Assembly: GCA_938036315.1 (NCBI GenBank) | Contig: CALHPK010000006.1 | Location: 134,999 to 198,998, forward strand | Reading direction: 5' to 3' | From: an uncultured bacterium | GTDB lineage: Bacteria > Calescibacteriota > Calescibacteriia > Calescibacteriales > Calescibacteriaceae | Length of the DNA stretch: 64,000 nt | Part shown: positions 1 through 64,000 of the stretch, piece by piece | Numbering within the stretch: position 1 is the first letter of the stretch | Layout of the letters: each line of letters begins with the position of its first letter | Notes under the pieces: generated by a model | What the model saw: only the letters and a program-made list of their open reading frames with translations | What the model was told of the DNA's origin: nothing | Database searches by the model: none | Position numbers and translations under genes: made by a program

Positions 1-230
1 CTAACCTTGTTCAGAATGCGAAAAAAATAAACTTTGTATCCTATGAAGAAATGATGGAATTAGCATCACTGGGAGCAAAAGTCTTGCAGATAAGGAGCGT
101 GGAGATAGGGGCAAGATTTGGCATACCAATTCATGTCAGAAATACATTCTCAGATGAACTTGGAACTTTGGTGTGTTATCCGGAGAGGATTCAAGAGTTG
201 AAAGAGTTCTACAAAATCAGTTCATTATAA
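1..230 (+). CDS. lysC: Aspartokinase, 3' end only (catalytic domain, no ACT domains)
   Basis: Partial gene entering from the left edge; the frame is set by codons from base 3 and ends at TAA 228-230. The translation carries the aspartokinase signature seen as SYEEMMELASLGAKVLQ, then RSVEIGARFGIPIHVRNTF and SDELGTLV. These correspond to the end of the amino-acid-kinase catalytic domain, which phosphorylates aspartate in the lysine/threonine/methionine pathway. In most aspartokinases this block is followed by about 150 residues of two ACT regulatory domains. Here the protein stops 17 residues after GTLV, and I see no ACT-like coding in any frame of the next 150 bases. It is therefore either a naturally catalytic-only enzyme or a truncated one. 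The family call is confident; the absence of ACT domains is seen directly. Confidence 0.85.
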   Translation, partial: NLVQNAKKINFVSYEEMMELASLGAKVLQIRSVEIGARFGIPIHVRNTFSDELGTLVCYPERIQELKEFYKISSL

Positions 231-310
231 ATAAGTGAAGTGAATCGTGAAATGGCTGAAGCGTATCGGGTTAGGAGTTATTACTCTGACAGTAGAAGTT
301 ATTCTATGAT

Positions 311-344
311 GTCCTATATTATCGGATGTTCTATATTATCGGTA
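311..344. repeat. 17-nt tandem duplication
   Basis: Two adjacent 17-nt units (311-327 and 328-344), each containing the core CTATATTATCGG, differ at a few positions. They lie between the lysC end and the ZIP gene. The AT-rich core resembles a -10 box, but I cannot assign a function. Confidence 0.7.
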
Positions 345-361
345 GATACTTAGTGTAAGCT
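342..361. repeat. Direct repeat, left copy, flanking the ZIP gene
   Basis: GTAGATACTTAGTGTAAGCT at 342-361 recurs at 1120-1139 as GTAGATACGTAGTGTAAACT (18 of 20 identical, same orientation). The two copies bracket the ZIP transporter gene at 384-1118 almost exactly. This could mark a past insertion or duplication, or be a shared regulatory element. No transposase or integrase is present. Confidence 0.65.
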
Positions 362-383
362 GATTGGATTCAGTGTATATGTT

Positions 384-1118
384 TTAGTGTCCCAAAAACT
401 CTACTATTGTGAATATAAGTATGGCGCCAGCCCCGAATAATGCAAAATCTTTTATTGAACTGAGAAGTGGTATAAAATCGTGTATGGCTACATAGGTGAG
501 AATTCCAGCAGAAACTGGCGCAAAGATATGTCCAACATCAGAAGAAAAAAGTACAAGTGTAGCCCCTAGTATATTGAAAGCAGATGTCAAAAATATGAAA
601 GCTATAGATCTTTTCTTGTTATGATCTGAGTATATGAAACTGAGAATCAATCCATCTGTTACTTTGTGAGCTAGGATAGGTAGCAGAGATACAAAAAAAT
701 TCTTTGAAAACAATAGAAAACCACCCATGAAAAATCCATCTGAAATGTAGTGTAATCCTAGTCCAGTTACAACTGTAACCCTAAAAGGATCTTCACAAGA
801 CCAGCAAGAAAGTTCATTTTCTCTGTATGTAAGGTGGTGACTTTTAAGGAAGCTCAATTTATCAAGTATGATAGATATAACTACTCCAAGGAACATAAGA
901 GTATGGGAGAAGTTATCAGAATTATGAAGCGATTCAGGAATAATCCGTAAAAAAACTGCTGATAGAATTACTCCAGAAGCAAAGCTGAAGATTTCTTTCT
1001 TCCTTAAGATAGCAAGATTTAAAAAGAGTAAAGCTGATAGTACTGGTATAGAAAACAGTACTGCTGAGATTATAATCCATTTTAAAATTATCTCAAGCTG
1101 ACCAATCATAAGATACAT
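384..1118 (-). CDS. ZIP-family divalent metal transporter
   Basis: Inner-membrane protein of 244 residues with about eight hydrophobic segments, the size and layout of ZIP (zinc/iron-regulated) permeases that import Zn2+ or other divalent metals. The two metal-site helices are visible: HYISDGFF around residue 123 matches the HNxxDG of TM4, and AHKVTDG around residue 150 matches the second His/Asp motif of TM5. A short hydrophilic loop with CWSCEDP precedes TM4 and could take part in metal sensing. The gene stands alone, convergent with the lysC remnant and divergent from the next genes. An 18/20 direct repeat sits on each side. Substrate cannot be decided from sequence. Confidence 0.85.
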   Translation of the reverse strand: MYLMIGQLEIILKWIIISAVLFSIPVLSALLFLNLAILRKKEIFSFASGVILSAVFLRIIPESLHNSDNFSHTLMFLGVVISIILDKLSFLKSHHLTYRENELSCWSCEDPFRVTVVTGLGLHYISDGFFMGGFLLFSKNFFVSLLPILAHKVTDGLILSFIYSDHNKKRSIAFIFLTSAFNILGATLVLFSSDVGHIFAPVSAGILTYVAIHDFIPLLSSIKDFALFGAGAILIFTIVEFLGH

Positions 1119-1119
1119 A

Positions 1120-1139
1120 GTAGATACGTAGTGTAAACT
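1120..1139. repeat. Direct repeat, right copy, flanking the ZIP gene
   Basis: Second copy of the 20-nt element at 342-361, with two substitutions. It begins 2 bases upstream of the ZIP start codon region, so it overlaps that gene's presumed promoter or leader. Confidence 0.65.
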
Positions 1140-1235
1140 TAGTAGATCTACAATAATAATTCTAATCTATAATTAAGATTTCAATGATTCTTTCTTTTTC
1201 ATTATTATGGCGTTTATTTTATTTTAATCTTATAA

Positions 1236-1543
1236 GTTGGGTGAGAAATTGACCATTATAGATTAAGATCTTTTGTAGGGAAGGTGCGTAGTCTATAGGT
1301 ATTCCGTAGGCTATATCTTTGAAACACCTGAATTGTAGCCATTGCGGGCTAAAGTGTAACCTATCTTAGCCTTGAATCGTTCAACATGCTCTCTTCTAAA
1401 AAATTGTAAGTTCGGCGGAGGGGAATTCGCTGGTTTTACCTCTTTGAAGGGTGCATTTGAGGGGTACATCCTTTAGATTACCAACTTTGTTTGGCTTGCT
1501 GATAGGGAGAGTTTTGAAGAGAAGAATTAATTTCTCACCCGGT
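1236..1543. ncRNA. Candidate structured non-coding RNA, ~308 nt, family not recognised
   Basis: This gene-free stretch folds on paper into a closed multi-branched structure. The ends pair through a perfect 12-bp stem (1239-1250 with 1529-1540), extended by three wobble pairs to 1236/1543. Inside are: 1282-1286 with 1325-1329 enclosing TATAG/CTATA; GGCTAA 1347-1352 with TTAGCC 1366-1371; and TCTCTTC 1390-1396 with GAAGAGA 1516-1522. That last stem encloses three hairpins: 1406-1409/1436-1439 continued by 1414-1419/1426-1431 with loop GGGGAA; 1447-1453/1467-1473; and 1481-1484/1491-1494. I looked for tmRNA, RNase P, SRP, 6S and cobalamin-riboswitch hallmarks on both strands and found none. Strand is undecided. 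It could be an independent RNA or the leader of the 1725 gene. Confidence 0.45.
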
Positions 1544-1618
1544 GTATTTAAAAAAATTTATATTATTTATTTTACTATACGTAATATCTTTTTCTTTTAT
1601 AATTTTGTATGATTTCAT

Positions 1619-1649
1619 CGGGGGTAAGGTAGGCTGGGTTCTACTCCCG
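1619..1649 (+). other. Hairpin upstream of the Rsm22-type gene
   Basis: CGGGGGTA (1619-1626) can pair with TACTCCCG (1642-1649), eight pairs including one G-U. The same bases also resemble a tRNA T-arm followed by half an acceptor stem, but no tRNA or tmRNA body fits. It may belong to the leader of the gene that follows or to the RNA candidate at 1236-1543. Confidence 0.35.
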
Positions 1650-1724
1650 GCTGTGGAAAAATGAAAAATAGATAGGTCATTAATTTTTAATTTCCCAGAG
1701 GAAGTTGAGAATATTATAAAGAGC

Positions 1725-2891
1725 TTGATTTATACTTGGAGAAGAGATTATTTGTATAAACTTGCAAAGTCAAGCTTTGAGCTTGCAGAACAATTTCAAA
1801 AAGGGATTTCTTTTCCTATAGATTACCAAACTATTATACCATATTTTTTTTACTTTTTCCCAAAAACTTTTTCAGCCAATGTCTTTGTCATAAAAAGTGC
1901 GCGTGATATTATAGAGGAAATCATTGCTAGTAAAGATCATATAAATATATTTGAAATTTCGGCAGGTACCTGTTCTGGGATTTCGGCTTTTCTCTATCTA
2001 CTTAAAAAGCAATACATTAAGCTCGGTAGAAATATCAGGCATAATAAAAAGTTAAATATCTTCGTTCAGGATATTTCAGAGTTAGCATTAGATCTCGGTA
2101 TCAAGCAGATTGAGAAATTTCTACCGATTCAGGGTTTTGATGTGTCTCTGAGAAAGATTGTGGCAGATTCAACTAAATTGAATATCCATAAGGAAGTCGG
2201 AGAGAAAGCGGACATTGTGATAATTTCTTTTTCCCTCTATGATATTTTTGGTACGTCTGTTGAGGATATGATATCTTGGTGTAAGAAGATGATGAAATAT
2301 ATAAGTGATAATGGTCTGTTTTTTATTGTTGAACCAGCAGTGAAGAATAGAAATTCTTTGTTTTTGATGAAGATAAGGGATGCTATGAGGGAGAATGTTA
2401 TTTCGCCTTGTCCACACTACAAAGATTGTCCACTACTTCGAAGAGGGGATGACTGGTGTCATTTTGGTGTAAGATGGAAAGCTCCGGAGTATCTTGAAAG
2501 AGCTATGTATATGATCGGAGGGAGACCTCCAGATATAAACTTTTCTTATCTTACTTTATCGAAAAAATACAGGTTGGAAAATTTGCTAAAAATATCAAAT
2601 GGAAGCAAACAAGATTTTCAGCATAAACCAGAACAAAATATGAAAATTATAAGGATTGTAAGTCATAGGTTAGAAGAGAAGGGGAGAATTCTTTTCTGGT
2701 CTTGTGAGGAATCTGGCAAATTTCTATATCAATTTCTCAAAAGGAATTCGTCCAAGACAGTTGAGGATGTATTCAGAATTGTCTCTGGAGACCTTATTGA
2801 AATATCTGGTGTTGTAAAAAGAGAAAATTTCTATGAAATACTACCGAACTCAAATCTAAAAATAATCTTAAGGCTCTTTGATCTTGATTAA
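1725..2891 (+). CDS. Rsm22-type methyltransferase-like protein with Fe-S cysteines
   Basis: 388 residues as called. A Rossmann methyltransferase core is seen at FEISAGTCSGISAFLYL (about residues 74-90, motif I) and VIISFSLYDIF (about 165). It is followed by a Cys/His block, CPHYKDCPLLRRGDDWCHF, around residues 226-244. This block is the hallmark of the Rsm22 family (PF09243), known from mitochondrial small-subunit assembly, where the cysteines hold a 4Fe-4S cluster. A role in ribosome assembly is inferred from the family only. The annotated start is TTG at 1725. The frame is open upstream to 1665 and encodes plausible sequence (FNFPEEVENIIKSLIY), but no in-frame ATG, GTG or TTG exists there. 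Dropping one A from the A5 run at 1664-1668 would give an ATG at 1661 in frame. The true N-terminus is therefore uncertain. Confidence 0.75.
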   Translation: MIYTWRRDYLYKLAKSSFELAEQFQKGISFPIDYQTIIPYFFYFFPKTFSANVFVIKSARDIIEEIIASKDHINIFEISAGTCSGISAFLYLLKKQYIKLGRNIRHNKKLNIFVQDISELALDLGIKQIEKFLPIQGFDVSLRKIVADSTKLNIHKEVGEKADIVIISFSLYDIFGTSVEDMISWCKKMMKYISDNGLFFIVEPAVKNRNSLFLMKIRDAMRENVISPCPHYKDCPLLRRGDDWCHFGVRWKAPEYLERAMYMIGGRPPDINFSYLTLSKKYRLENLLKISNGSKQDFQHKPEQNMKIIRIVSHRLEEKGRILFWSCEESGKFLYQFLKRNSSKTVEDVFRIVSGDLIEISGVVKRENFYEILPNSNLKIILRLFDLD

Positions 2892-2913
2892 AAATTCCGC
2901 GTTGGAACTTTTT
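2892..2913 (+). terminator. Weak intrinsic terminator-like hairpin
   Basis: Directly after the Rsm22-type stop codon, TTCC/GGAA (2895-2898 and 2904-2907) form a short stem followed by a run of five T. The stem is only four perfect pairs, so this is a weak call. Confidence 0.3.
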
Positions 2914-3017
2914 ACGCACTTGAGAAAAAAGAAGTACAAATAGAGTGTTCTTGAAAAGAATGCAGGAGGTAGTATATCTGATATTCTCTCTTGCTAAACC
3001 CTGACATACTGAATCTG

Positions 3018-3032
3018 CTTGCTCAAAGCAAG
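3018..3032 (+). other. Small perfect hairpin in the leader of the MopE lipoprotein gene
   Basis: CTTGCT (3018-3023) and AGCAAG (3027-3032) pair across a 3-nt loop, about 90 nt upstream of the start at 3121. No T-run follows, so it is more likely a leader element or attenuated terminator than a strong stop. The rest of 2914-3120 shows nothing else I can interpret. Confidence 0.35.
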
Positions 3033-3120
3033 AACAAATTGTATAAGCAAAAACAAAAAATGGGAAATTCGGTTAAATATCAAAAAGTGGCTCTAAACTC
3101 AATATAGGAGATAAAAAAAT

Positions 3121-6042
3121 ATGGGGCAATTACTTATAAAAAGATTGTCAATAGTGGTGACGGCGGTAATTTTTCTGAGCTATGTTCTAATACAATCTGC
3201 GTGTACAAGAACAGGTAGTAAAAAAGTATCGGGTGAGGATCAGCTATCCGGAGGAATTCAAAAAATAAAGATAGAAGGGAAAGTTCAGGCGGAATCTGAT
3301 TTCTTCTCGGCTTCGCAGGAGGGTATAGTAACTACTAGATTAGTAACAGGAAGAATCATAACTGCGAGGGCTCCTCGGCTTTCAGCTAAGGAAGAGGAAG
3401 TAAAGCCGGTTAGGGAAGCGATTGTTGTGTATGAGGAGGGAGGAGTATCTGCAACTTCTGATGATAATGGGAATTTTTCTCTACAGGTAACTATTTCAAG
3501 GAAGTGTCCATGTGAGGTTACAATTTCAGCCGGAGCAGTCCGGAAGGATGGAAAAAGCTATCGTGTAAGACAGAATATCACAATATCAGACGAGGACATC
3601 AAGGCTGGTAGGAAGAATGTCGGAGCTATTACTGTTCTATCATCAGGAGGAATAATAGGTAAAGTAAGACTTGTGGGGGCTGATTATCATCAAGGTGTGT
3701 ATGCCTATATCCCCGGAACTGGAATGATTAGTATAACAGACGAGGAGGGTAATTTCGTCATAGGAGATATACCACCAGGGCAATATAAACTCGCAATGGA
3801 AAAAATAGGATACTCCTCTAAAATGACAGAGAATGTAGTGGTGGAAGAGGGGAAGATAACTTATGTTGGAGATTTTGAACTGCAAAAGGTGGAGTCTTCA
3901 GATGATTTTCTCAAGGGAGTGGTTAGGGAGAAGGTATCCGGAAGGGTTGTAATTGGCGCAATAATAGTCAGTTCTTCTGGCAAAGTTGCTATGTCAGATG
4001 TGCAAGGGATATTTCAAATAGGGAGCACTAAAGAAAAGCTTACCGTCTACAAAGAGGGATACAAACTAAAAGAGGTTTTCCCATCCGAGCTAACCACCAG
4101 GCAAGTTGAGATCATTCTTGAGATTGAAGATCTGAGAACTGGAGTAATAAAGGGTAAAGTGTACAATTGGAGTACATCAAAGCCTATCCCTGGGGCAACA
4201 GTGATCTCCCTACCTAAAGGAGATGCGACAGTGACTTTAAATGATGGAAGTTTTTCTCTTCAAGGAGTTGAGCCAGGAAGTTATAATCTTATATTCATCA
4301 AGAGCGATTTCCAAGTAGGTGTAGAACCGATCAGGATGCCAAATGGAGGAGTAATAGATATAGGAATAATAGGGCTTGTCCCGGATTGTCAGATGGCAAA
4401 GTTTTATGCGGATAAAGATGGAGATGGTTTTGGAGATCCTAATGAATATACCGAAGATTGTTATCCACCTTATGGGTATGTTGGGAATAAGAATGATTGT
4501 GATGATACAAGGGTTGAAATTCATCCCGGGGCAGTTGAAATTTGTAATGGGAAAGATGATAACTGTAATGGTCTTGTTGATGAGGGTGTGCAGGTAAAGT
4601 TCTACAGAGATCAAGATAATGATGGGTATGGCACATCGTTGACCTTGCCAGGAAGTGTAACTCAGGCTTGTGAGCAACCCCCAGGTTATGTAGGGAACAA
4701 TCTTGATTGCGATGATTCTGATCCTAATATAAACCCTGGTGTATTGGAAGAATGTAATGGGAAAGACGACAACTGCAACGGACATATAGACGAAGGTGTA
4801 CAGGTAAGATTCTACAGAGATCAAGATAATGATGGGTATGGAGATCCTGCTTCCAAGATGCAGGCGTGTACAGTACCTGTGGGCTATGTTGAAAACAATC
4901 TTGATTGCGATGATTCTGATCCTAATATAAACCCTGGCGTAGTTGAGGTAGTTGATGGACGAGATGAAAATTGCGATGGTATCCAAGATAATCTAACTTT
5001 CAGGATAGGGAATATAGCTGAAGTTTCGCCAGTACATTATATTGATTTGGCGATGGATCAAAGTGAGAGGCTTTATGTGTCAATGTCTTATACTGCATAT
5101 GGGAGCTCAAGATGGTTAGATTACTTTCGAAAAGAAGTTTTGGGAGAGTGGGAGGGAAAGGGTGCTCGATACCTCGGTGCAGGTAGCCAACTTTTGTATA
5201 GTTCCTCTATAGCAGTGAAACCAGATGGAAGTGAAGTTTACTTTTCTTACCATAGTTTTTCAGATGGCTCTTGTGGGGGTGGTTTGTGTATAAATAAATA
5301 TACATCGGGTGGTTGGTACGGTGACGGTAAAGGAGTAATTGTTGCGCCAAGCACGAGAAATAATGCGATAGCTTATGCTAATGGTTTTACTCATATAGTT
5401 TATGCAGATGAAACGGTGGTACACATATATGCAGACTCATCGCATCCAACTTTCTCAGAGCGAGCTTCAATTGTCTTTTCAGGTCAGGTTACAGATGTAG
5501 AGGTTTCTGCAAGTCCTGATGGAGCAACTGTGCATATGGTTGCTATTGTGATTTTAGCAGATGGGGAAAAATATCCATTTTATGCAAGGAATGCAATTCC
5601 AGGTGTTTTTTCGTCGTGGGTTACATCTCGAATAACTTCTTATACTTATGATGTTGAAAGTATTTCCGTTGCTGTTTCAGCTAATGGAGTAACTCATATA
5701 TGTTTTACTGGAAAAAATACTCCACATCTTTTTTACACGCAATCTACCGGGGGTAGCTTTTCAATTCCCAACAGTATTGACGGAGAGGGACCAATGTCAT
5801 CCTGTTCAATTACACTTGATAATGTTGGTTCCCCTCACGTAGCCTATTACAGTAAATCATTCAAAGATTTGAGATATGCTGTTTTGTATGAGGGAAGTTG
5901 GAAGAAATACAGAGTAACATATGTAGAATATGTTCCGTTGAATCACGGAGTCGGGATAGTGATAGATAGTAAAAAGATTCCGTATATAGCTTTTATTGGT
6001 TATAATCTACCAAGATACGCAACGCTAACAAGGAAGAATTAG
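3121..6042 (+). CDS. Large surface lipoprotein: carboxypeptidase-regulatory-like repeats, three MopE metal-binding repeats, BNR-like C-terminus
   Basis: 973 residues. The N-terminus has a basic start, a hydrophobic core and a Cys in SAC near residue 28, giving a probable lipoprotein signal (position -3 is Gln, not ideal). Residues 75-420 hold about four carboxypeptidase regulatory-like beta-sandwich units, recognised by phrases such as ATSDDNGNFSLQV, ISITDEEGNFVIGDIPPGQY and VTLNDGSFSLQGVEPGSYNL. Residues 422-626 hold three tandem MopE/MopuCID repeats (PF11617 type), each with a DxDxDG calcium-like loop, then DCDD, NPG and CNGKDDNCNG. Such repeats bind copper or calcium in characterised relatives. 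The remaining 350 residues resemble a BNR/beta-propeller without a named match. AGGAGAT precedes the ATG. It shares the MopE motif with the lipoprotein at 50734-52632, so the genome has a family of these. Function beyond outer-surface binding is unknown. Confidence 0.8.
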   Translation: MGQLLIKRLSIVVTAVIFLSYVLIQSACTRTGSKKVSGEDQLSGGIQKIKIEGKVQAESDFFSASQEGIVTTRLVTGRIITARAPRLSAKEEEVKPVREAIVVYEEGGVSATSDDNGNFSLQVTISRKCPCEVTISAGAVRKDGKSYRVRQNITISDEDIKAGRKNVGAITVLSSGGIIGKVRLVGADYHQGVYAYIPGTGMISITDEEGNFVIGDIPPGQYKLAMEKIGYSSKMTENVVVEEGKITYVGDFELQKVESSDDFLKGVVREKVSGRVVIGAIIVSSSGKVAMSDVQGIFQIGSTKEKLTVYKEGYKLKEVFPSELTTRQVEIILEIEDLRTGVIKGKVYNWSTSKPIPGATVISLPKGDATVTLNDGSFSLQGVEPGSYNLIFIKSDFQVGVEPIRMPNGGVIDIGIIGLVPDCQMAKFYADKDGDGFGDPNEYTEDCYPPYGYVGNKNDCDDTRVEIHPGAVEICNGKDDNCNGLVDEGVQVKFYRDQDNDGYGTSLTLPGSVTQACEQPPGYVGNNLDCDDSDPNINPGVLEECNGKDDNCNGHIDEGVQVRFYRDQDNDGYGDPASKMQACTVPVGYVENNLDCDDSDPNINPGVVEVVDGRDENCDGIQDNLTFRIGNIAEVSPVHYIDLAMDQSERLYVSMSYTAYGSSRWLDYFRKEVLGEWEGKGARYLGAGSQLLYSSSIAVKPDGSEVYFSYHSFSDGSCGGGLCINKYTSGGWYGDGKGVIVAPSTRNNAIAYANGFTHIVYADETVVHIYADSSHPTFSERASIVFSGQVTDVEVSASPDGATVHMVAIVILADGEKYPFYARNAIPGVFSSWVTSRITSYTYDVESISVAVSANGVTHICFTGKNTPHLFYTQSTGGSFSIPNSIDGEGPMSSCSITLDNVGSPHVAYYSKSFKDLRYAVLYEGSWKKYRVTYVEYVPLNHGVGIVIDSKKIPYIAFIGYNLPRYATLTRKN

Positions 6043-6107
6043 ATCATTATATTCTTGTCTGAGTGGAAGATTTGCAAAGCTTGAAAGTTCTGCAGAGAAC
6101 TTAATTC

Positions 6108-7403
6108 TCACAGGAGACTAAGTATGGCTTTTGGTGAGGATGGGAAATAAAGATGAATCCAAGTTGCTATAAACTTCCCTTTTGCAAATCCATCGTAACC
6201 TCTAAAATTCCCTTTTGCATCATATACTCTAAATATCCTCTTTATTTTTATGCGATCTAAATTTGAGATTCTTCCATAGTGGAATTCGTGTCCCTTCAAA
6301 AAACTATTCCCTATTTTTATTTTCCTCCAACCTAAAGCCTGAAGTCTGTCTTCAATTGATATTTCGAATGGAAAAATTCCGATACCGCTTATTTTTTTAT
6401 CTTTGTAGATTATCGATTTTGATAGAAGTTCAAGTCCTCCACATTCTGCGATAACCCTTTTGGGCTTTGAGAGCAAATTTCTGATAAGACTTATCAGATA
6501 TTCATTTTTCCCTATAAGTTCTGGATATCCTCCGGGGATAATAAGGACTCCTATATCTTTGTAAGTATCAGGGGATTCGATATCTTTTTCATTGATCTCA
6601 AATGTATCAAATCCCATACTCCGGAGTATCATTATATTTTCTGGGTAGTAGAAGGGGAAAAACTTTCCGGTTATAATGGCGATGCTTTTGATTTTTTTTA
6701 GCTTCGGAGTCAGTTCCGGGATTGAAAAATCACTTCTGATATAAGATTCTGATCTTTCAAATATCTTGAGTACGGTCTTTTTATCGAAGTATTTTGAGAA
6801 TGCTTCTTCAAACTTACTTTTGATTATCTTGTGCTCGTGTGGTAATTTCAATCCAAGGTGCCTTGATTTAAAATCAAATGAATTATCATATGGTAAATAT
6901 CCAACAAGAGCGACTTTCTCCTTACTCAGTGATTCTTTTATAATCTTGATATGGTTTGTTGAGCTTACTTTGTTGGCTATAATGCCAGCCAGGTTTATTT
7001 CATCTTTGAACCCCTTGACAATTCCACGGATTGATTCTCCCATGCGCGAGGCATCCACACAGAGTATAACAGGAGCCTTAACCACTTTTGAGGTATAAGC
7101 TGTACTTCCTTTGTATTTTTCACCGTCTAAAACCCCCATTACTCCTTCTATTACGTTGTATTCTTTCCCGTATTTTGCGAGCAGGAACTTTACAAAACTT
7201 TCCGAGCTCATAACAATATCAAGATTGAAACACGATGTAAATTCTCTATGGTATAAAGGATCTATAAAATCAGGACCTACCTTGAATGCGCAAACTTTAT
7301 ATCCTAAAGATAGAAGACCAGCTTCTATGCACAAAGAAGCTACAGTTTTCCCTGAATCTGACGATATTCCTCCTACTACCACTTTTTTTAACTTCCTGTT
7401 CAA
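6108..7403 (-). CDS. cbiA: Cobyrinate a,c-diamide synthase
   Basis: This enzyme amidates cobyrinic acid or hydrogenobyrinic acid with glutamine and ATP in cobalamin synthesis. A dethiobiotin-synthetase-like P-loop is at GGISSDSGKT near the N-terminus, followed by VGPDFIDPLYH and EGVMGVLDG. The C-terminal class-I glutaminase-like half has the nucleophile Cys in IAECGGLELL and the GHEFHYGRI motif. I chose TTG at 7403, which gives MNRKLKKVVVGGIS, the usual family start, with GGGGT upstream. An ATG at 7463 would add 20 residues encoded entirely by a tandem repeat. No other cobalamin genes are in the window, so the gene may serve salvage or a dispersed pathway. It is convergent with the lipoprotein gene. 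Confidence 0.85.
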   Translation of the reverse strand: MNRKLKKVVVGGISSDSGKTVASLCIEAGLLSLGYKVCAFKVGPDFIDPLYHREFTSCFNLDIVMSSESFVKFLLAKYGKEYNVIEGVMGVLDGEKYKGSTAYTSKVVKAPVILCVDASRMGESIRGIVKGFKDEINLAGIIANKVSSTNHIKIIKESLSKEKVALVGYLPYDNSFDFKSRHLGLKLPHEHKIIKSKFEEAFSKYFDKKTVLKIFERSESYIRSDFSIPELTPKLKKIKSIAIITGKFFPFYYPENIMILRSMGFDTFEINEKDIESPDTYKDIGVLIIPGGYPELIGKNEYLISLIRNLLSKPKRVIAECGGLELLSKSIIYKDKKISGIGIFPFEISIEDRLQALGWRKIKIGNSFLKGHEFHYGRISNLDRIKIKRIFRVYDAKGNFRGYDGFAKGKFIATWIHLYFPSSPKAILSLL

Positions 7404-7423
7404 TGTTGGTACCCCCTGTTCGT

Positions 7424-7465
7424 TACCTCCTAAGTAGTACCTCTTAGGTGGTACCTCCTGCACCC
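7424..7465 (-). repeat. Three 14-nt tandem repeats carrying Shine-Dalgarno-like cores upstream of cbiA
   Basis: Units at 7424-7437, 7438-7451 and 7452-7465 repeat with an exact 14-nt period; the third diverges after eight bases. Read on the cbiA strand, each contains AGGAGGTA or AAGAGGTA, so the leader holds three ribosome-binding-site-like cores upstream of the TTG start. Copy-number change here could alter translation of cbiA. Confidence 0.65.
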
Positions 7466-7552
7466 ACCCAGAATCAGAAATTATTATGATTTATATATAG
7501 GAAACAGAAAATATAAAAATGACAACGATAAAGAAAATCTAGTTCGATTATA

Positions 7553-9511
7553 GTGAAGATAATAATGAAGATTATAAAAAGATTAACTGTAGCTATCATA
7601 CAAGTTTTGGCTATAGTTTTTGTTTCTGCTTATGTTGTAGTGTTTGGTTCAGCTCAGGATCTTAGAGAAAGGTCGGGTTCTTCAAATGCTCGGGATTCAC
7701 TGGATATAAGAAGAATCCTTCAATTCATAAAGGCTAAAGTAGGGGATAAGTTATCTGTAAATGTGGATATTGCTAAGTATTTTTCGAGAACACATCTTAA
7801 ACATCCACTGCCGGAACTTTTTTTAGCTCAGCCTCTTTACGCAGTTGAATGGTTTACTCAATTTGGCAGGATAATCTCTAATCAAAGTGATAATTTCAAG
7901 AATATATTCTATGCGCTGGCTAAATTCTCTTCAGATATAAAAAGAATAGATATTATAGAAAATCCTGCTGAAAAGATCTTCTCTAATCCGCCCACTGAAA
8001 AAGTCAAAATCTTAAAAGGTAAATTAACAGATAAAGAACTTAGAATTACAGCTGGCTTTTCAGAATGTATCAGGGTAGCTAAGGACAAATTTGATAACTT
8101 TATATTTCAGAATCCAGAGTTTATGGTCAACCCCATTACTAAGTTTTCCGACATTAATGCACTTTCGGTCTTGCACTTTAAGTATGAAAAGATTCTGAAT
8201 TTCCTTGAGGTTCTCAATACTTCACAGTATCTTTTGTTACTTTGCTTTGACAATCTCATTAAGAATATAGGAACTATTCGTAATAGCTTTGTTGCAGATG
8301 TGGGTGGCATTGCTTTTGAGGTGTACGGTAAAGAAGACGATTTTGTAGTTGTGCCAAATTCCTCAGCTGTAATAATTAATCTTGGTGGAAATGATACTTA
8401 CTTTTTTTGGAGATGGGATCAAGATTTAAAACCATATGCTTCGTCTTTTCTTGTTATTGTGGATTTGGGTAAAGGGAAGGATTTATACAAGTTTTTAGGG
8501 GGGCGATCGTTGTATGTGTCTTTGATATTTGATGATGGAGGTGATGATTTTTATGACTGTACGTTCGGCTGTCAAGGTGGGGGTTTTTTTGGCTCTGAAA
8601 TTCTTGTGGATGCCGATGGGAATGATCATTACAGAGCTCTTGGAGTAGCGCAGGGAGCTGGTTTTTTAGGAACCGGTATTTTGCTTGATCTTAATGGAGA
8701 TGATTTGTATGAATCTATAACTTTTTCGCAAGGATCTGCAAAGATAGGAGGTGGTCTTCTGGCAGATTTTCAAGGGAATGATAGATATATTCTGAAGAAA
8801 GGAAATGAATTCCCATCTTTTCAGGATAAATCAAGGAATCTAAGTATGGGACAGGGATGCGGAACCGGGATCAGGGCTGATCACATAGAGAATTATGAAT
8901 CTATCGGTGGTGGAGTTGGGTTACTGTATGATTTTTCTGGCAATGATGAATATGTGGCTGAAGTTTTCTCTCAGGGGTGTGGCTACTGGTATGGAATTGG
9001 TGCATTGATTGATATGGCAGGGGATGATAAATATACAGGATACTGGTATTGTCAAGGGACATCGGCTCACTTTGGAGTTGGAATTTTAGTAGATTCAGGA
9101 GGTTCTGATTCTTATCTATGTGATTTTCAGGGTATGGGACACGGGCACGATTTGGGATATGGAATCTTGATCGACTTCGTTCGAGATGGAAAAGTCGATT
9201 CGGATATATTCACTTGCAAAGAAAGGTGTTTAGGTATGGGACATGCAAACGGAATTGGAACATTTTTCAATTGGGGTGGGTATGATGAATATAAAGCTGA
9301 AAAGTATGCTTTTGGCGATGCCATAACAAATATATACTCCAAGCAGGAATCAATGAGAGATATAATACCTACTGTAGGAATTTTTATAGACATAGGTCAG
9401 GAATATGATAAGTTAACTATGGGAGGTGAAACTTTCGACCCGGAAGCAAGAAAAACAGAAAACAGAGGATATCTGTACAGTATCCTAATAAAGCAAGATA
9501 ATCTTGAGTAG
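7553..9511 (+). CDS. Secreted beta-helix-like protein with GxLxDxxGxDxY / SQGxGxxxG repeats
   Basis: 652 residues with an N-terminal signal sequence (basic start, hydrophobic core to about residue 33; no lipobox Cys). Residues 35-270 are mixed helical and unrecognised. From about residue 275 to 600 a 20-25 residue unit repeats roughly ten times. Typical phrases are ILVDADGNDHYRALGVAQGAG, LLYDFSGNDEYVAEVFSQG and LIDMAGDDKYTGYWYCQG. The Gly-Asn-Asp-x-Tyr turn with periodic Gly suggests a calcium-binding beta-solenoid, loosely RTX-like. Proteins with this pattern occur in scattered Gram-negative genomes without an assigned function, as far as I know. The start may be GTG 7553 or ATG 7565, four codons later. 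It stands alone, divergent from cbiA and upstream of the 5S gene. Confidence 0.7.
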   Translation: MKIIMKIIKRLTVAIIQVLAIVFVSAYVVVFGSAQDLRERSGSSNARDSLDIRRILQFIKAKVGDKLSVNVDIAKYFSRTHLKHPLPELFLAQPLYAVEWFTQFGRIISNQSDNFKNIFYALAKFSSDIKRIDIIENPAEKIFSNPPTEKVKILKGKLTDKELRITAGFSECIRVAKDKFDNFIFQNPEFMVNPITKFSDINALSVLHFKYEKILNFLEVLNTSQYLLLLCFDNLIKNIGTIRNSFVADVGGIAFEVYGKEDDFVVVPNSSAVIINLGGNDTYFFWRWDQDLKPYASSFLVIVDLGKGKDLYKFLGGRSLYVSLIFDDGGDDFYDCTFGCQGGGFFGSEILVDADGNDHYRALGVAQGAGFLGTGILLDLNGDDLYESITFSQGSAKIGGGLLADFQGNDRYILKKGNEFPSFQDKSRNLSMGQGCGTGIRADHIENYESIGGGVGLLYDFSGNDEYVAEVFSQGCGYWYGIGALIDMAGDDKYTGYWYCQGTSAHFGVGILVDSGGSDSYLCDFQGMGHGHDLGYGILIDFVRDGKVDSDIFTCKERCLGMGHANGIGTFFNWGGYDEYKAEKYAFGDAITNIYSKQESMRDIIPTVGIFIDIGQEYDKLTMGGETFDPEARKTENRGYLYSILIKQDNLE

Positions 9512-9615
9512 ATGTGATTTTTGTAATATCGCAAATGTAATTGTGGAGATGGCAAAAGGAGGCTTGGTAGGACTTGCAGGATTGTATTTGAAATGGTATA
9601 AGTATTTTTGAAATA

Positions 9616-9644
9616 TTTGTTTTTATAATGTAGGAATTTATAAT
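9616..9644 (+). promoter_or_regulatory. Promoter of the 5S rRNA gene
   Basis: TTTGTT at 9616-9621, a 17-nt spacer, and TATAAT at 9639-9644, ending 8 nt before the inferred 5S 5' end. A second TATAAT lies at 9624-9629. This is the best sigma-70-type promoter I found, and it shows that the canonical -10 hexamer is in use. Confidence 0.6.
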
Positions 9645-9652
9645 ATGTAGTA

Positions 9653-9771
9653 GGTATGGGGTCCATATCGGGAGTGGCACCAGCCTTACCATTCCGAATA
9701 GGACCTGGAAACCTCCCAGAGCCGATGATACTGTGCCCGCACGGGCATGGGAAAGTAGGTCGACCCCTGCC
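9653..9771 (+). rRNA. rrf: 5S ribosomal RNA
   Basis: About 119 nt. Conserved 5S blocks are visible: CATTCCGAA in loop C/helix III, GCCGATGATACTG in loop E/helix IV, and GGGAAAGTAGGTCG near the 3' end. The termini pair as helix I: GGTA plus GGGGTC (9653-9663, one bulged base) with GACCCC plus TGCC (9762-9771). No 16S or 23S sequence flanks it within the window: upstream is a protein gene and downstream an aminotransferase. The 5S gene is therefore unlinked from the rest of the rRNA operon here. Exact ends may be off by a few bases. Confidence 0.88.
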
Positions 9772-9797
9772 TCTTTATGATCCCTGCTCTTTATGAT
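9765..9797. repeat. 16-17 nt tandem duplication at the 5S 3' end
   Basis: CCCTGC(C)TCTTTATGAT occurs at 9765-9781 and again at 9782-9797 with one base deleted. The first copy contains the 3' strand of 5S helix I, so the end of the rRNA gene has been duplicated. A second small repeat, AAGTGAATGCCCT, follows within 60 nt. Confidence 0.65.
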
Positions 9798-9871
9798 ATA
9801 CAGCATTGCTGAGAAATTTAGAAAGTGAATGCCCTAAGTGAATGCCCTTAGCACAAAAACTTAGAATGCCA

Positions 9872-9956
9872 GCTGATATTCGTATTTTTCATCTGACTGA
9901 TATTTGCATTTTATCCAGTCGGTATTTATATTTCATCGATATTCGCATTTCATCCA
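9872..9956. repeat. Imperfect ~20-24 nt repeats upstream of the aminotransferase gene
   Basis: About four degenerate copies of a GATATTCGTATTTTTCATC-like unit run through this spacer between 5S and the aminotransferase. They end 31 nt before the start codon and may be a cis-regulatory array or slippage product. Confidence 0.5.
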
Positions 9957-9987
9957 AAGCGCATCAAAAAAATTTAAAATTTTATTT

Positions 9988-11211
9988 ATGATCGTCGATG
10001 AGGTTGATTTTCTTGACTTCTTCCCCAGATTGAGACGCCTTCCACCATATGTTCTTTCAGTTGTGAATGCAAAAAAGCAGGAGCTGAGAAGAAAGGGCGC
10101 AGATGTTATAGATCTTGGAATGGGTAATCCAAATATCCCAGCTCCAGAACCTGTTGTGAGAAAGTTAAAAGAAACTGCTGAAGATCCTCGCAATCATAGA
10201 TATTCTATATCACAGGGACTTCCCAGACTCAGGGAGGAAATAGCAAGAAGATATAAAAAGCTTTGGGGAGTTGAGCTTTCTCACGATGAAGAGGTTGCAG
10301 TCGTAAATGGTACAAAAATGGGATTTTTCCAGCTTATGCTTGCCATCTTATCTCAAGGTGATACTATTCTGGTTCCAGAACCAGCATATCCTATTCATTT
10401 ATATGCTCCAATTATAGCTGGAGCAGATGTCAGGACTTTCTCAATGATAAATGGCTTTGGATTCTTCGAGAATTTAGAAAGAGTCCTGAGAACAACCTAT
10501 CCAAAACCTAAAGCTATAGTGGTATCTTTCCCCAACAACCCAACATCAAAATGTGTTGATCTAGAGTTTTTTAGAAAACTTGTCGATTTTGCTATTTCAG
10601 AAAGAATATGGATAATTCATGACTTCGCTTATGCTGACATTGTTTTTGAAGGATATAAAGCCCCATCTATCTTGCAGGTTGAGGATGCAAAAAAGGTAGC
10701 TGTTGAGTTCTACTCTATGTCAAAAGGATTTTCTATGGCGGGATTCAGAGTTGGTTTTATGGTTGGCAACAGATTTCTCGTTTCTGCCCTACAGAAAATA
10801 AAAAGCTGGATGGATTACGGAATATTTCAACCTATCCAGATAGCTTCAATTATAGCTCTGAGGGAATGTGAGGACTATCCAGAAAAAGTTGCCAAAATAT
10901 ACGAGTCAAGAATGAAAGTCGCCGTGGATCTGTTATCTAAAATGGGTTTTGAATTTCAGAAACCGCAAGGTAGTATGTTCATTTGGATAAAGGTTCCCGA
11001 AGAGTTCAAAAAGCTCGGTTCAGCAAAATTCTCGGAAATGCTACTTGAAAAAGCTTTTGTAGCAACATCCCCAGGTACTGGCTTTGGTCAGTCTGGAGAG
11101 GGATACATAAGAATTGCACTTGTTGAGAATGAAAAAAGAATAAGACAAGCAATGAGGGAGATCAGAAAATTGATAAACGGTGTACACAAATCTGATATAG
11201 ATGAAATATAA
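9988..11211 (+). CDS. alaC: Pyridoxal-phosphate aminotransferase, AlaC type (alanine/glutamate-pyruvate)
   Basis: 407 residues, fold-type I class I/II aminotransferase. The opening RLPPYVLSVVNAKKQELRR and GMGNPNIPAPEPVV, then SFPNNPTSKCVDLEFF, HDFAYADIVFEGYKAPS and the PLP-lysine segment SMSKGFSMAGFRVGF, track E. coli AlaC closely from memory. AlaC interconverts pyruvate/glutamate and alanine/2-oxoglutarate in the cytoplasm. LL-diaminopimelate aminotransferase is a related alternative. I prefer ATG 9988 because an upstream ATG at 9904 would add 28 residues read from the degenerate repeat array. Galactokinase starts 19 nt downstream, so the two may be cotranscribed. Confidence 0.82.
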   Translation: MIVDEVDFLDFFPRLRRLPPYVLSVVNAKKQELRRKGADVIDLGMGNPNIPAPEPVVRKLKETAEDPRNHRYSISQGLPRLREEIARRYKKLWGVELSHDEEVAVVNGTKMGFFQLMLAILSQGDTILVPEPAYPIHLYAPIIAGADVRTFSMINGFGFFENLERVLRTTYPKPKAIVVSFPNNPTSKCVDLEFFRKLVDFAISERIWIIHDFAYADIVFEGYKAPSILQVEDAKKVAVEFYSMSKGFSMAGFRVGFMVGNRFLVSALQKIKSWMDYGIFQPIQIASIIALRECEDYPEKVAKIYESRMKVAVDLLSKMGFEFQKPQGSMFIWIKVPEEFKKLGSAKFSEMLLEKAFVATSPGTGFGQSGEGYIRIALVENEKRIRQAMREIRKLINGVHKSDIDEI

Positions 11212-11230
11212 CTGAAGTATTAGCACATTT

Positions 11231-12418
11231 ATGCATCTTCGGGAGCTCGTAGAACAACTCTACAGTATGAGAGATTCTGGATCTGAAAAATCGGATGTAT
11301 TTGTAGCCATCGCTCCGGGGAGGATAAACTTGATAGGAGAGCATACAGATTATAACGAAGGCTTTGTTATGCCTGTTTCAATTAATCTGCATACAATTGC
11401 AGTTGGAAGCAAAAGAAAAGACGATAAGCTAAAGGTGAAAAGTCTTAACCTTAAAGAAGAATACGAGAAAAAGATATGGGATCTCAAACCATCTGGAGAT
11501 TGGCACTCATATGTGGAAGGCTGTATTTATCAATTGCTCAAAAGGGAATATCAGGTAAGGGGGGTTGAAATCGTCCTGTGGGGAAATATCCCTCTGGGCG
11601 GGGGGTTAAGTTCATCTGCGAGCTTAGAAGTTGCGGTTGTCAAGTTGATCTCTGAAATTTTTTCACTATATATTGATAGCTTGGAGATAGCTCAAATATC
11701 TCAAAAGGCAGAAAATGAATTTGTAGGAGTTCCTTGCGGAATTATGGATCAGCTCACAGCTGTTTTCGGTGAAAAAGGGAAAGCCCTATTTATTGACTGT
11801 AGAACTTGGGAAATCCAGAAAGTAGATTTCCCATCCGACTACAGTATTATTGCTGTTGACTCTGGAGTAAAACATCAACTATCTTCATCAAATTATGCAA
11901 AGAGAAGGCAAGAGTGTGAGGAGGCAGTCAGAATTATCAAAAAAAATAAAAAAAATTATGATATAAGCTCATTAAGAGATGTAAATGAAGATATACTTCG
12001 GGAATTTGAAAATCGTATGCCAGAGGTAATATTTAAGAGAGCAAAATTCGTAATAGAAGAAAATACAAGAGTTATAAAATTTAAGGAAGCACTGGGAAAA
12101 AAAGATAGAAATAATATTTTCGAGCTTATGAAAAACTCTCATCAGGGGCTCAGAGTGCAGTATGAAGTCTCTTGTGAGGAGCTTGATTTTCTCGTCCATA
12201 ACTCGTGGGATTTCAAATATACGATCGGGGCTAGAATGACAGGCGGAGGATTTGGAGGAAATATCGTTGCACTCATCGAAAAAGGTCATGAAGATGAATA
12301 TACTATTTTCATATCAGAAAAGTTCAAGCAAAGATTCGGTACAGTTCCAAAAATTTATTTTCTTGAGATTCAAGATGGTGTAAGGGCTTTCAAGATAAAC
12401 GGAATGGAGAAGGAATAG
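11231..12418 (+). CDS. galK: Galactokinase
   Basis: 395 residues, GHMP kinase that phosphorylates galactose to galactose 1-phosphate. The substrate signature GRINLIGEHTDYNEGFVMP is near residue 33, the ATP loop is GGGLSSSASLEVAV, NEFVGVPCGIMDQL is around residue 160, and the C-terminal RMTGGGFGGNIVAL motif is present. Length is normal for GalK. The next gene is a UDPGP-family nucleotidyltransferase, not galT, which suggests that galactose 1-phosphate is activated directly to UDP-galactose. There is no strong ribosome-binding site; translation may be coupled to the aminotransferase gene. Confidence 0.9.
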   Translation: MHLRELVEQLYSMRDSGSEKSDVFVAIAPGRINLIGEHTDYNEGFVMPVSINLHTIAVGSKRKDDKLKVKSLNLKEEYEKKIWDLKPSGDWHSYVEGCIYQLLKREYQVRGVEIVLWGNIPLGGGLSSSASLEVAVVKLISEIFSLYIDSLEIAQISQKAENEFVGVPCGIMDQLTAVFGEKGKALFIDCRTWEIQKVDFPSDYSIIAVDSGVKHQLSSSNYAKRRQECEEAVRIIKKNKKNYDISSLRDVNEDILREFENRMPEVIFKRAKFVIEENTRVIKFKEALGKKDRNNIFELMKNSHQGLRVQYEVSCEELDFLVHNSWDFKYTIGARMTGGGFGGNIVALIEKGHEDEYTIFISEKFKQRFGTVPKIYFLEIQDGVRAFKINGMEKE

Positions 12419-12522
12419 GAGAAAAGTCAAGAAAATATGATAGGTAGGAGTTTGCAAAGCTATTCTATGCTTGACTAAATTGCGCAAAGCAAAAAGTAAA
12501 TTAATTTAGAAATAAGGCGGTT

Positions 12523-14214
12523 ATGTACACAGAAATAGAGAATAAATTCAGAAGGTATAGACGGATTATCAAAAAAATATATGATGCTGGTATGGGTGGG
12601 ATATTTGAAAAATATCTTTTGTCGCCTGAGGCAATTGAGAATTTTTTCAAATCCGCTAAAAAGATAGATTTTGGGAAAATTGAGTTGTACAGAAAGCTAG
12701 CTTTGAATCCCAAACCGTATACTACTATCCATAGGGTTGAGAATCCTCAAGCTCAGATCCCTCAGTACGATGAATTTGGAAAGAAGTCTCTGAAGGATGG
12801 TCTCTGGTGTGTGATAACTTTAGCCGGCGGATCAGCTACGCGCTTCTTCTCCGAATCAGAAGAAAAACTATCTATCAAATCAAAAGGATTATTTCAAATA
12901 ACGAAGAATCACTCGTTTATGGAAATATTTGCAGGAGAAATTATATCAAAGGCAATCATATATGGTAAGGTTCCTGTCTGGATTGTTCTTGTTAGTGAGA
13001 TAACTTATGATGAAGTAGAAAGTTTCCTGCGGAATTTTTGGTTCCCATCTGAACATATATTGATTCTAAAGCAAGGGTGCTTACCAAGATTTGATTCTGA
13101 AGGGCTACCTATAATATCAAAAGATGGAAATATGATACTGACTGGTGATGGGCATGGTGGAGTTTTTTTTGCGCTTCTCAGAAAAAGTGAATCTGGAGAA
13201 AGCTATAAACAAATTCTTAAATCGCGGGGAATAAAATTTGCGGTTTTACACAATGTTGATAATATTCTTTCAAGACCTCTTGACGAAAAAAGGCTTGATT
13301 TTCACATAAGGAAAAATGCTCTGTTTACTATCTCTTGTGTCAAAAGGAAAAATATAACCGAAAGGGTAGGTATCCCTCTTTATCTTGTAGATGAAAATAA
13401 AATCTCGGTTATGGAGTACAGCGTTGCAGATCCAAAGATATTCTCGGCGGTAAAGGAGGACGGTTCTCCATATTTTGATCTTGCTCACATAAATGTCAAT
13501 CTATTTTCTTTGGATGTAGTATCAAGGAGGTATCTAAAATATCTGAGACCAGTTATATACACAGGGAAGATAGTGGAGGTTGACGGGAGAAGAGTCGATT
13601 CAACCACTATTGAATACCTGAATCAAGCAATAGTAGAATGGCTCCCGCCCAGCAAAGTAGCCATATGTCTTCTTGAAAGAGAGGAATTTTACTCTCCTAC
13701 AAAATCAATCAAAGGTGAAGACTCTGCCGAAGAATCAAGGAATAGATACTTGAAATACACAAAGCGTCGGCTTGAAAGATTTGGATTATATATCCCACAA
13801 AATTCGTATTTTGAGATTGCTCCCTACATCCTTTTCGCAGATGAATTTATCTCTAAAATTTTTGATTTTTCTGGATGGATCATAGAGGACGAAACAGAAT
13901 TCTATTTCGGTATTTTTTCTCCATTAGATTCATATCCTATATTTTCTGGGGATTTTAGGCTTCTGAAAGGAAGTTCATTTATAGTTCGCACAAATTATCC
14001 ATTTGGAGATATTGTTCTTTCTGGGTTTGACAGAAGAAGTTTCCACTGTGAAAATCCTCCAAGAGTTAAGATAGGTAGGGGGGTCTTGGTAAAGCCAGGA
14101 GCGAAATTTTATGCTGAACTTGAAAAAGGTTCCACCCTTGTTATTCCTCAGAATTTTGTTATAGATGATGATATAAAAATTTATGTTAGGAGTGGAGAAA
14201 AGGTCTTTTTGTGA
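12523..14214 (+). CDS. UDP-sugar / UDP-N-acetylhexosamine pyrophosphorylase-like enzyme
   Basis: 563 residues of the UDPGP family (PF01704), which makes UDP-sugars from sugar 1-phosphates and UTP. The nucleotide loop is ITLAGGSATRFFSESEE followed by SKGLFQI, a variant of LAGGxGTRLG...PKG. TGDGHGGVFFALLRKSES matches the PxGxGGxyxAL substrate loop, and LHNVDNIL is the catalytic Asp region. The C-terminal part has a left-handed beta-helix-like segment (NPPRVKIGRGVLVKPGAKF). AAGGCGG precedes the ATG. Because it follows galK, galactose 1-phosphate is the likely substrate. UDP-GlcNAc pyrophosphorylase activity cannot be excluded. Confidence 0.72.
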   Translation: MYTEIENKFRRYRRIIKKIYDAGMGGIFEKYLLSPEAIENFFKSAKKIDFGKIELYRKLALNPKPYTTIHRVENPQAQIPQYDEFGKKSLKDGLWCVITLAGGSATRFFSESEEKLSIKSKGLFQITKNHSFMEIFAGEIISKAIIYGKVPVWIVLVSEITYDEVESFLRNFWFPSEHILILKQGCLPRFDSEGLPIISKDGNMILTGDGHGGVFFALLRKSESGESYKQILKSRGIKFAVLHNVDNILSRPLDEKRLDFHIRKNALFTISCVKRKNITERVGIPLYLVDENKISVMEYSVADPKIFSAVKEDGSPYFDLAHINVNLFSLDVVSRRYLKYLRPVIYTGKIVEVDGRRVDSTTIEYLNQAIVEWLPPSKVAICLLEREEFYSPTKSIKGEDSAEESRNRYLKYTKRRLERFGLYIPQNSYFEIAPYILFADEFISKIFDFSGWIIEDETEFYFGIFSPLDSYPIFSGDFRLLKGSSFIVRTNYPFGDIVLSGFDRRSFHCENPPRVKIGRGVLVKPGAKFYAELEKGSTLVIPQNFVIDDDIKIYVRSGEKVFL

Positions 14215-14222
14215 GCTTTGAT

Positions 14223-14279
14223 CAAGGTCTGCCGACCGAGGTTCTGACGACCGAGGTTCTGCCAACCAAGGTTTGCCAA
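14223..14279. repeat. ~15-nt tandem repeats, about four copies
   Basis: Units built on GAGGTTCTGACGACC follow one another just after the UDPGP stop codon; the two central units are exactly 15 nt and the outer ones degenerate. The last unit runs into the terminator hairpin. Confidence 0.65.
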
Positions 14280-14286
14280 ACTTTTT
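14270..14286 (+). terminator. Terminator-like hairpin after galK/UDPGP
   Basis: GTTT/AAAC across a 3-base loop followed by TTTTTC. The stem is short but sits in the expected place, between the end of the galactose genes and coaBC. Confidence 0.4.
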
Positions 14287-14330
14287 CATATTGCATCAAA
14301 TACTGCAATTATGAATAGCATTTATTTAGT

Positions 14331-15563
14331 ATGGATTATGCGGAAGATGTACTGAAATACTCTTATCTTGAGGGGAAAAAGATCGTCTTGGGGGTAAGTG
14401 GGGGTATATCTGCGTACAAATCTGTTGAGCTTTTGCGTATGTTTCAGAAAGCCGGGGCAGATGTGCAGGTTGTTATGACAAAGACAGCAACCAAATTTGT
14501 GTCTGAGTGGACTTTTGAATCTCTTACTGGGAAGAAAGTTTATGTTGAGTTTGAGGGTATGGAGCATATATATGTTCCGCATTCTGCAGACCTTTTTGTT
14601 GTCGCGCCAGCTACTGCTAATATCATAGGAAAGTTTGCAAATGGAATATGCGATACTATGCTCTCAACTATGCTTATAGCTACAACATGTCCGGTTGTTA
14701 TTGTTCCATCTATGAATTGGGCGATGCTGAAAAATCCTGCTGTTTCTGAAAATATCAAGAAGATTTCAGAGAGAAATGGATGTATTGTTGTTGAGCCGGA
14801 GGAGGGAGATTTAGCCTGCGGAGAAAGGGGGGAGGGAAAATTTCCACATCTTGAGAAAATTTTCTTCTGGTGCGAGTATGCGTTAGCTCCAAAGAAGTTC
14901 TATGGTAAAAGAGCTGTGGTTACCGCTGGACCGACCAAAGAGTTTATAGATGATGTAAGATATATATCTAATCCTTCTTCTGGACTTATGGGGTATTTGG
15001 TGGCTCGTGAAATTGCTCTCAGTGGAGCGCAAACCTACCTCGTTTCAGGAGCTGATATCCATTTTCAAGATATAAATTGTTTCGCAGGATTTTCTAAAGT
15101 TGTGTCAGCTGAAGATATGTTGACTGAGGTAGAAAAACTCCTTCCAGCAGATATATTTGTTGGCGCCGCTGCTGTTTCAGACTTCAGACCAAAAGTAAGA
15201 ATAAAAGGGAAAGTTAAAAAAGAAAGCGTTGGAGATGAAGTATTAGTAGAATTCATTAGAAATCCCGACATAGTAAATTCTGTTCGCCAGGGAGTAAAGA
15301 TCTTGATTGGGTTTGCCCTCGAGTCAGAAGATATCCTAAACAATGCTCTATGCAAGCTCAAAAGCAAAAACGTAGATCTTATAGTTGCAAATGATATTCG
15401 GACATTTGGAAAATCTGAATCAGAATTCATTATTATAGATAAAGAGAATGTTGAATCACCTGAAAAAGTGGTATCACACAAAAGGATTGTTGCAAGAAAA
15501 ATAGTTGAGAGGATAGCTGAGAAAATGGAGAAGGCAGAAAAATGCAAAGATATAAAACATTAA
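14331..15563 (+). CDS. coaBC: Bifunctional phosphopantothenoylcysteine decarboxylase / phosphopantothenate-cysteine ligase
   Basis: 410 residues, two consecutive steps of coenzyme A synthesis. The N-terminal flavoprotein CoaC half has GVSGGISAYKSVELLRM, the active-site His in YVPHSADLFVVAPATAN, PSMNWAML and ACGERGEGKF. The CoaB half starts near residue 195 with VVTAGPTKEFIDDVRYISN and SSGLMGY, then AAVSDFRPK and GFALESED. Length fits the fused bacterial enzyme. The next gene overlaps its 3' end by 22 bp, indicating a transcriptional unit that continues through the radical SAM and PLP-enzyme genes. Confidence 0.93.
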   Translation: MDYAEDVLKYSYLEGKKIVLGVSGGISAYKSVELLRMFQKAGADVQVVMTKTATKFVSEWTFESLTGKKVYVEFEGMEHIYVPHSADLFVVAPATANIIGKFANGICDTMLSTMLIATTCPVVIVPSMNWAMLKNPAVSENIKKISERNGCIVVEPEEGDLACGERGEGKFPHLEKIFFWCEYALAPKKFYGKRAVVTAGPTKEFIDDVRYISNPSSGLMGYLVAREIALSGAQTYLVSGADIHFQDINCFAGFSKVVSAEDMLTEVEKLLPADIFVGAAAVSDFRPKVRIKGKVKKESVGDEVLVEFIRNPDIVNSVRQGVKILIGFALESEDILNNALCKLKSKNVDLIVANDIRTFGKSESEFIIIDKENVESPEKVVSHKRIVARKIVERIAEKMEKAEKCKDIKH

Positions 15564-16483
15564 ATTCTTATCTTAGAGAGAGATTCGGGCAGAGGGTATG
15601 GCGTATTTCTGTAGATGGTGGTTTCACCTGCCCTGTAAGGGATGGAACAAAAGGTTGGCGTGGATGTATATTTTGCAATATAAAAAGCTTTACTCCTCCT
15701 TATGCTGAGAGGGTAAAATCGGTAAGGGAGCAGGTAAAGTTTGGCGTTGAGCTCATCAGAAAACATAAAAAAGCTCAAAAATTCGTGGTCTATTTCCAGC
15801 CATACACAAACACATACGCAGAAGTTGAAAAACTTAGAAAGCTCTACTATGATGCATTAGAAGCAGATGAAAATGTTGTAGGTTTATTTATAGGAACAAG
15901 ACCTGATTGTCTGCCGAATGAAACAATAGACCTTCTTGATGAGATAAATAAAAGGACATTCCTTGTTGTTGAATTAGGACTTCAGACTGCAAATAACAGA
16001 ACTTTGGAGATCATAAAAAGAGGACACACTGTTGAAGATTTCGTGGAAGCAACATATAAACTTCACAAAAGAGGAATAAAGGTTCTTGCCCATGTTATAA
16101 TAGGTTTGCCGGGAGATACTGTTCAAGATTATATAAATACTGCAAAATTGTTAAATGATCTAAAGATTTTTGCTGTCAAAATTCACCCACTTCATGTGGT
16201 AAAGTTTACAGAGCTTGATTTGTGGTACAGGGAGGGAAAATACATACCTCTTGAGTTTGATGAGTACATCAATTATGTTGTGGAGTTTATTGCTAATTTA
16301 TCTCCGAGCATATATATAGCGAGACTTACAGGGGAGGCGCCTGAGAAATTTTTAGTCGCTCCATTATGGTGCAAGGATAAATTCAGAGTTTTGGATGGAA
16401 TTGCAAAGAAACTTGAAGAACTTAACATATTTCAGGGGTCAAAAATTCAGCAGTATGAACTCAGAATACAAAAAAATTCTTGA
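15542..16483 (+). CDS. Radical SAM protein, YhcC/TIGR01212 family
   Basis: 313 residues. The radical SAM cluster cysteines are in FTCPVRDGTKGWRGCIFCN (Cys 30, 42, 45), the unusual spaced motif of the YhcC family. YFQPYTNTYAEVEKLRKLYYDAL, GTRPDCLPNETIDLLDE and ELGLQTANNRTLEIIKRGH follow as in that family. E. coli YhcC has no firmly known substrate, so the reaction is left open. The ATG lies inside coaBC (22-bp overlap) and its own end overlaps the next gene, suggesting translational coupling. Confidence 0.85.
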   Translation: MQRYKTLNSYLRERFGQRVWRISVDGGFTCPVRDGTKGWRGCIFCNIKSFTPPYAERVKSVREQVKFGVELIRKHKKAQKFVVYFQPYTNTYAEVEKLRKLYYDALEADENVVGLFIGTRPDCLPNETIDLLDEINKRTFLVVELGLQTANNRTLEIIKRGHTVEDFVEATYKLHKRGIKVLAHVIIGLPGDTVQDYINTAKLLNDLKIFAVKIHPLHVVKFTELDLWYREGKYIPLEFDEYINYVVEFIANLSPSIYIARLTGEAPEKFLVAPLWCKDKFRVLDGIAKKLEELNIFQGSKIQQYELRIQKNS

Positions 16484-17441
16484 AAAACTTGATCAGCAAA
16501 GATTCAAGCTTGCGCAAATTCCATCACCTATAGAATTCAGAAAGGATATATCAGCTGAGCTTGGGTTCTCTTTCTTCATAAAAAGAGATGATATACTTGG
16601 GATCTATGGCGGAAATAAGGTGAGAAAGCTTGAATTTCTGTTCAAGGATGCAATCAGGAGGAGTAAAAAACTTTTTGTTTTTGGACCAACTGGTTCTCAT
16701 CATATTATCGCAAACCTCATATACGGAAAAGACATCTTCGATGGAATAACTTCTGTGGTGTTCCCAACATTTTTATACAAGGTAGGTGACACATATGTGA
16801 GGGAAAATTTTAAGATTGTGAAAAGGCTTTCTAAAAGAGTTATTTTTACACCAAATTATCTGATAGCATTCGTCATTGCGTATCTGTTATCTGTGGTTCA
16901 GAGGGGTTTTTTAGTCCCTCCTGGTTCGACTTCTCCTAGATCTTCGTTAGGATTTGTTTTGGCCTCATTTGAGATAAAAGACGCTGTGGAATCTGGACAG
17001 ATTCCGGAACCTGATTTTATATTCCTGCCAGCCGGAACTTGCGGAACACTAGCTGGACTTTCTCTTGGGAATTTGATTTGTGGCCTGAGCTCAAAAGTTG
17101 TAGGGGTTAGAGTTGTTGAGAAAATCATGTGCAATTGGTACATTGTTAGAAAGCTCATAAAGTTGACATTTACACAGATAAGAGAACTTTCACCATCTAT
17201 ATCCAAACTTCCTGATGATATCAACTTTGTATTGCTTGATGGTTTTATAGGAAAGGGTTATGGTTATCCTACCGAAGGAGGTCAGAGGGCTTTGGAATTT
17301 TTCGCAAGATTTGGAATAAAAGCTGAAAAAACTTACACTGCTAAAACTTTATCTGCAATTTTGGAGCTCAAACAAAAGCTAAGAAACAAAAATGTTCTTT
17401 TCTATTACACTTTAAACACAATTGAGAATTTGAGGTTTTGA
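16455..17441 (+). CDS. PLP-dependent enzyme, D-cysteine desulfhydrase / ACC deaminase family
   Basis: 328 residues, fold-type II PLP enzyme. The PLP lysine is in YGGNKVRKLEF (Lys55), preceded by PSPIEF and FFIKRDD as in D-cysteine desulfhydrases and aminocyclopropane-carboxylate deaminases. GPTGSHHIIA is a substrate-loop variant (usually GxxQSNH), and PAGTCGTLAGLSLG is the phosphate-binding loop. Substrate cannot be fixed: the SHH variation and a longer central hydrophobic stretch (ILIAFVIAYLL-like) are unusual. ATG 16455 is preferred; an ATG at 16395 would add 20 residues that overlap the upstream gene further. It overlaps the radical SAM gene by 29 bp. Confidence 0.72.
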   Translation: MNSEYKKILEKLDQQRFKLAQIPSPIEFRKDISAELGFSFFIKRDDILGIYGGNKVRKLEFLFKDAIRRSKKLFVFGPTGSHHIIANLIYGKDIFDGITSVVFPTFLYKVGDTYVRENFKIVKRLSKRVIFTPNYLIAFVIAYLLSVVQRGFLVPPGSTSPRSSLGFVLASFEIKDAVESGQIPEPDFIFLPAGTCGTLAGLSLGNLICGLSSKVVGVRVVEKIMCNWYIVRKLIKLTFTQIRELSPSISKLPDDINFVLLDGFIGKGYGYPTEGGQRALEFFARFGIKAEKTYTAKTLSAILELKQKLRNKNVLFYYTLNTIENLRF

Positions 17442-17504
17442 ATTAAACTATAAATTTTTAAATTTTTCTATTTTTCTTTATACTTAAGAACTAAAATTGG
17501 AATT

Positions 17505-18356
17505 ATGCAGAAGGTAGGGATAGTCGGTCCAGGAATTATGGGAACTGGTATAGCTTACCTGTGTGCGTCATGTGGGTTTGATACGCTCTTGTGGGGAAGA
17601 TCGCAGGATTCCGTGAGTAAAGGAAAACAAAGGGTGGAGAAAATAATAGAGGGTGCTCTAAAAAGGGGAAGGCTCTCTCAGGACGAAGCGGAGAAAGTAA
17701 AAAACAAGGTGGAATACACTACCGATCTTCATCTATTAGGGGATTGCGATATCGTTATTGAATCAATAGCGGAGGATGCTGATCTAAAAAAGGAAATTAT
17801 AAAAAAATTGAGTGTGATATGTAGACCTTCGATAATTCTTGCGACAAATACTTCTACAAAATCTATTACGGAACTTGCCAGTGTCTGTTCGTATCCTGAA
17901 AGGTTTATAGGGGCACACTTTTTTAATCCTCCTTATATTATGAGGCTTGTTGAGGTTGTGAAAGCTGTACAGACATCAGATAAAGTGGTGGGAAAAACCG
18001 TTGAATTTGCGAAAAATTTGAAGAGAGTTCCGGTTGTTCTCAAAGACTATCCGGGGTTTATAGTGAACCATCTTCTTGTACCTTTTTTAAATCATGCTGT
18101 GCATATGCTAGAAGCAGGGGAATCAGCTGAAAATTTGAAAAAAGTGACAACTTTAGGGCTTGGACATCCTATGGGGCCGATAGAGCTTGCGGACTTCATA
18201 GGTCTTGATGTTGTAGAAGCGATGGGGGATACCCTGTACGAGAAATTCAAGGATCCTAAATTTAACCCTCCTATATCTATTAGGAATCTGGTGAAAGCAG
18301 GTTATTTAGGGATGAAAGCAGGCAGAGGATTGCTCAGCTACGATGAAAAAAAATAA
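17505..18356 (+). CDS. 3-hydroxyacyl-CoA (3-hydroxybutyryl-CoA) dehydrogenase
   Basis: 283 residues, single-domain-pair NAD(P)-dependent enzyme that oxidises or reduces 3-hydroxyacyl-CoA. The dinucleotide fold is GPGIMGTGIAYLCASCGF at the N-terminus, NTSTKSITELA follows, and the catalytic His is in GAHFFNPPYIMRLVEVV. VVLKDYPGFIVNHLL begins the C-terminal domain, which has LGLGHPMGPIELADFIGLD and FNPP. This is the length of Hbd/FadB2-type enzymes of butyrate/acetoacetate and beta-oxidation routes. An acyl-CoA dehydrogenase and a BKACE enzyme occur 25 kb away, consistent with acyl-CoA metabolism in the cell. Confidence 0.9.
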   Translation: MQKVGIVGPGIMGTGIAYLCASCGFDTLLWGRSQDSVSKGKQRVEKIIEGALKRGRLSQDEAEKVKNKVEYTTDLHLLGDCDIVIESIAEDADLKKEIIKKLSVICRPSIILATNTSTKSITELASVCSYPERFIGAHFFNPPYIMRLVEVVKAVQTSDKVVGKTVEFAKNLKRVPVVLKDYPGFIVNHLLVPFLNHAVHMLEAGESAENLKKVTTLGLGHPMGPIELADFIGLDVVEAMGDTLYEKFKDPKFNPPISIRNLVKAGYLGMKAGRGLLSYDEKK

Positions 18357-18443
18357 TTCTGAAAATCCTGAAAAACTCTTCCGACATAGCAAAAGTGTTT
18401 ATCTATCTTATACTTACTTATTTCCTGAGGAGGGAATATTATT

Positions 18444-19631
18444 ATGGCTAAGTTAAAGTTTGAAAGGAAGAAACCTCACTTAAATGTGGGAACGATAGGG
18501 CATGTTGATCATGGCAAAACAACTCTTACATCGGCTATAACATATGTGCTGTCTAAAAAAGGGTTTGCTCAATTTTTGGCCTATGAGCAAATAGACAAAG
18601 CACCAGAAGAAAAAGCAAGGGGACTCACAATAAATATATCTCATGTTGAGTATGAAACAGATAAAAGACACTATGCTCATATAGATTGTCCAGGGCATGC
18701 TGACTATGTGAAAAATATGATAACTGGAGCTGCTCAGATGGATGGTGCTATCTTAGTTGTTGCTGCTACAGATGGTGTTATGCCACAAACAAGGGAGCAT
18801 GTTCTCCTTGCAAGACAGGTTAACGTCGGGCATCTTATTGTATTTATAAATAAGGTCGATGCTGTTGATGACCCGGAACTTGTAGATCTTGTAGAGGCAG
18901 AAGTTAGAGATCTTCTGAAAAAATACGGTTTCCCCGGTGATCAGATCCCAGTGATAAGAGGTAGTGCTCTGAAAGCTCTTCAAGATGATCCGGAAGCTAT
19001 AAAATCTATTGAGAAGCTCCTTGAAACTATTGACGAGTATATTCCTGATCCTATAAGGGAGGCCGATAAACCATTCCTTATGCCAATTGAAGACGTTTTC
19101 CTCATACAGGGTAGGGGAACTGTTGCTACCGGAAGGGTTGAGAGAGGAACGTTAAAGCCGGGGGAAGAAGTTGAGATAGTCGGTGGATCAGATAGACCAA
19201 TAAAGACTGTTGCAGTATCTATTGAGATGTTCAGAAAGATTTTAGATGAAGCTCTGCCAGGTGATAATGTTGGTATACTCCTGCGAGGACTATCGAAAGA
19301 TGAAGTATGGCGTGGTCAGGTTATTGCAAAGCCCGGTTCGATAAAGCCTCATAAAAAGTTCAACGCCCAGGTTTATGTTCTCACTAAGGAGGAGGGTGGA
19401 AGACATACTCCATTTTATTCGCATTATAAACCTCAATTTTACATAAGAACCGCTGATATTACGGGAGAGATTACTCTTCCAAGCGGGGTCGAGATGGTTA
19501 TGCCTGGAGATAATGTCGAGCTCACAATTGAGCTGATTGAGTATGTTGCTATTGATGAGGGATTGAGGTTCGCTATTAGGGAAGGTGGTAGAACTGTCGG
19601 GGCAGGTGTTGTCACAAAGATTTTAGATTGA
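18444..19631 (+). CDS. tuf: Elongation factor Tu
   Basis: 395 residues, GTPase that delivers aminoacyl-tRNA to the ribosome. G1 is [11 protein letters not shown], switch II is [15 protein letters not shown], and G4 is NKVD. The C-terminal domains include [21 protein letters not shown] and [12 protein letters not shown] strong GAGGAGGG precedes the ATG. Some positions vary from common bacterial forms ([32 protein letters not shown]). It heads the block tuf-rpmG-tRNA(Trp)-secE-nusG and is separated from fusA, which lies 42 kb away on the other strand. Confidence 0.97.
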
Positions 19632-19649
19632 TCCTGATATCAGATAGTT

Positions 19650-19802
19650 ATGCCACGCGAAATTATTGAGCTTGAATGTTCGGAGTGTGAGCGAAGAAAT
19701 TATTCCACTACCAAAAATACTAAGGTCAAGAAGGAGAAATTACAGCTCAGGAAGTTCTGTAAGTGGTGCAAGAAACATACGATACATAAGGAAGTTAAAT
19801 AA
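19650..19802 (+). CDS. rpmG: 50S ribosomal protein L33
   Basis: 50 residues, too short for routine ORF lists. The sequence has the zinc-ribbon Cys pairs ECSEC and FCKWC, with [17 protein letters not shown] and [15 protein letters not shown] typical of L33. It lies 18 nt after tuf and directly before tRNA-Trp, the conserved bacterial order. The Zn-binding (four-Cys) form of L33 is present. Confidence 0.93.
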
Positions 19803-19850
19803 TCGAAAATTTCTAGTATATAGGATTAATGTTTATTATAAAGGGGTAGT

Positions 19851-19924
19851 AGGTCCGTAGCTCAATTTGGCAGAGCACCGGACTCCAAATCCGGAGGTTG
19901 CAGGTTCAAGTCCTGCCGGACCTG
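19851..19924 (+). tRNA. trnW: tRNA-Trp (anticodon CCA)
   Basis: 74 nt cloverleaf. The acceptor stem AGGTCCG (19851-19857) pairs with CGGACCT (19917-19923), with discriminator G. The D-arm has GCTC...GAGC. The anticodon stem CCGGA/TCCGG holds the loop CTCCAAA with anticodon CCA. The T-arm is GCAGG TTCAAGT CCTGC. The 3' CCA is not encoded. Its place between rpmG and secE is the classical one. Confidence 0.96.
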
Positions 19925-19936
19925 CCCCTAAGATGT

Positions 19937-20116
19937 ATGTGGAAAGTAAAGCAAATGCTCTCTGAGTCCATATCAGAGATGAAAAAGATAGATTTCCCTA
20001 ATCAAGAGGCAACACGTATTACTACGATTGCTGTCATCTTTATGATTTTTTTAGTATCTTCCATAGTAGGATTGATTGATTTTGTGTTCTCCAGAATATT
20101 CAAACTGATATTCTGA
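19937..20116 (+). CDS. secE: Protein translocase subunit SecE
   Basis: 59 residues, the single-span bacterial SecE that clamps SecY. KQMLSESISEMKKIDFPNQEATRITT is the conserved amphipathic helix (ExKK...P) and is followed by one hydrophobic segment. I chose ATG 19937 because an upstream ATG at 19898 lies inside the tRNA. It directly precedes nusG (11 nt spacing), as in most bacteria. Confidence 0.9.
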   Translation: MWKVKQMLSESISEMKKIDFPNQEATRITTIAVIFMIFLVSSIVGLIDFVFSRIFKLIF

Positions 20117-20127
20117 AAAGGGGATAG

Positions 20128-20763
20128 ATGGATATGGCTGATATAGAACATACTGATGAAAATTCTTTAGATCAAGAATCTGCTCAGGAGCAGATACAAA
20201 CTCAGCAGGAATCAAGCTCCAGTCCTGAAGAAGAATATAAATGGTGGATTCTCAAAGTAAAAGCTGGTAGAGAAGATTTTGTAAAAAAAGAGATAGAAAA
20301 GCTTATAGAAAAAGATGAAAGGTTAAAGGAGGTTTTTGTTCCAGAGGAGGAGGAAGAAAAATCAAAAAAGAAAACCAAGGAAGAGGAGGGTAAAATTGGT
20401 AAGAAGAAGAAAATGCTCCCCGGATATGTATACGTCAGGATGAAGCTTGATCAGGAGGTTTGGAACGAAATAAAAGCTATCCCAGGAGTTGGATATATAC
20501 TTGGAGAGAGGGGAGTTCCTTTTTCGGTTCCTTCCGATAAAATAGAGTCACTGAAGGTGAAATCGGTTTCTGGTGAGATATCAAAAATATTTAGTATATC
20601 TGTGGGGGATAGAATCAGAATAAAGGGAGGTCCATTTAAGGGGCTTTCTGGAGTGGTAGAGTATATAAGTGATGATAGGACAAAGGCAAGAGTGCTAATA
20701 TCTATTTTCGGAAGACAGACTCCTTTAGTTATTGAGACAGCTCATATAGAGAAGGAGGCATAA
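20128..20763 (+). CDS. nusG: Transcription termination/antitermination protein NusG with acidic N-terminal extension
   Basis: 211 residues. The NGN domain begins about residue 37 (YKWWILKVKAGREDFVKKEIE) and continues with MLPGYVYVRMKLDQEVWNEIKAIPGV. The C-terminal KOW domain is IRIKGGPFKGLSGVVEYI. Two features are unusual: a 35-residue Glu/Gln/Ser-rich N-terminal tail and a Lys/Glu-rich insertion around residues 70-95 inside NGN. NusG couples RNA polymerase to ribosomes or Rho. GGGGATAG precedes the start. The usual rplK-rplA-rplJ-rplL genes do not follow; waaA does. Confidence 0.94.
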   Translation: MDMADIEHTDENSLDQESAQEQIQTQQESSSSPEEEYKWWILKVKAGREDFVKKEIEKLIEKDERLKEVFVPEEEEEKSKKKTKEEEGKIGKKKKMLPGYVYVRMKLDQEVWNEIKAIPGVGYILGERGVPFSVPSDKIESLKVKSVSGEISKIFSISVGDRIRIKGGPFKGLSGVVEYISDDRTKARVLISIFGRQTPLVIETAHIEKEA

Positions 20764-20789
20764 AGTTCTTAAGAGGCATAAAGTTCTTG
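20756..20789. repeat. Tandem duplication spanning the nusG stop codon
   Basis: AGGCATAAAGTTCTT occurs at 20756 and again at 20774, an 18-nt period. The first copy contains the nusG stop codon TAA. Confidence 0.7.
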
Positions 20790-20817
20790 ATAAAAAGTGT
20801 AATTTAATTCCATAGGT

Positions 20818-22083
20818 GTGATGATAAGGTATGAAGTTTTGGGATTCCTTCACGATGTATTAGCCTTAAATTCTGTTCCATTTATTCCACTATATTTTAT
20901 TCTGCTAGCATCAAAAGGGGACATTGTAAGCAGAATAAAGCGGGGGGTTCTTCCAAGATTCAATAACAATAAGATTTTTTCAGATGTGGTGATCCATTCA
21001 TCATCAATAGGTGAAACCAAAAATGCTGTTCTTTTTTCTCAGATGTTACGGCGGGAATTTCCGTATGCTGTGGTTTCTCATTCAGTTTTTACAAGAACTG
21101 CTGAAGAGCTCTTTGGACCCAAAGTAGGTGCTAAGGCTATTCCACTCCCCTTTTTCATATTTATGAGAAAGTTTCTTAGTCCGTGTTTGAAGCTTCTTAT
21201 CATATTTGAGAAAGATTTGTGGCCTGGGTATGTCATCGCGGCTAAAAGTCTTGGAGCCGGAGTTATTATCGTAAGTGGGAAAATATCATCAACAACTCAG
21301 AAGATCTGGAGTTATTTCCCTATTATAACATCTATGGTAGATTGTGTATTTTCTGCAGATCCCCCTGAAAAATTCAGAGGGGCTGGATTCCCATATGTGG
21401 TTCCGTCTATAAATCTCAAAAATATTATCTTTCTGAAAGCACAGGCGGGGGAGAAATTTGATTATAGTAAAGAAGAAGAAAAGAAAATAGTGGTAGCGGG
21501 TATATCTTTAAGGGGGAATACTGAGATAGAATTTCTTTTGAAATTTTCCTATGAAGTTCAGCAGAGGTATGGATATAAAATTTCTGTTTTTCTTGCTCCA
21601 AGGCATAATTTTTCAGAAGCGGAAAATTTTCTGCGCAAAAGAGCTGTCAATTTTATCAAATTTTCTGAATTTGTTAGTGGATCTGGAGAGGGGATCAGTA
21701 AAGAAAAGCTGTTTAGTTTTTCTATGCCTCATTTTATCTTGGTGGATGGATATGGTGAGGTTGAGAAGTTTTTGCCAATATGTGATTTTGCATTTGTGGG
21801 AGGAACGATCTCAAATTTCGGTGGACACAATGCTCTTGAGCCAATTGCATTTGGTGTCCCAACAGTGGTTGGACCGCACATCTGGAATATAGAAAATCAG
21901 GATGAACTTATAAAAGAGCATGTTATAAATATTGTAAGAGCACCTTCTGAATTTGCTAAACTTGTAAAGTTGAGAAAAAAACTGAAATCATATGTATTAG
22001 AATTCTCGAAAAAAAAGAAAGAAATTATATATGTAGAGATCAAGAAGATATTCGATTATGTTGGCAAGTACTTAATTAAATAG
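20818..22083 (+). CDS. waaA: 3-deoxy-D-manno-octulosonic acid (KDO) transferase
   Basis: 421 residues, GT30 enzyme that attaches KDO to lipid A at the inner membrane. An N-terminal hydrophobic segment is followed by HSSSIGETKNAVLF (acceptor-side Glu motif, usually GE). The GT-B C-terminal half has SLRGNTEIEFLL, FLAPRH and FAFVGGTISNFGGHNALEPIAFGVPTVVGPH. The window therefore comes from a cell that makes lipopolysaccharide or a related KDO-lipid A. Start GTG 20818 or ATG 20821, one codon apart. It is followed by a GT9 gene. Confidence 0.88.
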   Translation: MMIRYEVLGFLHDVLALNSVPFIPLYFILLASKGDIVSRIKRGVLPRFNNNKIFSDVVIHSSSIGETKNAVLFSQMLRREFPYAVVSHSVFTRTAEELFGPKVGAKAIPLPFFIFMRKFLSPCLKLLIIFEKDLWPGYVIAAKSLGAGVIIVSGKISSTTQKIWSYFPIITSMVDCVFSADPPEKFRGAGFPYVVPSINLKNIIFLKAQAGEKFDYSKEEEKKIVVAGISLRGNTEIEFLLKFSYEVQQRYGYKISVFLAPRHNFSEAENFLRKRAVNFIKFSEFVSGSGEGISKEKLFSFSMPHFILVDGYGEVEKFLPICDFAFVGGTISNFGGHNALEPIAFGVPTVVGPHIWNIENQDELIKEHVINIVRAPSEFAKLVKLRKKLKSYVLEFSKKKKEIIYVEIKKIFDYVGKYLIK

Positions 22084-22216
22084 TAATATTTAGGGAATCA
22101 CCTGTAATAAACAGGAAATTTTAAAAGATTTATTAGATTGCAAAATGCAACAATACCAGAAATTCCGATTTGTATATACAGCATAACTATAGTGATTTGA
22201 ATATGGGTGCGCAATA

Positions 22217-23314
22217 ATGCATCCTATATCACAAAAATTCGTCAAGAAAGTAGATTTAGTCATTGGTAAGCTAATCATAAGGCTGATGTCAAGAATTTTT
22301 CGCAAAAGGATATCTATTGGTAATGTAAATTCTATCTCATCAGATTCTCCAAGAATTCTTATCATAAGACCGGGTGGACTTGGAGATGCTATACTCTTGA
22401 CTCCTGCGGTAAGGATGTTGATTGAAAAAATTCCATCAGCAAAAATTCACTATCTTGGTGAAAAAAGAAATATAGAAGGAGCTAAGCTTTGTTATGGTGA
22501 TATTGTTGAAGAGTTTTTCTTGTATGACAGCATCAGATTTATTCCCTTTTTGATTTTCAATATCAAAAAATATGATGTAGTTATCGACACTGAACAATCT
22601 TTCCTGCTTCCAGCTGTTGTGGCGAGAATAGTTGGGAGGGTAGTTTTCGGCTTTGATACGACGGAGAAAAAGAAAATCTTAGATGAATCTTGTGATTATA
22701 GATTTTTTTCTTATGAGGCTTTTGAATTTTTTAGATTATTTAGTAAGGTTGTTGAATTCATTTTGGATAAAAAAGAGAAAGTAGGTGAGCAAGGGAAGAT
22801 AAATAAAGAGAGTGTAATTATTAAAAGAGAGGATGTGAGTTGGGATGACATAAGGAATTATTTGAGGATTTCTTGCGATTTTAGGGATAAGCATTTCAAG
22901 TTATCTAAAATTCTCGTTGCTCCATTTACAACCAAGAGAGAAAAGATGTATCCTGAAATTCAGGGGCTTGTTGATATATTGAAGAGTAGATTTGGGGAGG
23001 TTGTGGAAGTTATTGGTGATAGGAAGCTTAGTATGGAGGAGGTTGCCTATAAAGTTATGAATTCAGAGATTTTTATAAGCGTTGATACTGGGATTATGCA
23101 TTTTAGAATTTTTTCAGGCAGACCGTACGTTGTGATATTTGGTCCAACAAATCATCTCAAGTGGGCTTCGGCATTTGCTACAGTTGTAAGAATGAATTTA
23201 TGGTGTTCCCCTTGCTCCAAATTTGCTGAGGTTCCGCCTTGTCCAAGAGGGCAAATTTGTATGAAAATTCCGGTAGATCAGATACTTGCTCAGGTTGAAA
23301 GGCTTATGAATTGA
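22217..23314 (+). CDS. Glycosyltransferase family 9 (heptosyltransferase-like)
   Basis: 365 residues. RILIIRPGGLGDAILLTPAVRMLIEKIP is the GT9 N-terminal motif, and SVDTGIMHFRIFSGRPYVVIFGPTNHLKWAS is the nucleotide-sugar site with the typical GPTxxxxW. The C-terminal WCSPCSKFAEVPPCPRGQICM Cys cluster also occurs in this family. It probably adds heptose or another sugar to the LPS core, next to waaA. It ends 1 nt from the convergent rpoD gene. Confidence 0.85.
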   Translation: MHPISQKFVKKVDLVIGKLIIRLMSRIFRKRISIGNVNSISSDSPRILIIRPGGLGDAILLTPAVRMLIEKIPSAKIHYLGEKRNIEGAKLCYGDIVEEFFLYDSIRFIPFLIFNIKKYDVVIDTEQSFLLPAVVARIVGRVVFGFDTTEKKKILDESCDYRFFSYEAFEFFRLFSKVVEFILDKKEKVGEQGKINKESVIIKREDVSWDDIRNYLRISCDFRDKHFKLSKILVAPFTTKREKMYPEIQGLVDILKSRFGEVVEVIGDRKLSMEEVAYKVMNSEIFISVDTGIMHFRIFSGRPYVVIFGPTNHLKWASAFATVVRMNLWCSPCSKFAEVPPCPRGQICMKIPVDQILAQVERLMN

Positions 23315-23315
23315 A

Positions 23316-24665
23316 TTATCTTTTCGCTTTTATAGTGGGTGGTAGGATTGCTTGCTTTATTCCGAATAGAGCTTTTTTTAGCTTTCTGATGGCTTGTCTT
23401 TCTAGCTGTCTTACTCTCTCTCTTGTTATGTTCAAAATTTCACTGATCTCATCGAGGGTAGCTTCTCTGCTGTAGATTAATCCACATCTTAACTCCAAGA
23501 TCTTTATTTCTCTGGGAGATAAAACTTTTTTCATAATATGTCTTATATTTTTGATTTTATTTAATTTTTCGATGCTATCCAGGACCTCATCATTTGAAAG
23601 AGAATCGGGATCTGAGATAAGATCATCTAGTTTATATCTGTCTTCATCTTGGTTTAAGTAACATGATTCAAGGACTAAGGGTTCTTTACTGATTTTCATA
23701 ACAAATTCAATTTTCTCGCGAGAGATTTTCAGGATACGGGATAATTCTGAAATATGCGGTTCTCTTCCGTTTGTCTGAAAGAAATTCCTTGTCGCTTTTG
23801 TCACTTTATTTATGATTTCGACTATATGTCCTGGTACTCTGAATGGATGAAATCCATCATTCATTGCTTTCATTATTATCTGTTGCATCCAGGGTACAGC
23901 GTAGGTTGAGAATTTTGTTCCGCGTCTCCAATCGAACTTCTCTATAGCTTTAGCGATAGCCATATTTCCTTCCTGAATAAAATCCATAAGTTCTGTGTTC
24001 TGCATATTGTACTTGCGCGCCACGGTTACAGCTAATCTGAGATTTGATGAGAAGATAGTATTTGTTTCTTTTGTGAGTTTTTTTGATAGATCGCTTACTC
24101 TTCTGAGCACTTCTTCTGCCTTTATGATTTCTTTATTTTTCATAGGGGATAGCGGGTCACGCCTTAGTTCATTATGATACCATTCATGTATGTGCCTTTT
24201 TACATGATGAATAAGTTCGAGAGTAACTCCGATCTGATTTTTCAGAACTGCTATCTCTGAAAATTTTTTCTCTGCCTTTTTGTACTGTCCCATCTTCTCG
24301 AGGATTTTTGCAATTTTGTAAAGATTGATCATCTTTGTAAGAGCAAGCTTTATCTTGCGTGCCAGTTCTATTCTCACCTTTTTATATGTCTTTTTTTCAA
24401 GATTTGCGTAGTGTGCTTTTGTGATATCGAAAAATTCTGTAGGGATTTCTGCTGTTTCTATCATCTCATCGAGTATTCTATCGACTTCACTCCAAGCCTC
24501 TGTCAGGCTCATAAGTTCGCACAAGATGGACACGATATATTTCTCGTTTCTTTGGAATACTTCTCTTTCGTCTTTTGGAGATAGGAGTTTTGACTTCCTA
24601 AGTTCATAAAAGTATGAAGAGAAGTAATCTTTTCCCCCATTTAATGGAACAGGTTTTTTTGCCAT
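23316..24665 (-). CDS. rpoD: RNA polymerase sigma factor, primary (RpoD) type, with altered region 2.3
   Basis: 449 residues. Region 1.2 is near DYFSSYFYELRKSKLLSPKDE. A helical non-conserved insert occupies about residues 50-200. Region 2 is SSNLRLAVTVARKYN...LMDFIQEGNMAIAKAIEKFDWRRGTKFSTYA, region 3 is PHISELSRILKISREKIEFV, and region 4.2 is TRERVRQLERQAIRKLK. A strong AAGGAGGG lies upstream. Position directly behind dnaG matches the dnaG-rpoD operon of many bacteria, so this is probably the housekeeping sigma. In the -10 melting helix, the usual FSTYATWWIRQ reads FSTYAVPWMQQ: the first of the two tryptophans (W433 in E. coli) is Pro258 while W259 and Y255 remain. RIPVHM is replaced by RVPGHI. 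Confidence 0.88.
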   Translation of the reverse strand: MAKKPVPLNGGKDYFSSYFYELRKSKLLSPKDEREVFQRNEKYIVSILCELMSLTEAWSEVDRILDEMIETAEIPTEFFDITKAHYANLEKKTYKKVRIELARKIKLALTKMINLYKIAKILEKMGQYKKAEKKFSEIAVLKNQIGVTLELIHHVKRHIHEWYHNELRRDPLSPMKNKEIIKAEEVLRRVSDLSKKLTKETNTIFSSNLRLAVTVARKYNMQNTELMDFIQEGNMAIAKAIEKFDWRRGTKFSTYAVPWMQQIIMKAMNDGFHPFRVPGHIVEIINKVTKATRNFFQTNGREPHISELSRILKISREKIEFVMKISKEPLVLESCYLNQDEDRYKLDDLISDPDSLSNDEVLDSIEKLNKIKNIRHIMKKVLSPREIKILELRCGLIYSREATLDEISEILNITRERVRQLERQAIRKLKKALFGIKQAILPPTIKAKR

Positions 24666-24687
24666 ACCTTTTCCCTCCTTTTATTGT

Positions 24688-26424
24688 TTAAAATTTCTTT
24701 TTAGGTTTACCTCTGCGATACCCTTCAAGATAGGAAAGTTTTTTTAGCATGTTAAGATAGGCTTGTTTTTTGATTGGATCTTTAACTGCCTGTCGGGCGA
24801 GCTCGGGTAGTTCTCTTCTTATTTTCTCTATTGCGAGCCTTTGCAGGGTGCTTTCTACAAGATTTTCCCAACCGATTTCAGGATACTCTCTGTGTTCAAT
24901 AAGTATTTCCATAAGAAGTTTTCTTGAGTTCTCATCTGCTAAGCTAATTGCGAATTCAAGATTCCCATCAGCTTCAAGTATCACAGAAAGAGCCTGTTTT
25001 ACCTCTTCTGAAGATATGTATTGAATGTATTCTCTGACAAATCTGATGGATTCTGGGATGAAAGTAGCAAATCTTAGTATTTCTAGTTCATACTCTGGAA
25101 TATCCTTGCGTATGAAGTTCTGCGGGTGATTGATGGGAACAAAAGGTTTTGCAAGTTTTTTGATGTCTGATCTTAGTGCTGATGATTGGATATTAAGTTT
25201 GGATGCTATCTCGCGGATGTATATTTCCGCCTGAGTTTCTGAGTCACTGTATATAATACTTAGAAGTGACTGGACTTTAGCCAAGGCTTGTGATAGTAGT
25301 ATTTTATCATTTTTTTTGAGTGGATCTTCAAGGAGGTATTCGGCATAGTATATTATTCCATCTTTGATTTGCAATTCCTCGACTTTTCCTCCTTTGGCAA
25401 AGAATGTATCTGGGTCTTCGCCGGGGGGCAGGATACATATTTTGGGGATTATCCCGGCTTTTACGAGTGTCTCAATATTTTTCAGTATTGCTCTTCTTCC
25501 GGCATCGTCGTTATCAAACATCAAGATTACATCTGACGCTATTTTTCGCAAGAATTCTATGTGTGCGGATGTGATTGAGGTTCCAAGACAGCTTACGGCA
25601 TACTTTATCCCGTGCTGGTGAAGAGCTATGACGTCGATATATCCTTCTGTGATTATACATTTTCCGTAGAGTCTTATTTCATCGAGTGCCTGTGTGATTC
25701 CGAAGAAGCTTTCTCTTTTTCTGAAGACAGGACTTTCTGATGAATTGATGTATTTGGGGGATATCAGATCATCGAGGACTCTTCCTCCGAAGGCTATTAC
25801 TTCTCCTTTTGAGTTTGTTATGGGGAATAAGATTCTGTTTCTGAAGATGAGTTGTAAAGTTCCTTCTATTTCTTTTATGCTTCCGGTTTTTATGAGGGTT
25901 TCTTTATCGAATCCTTCCTTTAGAAGGAGGTTGGGGATAGTGTATGGATCTTGTGGTGCGAATCCTATGGCGAAAGTTCCCCACATTTTTTCATCTATGC
26001 CTCTTGTTTGTAGATAGTCACGGGCGGGTTTGCCGATTTTTGATGTGAGGAATTTTCTAAAGTTAAAGAGAAGGTGGGCATTTGCTTTTATGATGGCTCT
26101 TTTTTCTGTCCAATATTCTCTGTTTATTTCTATAGTTATATCTGGGTAATATCTTTCTGCCAGGGAGGTTACTGCTTCTTGGAAGGATATGTTTTTTATT
26201 TTTGATACGAAGGTGATCACATTTCCGAATGCTCCACAGCCGAAGCAATTGAAAACTTTTTTGTCATCTCTTATTCTCAGAGAAGGTTTTGTATCGGGGT
26301 GGAATGGGCAGATAGCGTACCAGTCTTTTCCTATTTTCTTGATTGGGATATATGATGAGATAACTTCGACGATGTCTATTCTTTCCAGGAGTTCTTTTAT
26401 TAATTCTTTTTTATAATTTTCCAT
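24688..26424 (-). CDS. dnaG: DNA primase
   Basis: 578 residues from ATG 26424; a TTG four codons earlier at 26436 is also possible. The zinc-binding domain is CPFHPDTKPSLRI...FNCFGCGAFGN (CHC2). The polymerase core and TOPRIM domain follow: GKCIITEGYIDVIALHQHG, the acidic VILMFDNDDAGRRAI, and GEDPDTFF. It synthesises RNA primers at the fork. The C-terminal helicase-binding part is short and diverged. It lies 22 nt upstream of rpoD on the same strand, the macromolecular-synthesis operon arrangement without rpsU. Confidence 0.94.
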   Translation of the reverse strand: MENYKKELIKELLERIDIVEVISSYIPIKKIGKDWYAICPFHPDTKPSLRIRDDKKVFNCFGCGAFGNVITFVSKIKNISFQEAVTSLAERYYPDITIEINREYWTEKRAIIKANAHLLFNFRKFLTSKIGKPARDYLQTRGIDEKMWGTFAIGFAPQDPYTIPNLLLKEGFDKETLIKTGSIKEIEGTLQLIFRNRILFPITNSKGEVIAFGGRVLDDLISPKYINSSESPVFRKRESFFGITQALDEIRLYGKCIITEGYIDVIALHQHGIKYAVSCLGTSITSAHIEFLRKIASDVILMFDNDDAGRRAILKNIETLVKAGIIPKICILPPGEDPDTFFAKGGKVEELQIKDGIIYYAEYLLEDPLKKNDKILLSQALAKVQSLLSIIYSDSETQAEIYIREIASKLNIQSSALRSDIKKLAKPFVPINHPQNFIRKDIPEYELEILRFATFIPESIRFVREYIQYISSEEVKQALSVILEADGNLEFAISLADENSRKLLMEILIEHREYPEIGWENLVESTLQRLAIEKIRRELPELARQAVKDPIKKQAYLNMLKKLSYLEGYRRGKPKKKF

Positions 26425-26552
26425 TTCTGTTTTCAATCAGTTTGCATTTTTATTTTATCTATTACCATCTTCATTAATCCTTATACTTTTTTATTTGTTT
26501 CGGGAGTTTTATTTTTGCTATTTTCATCTTCTTTTTAGAAATTTTTTTTAAA

Positions 26553-26568
26553 TTCAACATATGTTGAA
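26553..26568. promoter_or_regulatory. Perfect 16-bp palindrome upstream of dnaG-rpoD
   Basis: TTCAACATATGTTGAA is perfectly self-complementary. It lies about 130 nt upstream of dnaG in the 216-bp spacer after mgtC, a fair place for a dimeric repressor site. A palindrome of this length is expected about once by chance in 64 kb, so this is only a candidate. Confidence 0.35.
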
Positions 26569-26652
26569 AAGAAGCAGAGTTAAAATTAACAATTTGTGAA
26601 TAAAATTTCGATTTTCTGTTATTTCAGATTCCCCTTGAAGTACAAGTCCTTT

Positions 26653-27327
26653 TTATCCATAATTTAGGATCTTATCTGCCGACCTTAAAAATGGTATATA
26701 AGTATGAACTCTGCAATACTCGGCAGCAAATACAATTGCCTGACCTTCCTTGAGGACAACAAATTTGTGCGCAGTCCTGCAATTTGATCGAAAATTTCTC
26801 ACAAAATCTTCAACTTCCCTGTCACTTTCGATAGGAAGTCTCAATGAAATCTTCTCAGTAACGCATCTACTCTTTAAAAACTTTACCTCTACAAATTCAA
26901 GCCCTCTCAAAAAAACAAAACCCCCTATAGATATGATAACCGATGAGATATAGTAGCCTGCTCCGATTAAAATCCCCATAGAACCACAGAACCAAATTAC
27001 TGAAGCTGTTGTTAGCCCTTCCACAGCATCCCCCCTCCTGACAATGGTTCCTGCTCCAAGAAAACCAATTCCAGTTGCTATGTTTGCAGCTATTCTTAAA
27101 GGATCACCCCCATATATCCTTGCTAGTTCAAATGAAGCAAATGAAAATACAGCAGATCCTACCGTTACAAAAACTAATGTTTTGAGCCCAGCCGGTCTTT
27201 TTGCTCTTTCACGCTCATAACCTAGTATTGCCCCGGAAATATTTGCAAAAACTATAGCAAGTACAAGTTTTATGACAAATTCTAAGGATATATTATTCTC
27301 AAGCAGTGTCTTGAAAAAATCTCCCAT
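26653..27327 (-). CDS. MgtC/SapB family membrane protein
   Basis: 224 residues. Four to five hydrophobic segments with the family core GAILGYERERAKRPAGLKTLVFVTVGSAVFS, then ATGIGFLGAGTIVRRGDAVEGLTTASVIWFCGSMGILIGAGYY. MgtC proteins act in Mg2+ stress and in modulating ATP synthase; many homologues have no known role. A soluble C-terminal ACT-like part follows from about residue 150. The start is 10 nt after pepA on the same strand. Confidence 0.9.
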   Translation of the reverse strand: MGDFFKTLLENNISLEFVIKLVLAIVFANISGAILGYERERAKRPAGLKTLVFVTVGSAVFSFASFELARIYGGDPLRIAANIATGIGFLGAGTIVRRGDAVEGLTTASVIWFCGSMGILIGAGYYISSVIISIGGFVFLRGLEFVEVKFLKSRCVTEKISLRLPIESDREVEDFVRNFRSNCRTAHKFVVLKEGQAIVFAAEYCRVHTYIPFLRSADKILNYG

Positions 27328-27337
27328 AAATTACAAT

Positions 27338-28840
27338 TTATTGATTTTGTATCTGAATTTTCTTTACAAGTTCAACAGCTGTCCTGACACCAAAGCCTGT
27401 TGCTCCTTCAACAGTGTAACATCCTATCTTCTTTTTGACAAACGCCGGACCTGCTATGTCTATGTGGCACCAGTCTATACCTTTTTCGACAAATTCAGAT
27501 AAGAACATCCCAGCAGTTATTGCTCCACCGTAAGAATCTCCTGCGTTCTTTAGATCTGCAACTGGACTCTTTATCTTTTCTTCCATATCTTTGTCGAATG
27601 GTAGTATCCACATTTTGTCACCAACTTCTAACCCTGTTTCAAATATGAGTCTTTTGAACTCGTCTGAGTTCCCCATTATTCCTGCTGTAAATTCCCCTAG
27701 TGCCACCATGCAGGCTCCTGTTAGTGTAGCCATATCTAAAATTTTACTTACTCCGAGTTTGTTCGCAAAGGAGATTGCATCTGCAAGTGTTAATCTGCCT
27801 TCTGCATCAGTGTTTACAACCTCTACTGTTTTCCCATTCATCATTTTTATTATGTCGTCAACTCTTTGAGCTGTTCCCGATGGCATATTCTCACAGGTGG
27901 CGTAAATTCCGTGTACCTGGATATTCGGTTTTATCTGAGCGATAGCTTTCATAGCTGCTAAGATAGCACAAGCCCCAGATTTGTCAGCCTTCATATGTTG
28001 CATATTTTGATTGGTTTTGATAGAGAGACCTCCTGAATCGAATGTTATCGCTTTACCAATTAGAGCTATCTTTATACTGCTTTTTATCTCTTCAGGTTTG
28101 TACCAGATATGGACAAACTTTGGCGGGACTGCGCTTCCTTGTCCAACCGCTAAAACTCCATGCATCCCCATTTTTTTCATCTCCTCGACTCCGAAGATTT
28201 CGCAGAAGAGTCCATACTCTTGAGCAATAGCTGAGCCTATTTCTGCTAAAGTTGAAGGGTTTATAACATTTCCGGGTTCATTTATTATATCTCTTGCGAA
28301 GTTTTGAGCTTCACAGACGATTCTCACGAATTCGGCGATCTTTTCAGAATTTTTATCCGACACTAAAAATAACTTTTTCACCTCCTTTTCTCTCTCGTGC
28401 TCGTGTTTTGAATATTTTTTGAATCTATATAGCCCTATGAAAGCGCCTTCCAAAGCTTCTCTTACTTTTTCTTCAAATCCACACAGGGTAACACTTTCTG
28501 CTCCAAGTTTCCTTGCTTCGGTACACCCTAGCGCTGAAGCTCTCCTTATGTTTTCTCTGCTCCAAAATATATCGCTTTCTTTTCTGTCTCCAAGTCCGAC
28601 CAGAACGATAATTGGTTTATTGAGGATATACAGAAATTTTCCGGAATCCCCATCGAAATTTGCTTTTTCACATATATAAAAGATATCTTTTATTTTCTCA
28701 CTAATTTTATTTATATCCTTTGACTGCCTAAGTTCATTTTTATAAACACCTATAACCACTGTATCGGTATCCTCAGGTGGAGCCGGTACTATTTTAGTTT
28801 CTGGTAGTGTGAAATACGACTTTGTAATTATCGACGACAT
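27338..28840 (-). CDS. pepA: Leucyl aminopeptidase (cytosol aminopeptidase, M17)
   Basis: 500 residues. The two-zinc catalytic domain shows KAITFDSGGLSIKTNQNM, MKADKSGACAILAA (Lys and Asp ligands) and the signature NTDAEGRLTLADA. FARDIINEPGNVINPSTLAE is the domain boundary typical of M17. It removes N-terminal residues from peptides in the cytoplasm. It lies between nadE upstream (72 nt) and mgtC downstream (10 nt), probably one minus-strand unit. Confidence 0.94.
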   Translation of the reverse strand: MSSIITKSYFTLPETKIVPAPPEDTDTVVIGVYKNELRQSKDINKISEKIKDIFYICEKANFDGDSGKFLYILNKPIIVLVGLGDRKESDIFWSRENIRRASALGCTEARKLGAESVTLCGFEEKVREALEGAFIGLYRFKKYSKHEHEREKEVKKLFLVSDKNSEKIAEFVRIVCEAQNFARDIINEPGNVINPSTLAEIGSAIAQEYGLFCEIFGVEEMKKMGMHGVLAVGQGSAVPPKFVHIWYKPEEIKSSIKIALIGKAITFDSGGLSIKTNQNMQHMKADKSGACAILAAMKAIAQIKPNIQVHGIYATCENMPSGTAQRVDDIIKMMNGKTVEVVNTDAEGRLTLADAISFANKLGVSKILDMATLTGACMVALGEFTAGIMGNSDEFKRLIFETGLEVGDKMWILPFDKDMEEKIKSPVADLKNAGDSYGGAITAGMFLSEFVEKGIDWCHIDIAGPAFVKKKIGCYTVEGATGFGVRTAVELVKKIQIQNQ

Positions 28841-28912
28841 ATCACAAAAAAGTAAGCATGATGCAAAGATGCTATTGTAAAATCGGTAAAATAAATGAAA
28901 ACTCAGAAAGAC

Positions 28913-30649
28913 TCAAAATTTCAGGATACAGTTTATATCCTTTGTGATGGGCATTCTTCTGTCTTTCCCGAAGGCTCTGGAGCTTATTTTTATTCCCGGT
29001 GGTGCTTGCCTTCTTTTGTATTCTGCTTTTTCAACTAATTCTATGACTTTTTTTATTGTTTCTTTTTCAATGCCAGTTATTTTGTGGATTATTTCAGGGG
29101 ACACATCTGTTTCAACATAGAGTTTGAGGATAGTATCTAAGATTTTGTATGGGGGTAGGGTGTCTTCGTCTTTTTGTCCCGGCCGGAGTTCTGCAGATGG
29201 TGGTTTCTCAAAAACTCGCCTCGGTATTATTTCTTTCCCCTTTATTTTATTGTAGTATTCTGCCAGTTTGTAGACATCTGTTTTGTATACATCTTTTATG
29301 ACAGAAAGCCCTCCGGCCATATCTCCATACAAAGTTGCATATCCTGTGCTCAGCTCACTTTTGTTCCCACATGTCAGAACGATGTACCCAAATTTATTGG
29401 ATATTGTCATTCCTATGACACCTCTTATTCTGGCCTGTAGATTCTCTTCAGCGACTGAAAATGGAGTTCCAGAAAAAAGTTCGGCGAGTTCATTCATGAA
29501 TGAGTTATAGATGTTAGTAATTGGAATCTTATAGAATTTTATCCCGAGATTTCTTGATAAAATCTCTGCGTCCTCGACCGAATGTTGTGACGAGAATTGA
29601 GATGGCATACTGATGCCTATTACGTTTTCCGGACCTATCGCCTCGGAAGCTATGCAGGCTGTCAGCGAGGAGTCAATACCTCCAGATAGAGCAATTAAAG
29701 CTTTTGAGAATCCGTTTTTGCTTATGTAATCTCTGACACCAAGAACGAGTGCTTGAAATACTTCTTCCTCCCAAGGCGGAAAATCATATGGGGGGCTTTC
29801 GTCCAAACTGATTCCTTTTTCATCGGTCAACTTTATCTCGAGCGGAATTATTCTACAGCTAGATAGAGAAGTTTCAAATCTTCTTCGAGGATCATGAGCT
29901 ATCTTTGAGAAAACCTCCGCAGGTAGTATGTCCTTTATGAGTAAGGCTTCTTTGAAAAGGGGAGCTCTTGCCTTCACCTCTCCTGATGGAGATATTACTG
30001 ATGACGATCCGTCAAAAACCAGCTCGTCCTGACCACCAACAAGGTTGCAAAACAGAATAAAGACAGAGTAGTCTGAAGCTCTTGTTCTTATCATATCCTC
30101 TCTCATTTTGGGTTTTGATATATGATATGGAGAGGCTGATATATTGACAATTATATGCGCTTCTCCAGAAGTTACCATAGATAAGATGGGCTCTGTCGGA
30201 TGCCATATATCCTCACATATTGAGACTCCAATTCTTATGCCGTCTTCTGTCAGGAGAACAATTTTTTCGCTTCCGGGTTTGAAATATCTTAGCTCATCGA
30301 AAACACCATAGTTCGGCAAATGAATTTTCTTATATTTGTAAATTTTACCATTGCATATTATTGCCGCGCAGTTGTAAAGGTCTGTTTCTTTGTCAACATA
30401 GCCGATGATGATTATTGAATCATTCGATAGTTCCTTTATTTCTTCTAATGCTTCTTTCTGAGCCTCAATGAATTTCGGGTTGAAAACGAGGTCTTCCGGG
30501 GGGTATCCGGGTATAGCTAGTTCTGGAAAACATATAAGTTTGGCACCGCTATCTTTAGCACGAAGAATAAACTCTTTTATCTTTTTCAAATTCCCTTCTA
30601 TGTCTCCTACTTTGGAATTTATCTGGCATAAAGCTGTTCTGATGTACAT
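28913..30649 (-). CDS. nadE: Glutamine-dependent NAD+ synthetase
   Basis: 578 residues in two domains. The N-terminal nitrilase-type glutaminase has Glu in CFPELAIPGYPPEDL, Lys in YKKIHLPNYGVFDE and Cys in GVSICEDIWHP. The C-terminal NAD synthetase has the PP-loop ALSGGIDSSLTACIA, then SSQHSVEDAE, GNKSELSTGYATLYGD and IPRRVFEKPPSAELRPGQ. It converts nicotinate adenine dinucleotide to NAD+ using glutamine as nitrogen source. The DUF177 gene ends 6 nt upstream, so the two are cotranscribed. Confidence 0.95.
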   Translation of the reverse strand: MYIRTALCQINSKVGDIEGNLKKIKEFILRAKDSGAKLICFPELAIPGYPPEDLVFNPKFIEAQKEALEEIKELSNDSIIIIGYVDKETDLYNCAAIICNGKIYKYKKIHLPNYGVFDELRYFKPGSEKIVLLTEDGIRIGVSICEDIWHPTEPILSMVTSGEAHIIVNISASPYHISKPKMREDMIRTRASDYSVFILFCNLVGGQDELVFDGSSSVISPSGEVKARAPLFKEALLIKDILPAEVFSKIAHDPRRRFETSLSSCRIIPLEIKLTDEKGISLDESPPYDFPPWEEEVFQALVLGVRDYISKNGFSKALIALSGGIDSSLTACIASEAIGPENVIGISMPSQFSSQHSVEDAEILSRNLGIKFYKIPITNIYNSFMNELAELFSGTPFSVAEENLQARIRGVIGMTISNKFGYIVLTCGNKSELSTGYATLYGDMAGGLSVIKDVYKTDVYKLAEYYNKIKGKEIIPRRVFEKPPSAELRPGQKDEDTLPPYKILDTILKLYVETDVSPEIIHKITGIEKETIKKVIELVEKAEYKRRQAPPGIKISSRAFGKDRRMPITKDINCILKF

Positions 30650-30655
30650 ATTAAC

Positions 30656-31207
30656 TCATTTTATCGTTTTATTTTTTGATTTTTTTGTTGGTAGTAGATT
30701 TTTGATAAGGTTGTCAAGATTTGTTTTGATTTGAGTGGAGTTGTTACATGAACAGTTGTTTTCATTCAGATTCTCTCCACATTTTGGGCAGATTCCTTTG
30801 CAATATTCAGAACAGTTTGCAAATTCAGGTAGACATAGTTCGCCAAGTTTCAATATATAATCGTAAAAATCCATCTCATCTCCTTCATAAAAATCGTCAT
30901 CGAGATCTTCAAAGCTTAGTTCTATTTCTTCCTTTGTGGGGAGAGATTTTGAAGATTTGAGAAATACCTTCACTTGATCTGTAGTGTTATATATAAATTC
31001 TCTTAGGCATTTGCTACATTCCAATCTGCCCTCAACGAAAAGGTTTCCTTGTATTTCTACAGTTTCTCCATTTCTTTTTACAGTTCCGTTAAACAGAACT
31101 TTTATTTTTTCTCCTATGAATAATTTTGATACATTTATACCTTTTTCAGTTATATGTTTTATTTTTACTGGAGCGGAGAACAGCTCATCCTGTGTCTTTA
31201 TTAACAT
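30656..31207 (-). CDS. DUF177 (YceD-type) protein
   Basis: 183 residues. GRLECSKCLREF in the middle is the DUF177 core, followed by an acidic strand and a C-terminal Cys-rich end, LPEFANCSEYCKGICPKCGENLNENNCSC, a frequent feature of the family. In many bacteria yceD precedes rpmF (L32) and links to 23S rRNA metabolism. No rpmF is present here; nadE follows instead. Molecular function is not established. Confidence 0.85.
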   Translation of the reverse strand: MLIKTQDELFSAPVKIKHITEKGINVSKLFIGEKIKVLFNGTVKRNGETVEIQGNLFVEGRLECSKCLREFIYNTTDQVKVFLKSSKSLPTKEEIELSFEDLDDDFYEGDEMDFYDYILKLGELCLPEFANCSEYCKGICPKCGENLNENNCSCNNSTQIKTNLDNLIKNLLPTKKSKNKTIK

Positions 31208-31314
31208 TTTTACTAACAGGCAGATAATATCCTATTTTGGTCAAGTCTTTTCTGCCTATCCTTTTTATAATAGTCAAAAAAGTTTGTAATGTTCATTTTT
31301 AAGATTATTTTTGG

Positions 31315-31346
31315 CAGTAATTTTTGTATTCAGTAATTTTTGTATT
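31315..31346. repeat. Perfect 16-nt tandem duplication in a divergent promoter region
   Basis: CAGTAATTTTTGTATT at 31315-31330 is repeated exactly at 31331-31346. It lies in the 227-bp spacer between the divergent DUF177 gene and the small membrane protein gene, where promoters of both must be. Confidence 0.8.
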
Positions 31347-31434
31347 TTCTTATCAATCGATTTATCTATTTTTTGCGACTCAGTTTGTATCCTGAAATTT
31401 GTTTTTTTTTACAATCTTATCTAAAGTTAATAAG

Positions 31435-31680
31435 ATGAGGCTAAGGGAGATACTTTTGAGAAACTTGAAAAGCTGGGTTTATCCTTTTTGGGTTTTAGGT
31501 TTTATATTTTCTCTTTTGATCTTGGGAATATTTATGTATGCGAGGATGATAGAAGATGAGCATATCTCAGGAGCGTTTGGGCTTGCTCCTATGATATTAC
31601 TGCTGATTTTATTTTTCATAACGTTCTCAGCGCTGGCGATAAATGAATTTAAAAAAAGCAATAGAATACAAAAACTGTAG
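31435..31680 (+). CDS. Small two-span membrane protein of unknown function
   Basis: 81 residues from ATG 31435; an earlier ATG at 31399 would add 12 residues without apparent merit. A basic N-terminus (MRLREILLRNLKSW) is followed by two hydrophobic segments, about residues 16-37 and 49-70, and a basic C-terminus. I recognise no family. It lies 28 nt upstream of the M16 protease gene and may be cotranscribed with it. Confidence 0.6.
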   Translation: MRLREILLRNLKSWVYPFWVLGFIFSLLILGIFMYARMIEDEHISGAFGLAPMILLLILFFITFSALAINEFKKSNRIQKL

Positions 31681-31708
31681 AAGAAAATAAATAAAATTTA
31701 CAAAAGAT

Positions 31709-34411
31709 ATGGGGAATCAAAGATATTTACCTTTAATCTCTCTTTGTTTTTCTTCATTATTATTGTTAGGTTATAGTTTGGCCCATGCAATAAAGATTGA
31801 TCTTTGGGGGAAGAAGATGGAAAAAAGTAAAGAGTCAGAAGTGAAAAGGAAAGACTTAGGATTTGAACCGAAAATAAGGAAACTCGGGAATGGACTTGAT
31901 GTTATTATTATTCCGAAAAGGGGTGGAAGTGGTGTTTCGGCTTTTTACTTGTGGGTCAAGGCTGGAGCTTCTTATGAAAGTCCAGAGTTTTTCGGGGGGG
32001 CGCATGTCCTTGAGCATATCGTTTTCAAAGGAAGTCCAGAAAGGGGTGTGAGTGAGGTCTCTGATGCTATAGAAAGAGTCGGTGGATATATAAACGCATG
32101 GACATCATATGACGAAACAGTATACTGGGTAATCATACCATCAGAAAAAATTGATGTGGCAATAGATGTTTTGGGAGACATAGTGTGGAACCCGAAATTT
32201 TCAGATGAGGAGCTCGAAAGAGAAAAGGAAGTCGTCCTTGAAGAGTGGAGAAGAGGAGAAGATCGACCTGCAAGTAGACTATACAAGCAATTTTTCCAAA
32301 CAATCTACAAAGACTACGTATATGGACACCCGGTAATAGGCTACGAAGAGACAATAAAAAAGGTATCACGAGAACTAATCACAGAATTTCATTCAAAGTT
32401 TTATTCTCCAAGGAATGCTTTTGTTATTGCAGTTGGGGACTTTGATGAAAATGAGATAATGGAGAAAATTAGGTCAAAATTCGGGAGGGTAAAGGATAAA
32501 AAGGAAAAAGTAGAAATTCCAAATTACCAAAGTCTGCCGAAATTTGAGGGTTTGTATTCATTTTCGATCAGTGGTGAGGAGAAAGAGGCTATACTTATGC
32601 TTGGGTTTTCGGGTATGCAGTTTTCTGTAACAGCTTCAGCCTACCTTGGTATAGTAAGCGAGATATTGGAGAAAGCTCTTGTGAAAAAACTCAGAGTAGA
32701 AGATGTTATCGCAAATTCTGTTGATGCTGACTATTGGGCGCCAAAAGGTATCGGACTTTTCGGAATATATGCAACCTCAAAAGCGGAAAATCTTGAAAAG
32801 ATATTGAACATAATTGTTGATGAGATAAGAAAGATAAAGAGTTTGGGGGTATCGGAGAAAGACCTTGAATCAGCAAAGAATTCAATTTTATCCAACTTAT
32901 ATGGAGGTTTACAATCTGTAGGATCCATAGCGAGGATCTTTGGGCGGATATACCACTTGACTGGTAATTTAGATTCTATATATGAATATCTTGATATCAT
33001 AAAAAGGGCAAAACCACAGGATCTTCAGAAGTTTATAGATGAGATATTTGATGATAAGAGAGCCTTGCTCGGGCTATATGTGAACAAAGAGGATGTCAAA
33101 TATGCCAGCATAGTAGAAGATAAATTCAAGAGTGTATCGTTTAGGTCCCCGTATTCACTTCCATTTACATTTGTGAAGGAATATGAAGGAATAAGATTGT
33201 ACAAAGCCTCAAACGGTTTAAGGATAGTCCTCAAAAGCGTAAAAGGTACAGGTACTATATCTGTGGTAGCAGTGTTCCCAGGTGGGCAGATCTTTTATCC
33301 AACTGAGGTGGGGACTCCACTTCTTGCATCGAAAACTCTGATAAGAGGAACAAAAAATAGAACAGCTAAAATGATCCTTGATGAAATAAAAGAAATAGGA
33401 GGAGGAATAGGAGCTGGAGCAGATTTTGATTCTCTCTCTGTGTCATCTTCATTTCTTGCAGAAAAGAGAGAGAAGGGGCTTGATATATTCTTTGACATAC
33501 TACTTAATCCCTCTTTCCCAGTAGAAGAAATTGAAAAGGTTAAAAGCGATATCATTGAGGATCTGAGGACCAGATATGATAATCCGCAAGTTCAGGCTTT
33601 TGATGAATTTTATAAATTTCTTTTCCCGGAAACTCCTTACGCCTTCCCAGAGCTTGCAAAAGAGGAGAGTATAAAGGATAGAAAGAAAGAAGATTTAGAA
33701 AAATTCTGGAACTTTATAAACTCTGATCCAGATAAAGTGGTAATTTCGATAGTTGGTGATTTTGACTATGATGATATGTTGAGACTTCTTTTTTTGTATG
33801 GGGAGCCATTATTTTCGAGAGAGAAGGAAAGGAACATAGATTTTCAGTGGGAGTTTAGCTGTAACTCCAATGCTGGGAGTAAGTCAATATATCGCAAGGG
33901 GAACCAAGTTCATATAGTAGCTGGTTTCTGTGGTCCGACTGTTACTGATGAGATGTCTCCGGTATTTCAGGTTATATCCGCATCTGTTTCGGGAATGGGG
34001 GGAAGATTTTTTATGAATCTACGGGAGCAGAGAGGATTAGCTTATGTTGTGGCTCCAATCAGGCGAGCACATCTTGGAGTTGGTCTCTTTGGAGGATACA
34101 TTGCATCAGCTCCTGAGAAACTCGAAGAAGCAAAGAATGGACTAATAGACGAACTCAATAAGCTCGATTCTCTGACAGACAAAGAGATTGAAAGAGGCAA
34201 GAACCTAATTTTAGGAACTCTTAAGAGGAATCTACAAACAAATAGTAGTTGGGCAGAAACGCTTGCTTCGTACGAATTTTTAGGTTTCGGGTTTGATTAT
34301 TTTGCTATTTTGCCAGAAAAGATAAAAAGAGTGTCAAAAGAAGATATTATTTCTGCCCTTCGTAAATATAATCAGATGATAAATGTTGTTGTTCTTGGTC
34401 CGGTAGAATAA
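31709..34411 (+). CDS. M16 family zinc metalloprotease, fused active and inactive halves
   Basis: 900 residues. A hydrophobic N-terminal signal indicates export to the periplasm. The first half has the inverted zinc motif HVLEH in GGAHVLEHIVFKGS, with the third ligand in LEEWRRGEDRPASRLY. The second half (from about residue 480) repeats the pitrilysin fold without HxxEH but with GGRFFMNLREQRGLAYVV, the conserved RxxxGLAY motif of the non-catalytic partner. In many bacteria these halves are separate genes (PqqL/YmxG type). Probable role is degradation of exported peptides; the substrate is unknown. Confidence 0.9.
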   Translation: MGNQRYLPLISLCFSSLLLLGYSLAHAIKIDLWGKKMEKSKESEVKRKDLGFEPKIRKLGNGLDVIIIPKRGGSGVSAFYLWVKAGASYESPEFFGGAHVLEHIVFKGSPERGVSEVSDAIERVGGYINAWTSYDETVYWVIIPSEKIDVAIDVLGDIVWNPKFSDEELEREKEVVLEEWRRGEDRPASRLYKQFFQTIYKDYVYGHPVIGYEETIKKVSRELITEFHSKFYSPRNAFVIAVGDFDENEIMEKIRSKFGRVKDKKEKVEIPNYQSLPKFEGLYSFSISGEEKEAILMLGFSGMQFSVTASAYLGIVSEILEKALVKKLRVEDVIANSVDADYWAPKGIGLFGIYATSKAENLEKILNIIVDEIRKIKSLGVSEKDLESAKNSILSNLYGGLQSVGSIARIFGRIYHLTGNLDSIYEYLDIIKRAKPQDLQKFIDEIFDDKRALLGLYVNKEDVKYASIVEDKFKSVSFRSPYSLPFTFVKEYEGIRLYKASNGLRIVLKSVKGTGTISVVAVFPGGQIFYPTEVGTPLLASKTLIRGTKNRTAKMILDEIKEIGGGIGAGADFDSLSVSSSFLAEKREKGLDIFFDILLNPSFPVEEIEKVKSDIIEDLRTRYDNPQVQAFDEFYKFLFPETPYAFPELAKEESIKDRKKEDLEKFWNFINSDPDKVVISIVGDFDYDDMLRLLFLYGEPLFSREKERNIDFQWEFSCNSNAGSKSIYRKGNQVHIVAGFCGPTVTDEMSPVFQVISASVSGMGGRFFMNLREQRGLAYVVAPIRRAHLGVGLFGGYIASAPEKLEEAKNGLIDELNKLDSLTDKEIERGKNLILGTLKRNLQTNSSWAETLASYEFLGFGFDYFAILPEKIKRVSKEDIISALRKYNQMINVVVLGPVE

Positions 34412-34539
34412 CCGCTTATTTTTTGATCCACCTTGATCTATTTTGGATTTAGCATCTTCGATACTTCCTTTATAAGAATGAATTTTCAGTATCTATATCT
34501 TATATTTTATGGATTGCTAAGATTATTGTATTTAAGAAG

Positions 34540-35361
34540 ATGAAAAGACAGGAGAAAGAAGAGTTCGAGCCTGTTATAGCTAAAGGAAAAAGAAAAGAAT
34601 TCTTCAAAGATAAAGTTATAGAATTCACCGAAGATCTCTTCTATACTATTTCTGAAAGATGGAAAGAAGTTCTTGTCGGCTTTGCAGGAGTGATTCTTGC
34701 TGTAGGTCTGATACTTGGAGTATTTGAGTACAGAAAGAATAAAATTAAGAATGAATTTTTGACTTTTGAGAGCGCTTATCAATTAATTGTCTCATATGAT
34801 ATGACAAAAGACAGTAAATTTATTGATGAGGCAGTAGCTAAGCTCTATCAAGTTCAGAGCAATCCTAAATACATATCGAAGGTATTTCTAGCATGGGCTC
34901 TTTCAAAGCAAGAAAAGTATAATGAAGCATCTGAGATACTGAATCAGATAATTTATGATGATAAATTAGTGTTAGGATTAAGAAAGTTGGCTACTGTGCT
35001 TAAGATAAATATTTTGGCTGGTAAAGATTGTGAGGAAATTATAAAAACCTGGAAATTTATGAAAGATAAAGAAAAGAATTTGTCACCAGAGGAGATTGAT
35101 AAAGCTTTTTCTGTTATACCTATTCCTATAAGGACGTATTTTGAAATTATAAGATGTTCTGACAAAAACCCAGAAGTCTTGCAAGATTTGTTATATGAAA
35201 TTGATTTTATGTATATGATAGAAAGGCTGGTATCTCAAGACAGAGCAAATATGTTTGTAGTTCTGAAAAATTATGCATATCAGCGGTTAAGGGGACTGCC
35301 CACAGGGCTGCCCACCACTGAATTTCCAATCCAACAACCTGAAAAATTGGAAAAACAATAA
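34540..35361 (+). CDS. YfgM-like membrane-anchored TPR protein
   Basis: 273 residues. A charged cytoplasmic N-terminus is followed by one transmembrane segment (about residues 47-66, VLVGFAGVILAVGLILGVFEY), then KIKNEFLTFESAYQL and TPR-like helices (KVFLAWALSKQEKYNEASEILNQIIYDD). This is the layout of the TPR_21/YfgM family, which works with the Sec translocon and periplasmic chaperones. The C-terminus ends with a Pro/Thr-rich tail that includes a short internal duplication (GLPTGLPT). It is followed 21 nt later by a propeller-like secreted protein, the same order as yfgM-bamB in proteobacteria. Confidence 0.65.
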   Translation: MKRQEKEEFEPVIAKGKRKEFFKDKVIEFTEDLFYTISERWKEVLVGFAGVILAVGLILGVFEYRKNKIKNEFLTFESAYQLIVSYDMTKDSKFIDEAVAKLYQVQSNPKYISKVFLAWALSKQEKYNEASEILNQIIYDDKLVLGLRKLATVLKINILAGKDCEEIIKTWKFMKDKEKNLSPEEIDKAFSVIPIPIRTYFEIIRCSDKNPEVLQDLLYEIDFMYMIERLVSQDRANMFVVLKNYAYQRLRGLPTGLPTTEFPIQQPEKLEKQ

Positions 35362-35382
35362 GATATAGTCAATGATTAACTA

Positions 35383-36501
35383 ATGCCTTACCTTGCTACA
35401 CTCTTGATATCGCTCAATCTTCAGTTTCTATATTTCTTTAGACCAGCAGCTTACTATAACAATGTTTTTGCTATCGCTCCATTTATTTTCCCAGATAAAT
35501 TAGCTGTCTTACCTACTGAAGGGAGAATATTTGTGATATTAAGAGATCCTGCTTCAAGCATAAACTCTGTTGAGATAGATATTGGTAGAGAGCCTACTTC
35601 AGATATTGTCAGAATAGAAGATAATACGCTTGGTTTCTGCACGGACAAGCCAGAGGTTATTTTTCTGAGTAAATATGGAATTGAATTGAGAGTTGATGCT
35701 GAATTCCCCTGTATCGTTCCTCCAATAAAATTTGGAGGTAAAATTTGGTTTGTTGATCTGAGGGGTAATTTATGCTCGATTGAGAGGGAACAAAAAGAAA
35801 GTAGAGATATCAAATGCTTCTCTCTTGATGAAGAGTCAGTAAAGATAGCTCCAGAAATTATTAATCTGACCACTCCCCAGATGAAAGTATTTCAAGGAAA
35901 CCTTTTTATAGCTTACAGAAATAAGTTATTTGTTTTATCTGATGTTTCAAAGTATCAGCTTCTTGAGCTCCCTGGTATTTCAATATCCTCGTTCGAGCTA
36001 AGGGGCAGATATCTAGTTGTTACTACAGAAGATACTCTCTATCTTTTTGAAGTGTGGAAGAAAGGGGGTGTTATAGAGTACCGGAAGATTTTTGAAAAAA
36101 CCCTAAAGAATATTTCTGGAATGGATTTCGATGGTCAAAATATTGTAGTATCCAGATGGGATGGATTTTCAATAGTAAATATTAGAGGTTTTACCAAGAC
36201 TGTGAGGATAGCCAGCTTGTTTGACACTTCGAATCCTATATTGTTAGGCGATCACGTGGTTTTTGCCGGAAGTTTTGGGAAGTATTTGAAATCTATATAT
36301 CCGTATAAAAATTCTATCATTCTTGCTCGCTTTGAAGTCGTAGGTAATAAATACAAAGTTTCAATCGAAGAAGAAAAGATAATTCATTCTTTCCCCAAAA
36401 AGATAAGGAGGTTTGATGACAAAATCGCATTCATCACAGATGACGGGACTTTATACCTTTTCAGGATTTTTTCACCAGGATCCCCTCATCTTTCCCGATA
36501 G
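35383..36501 (+). CDS. Exported beta-propeller-like protein, possibly BamB-like
   Basis: 372 residues with an N-terminal hydrophobic export signal. The mature part is built of short beta-strand repeats in which a value is read and displayed: FGGKIWFVDLRGNLCSI, FQGNLFIAYRNKLFVLSD, LRGRYLVVTTEDTLYLFEV, FDDKIAFITDDGTLYLF. Six to eight such blades suggest a WD/PQQ-type propeller. I see no canonical PQQ motif. Because it follows a YfgM-like gene, a role like that of BamB in outer-membrane protein assembly is possible but is inference from position only. Its end overlaps the convergent VanZ gene by 41 bp. Confidence 0.5.
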   Translation: MPYLATLLISLNLQFLYFFRPAAYYNNVFAIAPFIFPDKLAVLPTEGRIFVILRDPASSINSVEIDIGREPTSDIVRIEDNTLGFCTDKPEVIFLSKYGIELRVDAEFPCIVPPIKFGGKIWFVDLRGNLCSIEREQKESRDIKCFSLDEESVKIAPEIINLTTPQMKVFQGNLFIAYRNKLFVLSDVSKYQLLELPGISISSFELRGRYLVVTTEDTLYLFEVWKKGGVIEYRKIFEKTLKNISGMDFDGQNIVVSRWDGFSIVNIRGFTKTVRIASLFDTSNPILLGDHVVFAGSFGKYLKSIYPYKNSIILARFEVVGNKYKVSIEEEKIIHSFPKKIRRFDDKIAFITDDGTLYLFRIFSPGSPHLSR

Positions 36502-37015
36502 CATACTTTGAAAAAACTATCCCTAAGAATACTCCAAAAGAATTCATAAATATATCCTTCCATTCAAAGTATCTTCGTGGCAGTGGAAGAATGTTTTGGA
36601 TTTGTAAGACTCCCTGTATTAACTCATCTGTAAAACCAATAATTCCGCCTATGATGAATGCTATTATGTATTTGTAAGGAGAGGGAAGTTCAACAGCTTC
36701 GGTTAGTAAAAACCCAAGAAGACCATACTCCAAAAAATGGATCCTCTCAGCAGGTATATCTATGCTGAATGTTATGATGATCCCCGATAGTAACAAATAA
36801 AATAGCCAGAAGTATCCTCTGGGGTTTGTGATGAATTTTAGTGTACCTTTTGTGATAATGACTAACCCAAGAATTATAAGAATGGTCATAAAGTAGTTGT
36901 AGTTTTTACCCGCTATACTTCTGAGAAGATCTACAAAATATGGAGCAAACGGCACAGTAAGGTAGATTACTCCGGTATACAGGAATATTATACCCCACAG
37001 TTTTTTTCTGTTCAT
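36461..37015 (-). CDS. VanZ-like membrane protein
   Basis: 184 residues with five to six hydrophobic segments. The family pattern is seen in ERIHFLEYGLLGFLL, GGIIGFTDELIQGVLQ and RYFEWKDIFMNSFGVFLGIV, matching VanZ (K..HF..Y..L, DE..Q, R....D...N..G). VanZ in enterococci gives low-level teicoplanin resistance; most homologues have no assigned role. It is convergent with the propeller gene (overlap 36461-36501). Confidence 0.8.
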   Translation of the reverse strand: MNRKKLWGIIFLYTGVIYLTVPFAPYFVDLLRSIAGKNYNYFMTILIILGLVIITKGTLKFITNPRGYFWLFYLLLSGIIITFSIDIPAERIHFLEYGLLGFLLTEAVELPSPYKYIIAFIIGGIIGFTDELIQGVLQIQNILPLPRRYFEWKDIFMNSFGVFLGIVFSKYAIGKDEGILVKKS

Positions 37016-37143
37016 AAAGTCATATCTAATTTTGTTATGATCAAGAATGATTTCATAATTAACTGAGAAAAGTCAAAATTTTTCCATCTTTTGTTTTTGC
37101 TTTTATAATTTATGAAAGGTTTATCCAAAGGAGGTAGATCATT

Positions 37144-37314
37144 ATGGCAATGAAGGAAGCTACATTGAAAAGGAGAAAGAGATTGAGAACTCATGGCTTT
37201 TTAAAGCGAATGGCAACTAAGTCTGGTAGAGAAATAATCAGAAGAAGACGAAAGAAGGGGAGATGGAGATTAACTCCAGGAATATATCACAAATTAAGAG
37301 CTGTTAGAAGATGA
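37144..37314 (+). CDS. rpmH: 50S ribosomal protein L34 with C-terminal extension
   Basis: 56 residues. [36 protein letters not shown] is clearly L34. The usual MKRTYQP start is replaced by MAMKEAT, and the protein continues 12 residues past the normal end ([12 protein letters not shown]). AAGGAGGTAG lies 7 nt upstream. The gene stands alone: rnpA (RNase P protein), yidD and yidC do not follow. A convergent aroE starts 2 nt after its stop. Confidence 0.92.
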
Positions 37315-37316
37315 AA

Positions 37317-38204
37317 TTATTGTTCTAACTTAAGCCTTCTTTTCAGTTCTTTTTTTGCTGACAGTAACATAGTTTTCTCATCAGGTATAAGACCAGTCCA
37401 TATCTCAAAACTTTTTTTTCCTTGTAGAACGAGCATAAGTAGTCCATCCTGGGTTATGTATCCGTAGGATTTTGCGATTTTTTGAAATTCTGTGGGGACG
37501 TATATTGTATCGTAGAATAGCTTCTGGGGTTTACCTTTCCTTCTTTTTGTGGGTAACTTGCCTATGATGTCAAACAGATTTTCTCCTTTTTTCCAGCCTA
37601 CAGAGGTTGCATTCACAATTATGTCAAACTCTTCAAAATCTATTTTCCTTATATCTTGTATATCGATAGTGCTATTTTTGAATAGGTGCTCAGTATCTTC
37701 TTTTATTTTTTCTGCTCTCTCAAGGGTTCTGCCGAAAATTACTATCTTCTTTGCGTTGTTCTTTGCAGAAGAATAGACTATAGATCGGCTTACTCCTCCT
37801 GTACCTATTACAGCTATAGTGCTATCTTCGAGTTTGAATCCGGTCTTTTTGATAGACTCCTCAAATCCGTATATATCTGTATTGAAAGCTTTAATAGTTA
37901 CTCTGCTTTTGTTTCGGATAAAAAGGAGTGTGTTTGCTGACTTGATATTGCTAACTTCTTCTGATGTTTCATCAGCTATTTTGTATGCTAATTCTTTATA
38001 CGGAAGCGTTACATTAAGTCCCCTAAATCCGAGCTCCACAGCGCTGTGTACAGCTTTTTCAAAATTTTCAACCTCAAAGGCAAGGTAAGCTCCTGAGATT
38101 TTAAGTTTCTTCATTACAGCATTGTGCATTGCTGGAGAAAGGGAGTGAAAAGCTGGGAATCCAACAACTCCAAGATAGATGGGTTTGTTGTCGTGTTGGG
38201 ACAT
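37317..38204 (-). CDS. aroE: Shikimate 5-dehydrogenase
   Basis: 295 residues from ATG 38204; a TTG at 38228 would add eight. The substrate site is GFPAFHSLSPAMHNAV and GLNVTLPYKELAYKIADETS (catalytic Lys and Asp positions), followed by ALNTDxxG-like AFNTDIYGFEESI. The NADP fold is IAVIGTGGVSRSIVYSSA. It reduces 3-dehydroshikimate in aromatic amino acid synthesis. TusA lies 40 nt upstream on the same strand. Confidence 0.92.
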   Translation of the reverse strand: MSQHDNKPIYLGVVGFPAFHSLSPAMHNAVMKKLKISGAYLAFEVENFEKAVHSAVELGFRGLNVTLPYKELAYKIADETSEEVSNIKSANTLLFIRNKSRVTIKAFNTDIYGFEESIKKTGFKLEDSTIAVIGTGGVSRSIVYSSAKNNAKKIVIFGRTLERAEKIKEDTEHLFKNSTIDIQDIRKIDFEEFDIIVNATSVGWKKGENLFDIIGKLPTKRRKGKPQKLFYDTIYVPTEFQKIAKSYGYITQDGLLMLVLQGKKSFEIWTGLIPDEKTMLLSAKKELKRRLKLEQ

Positions 38205-38245
38205 GCTGAAATATTCTTTTCTGCTCAATAATTTAGGATCTATAT

Positions 38246-38509
38246 TTATTTAACCTTTCTTACAAGGATGCGCCAAGTATTGTTGTCAATTTTTTCAGTC
38301 AGAAGAATTTCCTGACCATCTTGCTTCAGAGACAGCGGAACATTTTTTATTGGCTCTCCATCGTCAAGAATGACTTCTATAATTTGCCCTGGTGACATTT
38401 CTTCCATTCTAATTTTTGTTTTGACATAATTGAGAGGGCAGGGAGTTCCTCTTAGGTTGAGAAATACATCTACCTTTAGATTCTGATTCGCATCTGAGAT
38501 AGATGACAT
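38246..38509 (-). CDS. TusA/SirA-like sulfur carrier protein
   Basis: 87 residues. The signature NLRGTPCPLNYVKTKIRME contains the CPxP-like active Cys (CPL here) and helix of the TusA family. The Gly-rich DDGEPIKNVP and C-terminal strand follow. TusA-like proteins carry sulfane sulfur for tRNA thiolation or dissimilatory sulfur metabolism; which role applies here is open. It lies between the porin and aroE. Confidence 0.85.
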   Translation of the reverse strand: MSSISDANQNLKVDVFLNLRGTPCPLNYVKTKIRMEEMSPGQIIEVILDDGEPIKNVPLSLKQDGQEILLTEKIDNNTWRILVRKVK

Positions 38510-38583
38510 AAAAATAGTTTTGCAATTTTACATCAGTATTTTATATTTTCAGAATTTTTGGGTTTTTCAGGTTTTATTTTTGT

Positions 38584-38635
38584 GCCGGGGCACGCTATGG
38601 TTGTATTGATTGCTGATGCTCGGTTGTGCCCCGGC
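38584..38635. other. GC-rich perfect 10-bp inverted repeat between porin and tusA
   Basis: GCCGGGGCAC (38584-38593) and GTGCCCCGGC (38626-38635) are perfect complements with a 32-nt spacer. They sit 14 nt after the porin stop on the minus strand. Nine of ten pairs are G-C in otherwise AT-rich DNA. No T-run follows on the minus strand, so it is not a textbook terminator. A 3'-end mRNA stabiliser, a factor-dependent terminator or a protein site are all possible. Confidence 0.6.
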
Positions 38636-38648
38636 TTCAGAAAACTTA

Positions 38649-39704
38649 TCAGAAGCTTACCTGTATATTTATTCTGATGATATCATTGTCCTTAGCAGGT
38701 TTTTCTCCACGGTGGACATAGTTCAGCTGTATTTTGGCATTGTGTTTCTCAATAAAGTAATTTACTCCACCTGTAATCTCATATTGTTCGTTATCATCTT
38801 TTTTAGTATCGGTGTCGTACCAGTCGAACCTTGCCACAAGCTGGAGGGGCTTGATAATCTTGTAGCCTCCGGTCAGGTAGAATGTGTATGCATCTTTGCC
38901 TTTGTATTTACCTGTGGCAAATTCTCCGTAAGCGACTATTGGATCCATGCTGAACTTTAATTCTGCACCAACTCTTGAATTATCTACTTTGTCCTTTCCG
39001 ATTTTGCTGTTGGCGTATGCTGCGCCAAGATGCAGTTCTTCAATGGGCTTTACTACTAATCTCCCGTAAAGATCAAACACATCGTTCACATCAAATTTAT
39101 TTTGTCCTTCGCCGTTGAATACTCCAACTGTTGGCAGAATTTTTATATTTTCAATTTTAAGATTCCCATTGAGTGTAAAACCTAAGTCCCTGAAATCAGC
39201 CCACTTGAACAGTGTGGAAAGTGCTGAGCGCTCCACAAAATCGAGCCTTGCTGTGGACTCCAATCCTTCCATACCGAATGGGGTTTTATATTGTCCGAAG
39301 TTGATTGAAATAAGTTCGTGTGGTTTTAAAGTGATGACAAAGTCTTGCAGTACGGATTTTCTACCAACATCAGTAACAACCGTTTTAGTAACGACTTGAG
39401 GTATTTCGATCTTTTCTGTTTTTACATTTTCCACTACTGCGGCAGGATCGATCATCAGGGTCCATAGAACTTCGGGTCTTATTTGGCCTGATAGTCTTAT
39501 TTCAGATCTGCGAAGTCGGAAGTAACTTTTGGGAGTTGCACTTTGGTCATGTAGGTACCAGAACTGCATCAGTCCGCCGATTCTGATTTTTCCGAATCCG
39601 GCTTCTACTTGTTGGGCAAGAGAATTTTTCTCAAAGCATAAAACGAGAACTGCAATTGCCGCCAAAGAAGCTATACATCTTTTTATCCTTATCCTTTCTT
39701 TCAT
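38649..39704 (-). CDS. Outer-membrane porin, phosphate-selective O/P-like
   Basis: 351 residues with a signal peptide ending near residue 30 (ends SLAQQ). The mature protein is alternating beta-strands. FRLRRSEIRLSGQIRPEVLWTLMID and NFGQYKTPFGMEGL are typical of the porin O/P-DcaP group, and the protein ends in RINIQVSF with a terminal Phe as required for outer-membrane insertion. A strong GGAGGT lies upstream. Substrate is not predictable; a bound-residue insertion (residues 90-110, VVENVKTEKIEIPQVVTKTV) may form a constriction loop. Confidence 0.8.
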   Translation of the reverse strand: MKERIRIKRCIASLAAIAVLVLCFEKNSLAQQVEAGFGKIRIGGLMQFWYLHDQSATPKSYFRLRRSEIRLSGQIRPEVLWTLMIDPAAVVENVKTEKIEIPQVVTKTVVTDVGRKSVLQDFVITLKPHELISINFGQYKTPFGMEGLESTARLDFVERSALSTLFKWADFRDLGFTLNGNLKIENIKILPTVGVFNGEGQNKFDVNDVFDLYGRLVVKPIEELHLGAAYANSKIGKDKVDNSRVGAELKFSMDPIVAYGEFATGKYKGKDAYTFYLTGGYKIIKPLQLVARFDWYDTDTKKDDNEQYEITGGVNYFIEKHNAKIQLNYVHRGEKPAKDNDIIRINIQVSF

Positions 39705-40004
39705 ATTCTTTACCTCCTTCCTCTATAATAGCAAAAGATGTGCCAGCCTTACTCTTTTTTGATGCAAAGAAATTTAGCCCTGTTAGCGAAGATGGACATT
39801 AAGCATCATCCTTTGTATCCTAATACAGGGGCAATTCTTTTGAGCATGCAAGATCTCTTGCTATGGCAGTAGACTATGTTCGTGCAAAAGTCAATATCAA
39901 AGATGAGACAGAATTTACATAGATGAGACAATGCGGGTTGATAAATAATGAATATTTGGATTGTAACCGGCTCTGGTGCATGCTTCTTCTGAAACCATAA
40001 AGTT
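39705..40004. other. Gene-free spacer with an imperfect hairpin
   Basis: 300 bp between the porin start and the pyrD end. GCCCTGT near 39777 can pair with ACAGGGGC near 39825, allowing a bulge. A degenerate direct repeat AGATGAGACA occurs near 39900 and 39921. I see no gene. Part of it is probably the porin promoter and leader. Confidence 0.35.
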
Positions 40005-40895
40005 TTATCTTTGAGATTTTTCCTTGAAGTAATTGATAAGTTTTTCAGCTATTCTGTGACCTATTTGAGGATCGAGAAAATTGGCAGTTCCAATCTGAAT
40101 GAGAATTGCTCCTGCATCCAAAAATTCTACAGCGTCTTTTTCTGAATATATTCCTCCACAGCCTATGATCTTTGCATCGGGAAATTTTTCTTTTGCCTCT
40201 ATGATGCACCTTAAAGCTATGGGCTTCAGAACTGGACCTGACAGTCCTCCTTTGAAGAAGAATCCTTTCTGATCTCTCACAGCTGCTGGTATTGAATTTA
40301 CAAGTGTAAAAGCATCTGCTCCTTCGTCTATTGCAGTTTTCATAAGATTTTTGATAATCTCAGAAAATGGTGAGAACTTTACTATGATTGGTCTTTTGGT
40401 AACCTTTCTTGTTTTGCGTACTATTTTTGCTACAGATTTTGTGTTTACTCCAAATTCTATTCCACCTTTTTCTGTATTTGGGCAAGAAAGATTAAGTTCG
40501 TAAGCATGCGGGGGGGTATCTGATTCATTTTCTATGAATTTTATCACTTCTGCGTATTCCTTTTCGGTCTCGCCGAACACGTTCACTATAACCATAGTTG
40601 GAAGTCTCATTATCTGGGGGAGAATTTTTTCGGTGAAATGTTTTACACCTGGGTTTTGCAGTCCGATTGAATTTAGAAGTCCAATTGTTGTTCCATTTAT
40701 GGAAAATTCCGAGATTCTCGGTGGAGGATTTCCTTGTCTATCCCGCATAGATATACCTTTTGTTACTATTCCGCCAATTTTTGTAAAGTCTACTATACCT
40801 TCGAGCTCTATTCCGTATCCAGCGGTTCCGGAAGCTAAGATTACAGGGGATTCAAACTTGATATTTCCTATTTCTGCTTTAAACCAGTTTTGCAT
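40005..40895 (-). CDS. pyrD: Dihydroorotate dehydrogenase (class 1B catalytic subunit type)
   Basis: 296 residues, FMN-dependent enzyme of pyrimidine synthesis. SPVILASGTAGYGIE is the N-terminal motif, and FSINGTTIGLLNSIGLQNPG and VNVFGETEKEYAE follow. NLSCPNTEKGGIEFG holds the catalytic Cys of class 1 enzymes, and GCGGIYSEKDAVEFLDAGAILIQIGTA is the phosphate site. Class 1B enzymes normally pair with PyrK; none is adjacent. Confidence 0.92.
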   Translation of the reverse strand: MQNWFKAEIGNIKFESPVILASGTAGYGIELEGIVDFTKIGGIVTKGISMRDRQGNPPPRISEFSINGTTIGLLNSIGLQNPGVKHFTEKILPQIMRLPTMVIVNVFGETEKEYAEVIKFIENESDTPPHAYELNLSCPNTEKGGIEFGVNTKSVAKIVRKTRKVTKRPIIVKFSPFSEIIKNLMKTAIDEGADAFTLVNSIPAAVRDQKGFFFKGGLSGPVLKPIALRCIIEAKEKFPDAKIIGCGGIYSEKDAVEFLDAGAILIQIGTANFLDPQIGHRIAEKLINYFKEKSQR

Positions 40896-41031
40896 TGTGC
40901 TTTGAATAATAGTTATAATCTATCAGGGTTAATCTTTTTTGCAAATTCTCTTTGAGCTTTAGTTACCTCAGGAGGAGAGGGGATGATTCATCTATTAGTA
41001 TCAATGTGCGAGCAAGTATGAATTTTTATTT

Positions 41032-41940
41032 CTATTGTGTGGCTAGTGCTCTGGCTTGATCGAGTTTTAGAATTTTTCTTGCTTCTTCTGGAGTAGCTAC
41101 ATCTTTACCGGCTTTTTTCACTACTTTTACAGCTTCTTCTACGAGTTCGCCGTTTGATTTTGCCATCTCTCCTGTTGGGAGGTAGAAATTATCCTCAAAT
41201 CCGACTCTGATATGTCCGCCGAGCACGACAGCCTGCATGACCAACTGCCATTGTTCTTTGGATATTCCTATAACTTGCCACTGAGCCCCAGCAGGGACCT
41301 TTGATGATAGGTAGACTAAATTTCTGGGATCAGCGGAGGCTCCACCGACTACCCCCAAAATTATGCTTACTTGAAATATTTTGAGAACTCCTTTATCTTG
41401 CAATGGGTATATTGTCTCTATGTGTCCGAGATCGAAACATTCGCATTCGGGCTTTGTTCCGACTTTAACCATGTTTTCGATAAAGTATTCTATGTCCCAT
41501 ATTGAGTTTATGAATTCGAATGCGAAAACCCAGTTTTTCCTTTTTGGAGAATATTTTGCGTAATTCATTGTTCCCATATTTAGTGCTGCTATATCTGGTT
41601 TTAGAGCAACAACGTGAGCAATTCTCTGCTCGCGCGTTAAACCGACTGCCCCTGTAGATAAGTTGATTATCATATCTGGTACTTCTGCTTTTATAGCTTC
41701 GACAATATTTTTGAAATCTTCGATAAGGTAAGATGGAGTTCCGTCGGGTCTTCTTGCATGTATGTGAACAACGGTACAGCCAGCCTCATAAGCTCTTTTT
41801 GCTTCAGCTGCATATTCCTCTGGCGTGTATGGTATGTACGGGCACTGGGAACGGTTCGCGACCGCTCCAGATAATGCACAAGTCACAACGACCTTATCCG
41901 AGATCTCGTCTTCAATATTTTTTCTACTTTCATCACTCAT
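41032..41940 (-). CDS. Beta-keto acid cleavage enzyme (BKACE, DUF849; 3-keto-5-aminohexanoate cleavage enzyme family)
   Basis: 302 residues, zinc-dependent TIM-barrel. The N-terminus VVTCALSGAVANRSQCPYIPYTPEE and zinc ligands in GCTVVHIHARRPDGTPS are family hallmarks, as are NLSTGAV and MNYAKYSP. ILGVVGGASADPRNLVYL, GISKEQWQ and GGHIRVGFEDNFYLPTGEMAKSN follow. Members condense a beta-keto acid with acetyl-CoA to yield acetoacetate and a new CoA ester; Kce does this in lysine fermentation. No other lysine-fermentation genes are nearby, so the substrate is open. A strong GGAGGGAG is upstream. Confidence 0.88.
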   Translation of the reverse strand: MSDESRKNIEDEISDKVVVTCALSGAVANRSQCPYIPYTPEEYAAEAKRAYEAGCTVVHIHARRPDGTPSYLIEDFKNIVEAIKAEVPDMIINLSTGAVGLTREQRIAHVVALKPDIAALNMGTMNYAKYSPKRKNWVFAFEFINSIWDIEYFIENMVKVGTKPECECFDLGHIETIYPLQDKGVLKIFQVSIILGVVGGASADPRNLVYLSSKVPAGAQWQVIGISKEQWQLVMQAVVLGGHIRVGFEDNFYLPTGEMAKSNGELVEEAVKVVKKAGKDVATPEEARKILKLDQARALATQ

Positions 41941-42045
41941 TCTATATTCTCCCTCCTTCCGTACAAATGTATGATCTTATATTTCATATTTCAGAAAAAC
42001 AAGAAAATTTGAATGATTGTTCAATTATAAGAGCAGAATTATTCT

Positions 42046-43548
42046 TTACAACTTTGGAGTTTTGCTTGCACAATTAGAAATCTCTTCGAAGCACTTTGCT
42101 AAAGTCAGGATATCTCCTTCACAGAAAGGTTTGCCTATAATCTGTATTCCTACTGGTAATTCTTTTCCATCATCGCTGATAAAACCAATAGGTACTGATA
42201 TCGCAGGAAGACCTGCCAAACTTGATGGAACTGTGAGTATATCTGAAAGGTACATTTTTATTGGATCTCCTGCTTTTTCACCTAATCTGAAAGGAAGCTC
42301 AGGTGCTACGGGACAGACTATAAAGTCAACTTTTTTGAATACCTGATCGAATTCTCTCTTGAGCAGAGTTATAGCTTTTTGAGCTTTGAGATAATAAGCA
42401 TCGTAGTATCCAGATGAGAGAACAAAAGTCCCAATAAATATTCTCCTTTTTACTTCATCCCCGAATCCGTGCCCTCTTGTTTTTGTGTAAAGATCCCATA
42501 TGGAGCTATGGAAGTCTGAGAATCCATATTTGACCCCGTCATATCTTGAAAGGTTTGATGATGCCTCAGCTGGAGCGATTATGTAATAGATTGGTATAGA
42601 ATATTTTGCAGTTGGTAATGAAACTTCTTGAACGTCAAAGGGGAAGGATTTTGATAGTTCATTAACTTTTTTTAGAATCAGCTCTTTTATTCTTTTATCT
42701 ACATCATCGGTAAAGAATTCACGGGGGATTCCAATCTTTTTTGGTAAATTCTTATCTCCGTAGGATAGTTTAGAAAACATTTCGGTAACGTATGCAAGAT
42801 AATCTTCTTTTGGAGCTGGGGAGCAAGTTGAATCTTTAGGATCGTAGCCAGCTATGATATTCAGCAGTTCTGCGCAGTCTTCAGTAAAGATGGTCATAGG
42901 ACCTATTCGATCTAGTGATGAGGCGAAGGCAACAAGTCCGAATCGTGATACTCTTCCGTAAGTTGGGCACAGGCCTACAATTCCGCAGAAGGAAGCAGGT
43001 TGTCTTATTGACCCTCCGGTGTCTGAGCCCAGGGCTAGTGGAACCTGCCAGGATGCAACAGCAGTAGCAGAACCACCTGAAGATCCCCCCGGAACTCTTG
43101 ATATATCCCACGGATTTTTGGTCGGGAAGAACGCAGAATTTTCTGTGGACGAGCCCATGGCAAATTCGTCAAGATTAGTCTTTCCAACTATTATCAAACC
43201 AGCTTGTTTTATCCTTGTTATCACTGTAGCATCGTAAGGAGGAATAAAGTTATAAAGGATTTTTGAAGCACAGGTAGTCTTTATACCTTTTGTCACAATA
43301 TTATCCTTTATCGCTATGGGGATTCCTGCCAACCTTGAGTATGATTCTCCAAGATTTATTTTCTCCTGAACAATTTTTACCTGATCATATATTTTCTCTT
43401 CGTCAAGGATGGTAATGAAGGCATTCACTTTGGTGTCGATCTCCTTTATTCGCTTAAGGAAAAAGTCGACAACCTCCTTTACGGTAAGTTCTCCTCTTTT
43501 TATAAGTTGGGATATTTCTATTGCCTTTGTCTTTTCACCAAGTAGCAT
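42046..43548 (-). CDS. gatA: Asp-tRNA(Asn)/Glu-tRNA(Gln) amidotransferase subunit A
   Basis: 500 residues, amidase-signature enzyme that releases ammonia from glutamine for transamidation of mischarged tRNA. The Ser-cisSer-Lys triad is visible: Lys in IAIKDNIVTKG, Ser in GSDTGGSIRQPASFCG, plus GGSSGGSATAVAS. NLDEFAMGSSTENSAF and GLVAFASSLDRIGPM are GatA-specific. gatB and gatC are not adjacent. Presence implies indirect Asn-tRNA and/or Gln-tRNA formation. Confidence 0.93.
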   Translation of the reverse strand: MLLGEKTKAIEISQLIKRGELTVKEVVDFFLKRIKEIDTKVNAFITILDEEKIYDQVKIVQEKINLGESYSRLAGIPIAIKDNIVTKGIKTTCASKILYNFIPPYDATVITRIKQAGLIIVGKTNLDEFAMGSSTENSAFFPTKNPWDISRVPGGSSGGSATAVASWQVPLALGSDTGGSIRQPASFCGIVGLCPTYGRVSRFGLVAFASSLDRIGPMTIFTEDCAELLNIIAGYDPKDSTCSPAPKEDYLAYVTEMFSKLSYGDKNLPKKIGIPREFFTDDVDKRIKELILKKVNELSKSFPFDVQEVSLPTAKYSIPIYYIIAPAEASSNLSRYDGVKYGFSDFHSSIWDLYTKTRGHGFGDEVKRRIFIGTFVLSSGYYDAYYLKAQKAITLLKREFDQVFKKVDFIVCPVAPELPFRLGEKAGDPIKMYLSDILTVPSSLAGLPAISVPIGFISDDGKELPVGIQIIGKPFCEGDILTLAKCFEEISNCASKTPKL

Positions 43549-43590
43549 TTGCTTTTAATTTTTTACGCTGATCAATAGAAAGCTGGCGAA

Positions 43591-44784
43591 TTAATATATT
43601 TCAAGTATTCTTTTTGCTATAACCTCTTCTTGTATTTCTGATGTTCCTTCGAAGATTTTGAAGAGTCTGCCATCTCTCCAATATCTTTCTATTTCGTATT
43701 CTTTGGAGTATCCGTATCCGCCAAAAATCTGCATAGCTTCGGATGTGACGTACTCTACCATTTCCGCTGCGTATAATTTAGCCATACCAGCTTCAAGATC
43801 ACACCTTTTTCCTGTATCTTTCATCATACAGGCATAGTATGTAAGCTGTCTTGCAGCTTCTATGTAGGTACCCATTTTTGCAAGCTTTGATCTTATAAGC
43901 TGAAACTCAGCTATTGGTTTTTCGAATTGAATTCTTTCTTTCGCATACTTTACTGCAAGCTCAAATGCTCCTTGAGCAACTCCTATAGCTCTCGCAGCGG
44001 TCTGAATTCTTGCGGATTCATAGGTTTGCATTAGCTGGTAGAAACCTTTACCGGGTTCTATTCCGATCAAGTTCTCATCAGGGACAAAAACATCTTCAAA
44101 GTGTAAAGTCCAGCAGTGCATACCGTGGTATCCGACGGTTTCTATGAGTTCACCGGCTATGTTTGGATGCTTAATTTTTTCATGGGCTTCAGATCTTTCT
44201 TTTTCGACTATGAAGATAGAGAGCCCGAGATGTCTTTTGGGTGGGTTAGGATCGGTTCTTGCCAGGACAACAAGTATATCTGCTCTATTTGCGAAGGTGC
44301 ACCAGGTTTTTGTTCCGCTGAGGATCCAGCCTTTGTCCACCTTTGTTGCTTTGAGTTTAATTCCGGCAGTGTCGCTTCCTGCATTAGGTTCAGTAAATGC
44401 TGCTGCTGCCAAGATTTGACCTTTAGCGAGACCAGGAAGATACTTTTTTTTCTGTTCTTCGGTTCCATTGTTCATAAGTAGGGTTTCTGCTATTATGTTT
44501 CTGGTCATAACACTTCCGACCGATAGCCAGACTCGAGATAGCTCCTCTGCGACGATTGCCATAGCTGTGTAATCCAGCCCGAGCCCTCCCCACTTTTCCG
44601 GAACCAAAATTCCAAAATATCCGAAATCCGACATTTTCTCTATTATATCCCATGGTATCTCCTTGTCCTCTTTATCGTATTTGTGCGCTATTGATCTGAT
44701 TTCCTTTTCTGCAAAGTCTCTGACTTGTTCCCGAATCTCCTCATAAATTTTTGCTTTCTCTTCTGGTATAGCATATTTGTACAT
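43591..44784 (-). CDS. Acyl-CoA dehydrogenase
   Basis: 397 residues, FAD enzyme. AAFTEPNAGSDTAGIKLKATK and WILSGTKTWCTFAN are the family FAD/substrate motifs. IQFEKPIAEFQLI and IFGGYGYSKEYEIERYWRDGRLFKIFEGTSEIQ form the C-terminal signature, with the catalytic Glu in FEGTSE. The length and EGTSEIQ position fit short-chain or medium-chain acyl-CoA dehydrogenases. It lies downstream of nothing obvious on its strand and may share acyl-CoA metabolism with the BKACE and the hydroxyacyl-CoA dehydrogenase. The electron acceptor ETF is not in the window. Confidence 0.92.
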   Translation of the reverse strand: MYKYAIPEEKAKIYEEIREQVRDFAEKEIRSIAHKYDKEDKEIPWDIIEKMSDFGYFGILVPEKWGGLGLDYTAMAIVAEELSRVWLSVGSVMTRNIIAETLLMNNGTEEQKKKYLPGLAKGQILAAAAFTEPNAGSDTAGIKLKATKVDKGWILSGTKTWCTFANRADILVVLARTDPNPPKRHLGLSIFIVEKERSEAHEKIKHPNIAGELIETVGYHGMHCWTLHFEDVFVPDENLIGIEPGKGFYQLMQTYESARIQTAARAIGVAQGAFELAVKYAKERIQFEKPIAEFQLIRSKLAKMGTYIEAARQLTYYACMMKDTGKRCDLEAGMAKLYAAEMVEYVTSEAMQIFGGYGYSKEYEIERYWRDGRLFKIFEGTSEIQEEVIAKRILEIY

Positions 44785-44945
44785 TGTGATTCCCTCCTAT
44801 CTTTGCCTTATAATATTCTTTTATATTCCCCTTGTGTGTTTCAATTTTGCAGTAAAATTAGCACGGGTGCTCATATTTACTAATCGCTGTATAACAGGCA
44901 ATATCATTCAAATAGTTTTATGAATCCAGTTTTATAAATCACTCT

Positions 44946-45026
44946 ACCGATCAATTGTGTCTTCTGAGGAGAAGAACAAACTTATGCTTTAGTCATAGGC
45001 GGACACAAAAGAAGGCTCTTATCGGT
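44946..45026 (+). promoter_or_regulatory. Folded leader upstream of thiC, not TPP-riboswitch-like
   Basis: ACCGAT (44946-44951) pairs with ATCGGT (45021-45026), and TTGTGT (44955-44960) with ACACAA (45003-45008). The latter encloses two hairpins: CTTCT/AGAAG (44961-44965 with 44970-44974) and CTTATG/CATAGG (44981-44986 with 44994-44999, one G-U). The result is a compact three-way junction 71 nt before the thiC ATG. The conserved CUGAGA and ACCUGAU blocks of the thi-box are absent. It may be a novel thiC-associated regulator; covariation data would be needed. Confidence 0.45.
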
Positions 45027-45097
45027 TATAAAAAGATCAAAAAATGAAAAAGATAAAGGAGAAATTATAAAGATATAAAGAATAGGAGGTGAATTAG

Positions 45098-46414
45098 ATG
45101 ACTCAGATGGAAAAAGCTAAAAGAGGAATAGTAACCGATCAGATGCGTTATGTGGCAGAAATTGAAAGAGTGCCAGTAGATGAAGTTAGAGAGGGAGTCG
45201 CTCAGGGTTTGATAGTGATTCCAGCAAATCCTAACCATGCATCATTAGAAAAGTTCTCAGGAATAGGCAAGGGTCTTAGCGTAAAAGTAAATGTAAACCT
45301 TGGCACATCATACGACTATGTTAATCTGGAAGAGGAACTTAGAAAACTGGAAATTTCAATGGAGTATGGAGCGGATACTGTTATGGATCTTTCAACCGGG
45401 GGAGATTTAAGGTCAATTATGACCGAAATAGTATCAAAGTCAAAAATACCTGTCGGAACAGTTCCGATCTATGAAGCTGAGTTTAAGGCTGCGAAGGAGA
45501 AAGGTTCATTTTATAATATGACCGAGGATGATCTTTTTGAAGTGATAGAAGAACAAGCTAAGCGAGGTGTTGACTTTATGACAGTACACTGCGGGGTCAC
45601 TATGGAAGCACTAAGAAAATATAAAGGTTCACAAAGGGTCACAGGTATTGTCTCACGCGGGGGCGGACTTATGGCTGCATGGATGATACACAACGAAAAA
45701 GAAAATCCATTGTATGAGAAATTTGACAGACTCTTGGAGATAGCACGAGAGTACGACATCACGCTAAGTTTAGGAGATGGACTCCGCCCAGGCTCAATAT
45801 CAGACTCAACAGATAGGCCACAAATCCAAGAGCTCATAATCTTGGGGGAACTCTGCGAAAGAGCGAGAAAAGCTGGGGTTCAAGTTATGATAGAAGGACC
45901 TGGGCACATACCATTGAATGAGATTGCGACAAATGTTCAGATAGAAAAGAAATTATGCAATGGAGCTCCTTTTTACATTTTGGGGATGCTTCCGTGTGAC
46001 ACATCTTGTGGATATGATCACATAGCCGGAGCAATAGGGGGAGCTATTGCTGGGTGGTTAGGGGCAGATATGTTGTGCTACATTACACCCTCAGAGCATC
46101 TTGGTCTTCCATCTGTAGAACATGTTAAAGAAGGACTTATCGCCTTCAAAATTGCGGCGCACATAGCCGATATTGCTCGGGGAAATAAAAATGCTATCCA
46201 AAGAAACTTGGAGATGTCCAAAGCAAGATATAACCTTGATTGGGAGATGCAGTTTGAACTTGCTCTCTTCCCGGCAGAAGCTCGCAAAATATTCGATGAG
46301 AGAAAATCTAAAACTAAAGCATGCTCAATGTGTGGTCCATTCTGTCCCATGAATTTAGTTGAAAAGACCCTGAAAAGCCAGAATTATAATATAAAAGTTG
46401 CCCACATTCACTAA
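45098..46414 (+). CDS. thiC: Phosphomethylpyrimidine (HMP-P) synthase
   Basis: 438 residues, radical SAM enzyme converting aminoimidazole ribotide to HMP phosphate for thiamine. MDLSTGGDLRSI, VPIYEA, FMTVHCGVT, SLGDGLRPGSISDSTD and EGPGHIPLNEI are ThiC core motifs. The unusual C-terminal cluster motif CSMCGPFCPM (CX2CX4C) is intact. AGGAGGTG lies upstream. The protein lacks the long N-terminal extension of proteobacterial ThiC and matches the short form. The leader carries a structured element. Confidence 0.95.
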   Translation: MTQMEKAKRGIVTDQMRYVAEIERVPVDEVREGVAQGLIVIPANPNHASLEKFSGIGKGLSVKVNVNLGTSYDYVNLEEELRKLEISMEYGADTVMDLSTGGDLRSIMTEIVSKSKIPVGTVPIYEAEFKAAKEKGSFYNMTEDDLFEVIEEQAKRGVDFMTVHCGVTMEALRKYKGSQRVTGIVSRGGGLMAAWMIHNEKENPLYEKFDRLLEIAREYDITLSLGDGLRPGSISDSTDRPQIQELIILGELCERARKAGVQVMIEGPGHIPLNEIATNVQIEKKLCNGAPFYILGMLPCDTSCGYDHIAGAIGGAIAGWLGADMLCYITPSEHLGLPSVEHVKEGLIAFKIAAHIADIARGNKNAIQRNLEMSKARYNLDWEMQFELALFPAEARKIFDERKSKTKACSMCGPFCPMNLVEKTLKSQNYNIKVAHIH

Positions 46415-46451
46415 ATTCACTAATCGCCTACTTTTTAAGCTACTTTTTAAG
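46406..46451. repeat. Two consecutive tandem duplications at the thiC stop codon
   Basis: ATTCACTAA is repeated exactly at 46406-46414 and 46415-46423; the first copy contains the stop codon. CTACTTTTTAAG is then repeated exactly at 46428-46439 and 46440-46451, running into the end of the convergent OsmC gene (which stops at 46447). Confidence 0.8.
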
Positions 46452-46956
46452 AGTTCCTTACTTCAATATCAACAGGTATCGGATTAGTTATACAGAATAT
46501 AGCTGGACATCTTTCCATGGCGAGTTTCTTTGCTTTTTGGATATCTCCTTTACCTTTAACATTTAGGATGATTTTAATCTTTTCTGTTATTGGAGCATTT
46601 GAGATTCCAAATGTTCTCTCAAGATTGATGTTATTTTCAATGATCCCGGAGAGTTCTTCCACTTCAATTCCTTCTTCTGCACAGATTGAAGCAAAAGTTC
46701 CGATAAAGCAAGATAACATACCAACAAGGCAAAGCTGAACTGGGCTGACAGAAGCTCCTTTTCCTCCCATAAAAGGGGGAGAATCGATATCTATTTTGAA
46801 CTGCCCTTGAGGTGTTTCCAATACTGAACTCATTTGAGGTTTAGATTCGTCCGCATTCCATTTAACCTCAACTTTCATTAGCTTCCTAAACTGATTTGTA
46901 TCTTTCCTCCCACTCTCGACAAATGTCTTTATAGCTTCAATATTTACATTCTTCAT
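46447..46956 (-). CDS. OsmC/Ohr family protein
   Basis: 169 residues from ATG 46956 (MKNVNIEAIKTFVESG); a TTG 26 codons upstream is less likely. SPVQLCLVGMLSCFIGTFASICAEEGIEVEEL contains the first reactive Cys region, and MERCPAIFCITNPIPVDIEV the second. The OsmC fold reduces organic hydroperoxides, though many members have other or unknown roles. It is convergent with thiC and divergent from the CDF transporter gene. Confidence 0.82.
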   Translation of the reverse strand: MKNVNIEAIKTFVESGRKDTNQFRKLMKVEVKWNADESKPQMSSVLETPQGQFKIDIDSPPFMGGKGASVSPVQLCLVGMLSCFIGTFASICAEEGIEVEELSGIIENNINLERTFGISNAPITEKIKIILNVKGKGDIQKAKKLAMERCPAIFCITNPIPVDIEVRNS

Positions 46957-47068
46957 ATGCAGAAATAGTAATGCATGTAGTCTATGAAAATCAGATTTTG
47001 CGAAAGTCGGTATCAAGAAATGATTCAGATGCAATCTTATCGACAGGCAATATATCTAATATTTTCTG

Positions 47069-47893
47069 ATGGTTCTGGTTACTATAATTTATCTGCTATC
47101 AACAGTTCTGAAGATTTTCTGGGGCATAAAAGATAATAATCTGAGCATGCTTTCTGATGGACTAGATTCTGTCAAAAACGTGGTTACTCTCTCCACTTCC
47201 TATATTTTCTTCAGGGTTTCTCAACAAAGAGCCGATATTACTCATCATTTTGGGCACGGCAAGTATGATATCTTTGGGGCAGTCATAATAGGAGCTTTTC
47301 AGATTTTTTTTGCAGGGATAACAATTACCGCTTCAATATTAAAATTTGGAGAATCACCCCTTGAAACTTCTCTTCTCCACTCTGTTATTTCTTTTGTTAT
47401 TATGGTTGTAGTGGTTCTATCGGTCTTTTATTTTGCAAGAAAGTATAAATCTGAGGCGTTAAAGGCTGAAATTTGGCATGAGCTTTCTGATCTGGTTCAA
47501 AGCCTTTTAGTGATTCTTTCAACTTTTTTGTCTATAAGATATTTCCCCTATATTAATTCGTTCTTTGCTATGTCAGTTTCGGTGATTCTTCTTATAGGTG
47601 GGATAAGGGCTATACTGTTGATCGAAAAGTTTCTTCTTGATAAAGCACCTCCTGCAGTGGTGACATCAGTTATAAGTAAAGTGAATATGGAGAAAGTGAG
47701 CATAAAGGATGTGAAATCGCTTGTCTCAGGAAAAAATAAGGTGAGGATTGAACTGACGATAGGAATCGACGGGGAGATGCAACTGGGTCAAGCACATAAA
47801 TTGGGACATGAGATTGAAAGTGAGATAGTGGAAAGACTGAGAAATATTGGATGGATTGTAGAAAACTTTGTAATTCACATAGAACCTAAATAA
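47069..47893 (+). CDS. Cation diffusion facilitator (CDF) efflux protein
   Basis: 274 residues. LSMLSDGLDSVKNVVTLSTSYIF is the TM2 motif with the Asp pair, HHFGHGKYDIFGAVIIGAFQ is the TM3-4 loop signature, and EIWHELSDLVQSL is the TM5 HxxxD metal site. A cytoplasmic ferredoxin-like domain follows from about residue 195, ending in VENFVIHIEPK. It exports Zn, Mn, Fe or similar; the DGLDS site does not settle which. An in-frame TAA at 47057-47059 fixes the N-terminus, which is short by about 10 residues relative to typical CDF proteins. Confidence 0.88.
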   Translation: MVLVTIIYLLSTVLKIFWGIKDNNLSMLSDGLDSVKNVVTLSTSYIFFRVSQQRADITHHFGHGKYDIFGAVIIGAFQIFFAGITITASILKFGESPLETSLLHSVISFVIMVVVVLSVFYFARKYKSEALKAEIWHELSDLVQSLLVILSTFLSIRYFPYINSFFAMSVSVILLIGGIRAILLIEKFLLDKAPPAVVTSVISKVNMEKVSIKDVKSLVSGKNKVRIELTIGIDGEMQLGQAHKLGHEIESEIVERLRNIGWIVENFVIHIEPK

Positions 47894-47971
47894 TTCTCTG
47901 ATCTTTTCTCATCTTACTTTTCATTTTCCTGAAGACCTGATTTGTTTATTGAGGTTATTTGGGCAGAAAAA

Positions 47972-48469
47972 TTAGCCTGGTGGCCATCTCATTTGTCTTC
48001 CTCCCATAACGTGAAAGTGAAGATGATAAACTGATTGTCCACCTTGGGGATTAGTGTTTACTACTATTCTGAATCCCTTTTCCGATATTCCGGTCTGCCT
48101 TGCAACTTTATTGCAGGCATCTATAAGCTCGAAAACCAAGTTTTTGTCCTCTTCCGAGATATCCAAAATTGTAGATATGTGCTTTTTGGGAATGACAAGA
48201 ATATGTACTGGAGACTGTGGGTTTATATCATAAAAAGCTAAAACACTATCATTTTCGTAGATTTTGTTTGAGCTGATATCCCCTTTTACTATTCTGCAGA
48301 AAATACAGTTTCCTTGCATAGCTTTTATAAGGTTAAGAGCTTTTGTAACAATTTTCCAAAATAATGGATTATTCCTGAAGAGAAGAAAAATAATCTTTCT
48401 GAAAGTGTTTTTGTGATAAAAATTCAAGACCTCATCTTTAATTTTTTCGAAACTGAATATAGGCTTCAT
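47972..48469 (-). CDS. HIT (histidine triad) family protein, possible N-terminal extension
   Basis: 165 residues as called. NCIFCRIVKGDISSNKIYEND begins the HIT domain and VYHLHFHVMGGRQMRWPPG holds the HxHxH catalytic triad near the C-terminus. HIT/HinT proteins hydrolyse nucleoside phosphoramidates or AMP conjugates. The family normally starts just before CIFC; here ATG 48319 would give that form (115 residues). The ORF is open for 50 further codons to ATG 48469, encoding a basic, hydrophobic stretch (FRKIIFLLFRNNPLFW) that could be a membrane anchor. Neither start has a clear Shine-Dalgarno. Confidence 0.85.
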   Translation of the reverse strand: MKPIFSFEKIKDEVLNFYHKNTFRKIIFLLFRNNPLFWKIVTKALNLIKAMQGNCIFCRIVKGDISSNKIYENDSVLAFYDINPQSPVHILVIPKKHISTILDISEEDKNLVFELIDACNKVARQTGISEKGFRIVVNTNPQGGQSVYHLHFHVMGGRQMRWPPG

Positions 48470-48544
48470 CTATTTCAATAATTTTTCTCAGAAAAATAAA
48501 GAAAAGTGAAAAAGTTATTAAAATAAATATAGATAGATAGTGAG

Positions 48545-49222
48545 ATGAAAAAGATAGTGACAGAGAATGTGATTCCTTTGTTTTTGATATCTAATTCTAT
48601 TTTGTTACCCAAGGTAAGGAGTCCATTTATAGTAATTGATGAAAGATACAAGAGGCTTATTGCGGATTCGATGAATTTTTCGAATTTGATTGGAGTGTTT
48701 TCAGTGAGAAGAGCAGAAGTAAGCAAAAAAGAAGGGATTGATATATATCCGGTTGGGTGTGCTGGGAAGGTGGTATCATTTTCAGAGGCAGCGGAGAATG
48801 TATATAGTGTCCTTATTCAGGGAGTTTTTAGAGCAAAGCTTATTGAGATCATAAGCGATGAGCCATATAGTAAGGTTAGGTTTGAAATACTTCCAGATAT
48901 TCTCCCACCGCCAAATATTCAGGAGAGTCTGAAGAGGGAAATAATAGAGAAATCATCAATCTACCTTTCAAAGATAGGGGAGAGTAGGGAAAGATTGATG
49001 GAAATAGTTAAAATAGCTTCAGCTATGCCGTTTGATGAAGTTGTCAATTGGGCAATATTTCTCCACCCGCTAAAGTTTGCAGTAAAGCTAGAGCTACTTA
49101 AAGAAGATGACTTGGAATCAAGGGCTACACAATTTATCAGAGAAGTGGAGAAAGATATAAGCTATCTTGAAATTGTAGAGAAATACAGACCTTTGAAACC
49201 ATCTGATCCAAACGTCAATTAA
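48545..49222 (+). CDS. LON-substrate-binding-domain protein
   Basis: 225 residues. ENVIPLFLISNSILLPKVRSPFIV opens a LON N-terminal domain (PF02190), and GCAGKVVSFSEAAENVYSVLIQGVFRAKLIEI is the second conserved block. Helices follow to DYLEIVEK-like end. No AAA+ ATPase or protease domain is attached. Standalone LON domains occur widely and are thought to bind peptides or act as adaptors; the precise role is unknown. It is divergent from the HIT gene. Confidence 0.8.
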   Translation: MKKIVTENVIPLFLISNSILLPKVRSPFIVIDERYKRLIADSMNFSNLIGVFSVRRAEVSKKEGIDIYPVGCAGKVVSFSEAAENVYSVLIQGVFRAKLIEIISDEPYSKVRFEILPDILPPPNIQESLKREIIEKSSIYLSKIGESRERLMEIVKIASAMPFDEVVNWAIFLHPLKFAVKLELLKEDDLESRATQFIREVEKDISYLEIVEKYRPLKPSDPNVN

Positions 49223-49323
49223 TTGTTTCTGTCTGATTGATTATTTTCACTTAACTCTGTTAGGGATGATTCATCTATCCACTATCTGTTTATAGCTTTT
49301 TGTATCATTTCTTTGCATTTTGT

Positions 49324-50574
49324 TTAGCTTCTCAGAGCTGCTATTCCGGGCAATTCTTTTCCTTCGAGTATTTCTATGAAAGCACCACCGCCTGTGGATA
49401 TGTATGAAATTCTGTGTTGTTCTCCCATTTTTGAGACTGCCACATCTGTATCTCCTCCTCCTACAACAGTGAAAGCGGTAGAATTTGCAAGGATTGAGAC
49501 CATAGAGTAAGTTCCTTTTGAAAACTGTTCCTTTTCAAATACACCCATTGGACCATTCCAAATAATGGTTCGCGCATCCTTGAGTACTTCTGAAAATAGC
49601 ACTATTGTAGCAGGACCTATATCAAATCCAGCATAATCGGGTGGGATTTCTTGGACTGGCACAACCTTTTCTTCGTCTCCATCAATAGATCTTGCGACCA
49701 CACAGTCCACTGGAAGATAGAGCTTTATTCCTTTTCTTTTAGCTTCATCAAGTATTACTTTAGCGGTTTCGATGTAATCCTGCTCGACTATGGATTTACC
49801 TACCTTTATTCCTTGAGCTTCAAGAAAGGTAAAGGCCATAGCACCGCCGATCAGAAGTTTGTCAACTAAATTCAGAAGATTTCTCAATGCTCCGATTTTG
49901 TCTGAAACTTTGACTCCACCGACTATTGCGGCAAAAGGCTTTCGAGGATTTTCAAAAATTCGCTCCATAGCTAGTAACTCTTTTTTCATAAGGATTCCTG
50001 CGAATCTATCTTTTTTATCAAAGAGCTTTGCGAGAGAGTGAACAGAAGCATGTTTTCTGTGAGATACAGCAAAGGCATCATTCACATATATATTCGCTCC
50101 AGTGGAGTCCTTTATGAGCTTTGCGAAGTTAATGTCATCCTTTGTTTCTCCTTCATGGAATCTCACGTTTTCAAGCAGAATAATTTCATAATCTGACTTT
50201 ACAGCATTTTTGACTTTTTCTCCTATGCAATCATCAACAAACAGGACCTCTTTTTCAAGAAGACGAGAAAGTCTTTTTGACACGATTGAGAGAGAAAGTT
50301 CTTGAACAATCTTACCCTTTGGTCTTCCCATATGAGAGAGTAAGATTACCTTACACCTTTCGTCAAGAAGATGGTTTATCGTGGGAAGTACAGCCCTTAT
50401 TCTCCTGTCATCTATTATTTGACCTGTCTCATCTTTTGGGACGTTGAAGTCAACTCTAACCAGAGCTATTTTCTCTCTTATGTTGTTCTCATCAATAAAT
50501 CTGATGCCTTCGGCGAGTTTTGGCTTTGCCTTATGTGAATCTGATTCAGATTGATCCTCATCAAATTTTTCCAT
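49324..50574 (-). CDS. pgk: Phosphoglycerate kinase
   Basis: 416 residues, glycolytic transfer of phosphate from 1,3-bisphosphoglycerate to ADP. ALVRVDFNVP is the N-terminal substrate motif. ILLSHMGRPKG, LLENVRFHEGE and FVNDAFAVSHRKHASVHSLA follow (catalytic Arg/His). The nucleotide site is AAIVGGVKVSDKIGALRNLL, and GPATIVLF, WNGPMGVFE, GGGDTDVAV and STGGGAFIEILEGKELPGI complete it. A 23-residue Asp/Ser-rich N-terminal extension precedes the normal start. No gap is adjacent. Confidence 0.96.
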   Translation of the reverse strand: MEKFDEDQSESDSHKAKPKLAEGIRFIDENNIREKIALVRVDFNVPKDETGQIIDDRRIRAVLPTINHLLDERCKVILLSHMGRPKGKIVQELSLSIVSKRLSRLLEKEVLFVDDCIGEKVKNAVKSDYEIILLENVRFHEGETKDDINFAKLIKDSTGANIYVNDAFAVSHRKHASVHSLAKLFDKKDRFAGILMKKELLAMERIFENPRKPFAAIVGGVKVSDKIGALRNLLNLVDKLLIGGAMAFTFLEAQGIKVGKSIVEQDYIETAKVILDEAKRKGIKLYLPVDCVVARSIDGDEEKVVPVQEIPPDYAGFDIGPATIVLFSEVLKDARTIIWNGPMGVFEKEQFSKGTYSMVSILANSTAFTVVGGGDTDVAVSKMGEQHRISYISTGGGAFIEILEGKELPGIAALRS

Positions 50575-50639
50575 ACAGAAATAATAAGAAATAGAAAAAT
50601 GATAAAAAATTTTTCAGAAAAATCTGACAAAAGGTCTTT

Positions 50640-50667
50640 TTGTGCATTGATGTTTGTGTATTGATGT
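50640..50667. repeat. 14-nt tandem duplication upstream of pgk
   Basis: TTGTGCATTGATGT (50640-50653) is followed by TTGTGTATTGATGT (50654-50667), 13 of 14 identical. It lies about 65-95 nt upstream of the pgk start codon. Confidence 0.65.
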
Positions 50668-50733
50668 ACCACGCCGGCATCATCGGGGAGTTGTGCAAAG
50701 TTCTCGCATCAGGTTTAGAAGTAGAAAAAGTAT

Positions 50734-52632
50734 TTAGTTTTTTGTGAGTGAGGATAAAGTCCTCTTTCGCAAAAGCAAGATCAAAGGCAAAGCAGAGAAA
50801 AAGATAAGGTAGCCAAAGCCAGAAACTGAACAACCAAATTTTGAAGTAAGTTTTTGATCTTGATCTGAAGTGAATTCAGTTTGATCAGCTTGAGATGTGC
50901 CAAAGTAGTGCGGAGCTCCACCGCTACCGCCTCCCCCACCGTCACTTTCCACCAAAACTCTAACTGGATACTCCTTCCACCACGTTGTCCCATCTCCTAG
51001 CTGTCCGGAGTAATTATTCCCCCAGCACCAGAGAGAGTTATCTTGTTTTACAGCGCAGGTGTGAGCTCCTCCCAAAGAGATTTGTGAGACTCCTTGTGTT
51101 ATCTGCACTGGGATGTTCTTGTCTGTCCAAGTTCCATCTCCTAACTGACCGGAGTAATTATTCCCCCAGCACCAGAGGGAGTTATCTTGTTTTATCGCAC
51201 AGGTGTGAACCACTCCTAAAGAGACTTGTGAGACTCCTGTCATTATCTGCACTGGAGTGCTTTTGCTTTCGTTCGTCCCGTCTCCTAACTGTCCATAGTA
51301 ATTCAACCCCCAGCACCAGAGAGAATTATCTTGTTTTACAGCACAGGTGTGCCATGCTCCCGAAGAGACTTGTGAAACCCCTGTCATTATCTGCACTGGG
51401 GTTTTCTTGTGTTCAGTTGTCCCATCTCCTAACTGACCGGAGTAATTATTCCCCCAGCACCAGAGGGAGTTATCTTGTTTTATCGCACAGGTATGATTAC
51501 TTCCCAAAGAGACTTGTGAAACCCCTGTCATTATCTGCACTGGAGTGTTACTGGGTGCAGTAGTACCATTCCCTAACTGCCCGGACCCATTCCACCCCCA
51601 GCACCAAAGGGAGTTATCTTGTTTTACAGCACAGGTGTGAGAACCGCCCAAAGAGACTTGTGAGACCCCTGCCATTATCTGCACTGGGGTGCTTTTGCTT
51701 TCGTTCGTCCCGTCTCCTAACTGTCCATAGTAATTCAACCCCCAGCACCAAAGAGAACTATCTTGTTTTATCGCACAGGTGTGATAACTCCCCAAAGAAA
51801 TTTGTATAGCTCCTTCAAAGTGTATTAATAATGAAGTGGTTGCTGATATTGTATTTGAGTATGTTGTATTTCCTGTTGAGTTGAAGGCATATACCCTGAG
51901 ATAGTAGGTAGTTCCTTGCTGAAGTGATCTTATATATCCTTCTGTTGTGTTTGCTGAGAAAGTTTGTGTCCGAGGATTTGAAAATGAAGGATCAGTTGAG
52001 ACTTGGACAATAAACCCTTGTTCGTTTGGAGAATTATCCTGCCATCTTAATCCAACTGTATCAGCTGATACGAAGAAATAAGTGAGATTAGAAGGAGCAG
52101 AACAGGGAGCAAACCCTTCGTCTATCCCTCCTGCGCAGTTATTATCAATCCCATCACATAATTCGGTCTGCCCCGGATTTACATTTGGATTAAGGTCATC
52201 GCAATCAGTAGGTTTTGAAACAGAGGTAAAACCTTCTGGCATCGTGTTTGCACAGGTAGAAACCGATGTTGTCCAAGTATCAGAATCTTGATCTTGCCAG
52301 AACCAAGTTTCAATATGTCCAGAGCAATCGTTATCTTTCCCATTGTTGCAGTTCAGAGGAGCTCCAGGGTATATAGAGGCGTTATTATCATCGCAATCCA
52401 AAGGTGTTATTGATGTAAGGTTATATGGTGCAGTTGGTCCACAAGCCACTTGTGTTGCACCATCTGTGTAACCATCAGAATCTGCATCTTTGTAGAATAC
52501 CAACACACACCCTTTCTTACCTTCTGAGGAGTCATCTACTGTCTCTTTTGCTTTTGTTTTACATGAAGAAGCAGAATATGAGAGGAAGACGAAGACAAAA
52601 AAACAAGAACCTAAACGTAAAATGTTTTTCAT
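50734..52632 (-). CDS. Surface lipoprotein: two MopE motifs, Fn3 domain, six RCC1 repeats, MYXO-CTERM-like tail
   Basis: 632 residues from ATG 52632. The signal peptide ends in SYSASSC, a good lipobox. Residues 35-150 hold two MopE-type motifs (DADSDGYTDG...DCDD...NNGKDNDCSG and DQDSDTWTTS...DCDD...CDGIDNNCAGGIDEG). A fibronectin type III-like domain follows at about 155-245. Then come six RCC1 repeats of about 50 residues with the core HTCAIKQDNSLWCWG and YYGQLGDGT; the two Cys per repeat suggest disulfides. After a Gly-rich linker the C-terminus is SKFGCSVSGF, a hydrophobic segment, and LLRKRT, resembling the MYXO-CTERM sorting tail. The DNA repeats nearly exactly every 150-153 nt at 51000-51800. 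A possible eukaryote-like RCC1 propeller on the cell surface; ligand unknown. Confidence 0.82.
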   Translation of the reverse strand: MKNILRLGSCFFVFVFLSYSASSCKTKAKETVDDSSEGKKGCVLVFYKDADSDGYTDGATQVACGPTAPYNLTSITPLDCDDNNASIYPGAPLNCNNGKDNDCSGHIETWFWQDQDSDTWTTSVSTCANTMPEGFTSVSKPTDCDDLNPNVNPGQTELCDGIDNNCAGGIDEGFAPCSAPSNLTYFFVSADTVGLRWQDNSPNEQGFIVQVSTDPSFSNPRTQTFSANTTEGYIRSLQQGTTYYLRVYAFNSTGNTTYSNTISATTSLLIHFEGAIQISLGSYHTCAIKQDSSLWCWGLNYYGQLGDGTNESKSTPVQIMAGVSQVSLGGSHTCAVKQDNSLWCWGWNGSGQLGNGTTAPSNTPVQIMTGVSQVSLGSNHTCAIKQDNSLWCWGNNYSGQLGDGTTEHKKTPVQIMTGVSQVSSGAWHTCAVKQDNSLWCWGLNYYGQLGDGTNESKSTPVQIMTGVSQVSLGVVHTCAIKQDNSLWCWGNNYSGQLGDGTWTDKNIPVQITQGVSQISLGGAHTCAVKQDNSLWCWGNNYSGQLGDGTTWWKEYPVRVLVESDGGGGGSGGAPHYFGTSQADQTEFTSDQDQKLTSKFGCSVSGFGYLIFFSALPLILLLRKRTLSSLTKN

Positions 52633-52894
52633 ATTTATATCTATAATACTATTTTTGAAAAGTAGCAAGGAGATTTAAAATTTTTGTGTTGAGGAATTTT
52701 TACTGATCAGCATTCAGAGTGTGACAGATTTTACGTTTTCTATTGTCTATAGAGATCTTCCATCGGTTCTTTGTGCTTTTCGGATCTATCTAGTAGATGG
52801 GAGCTGAAAGTTATTACACTATGGTCAAGAAATAGATGATAATGAAATATAGAGTGCGAAAATCGTTAAACTTTTTAAAAAGGTTGGGGTTCAG

Positions 52895-55267
52895 ATGCCA
52901 ATAATTTGGGACAAAAATAGCAATTTTATAGATATATCTGATGAGTCATATTTTTCTGAAGCTGGGGGATTTGCGATAATCTACTCTGGAAACAGCAAGA
53001 TGAAAGTAATAAAAGATTGTGTGAGCACTGACAATATCAATATCAATGTAAAGCTTCCATACAAGTATCTTAATCCGCTCCAGACTGCATTTTATCTCTT
53101 TTGGAATCCAGATGAATCTAAAAATATTCTTTGCGTGGCTCCGACATCTGCTGGTAAAACTGGTCTTATATATCTTTTCTTTTTACGTTTTAAAGGCAGG
53201 AAAATATATCTTGCTCCGACCAGGGCTTTATGTCAAGAGAAATATGAGGAGTTTTCTAAAATTTTTGGTAAAGATGCGGTTTCCATAAGAACTGGAGATA
53301 GATTCGAGTTTTCACCTCCTGATACCGAGTATGTGGTAGCAACTTACGAGAGTTGTCTTGCATCTATAAGAGCAAAAAGCCCTTGGTTTTACGAATCAGA
53401 CGCTGTATGCATAGATGAATCCCACTTTTTGATGTTTGGAGCTGGAAGGGGAGTGTTCTTAGAGGAGATAATAGCTCACACCATGTCCAGAGGGAAATGG
53501 ATCCTATCTCTGTCAGCAACGATTCCCAAAAGTGCGGCGGAAGAATATGCTCAGTGGCTCAAAGCTAAAATTTTCTACTCTGAATGGAGACCTGTACCCC
53601 TTGAGAGGCATATAGAGAGTCTTCATTCGGCAGAAAAGAGGAGATTCGGAACCGCTCTGAAAGCACCTGTAGCGGAGAGACTGGCAAGAATAATCATCGA
53701 CACAGCCAAATCACAGAAGGTTCTGATTTTCGTATACAAAAAAAGTTTAGGATGGGAAATATTGAAAATATTTGATTCACTAGGATACGGTGTCCTAAAC
53801 GAAACAGTTCCATTTGAGAAGAAAACCAAAGTTTATGACTACGATTCTGCATATGCGGCATTTCACAATGCGGATATACCTTTTGAAGAGAGAATAGCAA
53901 TAGAGGAGCATTTCAGAAATAAAAACTTGAGATTTCTTATCTCCACCCAGACTATGGCGTACGGAGTGAACCTTCCTGCAGATGAAGCCTTTATAGTAGT
54001 GAGAAATTGGATGGCTAAAACTCTTCCTGATACATCAACTATACTACAGATGGAGGGACGGGTTGGGAGATTTGGTATATCTAAAAAAGGCATTTCAAGA
54101 ATCATCACGCTTCAGGGGGAGAACATTCTGAAAAAGGAGATTGAGAAATTTTTTGATTCTCCTGATACGAGAACTTCTTTAGAAAAGTTGATAGAGGGGG
54201 ATGAAAGTGAGAGGAGGATAAGGGATATTGATGCAATAAGTTTACTAACTTTAGGTATAATAATCTCAAATGATATAGATCTTGAGGATAAAGATAGGGC
54301 TATTGAAGAAGTAAAGGAGATGTTATCGTATATGAAAACTTCTTTCAGCATAGATATAAGGTTGGTGATAGATATGCTTGAGGATATAGGGTGTATAAGG
54401 AAGGGTAAGGTGACTCCACTCGGAAGGCTTCTTGCCAGTTCGCTGATACCTCCTTCATCATATAGAGAGTTCAATAGGAGATTCAGGGGGATTCCTATCA
54501 ACGAGAGAATGAATTCAATAGCTTATATAATAAGACCTTTACTCTTTTTCCACGATTTCACAAAAGGCTTTATTGATATGCTACCTCCACATCTTAAGGA
54601 AGATCTGAGCGGTGAGATTGAAGGAGATTTCGAGGAGGAGAAAATCCTTGATGTGTGGATGAGTGGAAAACTCTGGTTTTACTTTAGATATCCTCCTGCC
54701 CAATTTTACTTAAGACCTGATTCACTGCAGTTGACAAAGGTTCTATCTCAGCTGAAATTTTTGGGGTTTTTAGACCTTTCGCTTGATGACATTATGAGAA
54801 TATGTTTATCTTTGTGTTATGGGATTGATCCCAAATACTCTCTAATCTGTGGTATTCCTGGGATAGGTTTTGTTAGGGGTAATCTCGTATCAAATTACGC
54901 AAAAGAGAAAAAGATGACTTTGCAAGAAGTTGTAAAGGAGATCAAAAAGGGTAAGAACGTAAAGAAGATTCAAGATGAGCTTTCGAAAATTATGTTGAGG
55001 AGAGCTGAATTTTTAGATCCTTCGTTGAGATCGGAATGGGCTGAGGTCGATAGATCAAAGCAATTGGAAAGGCTTAACCTTATAGAAAAGATAAACAAAG
55101 ATGTTCAGGAACTTACGGGGATAATTTCATCTGCAGAGGAAGATATGCTATTTGATGAGGAGATGGCCAGGGTTATGGTTTGGGTAAGACTCGGTAAAGA
55201 TGCAGCGTTAGAGATGAAAAAGGAAGATCTGAAGACTTTCATTATGCAAGATGGAAATATTGCTTGA
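52895..55267 (+). CDS. Ski2-like superfamily 2 helicase
   Basis: 790 residues. Motif I is CVAPTSAGKTG (about residue 85), Ia is APTRALCQEKYEE, motif II is CIDESHF (DESH rather than DEVH/DEAH), and III is SLSATIP. Helicase domain 2 has VLIFVYKKSLGWE, STQTMAYGVNLPAD and motif VI QMEGRVGRFG. The C-terminal 350 residues contain winged-helix- and ratchet-like sequence (GCIRKGKVTPLGRLLASSLIP and following). The overall shape is that of archaeal Hel308/Ski2-like helicases, which act on DNA forks or RNA; the substrate cannot be fixed. It stands alone in the window. Confidence 0.8.
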   Translation: MPIIWDKNSNFIDISDESYFSEAGGFAIIYSGNSKMKVIKDCVSTDNININVKLPYKYLNPLQTAFYLFWNPDESKNILCVAPTSAGKTGLIYLFFLRFKGRKIYLAPTRALCQEKYEEFSKIFGKDAVSIRTGDRFEFSPPDTEYVVATYESCLASIRAKSPWFYESDAVCIDESHFLMFGAGRGVFLEEIIAHTMSRGKWILSLSATIPKSAAEEYAQWLKAKIFYSEWRPVPLERHIESLHSAEKRRFGTALKAPVAERLARIIIDTAKSQKVLIFVYKKSLGWEILKIFDSLGYGVLNETVPFEKKTKVYDYDSAYAAFHNADIPFEERIAIEEHFRNKNLRFLISTQTMAYGVNLPADEAFIVVRNWMAKTLPDTSTILQMEGRVGRFGISKKGISRIITLQGENILKKEIEKFFDSPDTRTSLEKLIEGDESERRIRDIDAISLLTLGIIISNDIDLEDKDRAIEEVKEMLSYMKTSFSIDIRLVIDMLEDIGCIRKGKVTPLGRLLASSLIPPSSYREFNRRFRGIPINERMNSIAYIIRPLLFFHDFTKGFIDMLPPHLKEDLSGEIEGDFEEEKILDVWMSGKLWFYFRYPPAQFYLRPDSLQLTKVLSQLKFLGFLDLSLDDIMRICLSLCYGIDPKYSLICGIPGIGFVRGNLVSNYAKEKKMTLQEVVKEIKKGKNVKKIQDELSKIMLRRAEFLDPSLRSEWAEVDRSKQLERLNLIEKINKDVQELTGIISSAEEDMLFDEEMARVMVWVRLGKDAALEMKKEDLKTFIMQDGNIA

Positions 55268-55305
55268 TTTATAATCTACGGAAATATTGCTGATTTATAA
55301 TCTTA
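55253..55305. repeat. ~27-nt tandem duplication spanning the helicase stop codon
   Basis: GGAAATATTGCTTGATTTATAATCT starts at 55253 and is repeated, minus one T, from 55280 to 55305. The first copy contains the helicase stop codon TGA (55265-55267). The second copy runs into the 3' end of the convergent gene. Confidence 0.75.
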
Positions 55306-56464
55306 TGAAAGATAATCCACTCCCTTTTACCTCTATTGAGCCGTCTACGAATGATACTTTGGACTCTCCACAGATTGCAACGAAACTTGGCAACGATATT
55401 CTCGCTATATCATCATATTCTTTCTTCATAATTTTCTTCCCTGCTGTGAAGATTATCACCTTACCAGTTCCATCAAGTTCAATAAGTTTTGTTGAGCCTA
55501 TTCCTTTAACTTTGATGTTTTTTGAATCATATCTCATTGATGCATCAAAGCCTATAAGATAAGGCTCGAGCACGTAAAATTTTCTATATGGCGATATATC
55601 TATGATTGAGATATATTCGGCTTGAACGCCTACTAAGCATCTTTCTCCTCTTATACGCAAGAATTTATGATTTTTGCCTCCGAAGATTGACTCCTTGACT
55701 TTCCCTTCCTCTCTATCCTTCAAAGGAAAAACTTTATATGCTCCCGAGATAAATATGATAAAGGTTTCACGCAAGATTATTTCGCTACCATCAAAAAGTT
55801 TGACCTCAAGAATTCTCCCTCTCTTTAGAAATTCATCCTTTATATCCTCTGCCTCGTCAAGTGATATCTTTTCCCTATCGGTTGGGTACTCTTTCCCATT
55901 TTTCCACTTTGTTTCTTCCCTTTTTGTTTCTTCCCTTGGTTCAGTAATTTCCTCTTTTATTTCTTCGATTTTTTCGATGAGTTCTTCTTCTTGTGATTCA
56001 GATGTTTCGGTTTCTTCCCTAGCGAGTTTACCCTCTGACACTTCTGAAAAGTCTTCCATTTTAGTTTCTGGTTCTTTTTCCTCTTTTGGTTCTTTTTTCT
56101 CAACTTTTAGCTCCTTTTCTCTTTTTTTCTCTTCGCACACATTGATTAGCTCGTAGATTTTCTCCTCTTCGGGGAAGAGCATAGCACCTTCTCTGAGTAA
56201 TCTTTCAGCTTTTTCTACCTGTCCCAGATTTATGAGAGCTTGTGAATAGTTAATAAGGATCTTTGGATTATCTTGGTATTTTGAATATAGATATTCGAAG
56301 ACTTTTTCAGCTCCTTTAAATTCTCCTTTCTTCATAAGAGCTATGCCATATAGATTGTATACCTTATCATCTTTTGTAGTTTCGTAGTAAGCTTTGGCTT
56401 CGCTTATTGCTTTATCTACATCCCCTCTTTTTATTAGCTCCTTTATAGCATTGATATCAGCCAT
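55295..56464 (-). CDS. TPR protein with AIM24-like C-terminal domain
   Basis: 389 residues from ATG 56464 (MADINAIKEL), preceded by GAGGAAC. An upstream start at 56536 would add a hydrophobic 24 residues that could be a signal. Residues 1-105 are TPR-like (AIKELIKRGDVDKAISEAKAYYE, YNLYGIALMKKGEFKGAEKVFEYLYSKY). Residues 110-215 are a Lys/Glu-rich, probably coiled or disordered linker. From about residue 215 onward a beta-rich domain (RILEVKLFDGSEIILRE, FLRIRGERCLVGVQ, IGFDASMRYDSKNI, GTGKVIIFTAGK) resembles the AIM24 fold. TPR-AIM24 fusions are known in some bacteria, without firm function. It follows rsmA on the minus strand. Confidence 0.6.
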   Translation of the reverse strand: MADINAIKELIKRGDVDKAISEAKAYYETTKDDKVYNLYGIALMKKGEFKGAEKVFEYLYSKYQDNPKILINYSQALINLGQVEKAERLLREGAMLFPEEEKIYELINVCEEKKREKELKVEKKEPKEEKEPETKMEDFSEVSEGKLAREETETSESQEEELIEKIEEIKEEITEPREETKREETKWKNGKEYPTDREKISLDEAEDIKDEFLKRGRILEVKLFDGSEIILRETFIIFISGAYKVFPLKDREEGKVKESIFGGKNHKFLRIRGERCLVGVQAEYISIIDISPYRKFYVLEPYLIGFDASMRYDSKNIKVKGIGSTKLIELDGTGKVIIFTAGKKIMKKEYDDIARISLPSFVAICGESKVSFVDGSIEVKGSGLSFIRL

Positions 56465-56565
56465 ATCAGTAGTTCCTCTAATATAAATTATAAACAAATT
56501 AAAGAACAGAAAGAGAAAGATTTTTGAAATTTTCAAATGCCCTTAGAAAGCAATCTTAGGGTGGA

Positions 56566-57423
56566 TTAGGGTTTTATAATCTTTTTGCCTGTGGCGTTTT
56601 CGAAAATCTCTTCAGGGGACATCTTATACACTCTTTTGTTGCAATACAGCTTTTTTCTACCTCTGAAGATCTCATAGGTAAAATTTATAAATTTTGCAAT
56701 GGCAGTTATGCTTTGATTAATGCTCTGAGCAGAAAATAGTTCCAGATTCTCACTTTTTGGATACAAAGAGATGAAGCTCCCCCAAACTTTAGGTTTTGGT
56801 GTGAATTTCCAAGGCGGGATATCAAACTCTATCTTTATTCTGTAGAAAAATTGCGTGAGAGAAGATATGGCACTATATAGATCTGAACCTGGTTGTGCAA
56901 CTAACTTTTTAGCAAATTCTTTCTGAATAAGAATATGAACTGATTCTACAAAAAAACTCTCCAAAATAAGTTTGTGTATAAGGTGTGATGATATATTGAA
57001 AGGTATGTTTGATATTATTTTAAATTTTTTGTGATATAAAAGATCTTTAAGTTCTTCTTCCTTTACTCCTTTGATGAAAACCTGCTGATGCTGTGTGATG
57101 TAATCGTACAATTTATGAAGATTAACTTCCAGAAAATCCGCCAAGACTATGATGCCTTTTATTATTTTTTTGGATATTTCGCTGACATATCTTTGGTCAA
57201 TCTCAAAAGTAATGATAAATCTTGATCTTGAGCTTAAAAGTTCGGTGAGATTCCCCTCACCCCCTCCTATTTCTATGATAACGTCTTCAGAACTGGCAAA
57301 TTGTGAGATCCTTTCTAAAATTTTTCTATCATTGAGTGTGTGTTGTCCCAAACTTTTTCGGTGGATTTGGCTTCTTATTGGTTTCAGATATAGTTCTGCA
57401 ACTCTCTTCAGGTAATCTGGCAT
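56566..57423 (-). CDS. rsmA: 16S rRNA (adenine1518/1519-N6) dimethyltransferase, divergent
   Basis: 285 residues. LGQHTLNDRKILERI is the usual LGQxFL region. The SAM motif is VIIEIGGGEGNLTELL, and FEIDQRYVSEI and KIISNIPFNISSHLIHKLI (NIPFNISS replaces NLPYNISS) follow. KFTPKPKVWGSFISLYP matches PxPxVxS, and FRGRKKL is near the end. KsgA/RsmA dimethylates two adjacent adenines in helix 45 during small-subunit assembly. There is an unusual insert (TQHQQVFIKGVKEEELKDL, about 110-130). It lies between sufC and the TPR/AIM24 gene. Confidence 0.88.
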   Translation of the reverse strand: MPDYLKRVAELYLKPIRSQIHRKSLGQHTLNDRKILERISQFASSEDVIIEIGGGEGNLTELLSSRSRFIITFEIDQRYVSEISKKIIKGIIVLADFLEVNLHKLYDYITQHQQVFIKGVKEEELKDLLYHKKFKIISNIPFNISSHLIHKLILESFFVESVHILIQKEFAKKLVAQPGSDLYSAISSLTQFFYRIKIEFDIPPWKFTPKPKVWGSFISLYPKSENLELFSAQSINQSITAIAKFINFTYEIFRGRKKLYCNKRVYKMSPEEIFENATGKKIIKP

Positions 57424-57453
57424 ATGAGATAGTTTGTGTGATTTTTGTGATGC

Positions 57454-58263
57454 CTATTTGACACCTTTTGGAGATATTCCTATTTTTGTAGGACTGATGC
57501 TTATACCTTTTTCCCGGAGTAGTTTTTCATAGCCTTTTTCTTCCAGTTCTGTTGCTAGTTCAAAGCCTCCTGATAGGACTATTTTCCCGTCATACAATAT
57601 ATGAACTTTAGTTGGTTTTACATAGTTTAGGATTCTTGGATAATGTGTTATTATGATGATCATTTTTTCGCTATCGAAGTAATTGAGCAATTCCTGAGCG
57701 ACTATTTTTAGTGAGTCTATATCTAAGCCTGAATCAATTTCGTCAAGTATTACAAGTTTTGGTTTGAGTATGAGCATCTGTAATATTTCGGTTCTTTTTT
57801 TCTCTCCTCCTGACATACCCTTGTTGAGTTCTCTTTTTGTAAACTCATCGGGCAGTTTTAAATCTGCCATTTTATTTTTAAGATCCTGTGAAAATTCTGC
57901 GAATTTTTTCTGAGCTTCGCTCAGAGACCATAGGAATTTTCCGAGGGGTACTCCTGGGATCTCTTGGGGATATTGGAAAGCTAAGAAAATTCCCTTTTTT
58001 GCTCTCTGGTAGGTTTTGAGTTCATTTATATCTTCTCCATTGAAGATGATTTTGCCGCTACTGACTTTATATTTTGGGTGTCCCATTATAGCAAAGGATA
58101 GAGAGGTTTTTCCTGAGCCATTTGGACCCATTATTGCGTGGATTTCTCCTGGTTTGACCTGAAGATTTATTCCTTTGATGATCTCCTTTCCATCGACTGA
58201 TACTTTGAGATCTTCTATATCAAGCCCTATTTTTTCTTTTTTTATTTTAATTTCCTGTTCCAT
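57454..58263 (-). CDS. sufC: Fe-S cluster assembly ATPase SufC
   Basis: 269 residues, ABC-type ATPase. Walker A is GPNGSGKTSLSF, with GHPKYKVSSG, GIFLAFQYPQEIPGV (Q-loop), SGGEKKRTEILQM (signature) and VILDEIDSGLDIDSLKIVA (Walker B). These are SufC-specific phrases. SufC energises the SufBCD scaffold. SufB and SufD are not adjacent; the gene is instead placed behind the ribosomal protein block, 38 nt after rplB. Confidence 0.93.
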   Translation of the reverse strand: MEQEIKIKKEKIGLDIEDLKVSVDGKEIIKGINLQVKPGEIHAIMGPNGSGKTSLSFAIMGHPKYKVSSGKIIFNGEDINELKTYQRAKKGIFLAFQYPQEIPGVPLGKFLWSLSEAQKKFAEFSQDLKNKMADLKLPDEFTKRELNKGMSGGEKKRTEILQMLILKPKLVILDEIDSGLDIDSLKIVAQELLNYFDSEKMIIIITHYPRILNYVKPTKVHILYDGKIVLSGGFELATELEEKGYEKLLREKGISISPTKIGISPKGVK

Positions 58264-58301
58264 GTGTATTCTGGTATATATGTATAAATAACTGATAAAT
58301 T

Positions 58302-59186
58302 TTATTCGCCTTTGATTTGCGCTAAAGATGATAACTGAATTTTTGAGAGTGCTTTTCCTTTTCTGCTTTTTATAATGAATCTATCTGAAGGTCTTTTTCC
58401 TCTGCGTGTTTTGTATCCTTTTGCAAGGAGTCCTTTGGGTGAGACTGGGTGAGGGTTCCCTTGCGGTGATCTGCCTTCCCCGCCGCCGTGCGGGTGATCA
58501 ACGGGGTTCATAGCGACTCCTCTGACATATGGACGTCGCCCAAGCCACCTTGATCTTCCAGCTTTTCCCAACGATATCAGCTCATGCTCCTCAAGTCCGA
58601 CTTGTCCTACTACAGCAAGGCAGTCTCCGTGAACTAACCTTTCTTCCTTAGATGGTAGCCTTATAATCACATACTTACCTATTTTAGCTAAGATTTGGGC
58701 ATACGTTCCAGCAGATCTGCAAAGCTCTGCGCCACCCCCAGGAACTAACTCGATGCAATGAACCATAGTTCCGTCTGGGATATACTTTATGGGCATAGCC
58801 CAACCTATATTGGGCTCTATCTTACTTTTCGAAGATAGCACCTTATCTCCTTCTTTTAATCCCTTTGGCCATATGATGTATCTTTTCTCACCATTGGCAT
58901 ACTCCACAAGAGCAATTCTTGCACTTCTGCATGGATCATATTCTATAGATCTTACTGTACCTGGGATATCAAAAAGATCTCTTCTGAAATCTATTATTCT
59001 ATATCTTTTTTTGTGTCCACCTCCTCTGTGTCTTGAGGTAATTCTTCCCAAATTATTTCTTCCCGCTTTTTGTTTCCATTTGTCAAGCAGGCTTTTTTCA
59101 GGTTCATCTTTTGTAATCTCCTCAAAATCGTATTTTGTAAAATGTCGCCTTCCTGGAGTTATAGGTTTTTCTGATATTATTCCCAT
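58302..59186 (-). CDS. rplB: 50S ribosomal protein L2 with C-terminal extension
   Basis: 294 residues. [41 protein letters not shown] and [30 protein letters not shown] (peptidyl-transferase region His) identify L2. It continues about 20 residues beyond RKGK with [14 protein letters not shown]. It is the last S10-operon gene here; rpsS does not follow. Strong GGAGGT upstream. Confidence 0.97.
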
Positions 59187-59208
59187 GATTTTTTACCTCC
59201 CTTACCTC

Positions 59209-59514
59209 CTATTTAGTTTTTACAGCTTGTGCAAATTTTTCTGTTACCTTTGCAAAATCTATAGTTCCTTCCTTCAAAGTTACTATCGCCTTTTTAAAGT
59301 TAGGTCTTTTCCCAACGAAGATCCCCCTTCTTTTTATTTTCCCTCTGTAAATCATAGTATTGACCTTTGAAACCTTGACGCCAAACATTTCCTCAATTGC
59401 TTTTTTTATTTGTGGTTTTGTTGCCTTCAGATGGCATATAAAAGTATATTTTTTGAGCTTAGATAGTGCTTCTGCTTTTTCTGAAACCACAGGTCTTATT
59501 ATAATATCCATCAT
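59209..59514 (-). CDS. rplW: 50S ribosomal protein L23
   Basis: 101 residues. IIIRPVVSEKAEALSKLKKYTFICH and KPQIKKAIEEMFGVKVSKVNTMIYRGKIKRRG are L23 hallmarks. It binds near the exit tunnel where SRP and trigger factor dock. Six nt after rplD. Confidence 0.95.
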   Translation of the reverse strand: MMDIIIRPVVSEKAEALSKLKKYTFICHLKATKPQIKKAIEEMFGVKVSKVNTMIYRGKIKRRGIFVGKRPNFKKAIVTLKEGTIDFAKVTEKFAQAVKTK

Positions 59515-59520
59515 AATGAA

Positions 59521-60207
59521 CTAATCCTCCTTTTTCTCAAGCCTTTCAATAATTTTTATGAAAGCTTGTTTTTCAAAAACCAAAAAATCATATTTTAGTG
59601 GTTCGTAGGCATTGAAGTTTTCAACCGGCAAAACCGAGGTTAGTGGGATATTTCTGAAGGACAGATAGACATTTCTTTTGGAGGAAGTAGTAACGAGCGT
59701 AAGAGGGTATGCATCTATGTTTTTTATCAACTGTAATCCTGTTTTTGTTTTTGGTGCATCAAAATCAAAGTCATTGATGATTTTGAGCTTTCCTTCGTGG
59801 TACTTTAGTGATATTGTGCTTCTGACTGCTTCTCTTTTTTCGTTTTTGCTAAGTTTGATGTAGTGGTCTTGTGGGTGTGGACCGTGTGCCACTGCTCCGC
59901 CAACCCAGTGGGGATTTCTTATTGAGCCCTGCCGTGCTCTACCTGTGTGTTTTTGTGGCCACGGTTTTCTCCCACCACCTCTCACATCAGATCTTGTTTT
60001 TGTATCATGTGTCTCTTGTCTCTGATTCAAAAGAAATGCCCTTTTGTAATACCACAAAATAGCTTCATTAGGGGGACGAAACAATTTGCTACTTACCTTT
60101 AGTTCATCTACTTTGTTACCGGATGTATCCACAATATCAAGTGTTACAAATTCTGAGTCCGAGTTCCCCTCTGGATTTGCTGTCTCTATATTTTGAGTGA
60201 TTTTCAT
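59521..60207 (-). CDS. rplD: 50S ribosomal protein L4
   Basis: 228 residues. RQETHDTKTRSDVRGGGRKPWPQKHTGRARQGSIRNPHWVGGAVAHGPHP is the L4 tunnel-loop signature. It starts 19 nt after rplC with a strong AGGAGG-like site. The N-terminal 20 residues are longer and acidic relative to common L4. Confidence 0.95.
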   Translation of the reverse strand: MKITQNIETANPEGNSDSEFVTLDIVDTSGNKVDELKVSSKLFRPPNEAILWYYKRAFLLNQRQETHDTKTRSDVRGGGRKPWPQKHTGRARQGSIRNPHWVGGAVAHGPHPQDHYIKLSKNEKREAVRSTISLKYHEGKLKIINDFDFDAPKTKTGLQLIKNIDAYPLTLVTTSSKRNVYLSFRNIPLTSVLPVENFNAYEPLKYDFLVFEKQAFIKIIERLEKKED

Positions 60208-60226
60208 TGTTTCTTGACCTCCTTCA

Positions 60227-60853
60227 TCATCTGCTTTCTTTCTTTCTTACTATAACTTTAGCTCCTATCCATCCGGGGACCGAGCCTTTTACTGCTATCA
60301 GTTCTTTGTCGGTATCAACGTAAAGGATTTTCAGATTTTTTACAGTAACTTTGTTGTATCCCATCCTTCCTGGCATTTTTTTTCCCTTCCAAACTCTGCC
60401 AGGGTCTGTTCTACATCCTATTGCTCCGACTCTTCTGTGGGACATCGACCCATGTGAGTCAGGTCCTCCGGCGAACCCCCATCTTTTCATCGCTCCTTGA
60501 AATCCCTTCCCTTTACTTACTCCGATCACATCTACTTTTTCTCCTACAGAGAATATATCAACTCGTATCTTTTGTCCAGGTGAAACTTCTGTACTGCCCA
60601 GGAGTTTGAACTCTTTTAGTATTTTGAATGTATCATTTACTCCAGCTTTTCTTAGAATTCCGATTATGGGTTTTGGGACATTTTTCTCTTTTGCTCTATC
60701 AAATGATAGGATAACTCTCTTTTCGCCGTTGATCTGGCGAACTCCAACTATTACACCGCCATCTAATCTCAAAACAGTGGCAGGCACAAAATTTCCATTC
60801 TCATCTGGAATTCTTGTCATTCCGACTTTATGAAATATCAAACCAGATATCAT
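60227..60853 (-). CDS. rplC: 50S ribosomal protein L3
   Basis: 208 residues. MISGLIFHKVGMTRIPDENGNFVPATVL and KGKGFQGAMKRWGFAGGPDSHGSMSHRRVGAIGCRTDPGRVWKGKKMPGRMG identify L3. It lies between rpsJ and rplD in the S10 operon order. Confidence 0.96.
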   Translation of the reverse strand: MISGLIFHKVGMTRIPDENGNFVPATVLRLDGGVIVGVRQINGEKRVILSFDRAKEKNVPKPIIGILRKAGVNDTFKILKEFKLLGSTEVSPGQKIRVDIFSVGEKVDVIGVSKGKGFQGAMKRWGFAGGPDSHGSMSHRRVGAIGCRTDPGRVWKGKKMPGRMGYNKVTVKNLKILYVDTDKELIAVKGSVPGWIGAKVIVRKKESR

Positions 60854-60879
60854 ATCATTTTCCTCCTTTTCTTATTACT

Positions 60880-61194
60880 TCATTCGACTTTCATTTCTAT
60901 ATGAATTCCTGGGGGAACATCTACTTTACCTAATTCTTCGATAGTGGCGGGTTGAGGTTCGACTATATAAACCAATCTTTTATGGATTCTCATTTCAAAC
61001 GTTTCCATAGATTTTTTGTCAACATGTGGAGATCGAAGAACAGTCCATCTTCTTATTTCAACTGGAAGTGGTATAGGACCTTTTATTTTTGCATTTGTTC
61101 TTTGAGCTGCTCCTATTATATCTTTTAGGGTTGAATCCAGTAATCTGTGGTCATAAGATTTCATCTTTATTATTATTTTGTTAAATTGAAGCAT
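60880..61194 (-). CDS. rpsJ: 30S ribosomal protein S10 (NusE)
   Basis: 104 residues. [39 protein letters not shown] and [24 protein letters not shown] are S10. It also serves as NusE in antitermination and contacts NusG. First ribosomal gene after fusA, 17 nt spacing. Confidence 0.96.
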
Positions 61195-61211
61195 ATTTTT
61201 ATTCCTCCTCT

Positions 61212-63317
61212 TTAGGCCTTTTTAGTAGAGACTTTTCTCTGCTCTATAATTTGTGCAGTAATGTTTTGTGGAACTTCTTCATATCTGGTGAATTCCATAA
61301 TATAAAACCCCCTTCCTTGAGTGAGTGATCTTAGTACCGTTGCATATCCGAACATTTCGGCAAGTGGAACAAAGGCTTCGATGGCTCTGAATGACCCTTT
61401 TGTTTCGATATTTACTACTTTACCTCTGCGGGAGTTGAGATCTCCTATTACAGAGCCAAGGAATTCTTCTGGTACTGAAACCTCAACTCTCATTATGGGC
61501 TCAAGGAGAATAAGTCCTGCTTTTCTGACTGCATCTTTCAGAGCAATAGAAGCGGCGATTCTGAAAGCTATATCAGATGAATCAACCTCGTGAAAAGATC
61601 CATCATAAAGGGTTACTCTCAGATCAACTATAGGGTATCCAGCTAAGACTCCCTCTTCCATAGCTTCTCTTACTCCCCTTTCAACTGAGGGTATAAACTC
61701 AGCGGGGATTATTCCTCCTTTTATTTGATTTACAAATTCAAAGCCTTTTCCTCTTTCCAATGGCTCAACTCTTATTATGACGTGCCCGTATTGACCTCTT
61801 CCACCTGACTGCCTTATATACTTCCCTTCAGCATCTGAAACTCCAATTATAGTCTCCTTGTATGCTACCTGGGGTTTTCCCATGCGTGTTTTAACATTGT
61901 ATTCTCTCTGCAATCTGTCCTGTATTATTTCAAGGTGGAGTTCTCCCATTCCCCACATTATTGTCTCCTGAGTTTCATTGTTATATCTGACTCTGAAGGA
62001 TGGGTCTTCTATTTCCAGTTTGTGCAGTGATATGAACAATCGTTCTTGATCTTGCTTTGTTAAGGGTTCGATTGAAGCGTAGATTACTGGTTCTGGGACT
62101 TCTATACCCTCAAGTAATATGGGGTTTTCTTTCAAGCATACCGTATCACCTGTTAAGAATTCCTTAAGTCCGACAACTGCTATGACATCTCCTGCTCCAG
62201 CTCCCTCTATATCTTCTCTTCTATTTGCAAACATTCTTACAACTCTTCCTATTCTCTCTGTTTTTCTTGTTCTTGGATTGTAGACAGTCAATCCAGAAGT
62301 TAATTTTCCTGAGTATATTCTTATGTAGGAAAGTTGTCCGGCGTATGGGTCGTGCATTATTTTGAACACAAGGGCGGCAAGCGGGGCATTTTCGTCAGGT
62401 TGAACTATAATTTCATCTCCGGTTTCGTAGTGCTTGCCTTTCACTGGAGGTCTATCGATGGGAGATGGGAGATATCTTAAAATTCCGTCAATGACTGGCT
62501 GAACTCCTTTGTTTTTCAGAGAAGATCCGCAAAACACCGGAACCCCCTTAAAACCTATTGTTATTCTCCTCAGGGCTGAGTGTATGTCCTCTTCTGTGAT
62601 GGAATTTGAATTTTCAATGTACTTTGCCATGAATTCGTCGTCAAGTTCTGCTATTGTCTCTATCATTTTTTCGCGCCACAGGTAAGCTGAATCCTTCAGA
62701 TCTGCTGGGATTTCTTCATAGTAATAAGTTCTGCCCAAATCCTCCTCCGAAAAGTAGATAGCTTTCATTGTTATAAGGTCTACCGGACCTTTGAAGTTCT
62801 CCTCCACTCCGTTTGGTATATGTAGAGGGATTGGGATAATATCGAGCTTTTTCTTTATATCTTCTAAAGTTTTGAAAAAATCGGCACCGATTCTATCCAT
62901 TTTGTTTACGTAGCAAAGCCTTGGTACAGAATATTTGTTTGCTTGTCTCCAGACTGTTTCTGATTGGGGTTCGACTCCATTTACAGCGTCAAAAATTATG
63001 ACACATCCATCAAGAACCCTCAAAGATCTTTCAACTTCTATTGTGAAATCGACGTGACCTGGAGTATCTATAATATTTATTTTGTGCCCTTTCCAAAAGC
63101 ATGAGATTGATGCAGAAGTTATAGTTATTCCTCTTTCTTTCTCTTGCGGCATCCAATCAGTTACTGTTGTTCCTTCATCAACATCTCCGACCCTATAGGT
63201 TGTTCCAGTGTAAAATAGAACTCTCTCTGTAGTTGTAGTCTTCCCGGCATCTATATGAGCAACAAAACCAATATTTCTTACTCTCTCAAGAGGAATTTTT
63301 TCTTCTTTTGTAAGCAT
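61212..63317 (-). CDS. fusA: Elongation factor G
   Basis: 701 residues from ATG 63317 ([15 protein letters not shown]); a TTG at 63356 would add 13. G1 is [12 protein letters not shown], switch I includes ERGITI, G3 is DTPGHVDF and G4 is NKMD. Domains II-V include [27 protein letters not shown] and GRGFYIMEF. It translocates tRNA-mRNA on the ribosome. rpsL and rpsG do not precede it. Three tandem 19-nt repeats with -10-like boxes lie upstream. Confidence 0.97.
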
Positions 63318-63417
63318 AGCCAAAAGGAAATATTTGAAATCATAAGAAAAGATCAAGGTGCTGATGTGAATTTCAGGAAAATTTTTTATCCACTATATAG
63401 GATCTATTCAGTTTCTT

Positions 63418-63474
63418 TTATATAGAATTTATTCTTTTATATAGGATTTACTCGATTATATAGGATTTACTCGA
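63418..63474 (-). repeat. Three 19-nt tandem repeats upstream of fusA, with promoter-like cores
   Basis: Units at 63418-63436, 63437-63455 and 63456-63474; the last two are identical and a degenerate fourth lies at about 63393. On the fusA strand each unit contains CTATATAA, a -10-like sequence. The array is about 100-160 nt upstream of the fusA start and could be a multi-start promoter or a slippage product. Confidence 0.7.
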
Positions 63475-63486
63475 TTTCTTCCCCTA

Positions 63487-64000
63487 TTATACTGTTATTA
63501 TATTTTTCTTTCTATTGATAATATTTAGGAGATCGAAATCTTCGGTCAGCATTATCCTAGGTAAACATTCTAGGTAATTTTTATGTTCTTTGTAAATTAC
63601 TCCATGTCTTCCAGTCGTAGCTGTTTTGAGGTTTAGTTTTTTCACTATTGCGAATTCTCTTTCTCCGATCTTGTTCTTTCCCCCAAATGGGTAGGCAAAA
63701 TGTTCAACTTTTTTTGCCTATTTTTGATTCTATTATTTTATTTGCATCGACTATCTCTTCGATAACTTCTGATTCTCTCAATTTGCTCAGTACCAGGTGG
63801 TTTTTAGTATGTCCCCCTATTGTGCAGATTTCATCCTTTGAAATTTCAATTATGTGGTCCCAGCTCATAGTTAACTCTTCACACTTTTTTTATAGTCTAC
63901 TTTGTAGTTCGAGAGGAGATTTTTGATCTGAGCCATCAGATTTTTCTGATTAAGCGACATAATAATGTTGTAGATTTTTATGAAGGTTTGGATTTTTTCA
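63487..64000 (-). pseudogene. Polysaccharide deacetylase, C-terminal part, with two A-tract frameshifts
   Basis: Reading three frames in turn gives a continuous polysaccharide deacetylase end: MSWDHIIEISKDEICTIGGHTKNHLVLSKL (substrate His region), then VEHFAYPFGGKNKIGEREFA, then TTGRHGVIYKEHKNYLECLPRI, ending at 63487. Two frame breaks occur, both at runs of seven A on the coding strand (63709-63715 and 63885-63891). The first needs one A fewer, the second one A more. The gene continues past the window edge. Either it is decayed, or the runs reflect sequencing error or transcriptional slippage. No single frame encodes the protein, so this is left as a broken gene. Confidence 0.7.

Follow-up and report, generated by a model that had tools for sequence, protein, structure and literature searches.

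The evidence does not allow a folded segment at positions 1237 to 1543 (+ strand) of the window, the 64,000-nucleotide stretch of bacterial DNA analysed here, to be put forward as a new RNA, nor does it decide whether the first-pass annotation was right to interpret it as one. That annotation saw correctly what was in the letters, but could neither count the space in which it had searched nor look for relatives. The inverted repeat that closes the segment, the statistics of its fold, the order of the genes around it and its lack of homologues were all directly observed. The reading that we prefer, and to which we give an even chance, is that the segment is ordinary noncoding DNA, specific to its lineage, which owes its fold mainly to a single inverted repeat. 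We infer that no functional transcript is made from it.

The window corresponds to bases 134999-198998 of contig C6 in a 1.87-Mb draft genome (G000) with 31 contigs besides this one. The segment lies in a spacer (1119 to 1664) bounded on the left by a ZIP-type transporter gene on the - strand (384-1118), and on the right by the in-frame open part of an Rsm22-like gene. The gene-free stretch noted earlier proved to be a real gap of 606 bases between these two genes. Beginning at 1119, the gap contains no credible open reading frame up to about 1664 (up to 1724 when the Rsm22-like frame is counted from its first listed start), and the small open reading frames within the spacer had zero family matches. 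The Rsm22-type identity proposed for the neighbour was borne out by a match to PF09243 at an E value of 7e-14, on the + strand of the right flank. The conserved N-terminus of the Rsm22-like protein, LIFNFPEEVENIIKS (like FHFPEEV in the relatives), is encoded between 1664 and 1725, ahead of the first TTG start and in the same frame; it is preceded by an in-frame stop, after which no ATG, GTG or TTG occurs ahead of the N-terminus. As judged from the sequence, the gene appears either to begin at a non-standard start codon or to contain a one-base frameshift.

The closing stem was said to be perfect over 12 bp, and bases 1239-1250 (GGGTGAGAAATT) are indeed fully complementary to bases 1529-1540 (AATTTCTCACCC). 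When G.U pairs at its outer end are counted, the stem extends to 15 pairs (1237-1251 with 1528-1542), with a mean pair probability of 0.93. The accompanying estimate, that such a match should occur well under once by chance, is valid for this one spacer (p 0.028 by shuffling), but not beyond it: 1.5 such repeats are expected per 64-kb window, and one is present. On the scale of the genome, which was read almost completely, three 12-bp inverted repeats of this span were found in the 251 spacers of at least 200 bases; two shuffled sets gave expectations of 2.2 and 1.6. When stems are required to have at least five G/C pairs, as the present one has, shuffling yields an average of 0.095 per genome, and 8% of the shuffled genomes contain any. 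The closing stem is uncommon but, given how large a space was searched, calls for no special explanation. One long closing stem combined with a good z-score is near what luck yields across the spacers of a whole genome.

The shuffle test named in the first-pass annotation came out in favor of the segment on the + strand, where the MFE was -97 kcal/mol, the z-score ranged from -3.5 to -4.2 in three runs, and no shuffled sequence was as stable. The fold of the - strand was weaker (z about -2.0 to -2.5). Among 142 evenly spaced windows of 307 nt, the lowest z was -3.2, and several other spacers of the same genome gave z below -3 in fixed windows. When the closing stem was left out, the interior at 1251-1526 had a z of -1.1, with 22 of 150 shuffles as good, and a second cut at 1255-1530 had a z of -1.2; across both cuts, 10 to 15% of the shuffles were equally stable. 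The excess stability of the segment thus comes mostly from the closing stem, and it is mainly through this stem that the + strand beats its dinucleotide shuffles. Two local regions, 1250-1300 (z -3.2) and 1370-1470 (z -3.9), scored well by themselves, both having been picked after the fold was seen.

Interior stems of the kind claimed earlier are present in the predicted fold, six or more helices of which have a pair probability of at least 0.8. All are on the + strand. From the 5' side, a hairpin at 1257 to 1297 is predicted to contain a 9-bp stem (1257-1265 with 1289-1297, P 0.94) and an inner 7-bp stem. It is followed by a hairpin at 1305 to 1346, formed by 1305-1308 with 1343-1346 (P 0.81) and 1309-1315 with 1334-1340 (P 0.97), and by one at 1347 to 1371 with a 6-bp stem (1347-1352 with 1366-1371, P 0.81). 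A long hairpin, at 1380 to 1461, is built of 5, 4, 6, 5 and 8 bp in succession, with P values of 0.78-0.94. The 3' part of the segment (1465 to 1527) is ill-defined, with pair probabilities of 0.31-0.61 and a z of about +0.3.

The segment also stands out from its surroundings in composition. The GC content is 0.41 between the stem ends (window mean, 0.376) and drops to about 0.15-0.20 immediately beyond both of them. Of the signs of a discrete element that remain, this abrupt change is the best. By best 300-nt GC, the segment ranks 20th among the 130 spacers of at least 300 bases, and many of those ranked higher hold tRNAs. Three spacers without a tRNA reach 0.46-0.48 over 300 nt, namely G000:C11:12592-13089, C2:59930-60273 and C7:22515-23365, and these are more promising sites than the segment for unknown RNAs or overlooked genes.

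Compared with the known structured RNAs of the same genome, the segment is dissimilar in both composition and interior stability. The GC content is 0.57 in RNase P RNA, 0.56 in tmRNA, 0.59 in 5S RNA and 0.59-0.69 in the tRNAs, and G.U pairs make up 12% of the pairs in the known structured RNAs as opposed to 21% in the segment. At 70 C, RNase P RNA and tmRNA have energies of about -0.19 kcal/mol per base, and the segment has one of -0.095. The host is probably heat-loving, to judge from the GC content of its stable RNAs and from the HRbin series, which comes from hot-spring samples and to which a genome of the same family (Bacterium HR19, isolate HRbin19) belongs.

No relative of the segment was found. 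The DNA search revealed no second copy in its own genome, and across that genome, 59 others, phages and plasmids the segment matched only itself. A single-sequence covariance model likewise recovered only the segment, both in 30 genomes at E values up to 10 and in 386 genomes at E values up to 0.1; models of this kind, together with the search pre-filter, may miss fast-evolving RNAs. Four genomes of the same family contained no homologue by either blastn or the covariance model, the corresponding loci of these relatives included. As a control, the RNase P RNA and tmRNA of this genome matched their family copies by blastn at E values of 1e-30 to 1e-9, so a conserved RNA under ordinary constraint would have shown. 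Conservation in relatives, by which structured RNAs are generally recognized, was therefore lacking in all four same-family genomes and about 380 others.

Gene order points the same way. The Rsm22-like gene is present in all four same-family genomes (46-53% identity), where a tRNA-Gly(CCC) gene lies directly ahead of it and the segment is absent; the ZIP gene is found apart from the Rsm22-like gene, among other neighbours. In the relatives, no equivalent spacer was seen around either the Rsm22-like or the ZIP gene. A scan of genome contigs with the Rsm22 protein matched two of these same-family genomes and two remote ones, and the segment was missing from both same-family loci. Because the relatives have tRNA-Gly(CCC) at this place and nothing like the segment, its adjacency to Rsm22 means little. 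Just before the Rsm22-like gene, in the position at which the four relatives carry tRNA-Gly(CCC), the + strand contains a separate, short GC-rich patch (0.61; 1619 to 1657) with a T-arm-like hairpin, GCTGGG-TTCTACT-CCCGGC, and a weak likeness to that tRNA. A relic of tRNA-Gly at 1617-1657 was considered, but the T-arm-like match (14 bases, p 0.004-0.05) was judged too short; such a relic is not claimed here, the tRNA-Gly(CCC) gene of this genome being elsewhere.

That the hallmarks of the known large bacterial RNAs are missing, as the first-pass annotation had stated, agrees with Rfam, which was silent on both strands at gathering as well as permissive thresholds. RNase P RNA (RF00010) resembles the segment in its similar length, its long terminal stem joining the ends and its multi-branched form, but the segment has no Rfam match at E values up to 10; the covariance model of RNase P RNA did not match, and the true gene is at G000:C3:104698-105084. 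Similarly, tmRNA (RF00023) shares with the segment a similar length and paired ends, whereas neither a tRNA-like end nor a tag reading frame was detected in the segment by ARAGORN or Rfam, and the true gene is at G000:C7:7443-7809. Another parallel is provided by GC-IGR screens, in which orphan GC-rich intergenic candidates are judged by homology search and covariation (e.g. PMC6429828). The segment resembles those candidates in being a long, relatively GC-rich spacer with a predicted multi-stem fold in an AT-rich genome, and differs from them in having no relative at all.

Transcription signals were also sought. No sigma-70-like promoter was found on the + strand before the segment, and no terminator at its end, the sole terminator-like site being internal. 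A TATAAG box is located at 1231-1236, just before the stem. Such a box occurs at -25 to -7 in only 5 of the 45 tRNA and tmRNA genes of this genome, so TATAAG does not mark out RNA genes in this organism and is uninformative.

If the segment is ordinary noncoding DNA, its inverted repeat of about 15 pairs may have arisen by chance, or may remain from an inserted or decayed sequence that can no longer be recognized. The repeat, whose arms flank a patch of moderately high GC, would carry most of the fold. The spacer itself would be new, a product of the ZIP gene and the Rsm22-like gene becoming neighbours in this genus. Several observations speak against this reading, namely the + strand z-score, the asymmetry between the strands, the GC edge, the rarity of G/C-rich stems of this kind, and the GC rank of the segment.

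The strongest rival explanation, which we regard as possible though distinctly less probable, is a structured RNA restricted to this genus and read from the + strand, either free, with a length of about 305 nt, or as part of the Rsm22-like mRNA, in which it would form a long 5' leader. In the predicted structure, the closing stem would join the ends, and four or five hairpins would be set on a junction, an arrangement known from other bacterial RNAs of closed, multi-branched form. The - strand folds less well than the + strand, the GC patch is bounded by the stem ends, the helices of high pair probability are numerous, the orientation is that of the Rsm22-like gene, and the 15-pair stem includes G.U pairs, which DNA repeats would not favor. 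Against such an RNA stand the absence of a homologue in the family or elsewhere, a GC and G.U content unlike that of the structured RNAs of the genome, an interior no better than shuffles, and a + strand with neither a sigma-70-like promoter nor a terminator at the end, its TATAAG box carrying no information. The narrower proposal, a large structured RNA that belongs to no known class, occurs in a single genus and is transcribed with or ahead of the Rsm22-like gene, is a little more doubtful again. Such an RNA might conceivably regulate the neighbouring gene or help assemble its product. If it were a true RNA, the segment would represent a new large class from a poorly known lineage.

Improbable, in our estimation, is a relic of a small MITE-like insert with 12-bp terminal inverted repeats and an interior unrelated to known mobile elements. 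MITEs are likewise about 300 bp long with short terminal inverted repeats, and an insertion would account for exact 12-bp inverted ends around a compositionally distinct segment, as well as for a gene order at the spacer that is private to this genome. However, the segment is single-copy, no target-site duplication is visible, and its ends do not recur as a pair, one lone exact 12-mer in L092 being all that was found; nor was there a match in phage or plasmid records, or such paired ends in viral contigs. Being present once, with ends unpaired elsewhere, the segment is not an active small transposon.

Considerably less probable than an insertion relic is a fragment of a decayed protein gene on the - strand. 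The GC content of the segment, being above the window mean, is coding-like, and one - strand frame gave a weak Pfam match (PGM_PMM_I, E 0.1) running through stops. However, a search of six frames should by chance alone give one match of E 0.1. The PGM/PMM proteins of the genome and its relatives do not align there, so a decayed phosphomannomutase gene was rejected, the match having failed against the genome's own phosphomannomutases. NCBIfam and PHROGs yielded no matches, and the best tblastx matches in a relative were antisense to real genes and at about the level of shuffles. No significant translated match to a known family, the usual mark of a pseudogene, was obtained in any of the six frames.

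Least probable of all, and scarcely credible, is a strongly diverged SRP or 6S RNA missed by Rfam: the bacterial small SRP RNA and 6S RNA were found in none of the five family genomes, but cmscan of 1100-1750 against all Rfam families, at E values up to 10 and with laxer filters, matched neither SRP nor 6S RNA. In addition, RNase P RNA and tmRNA were found elsewhere, the relatives would need the same RNA yet lack this segment, and, with Ffh and FtsY apparently absent, there would be no partner for an SRP RNA.

The apparent absence of SRP is an observation in its own right. The small SRP RNA (RF00169) had no match in any of the five family genomes, and a tblastn search of this genome with Ffh and FtsY of E. 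coli retrieved only one GTPase, at 23-27% identity; located at L089:16503-17081, it is probably FlhF. By the same method, 35 of 36 other housekeeping proteins were found, SecY, SecA and YidC included. A sample of 796 kb (about 42%) from one relative also contained no Ffh or FtsY, and it likewise misses many genes that must exist. On these searches, the genome seems to be without Ffh, FtsY and SRP RNA, the large form (RF01854) having been searched only in part. Either an SRP-less bacterial lineage or a gap in the draft genome is possible, and the matter deserves separate study.

Two other genes of the window had unusual features. The amino acid kinase domain is the last part of the aspartokinase at 3-230 (L039:17435-18229), a protein of only 264 aa in which there is no space for the usual regulatory ACT domains. 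Farther downstream, at 3121-6042, a large, secreted-looking protein is encoded that contains carboxypeptidase-regulatory-like domains and three Cu-binding MopE motifs.
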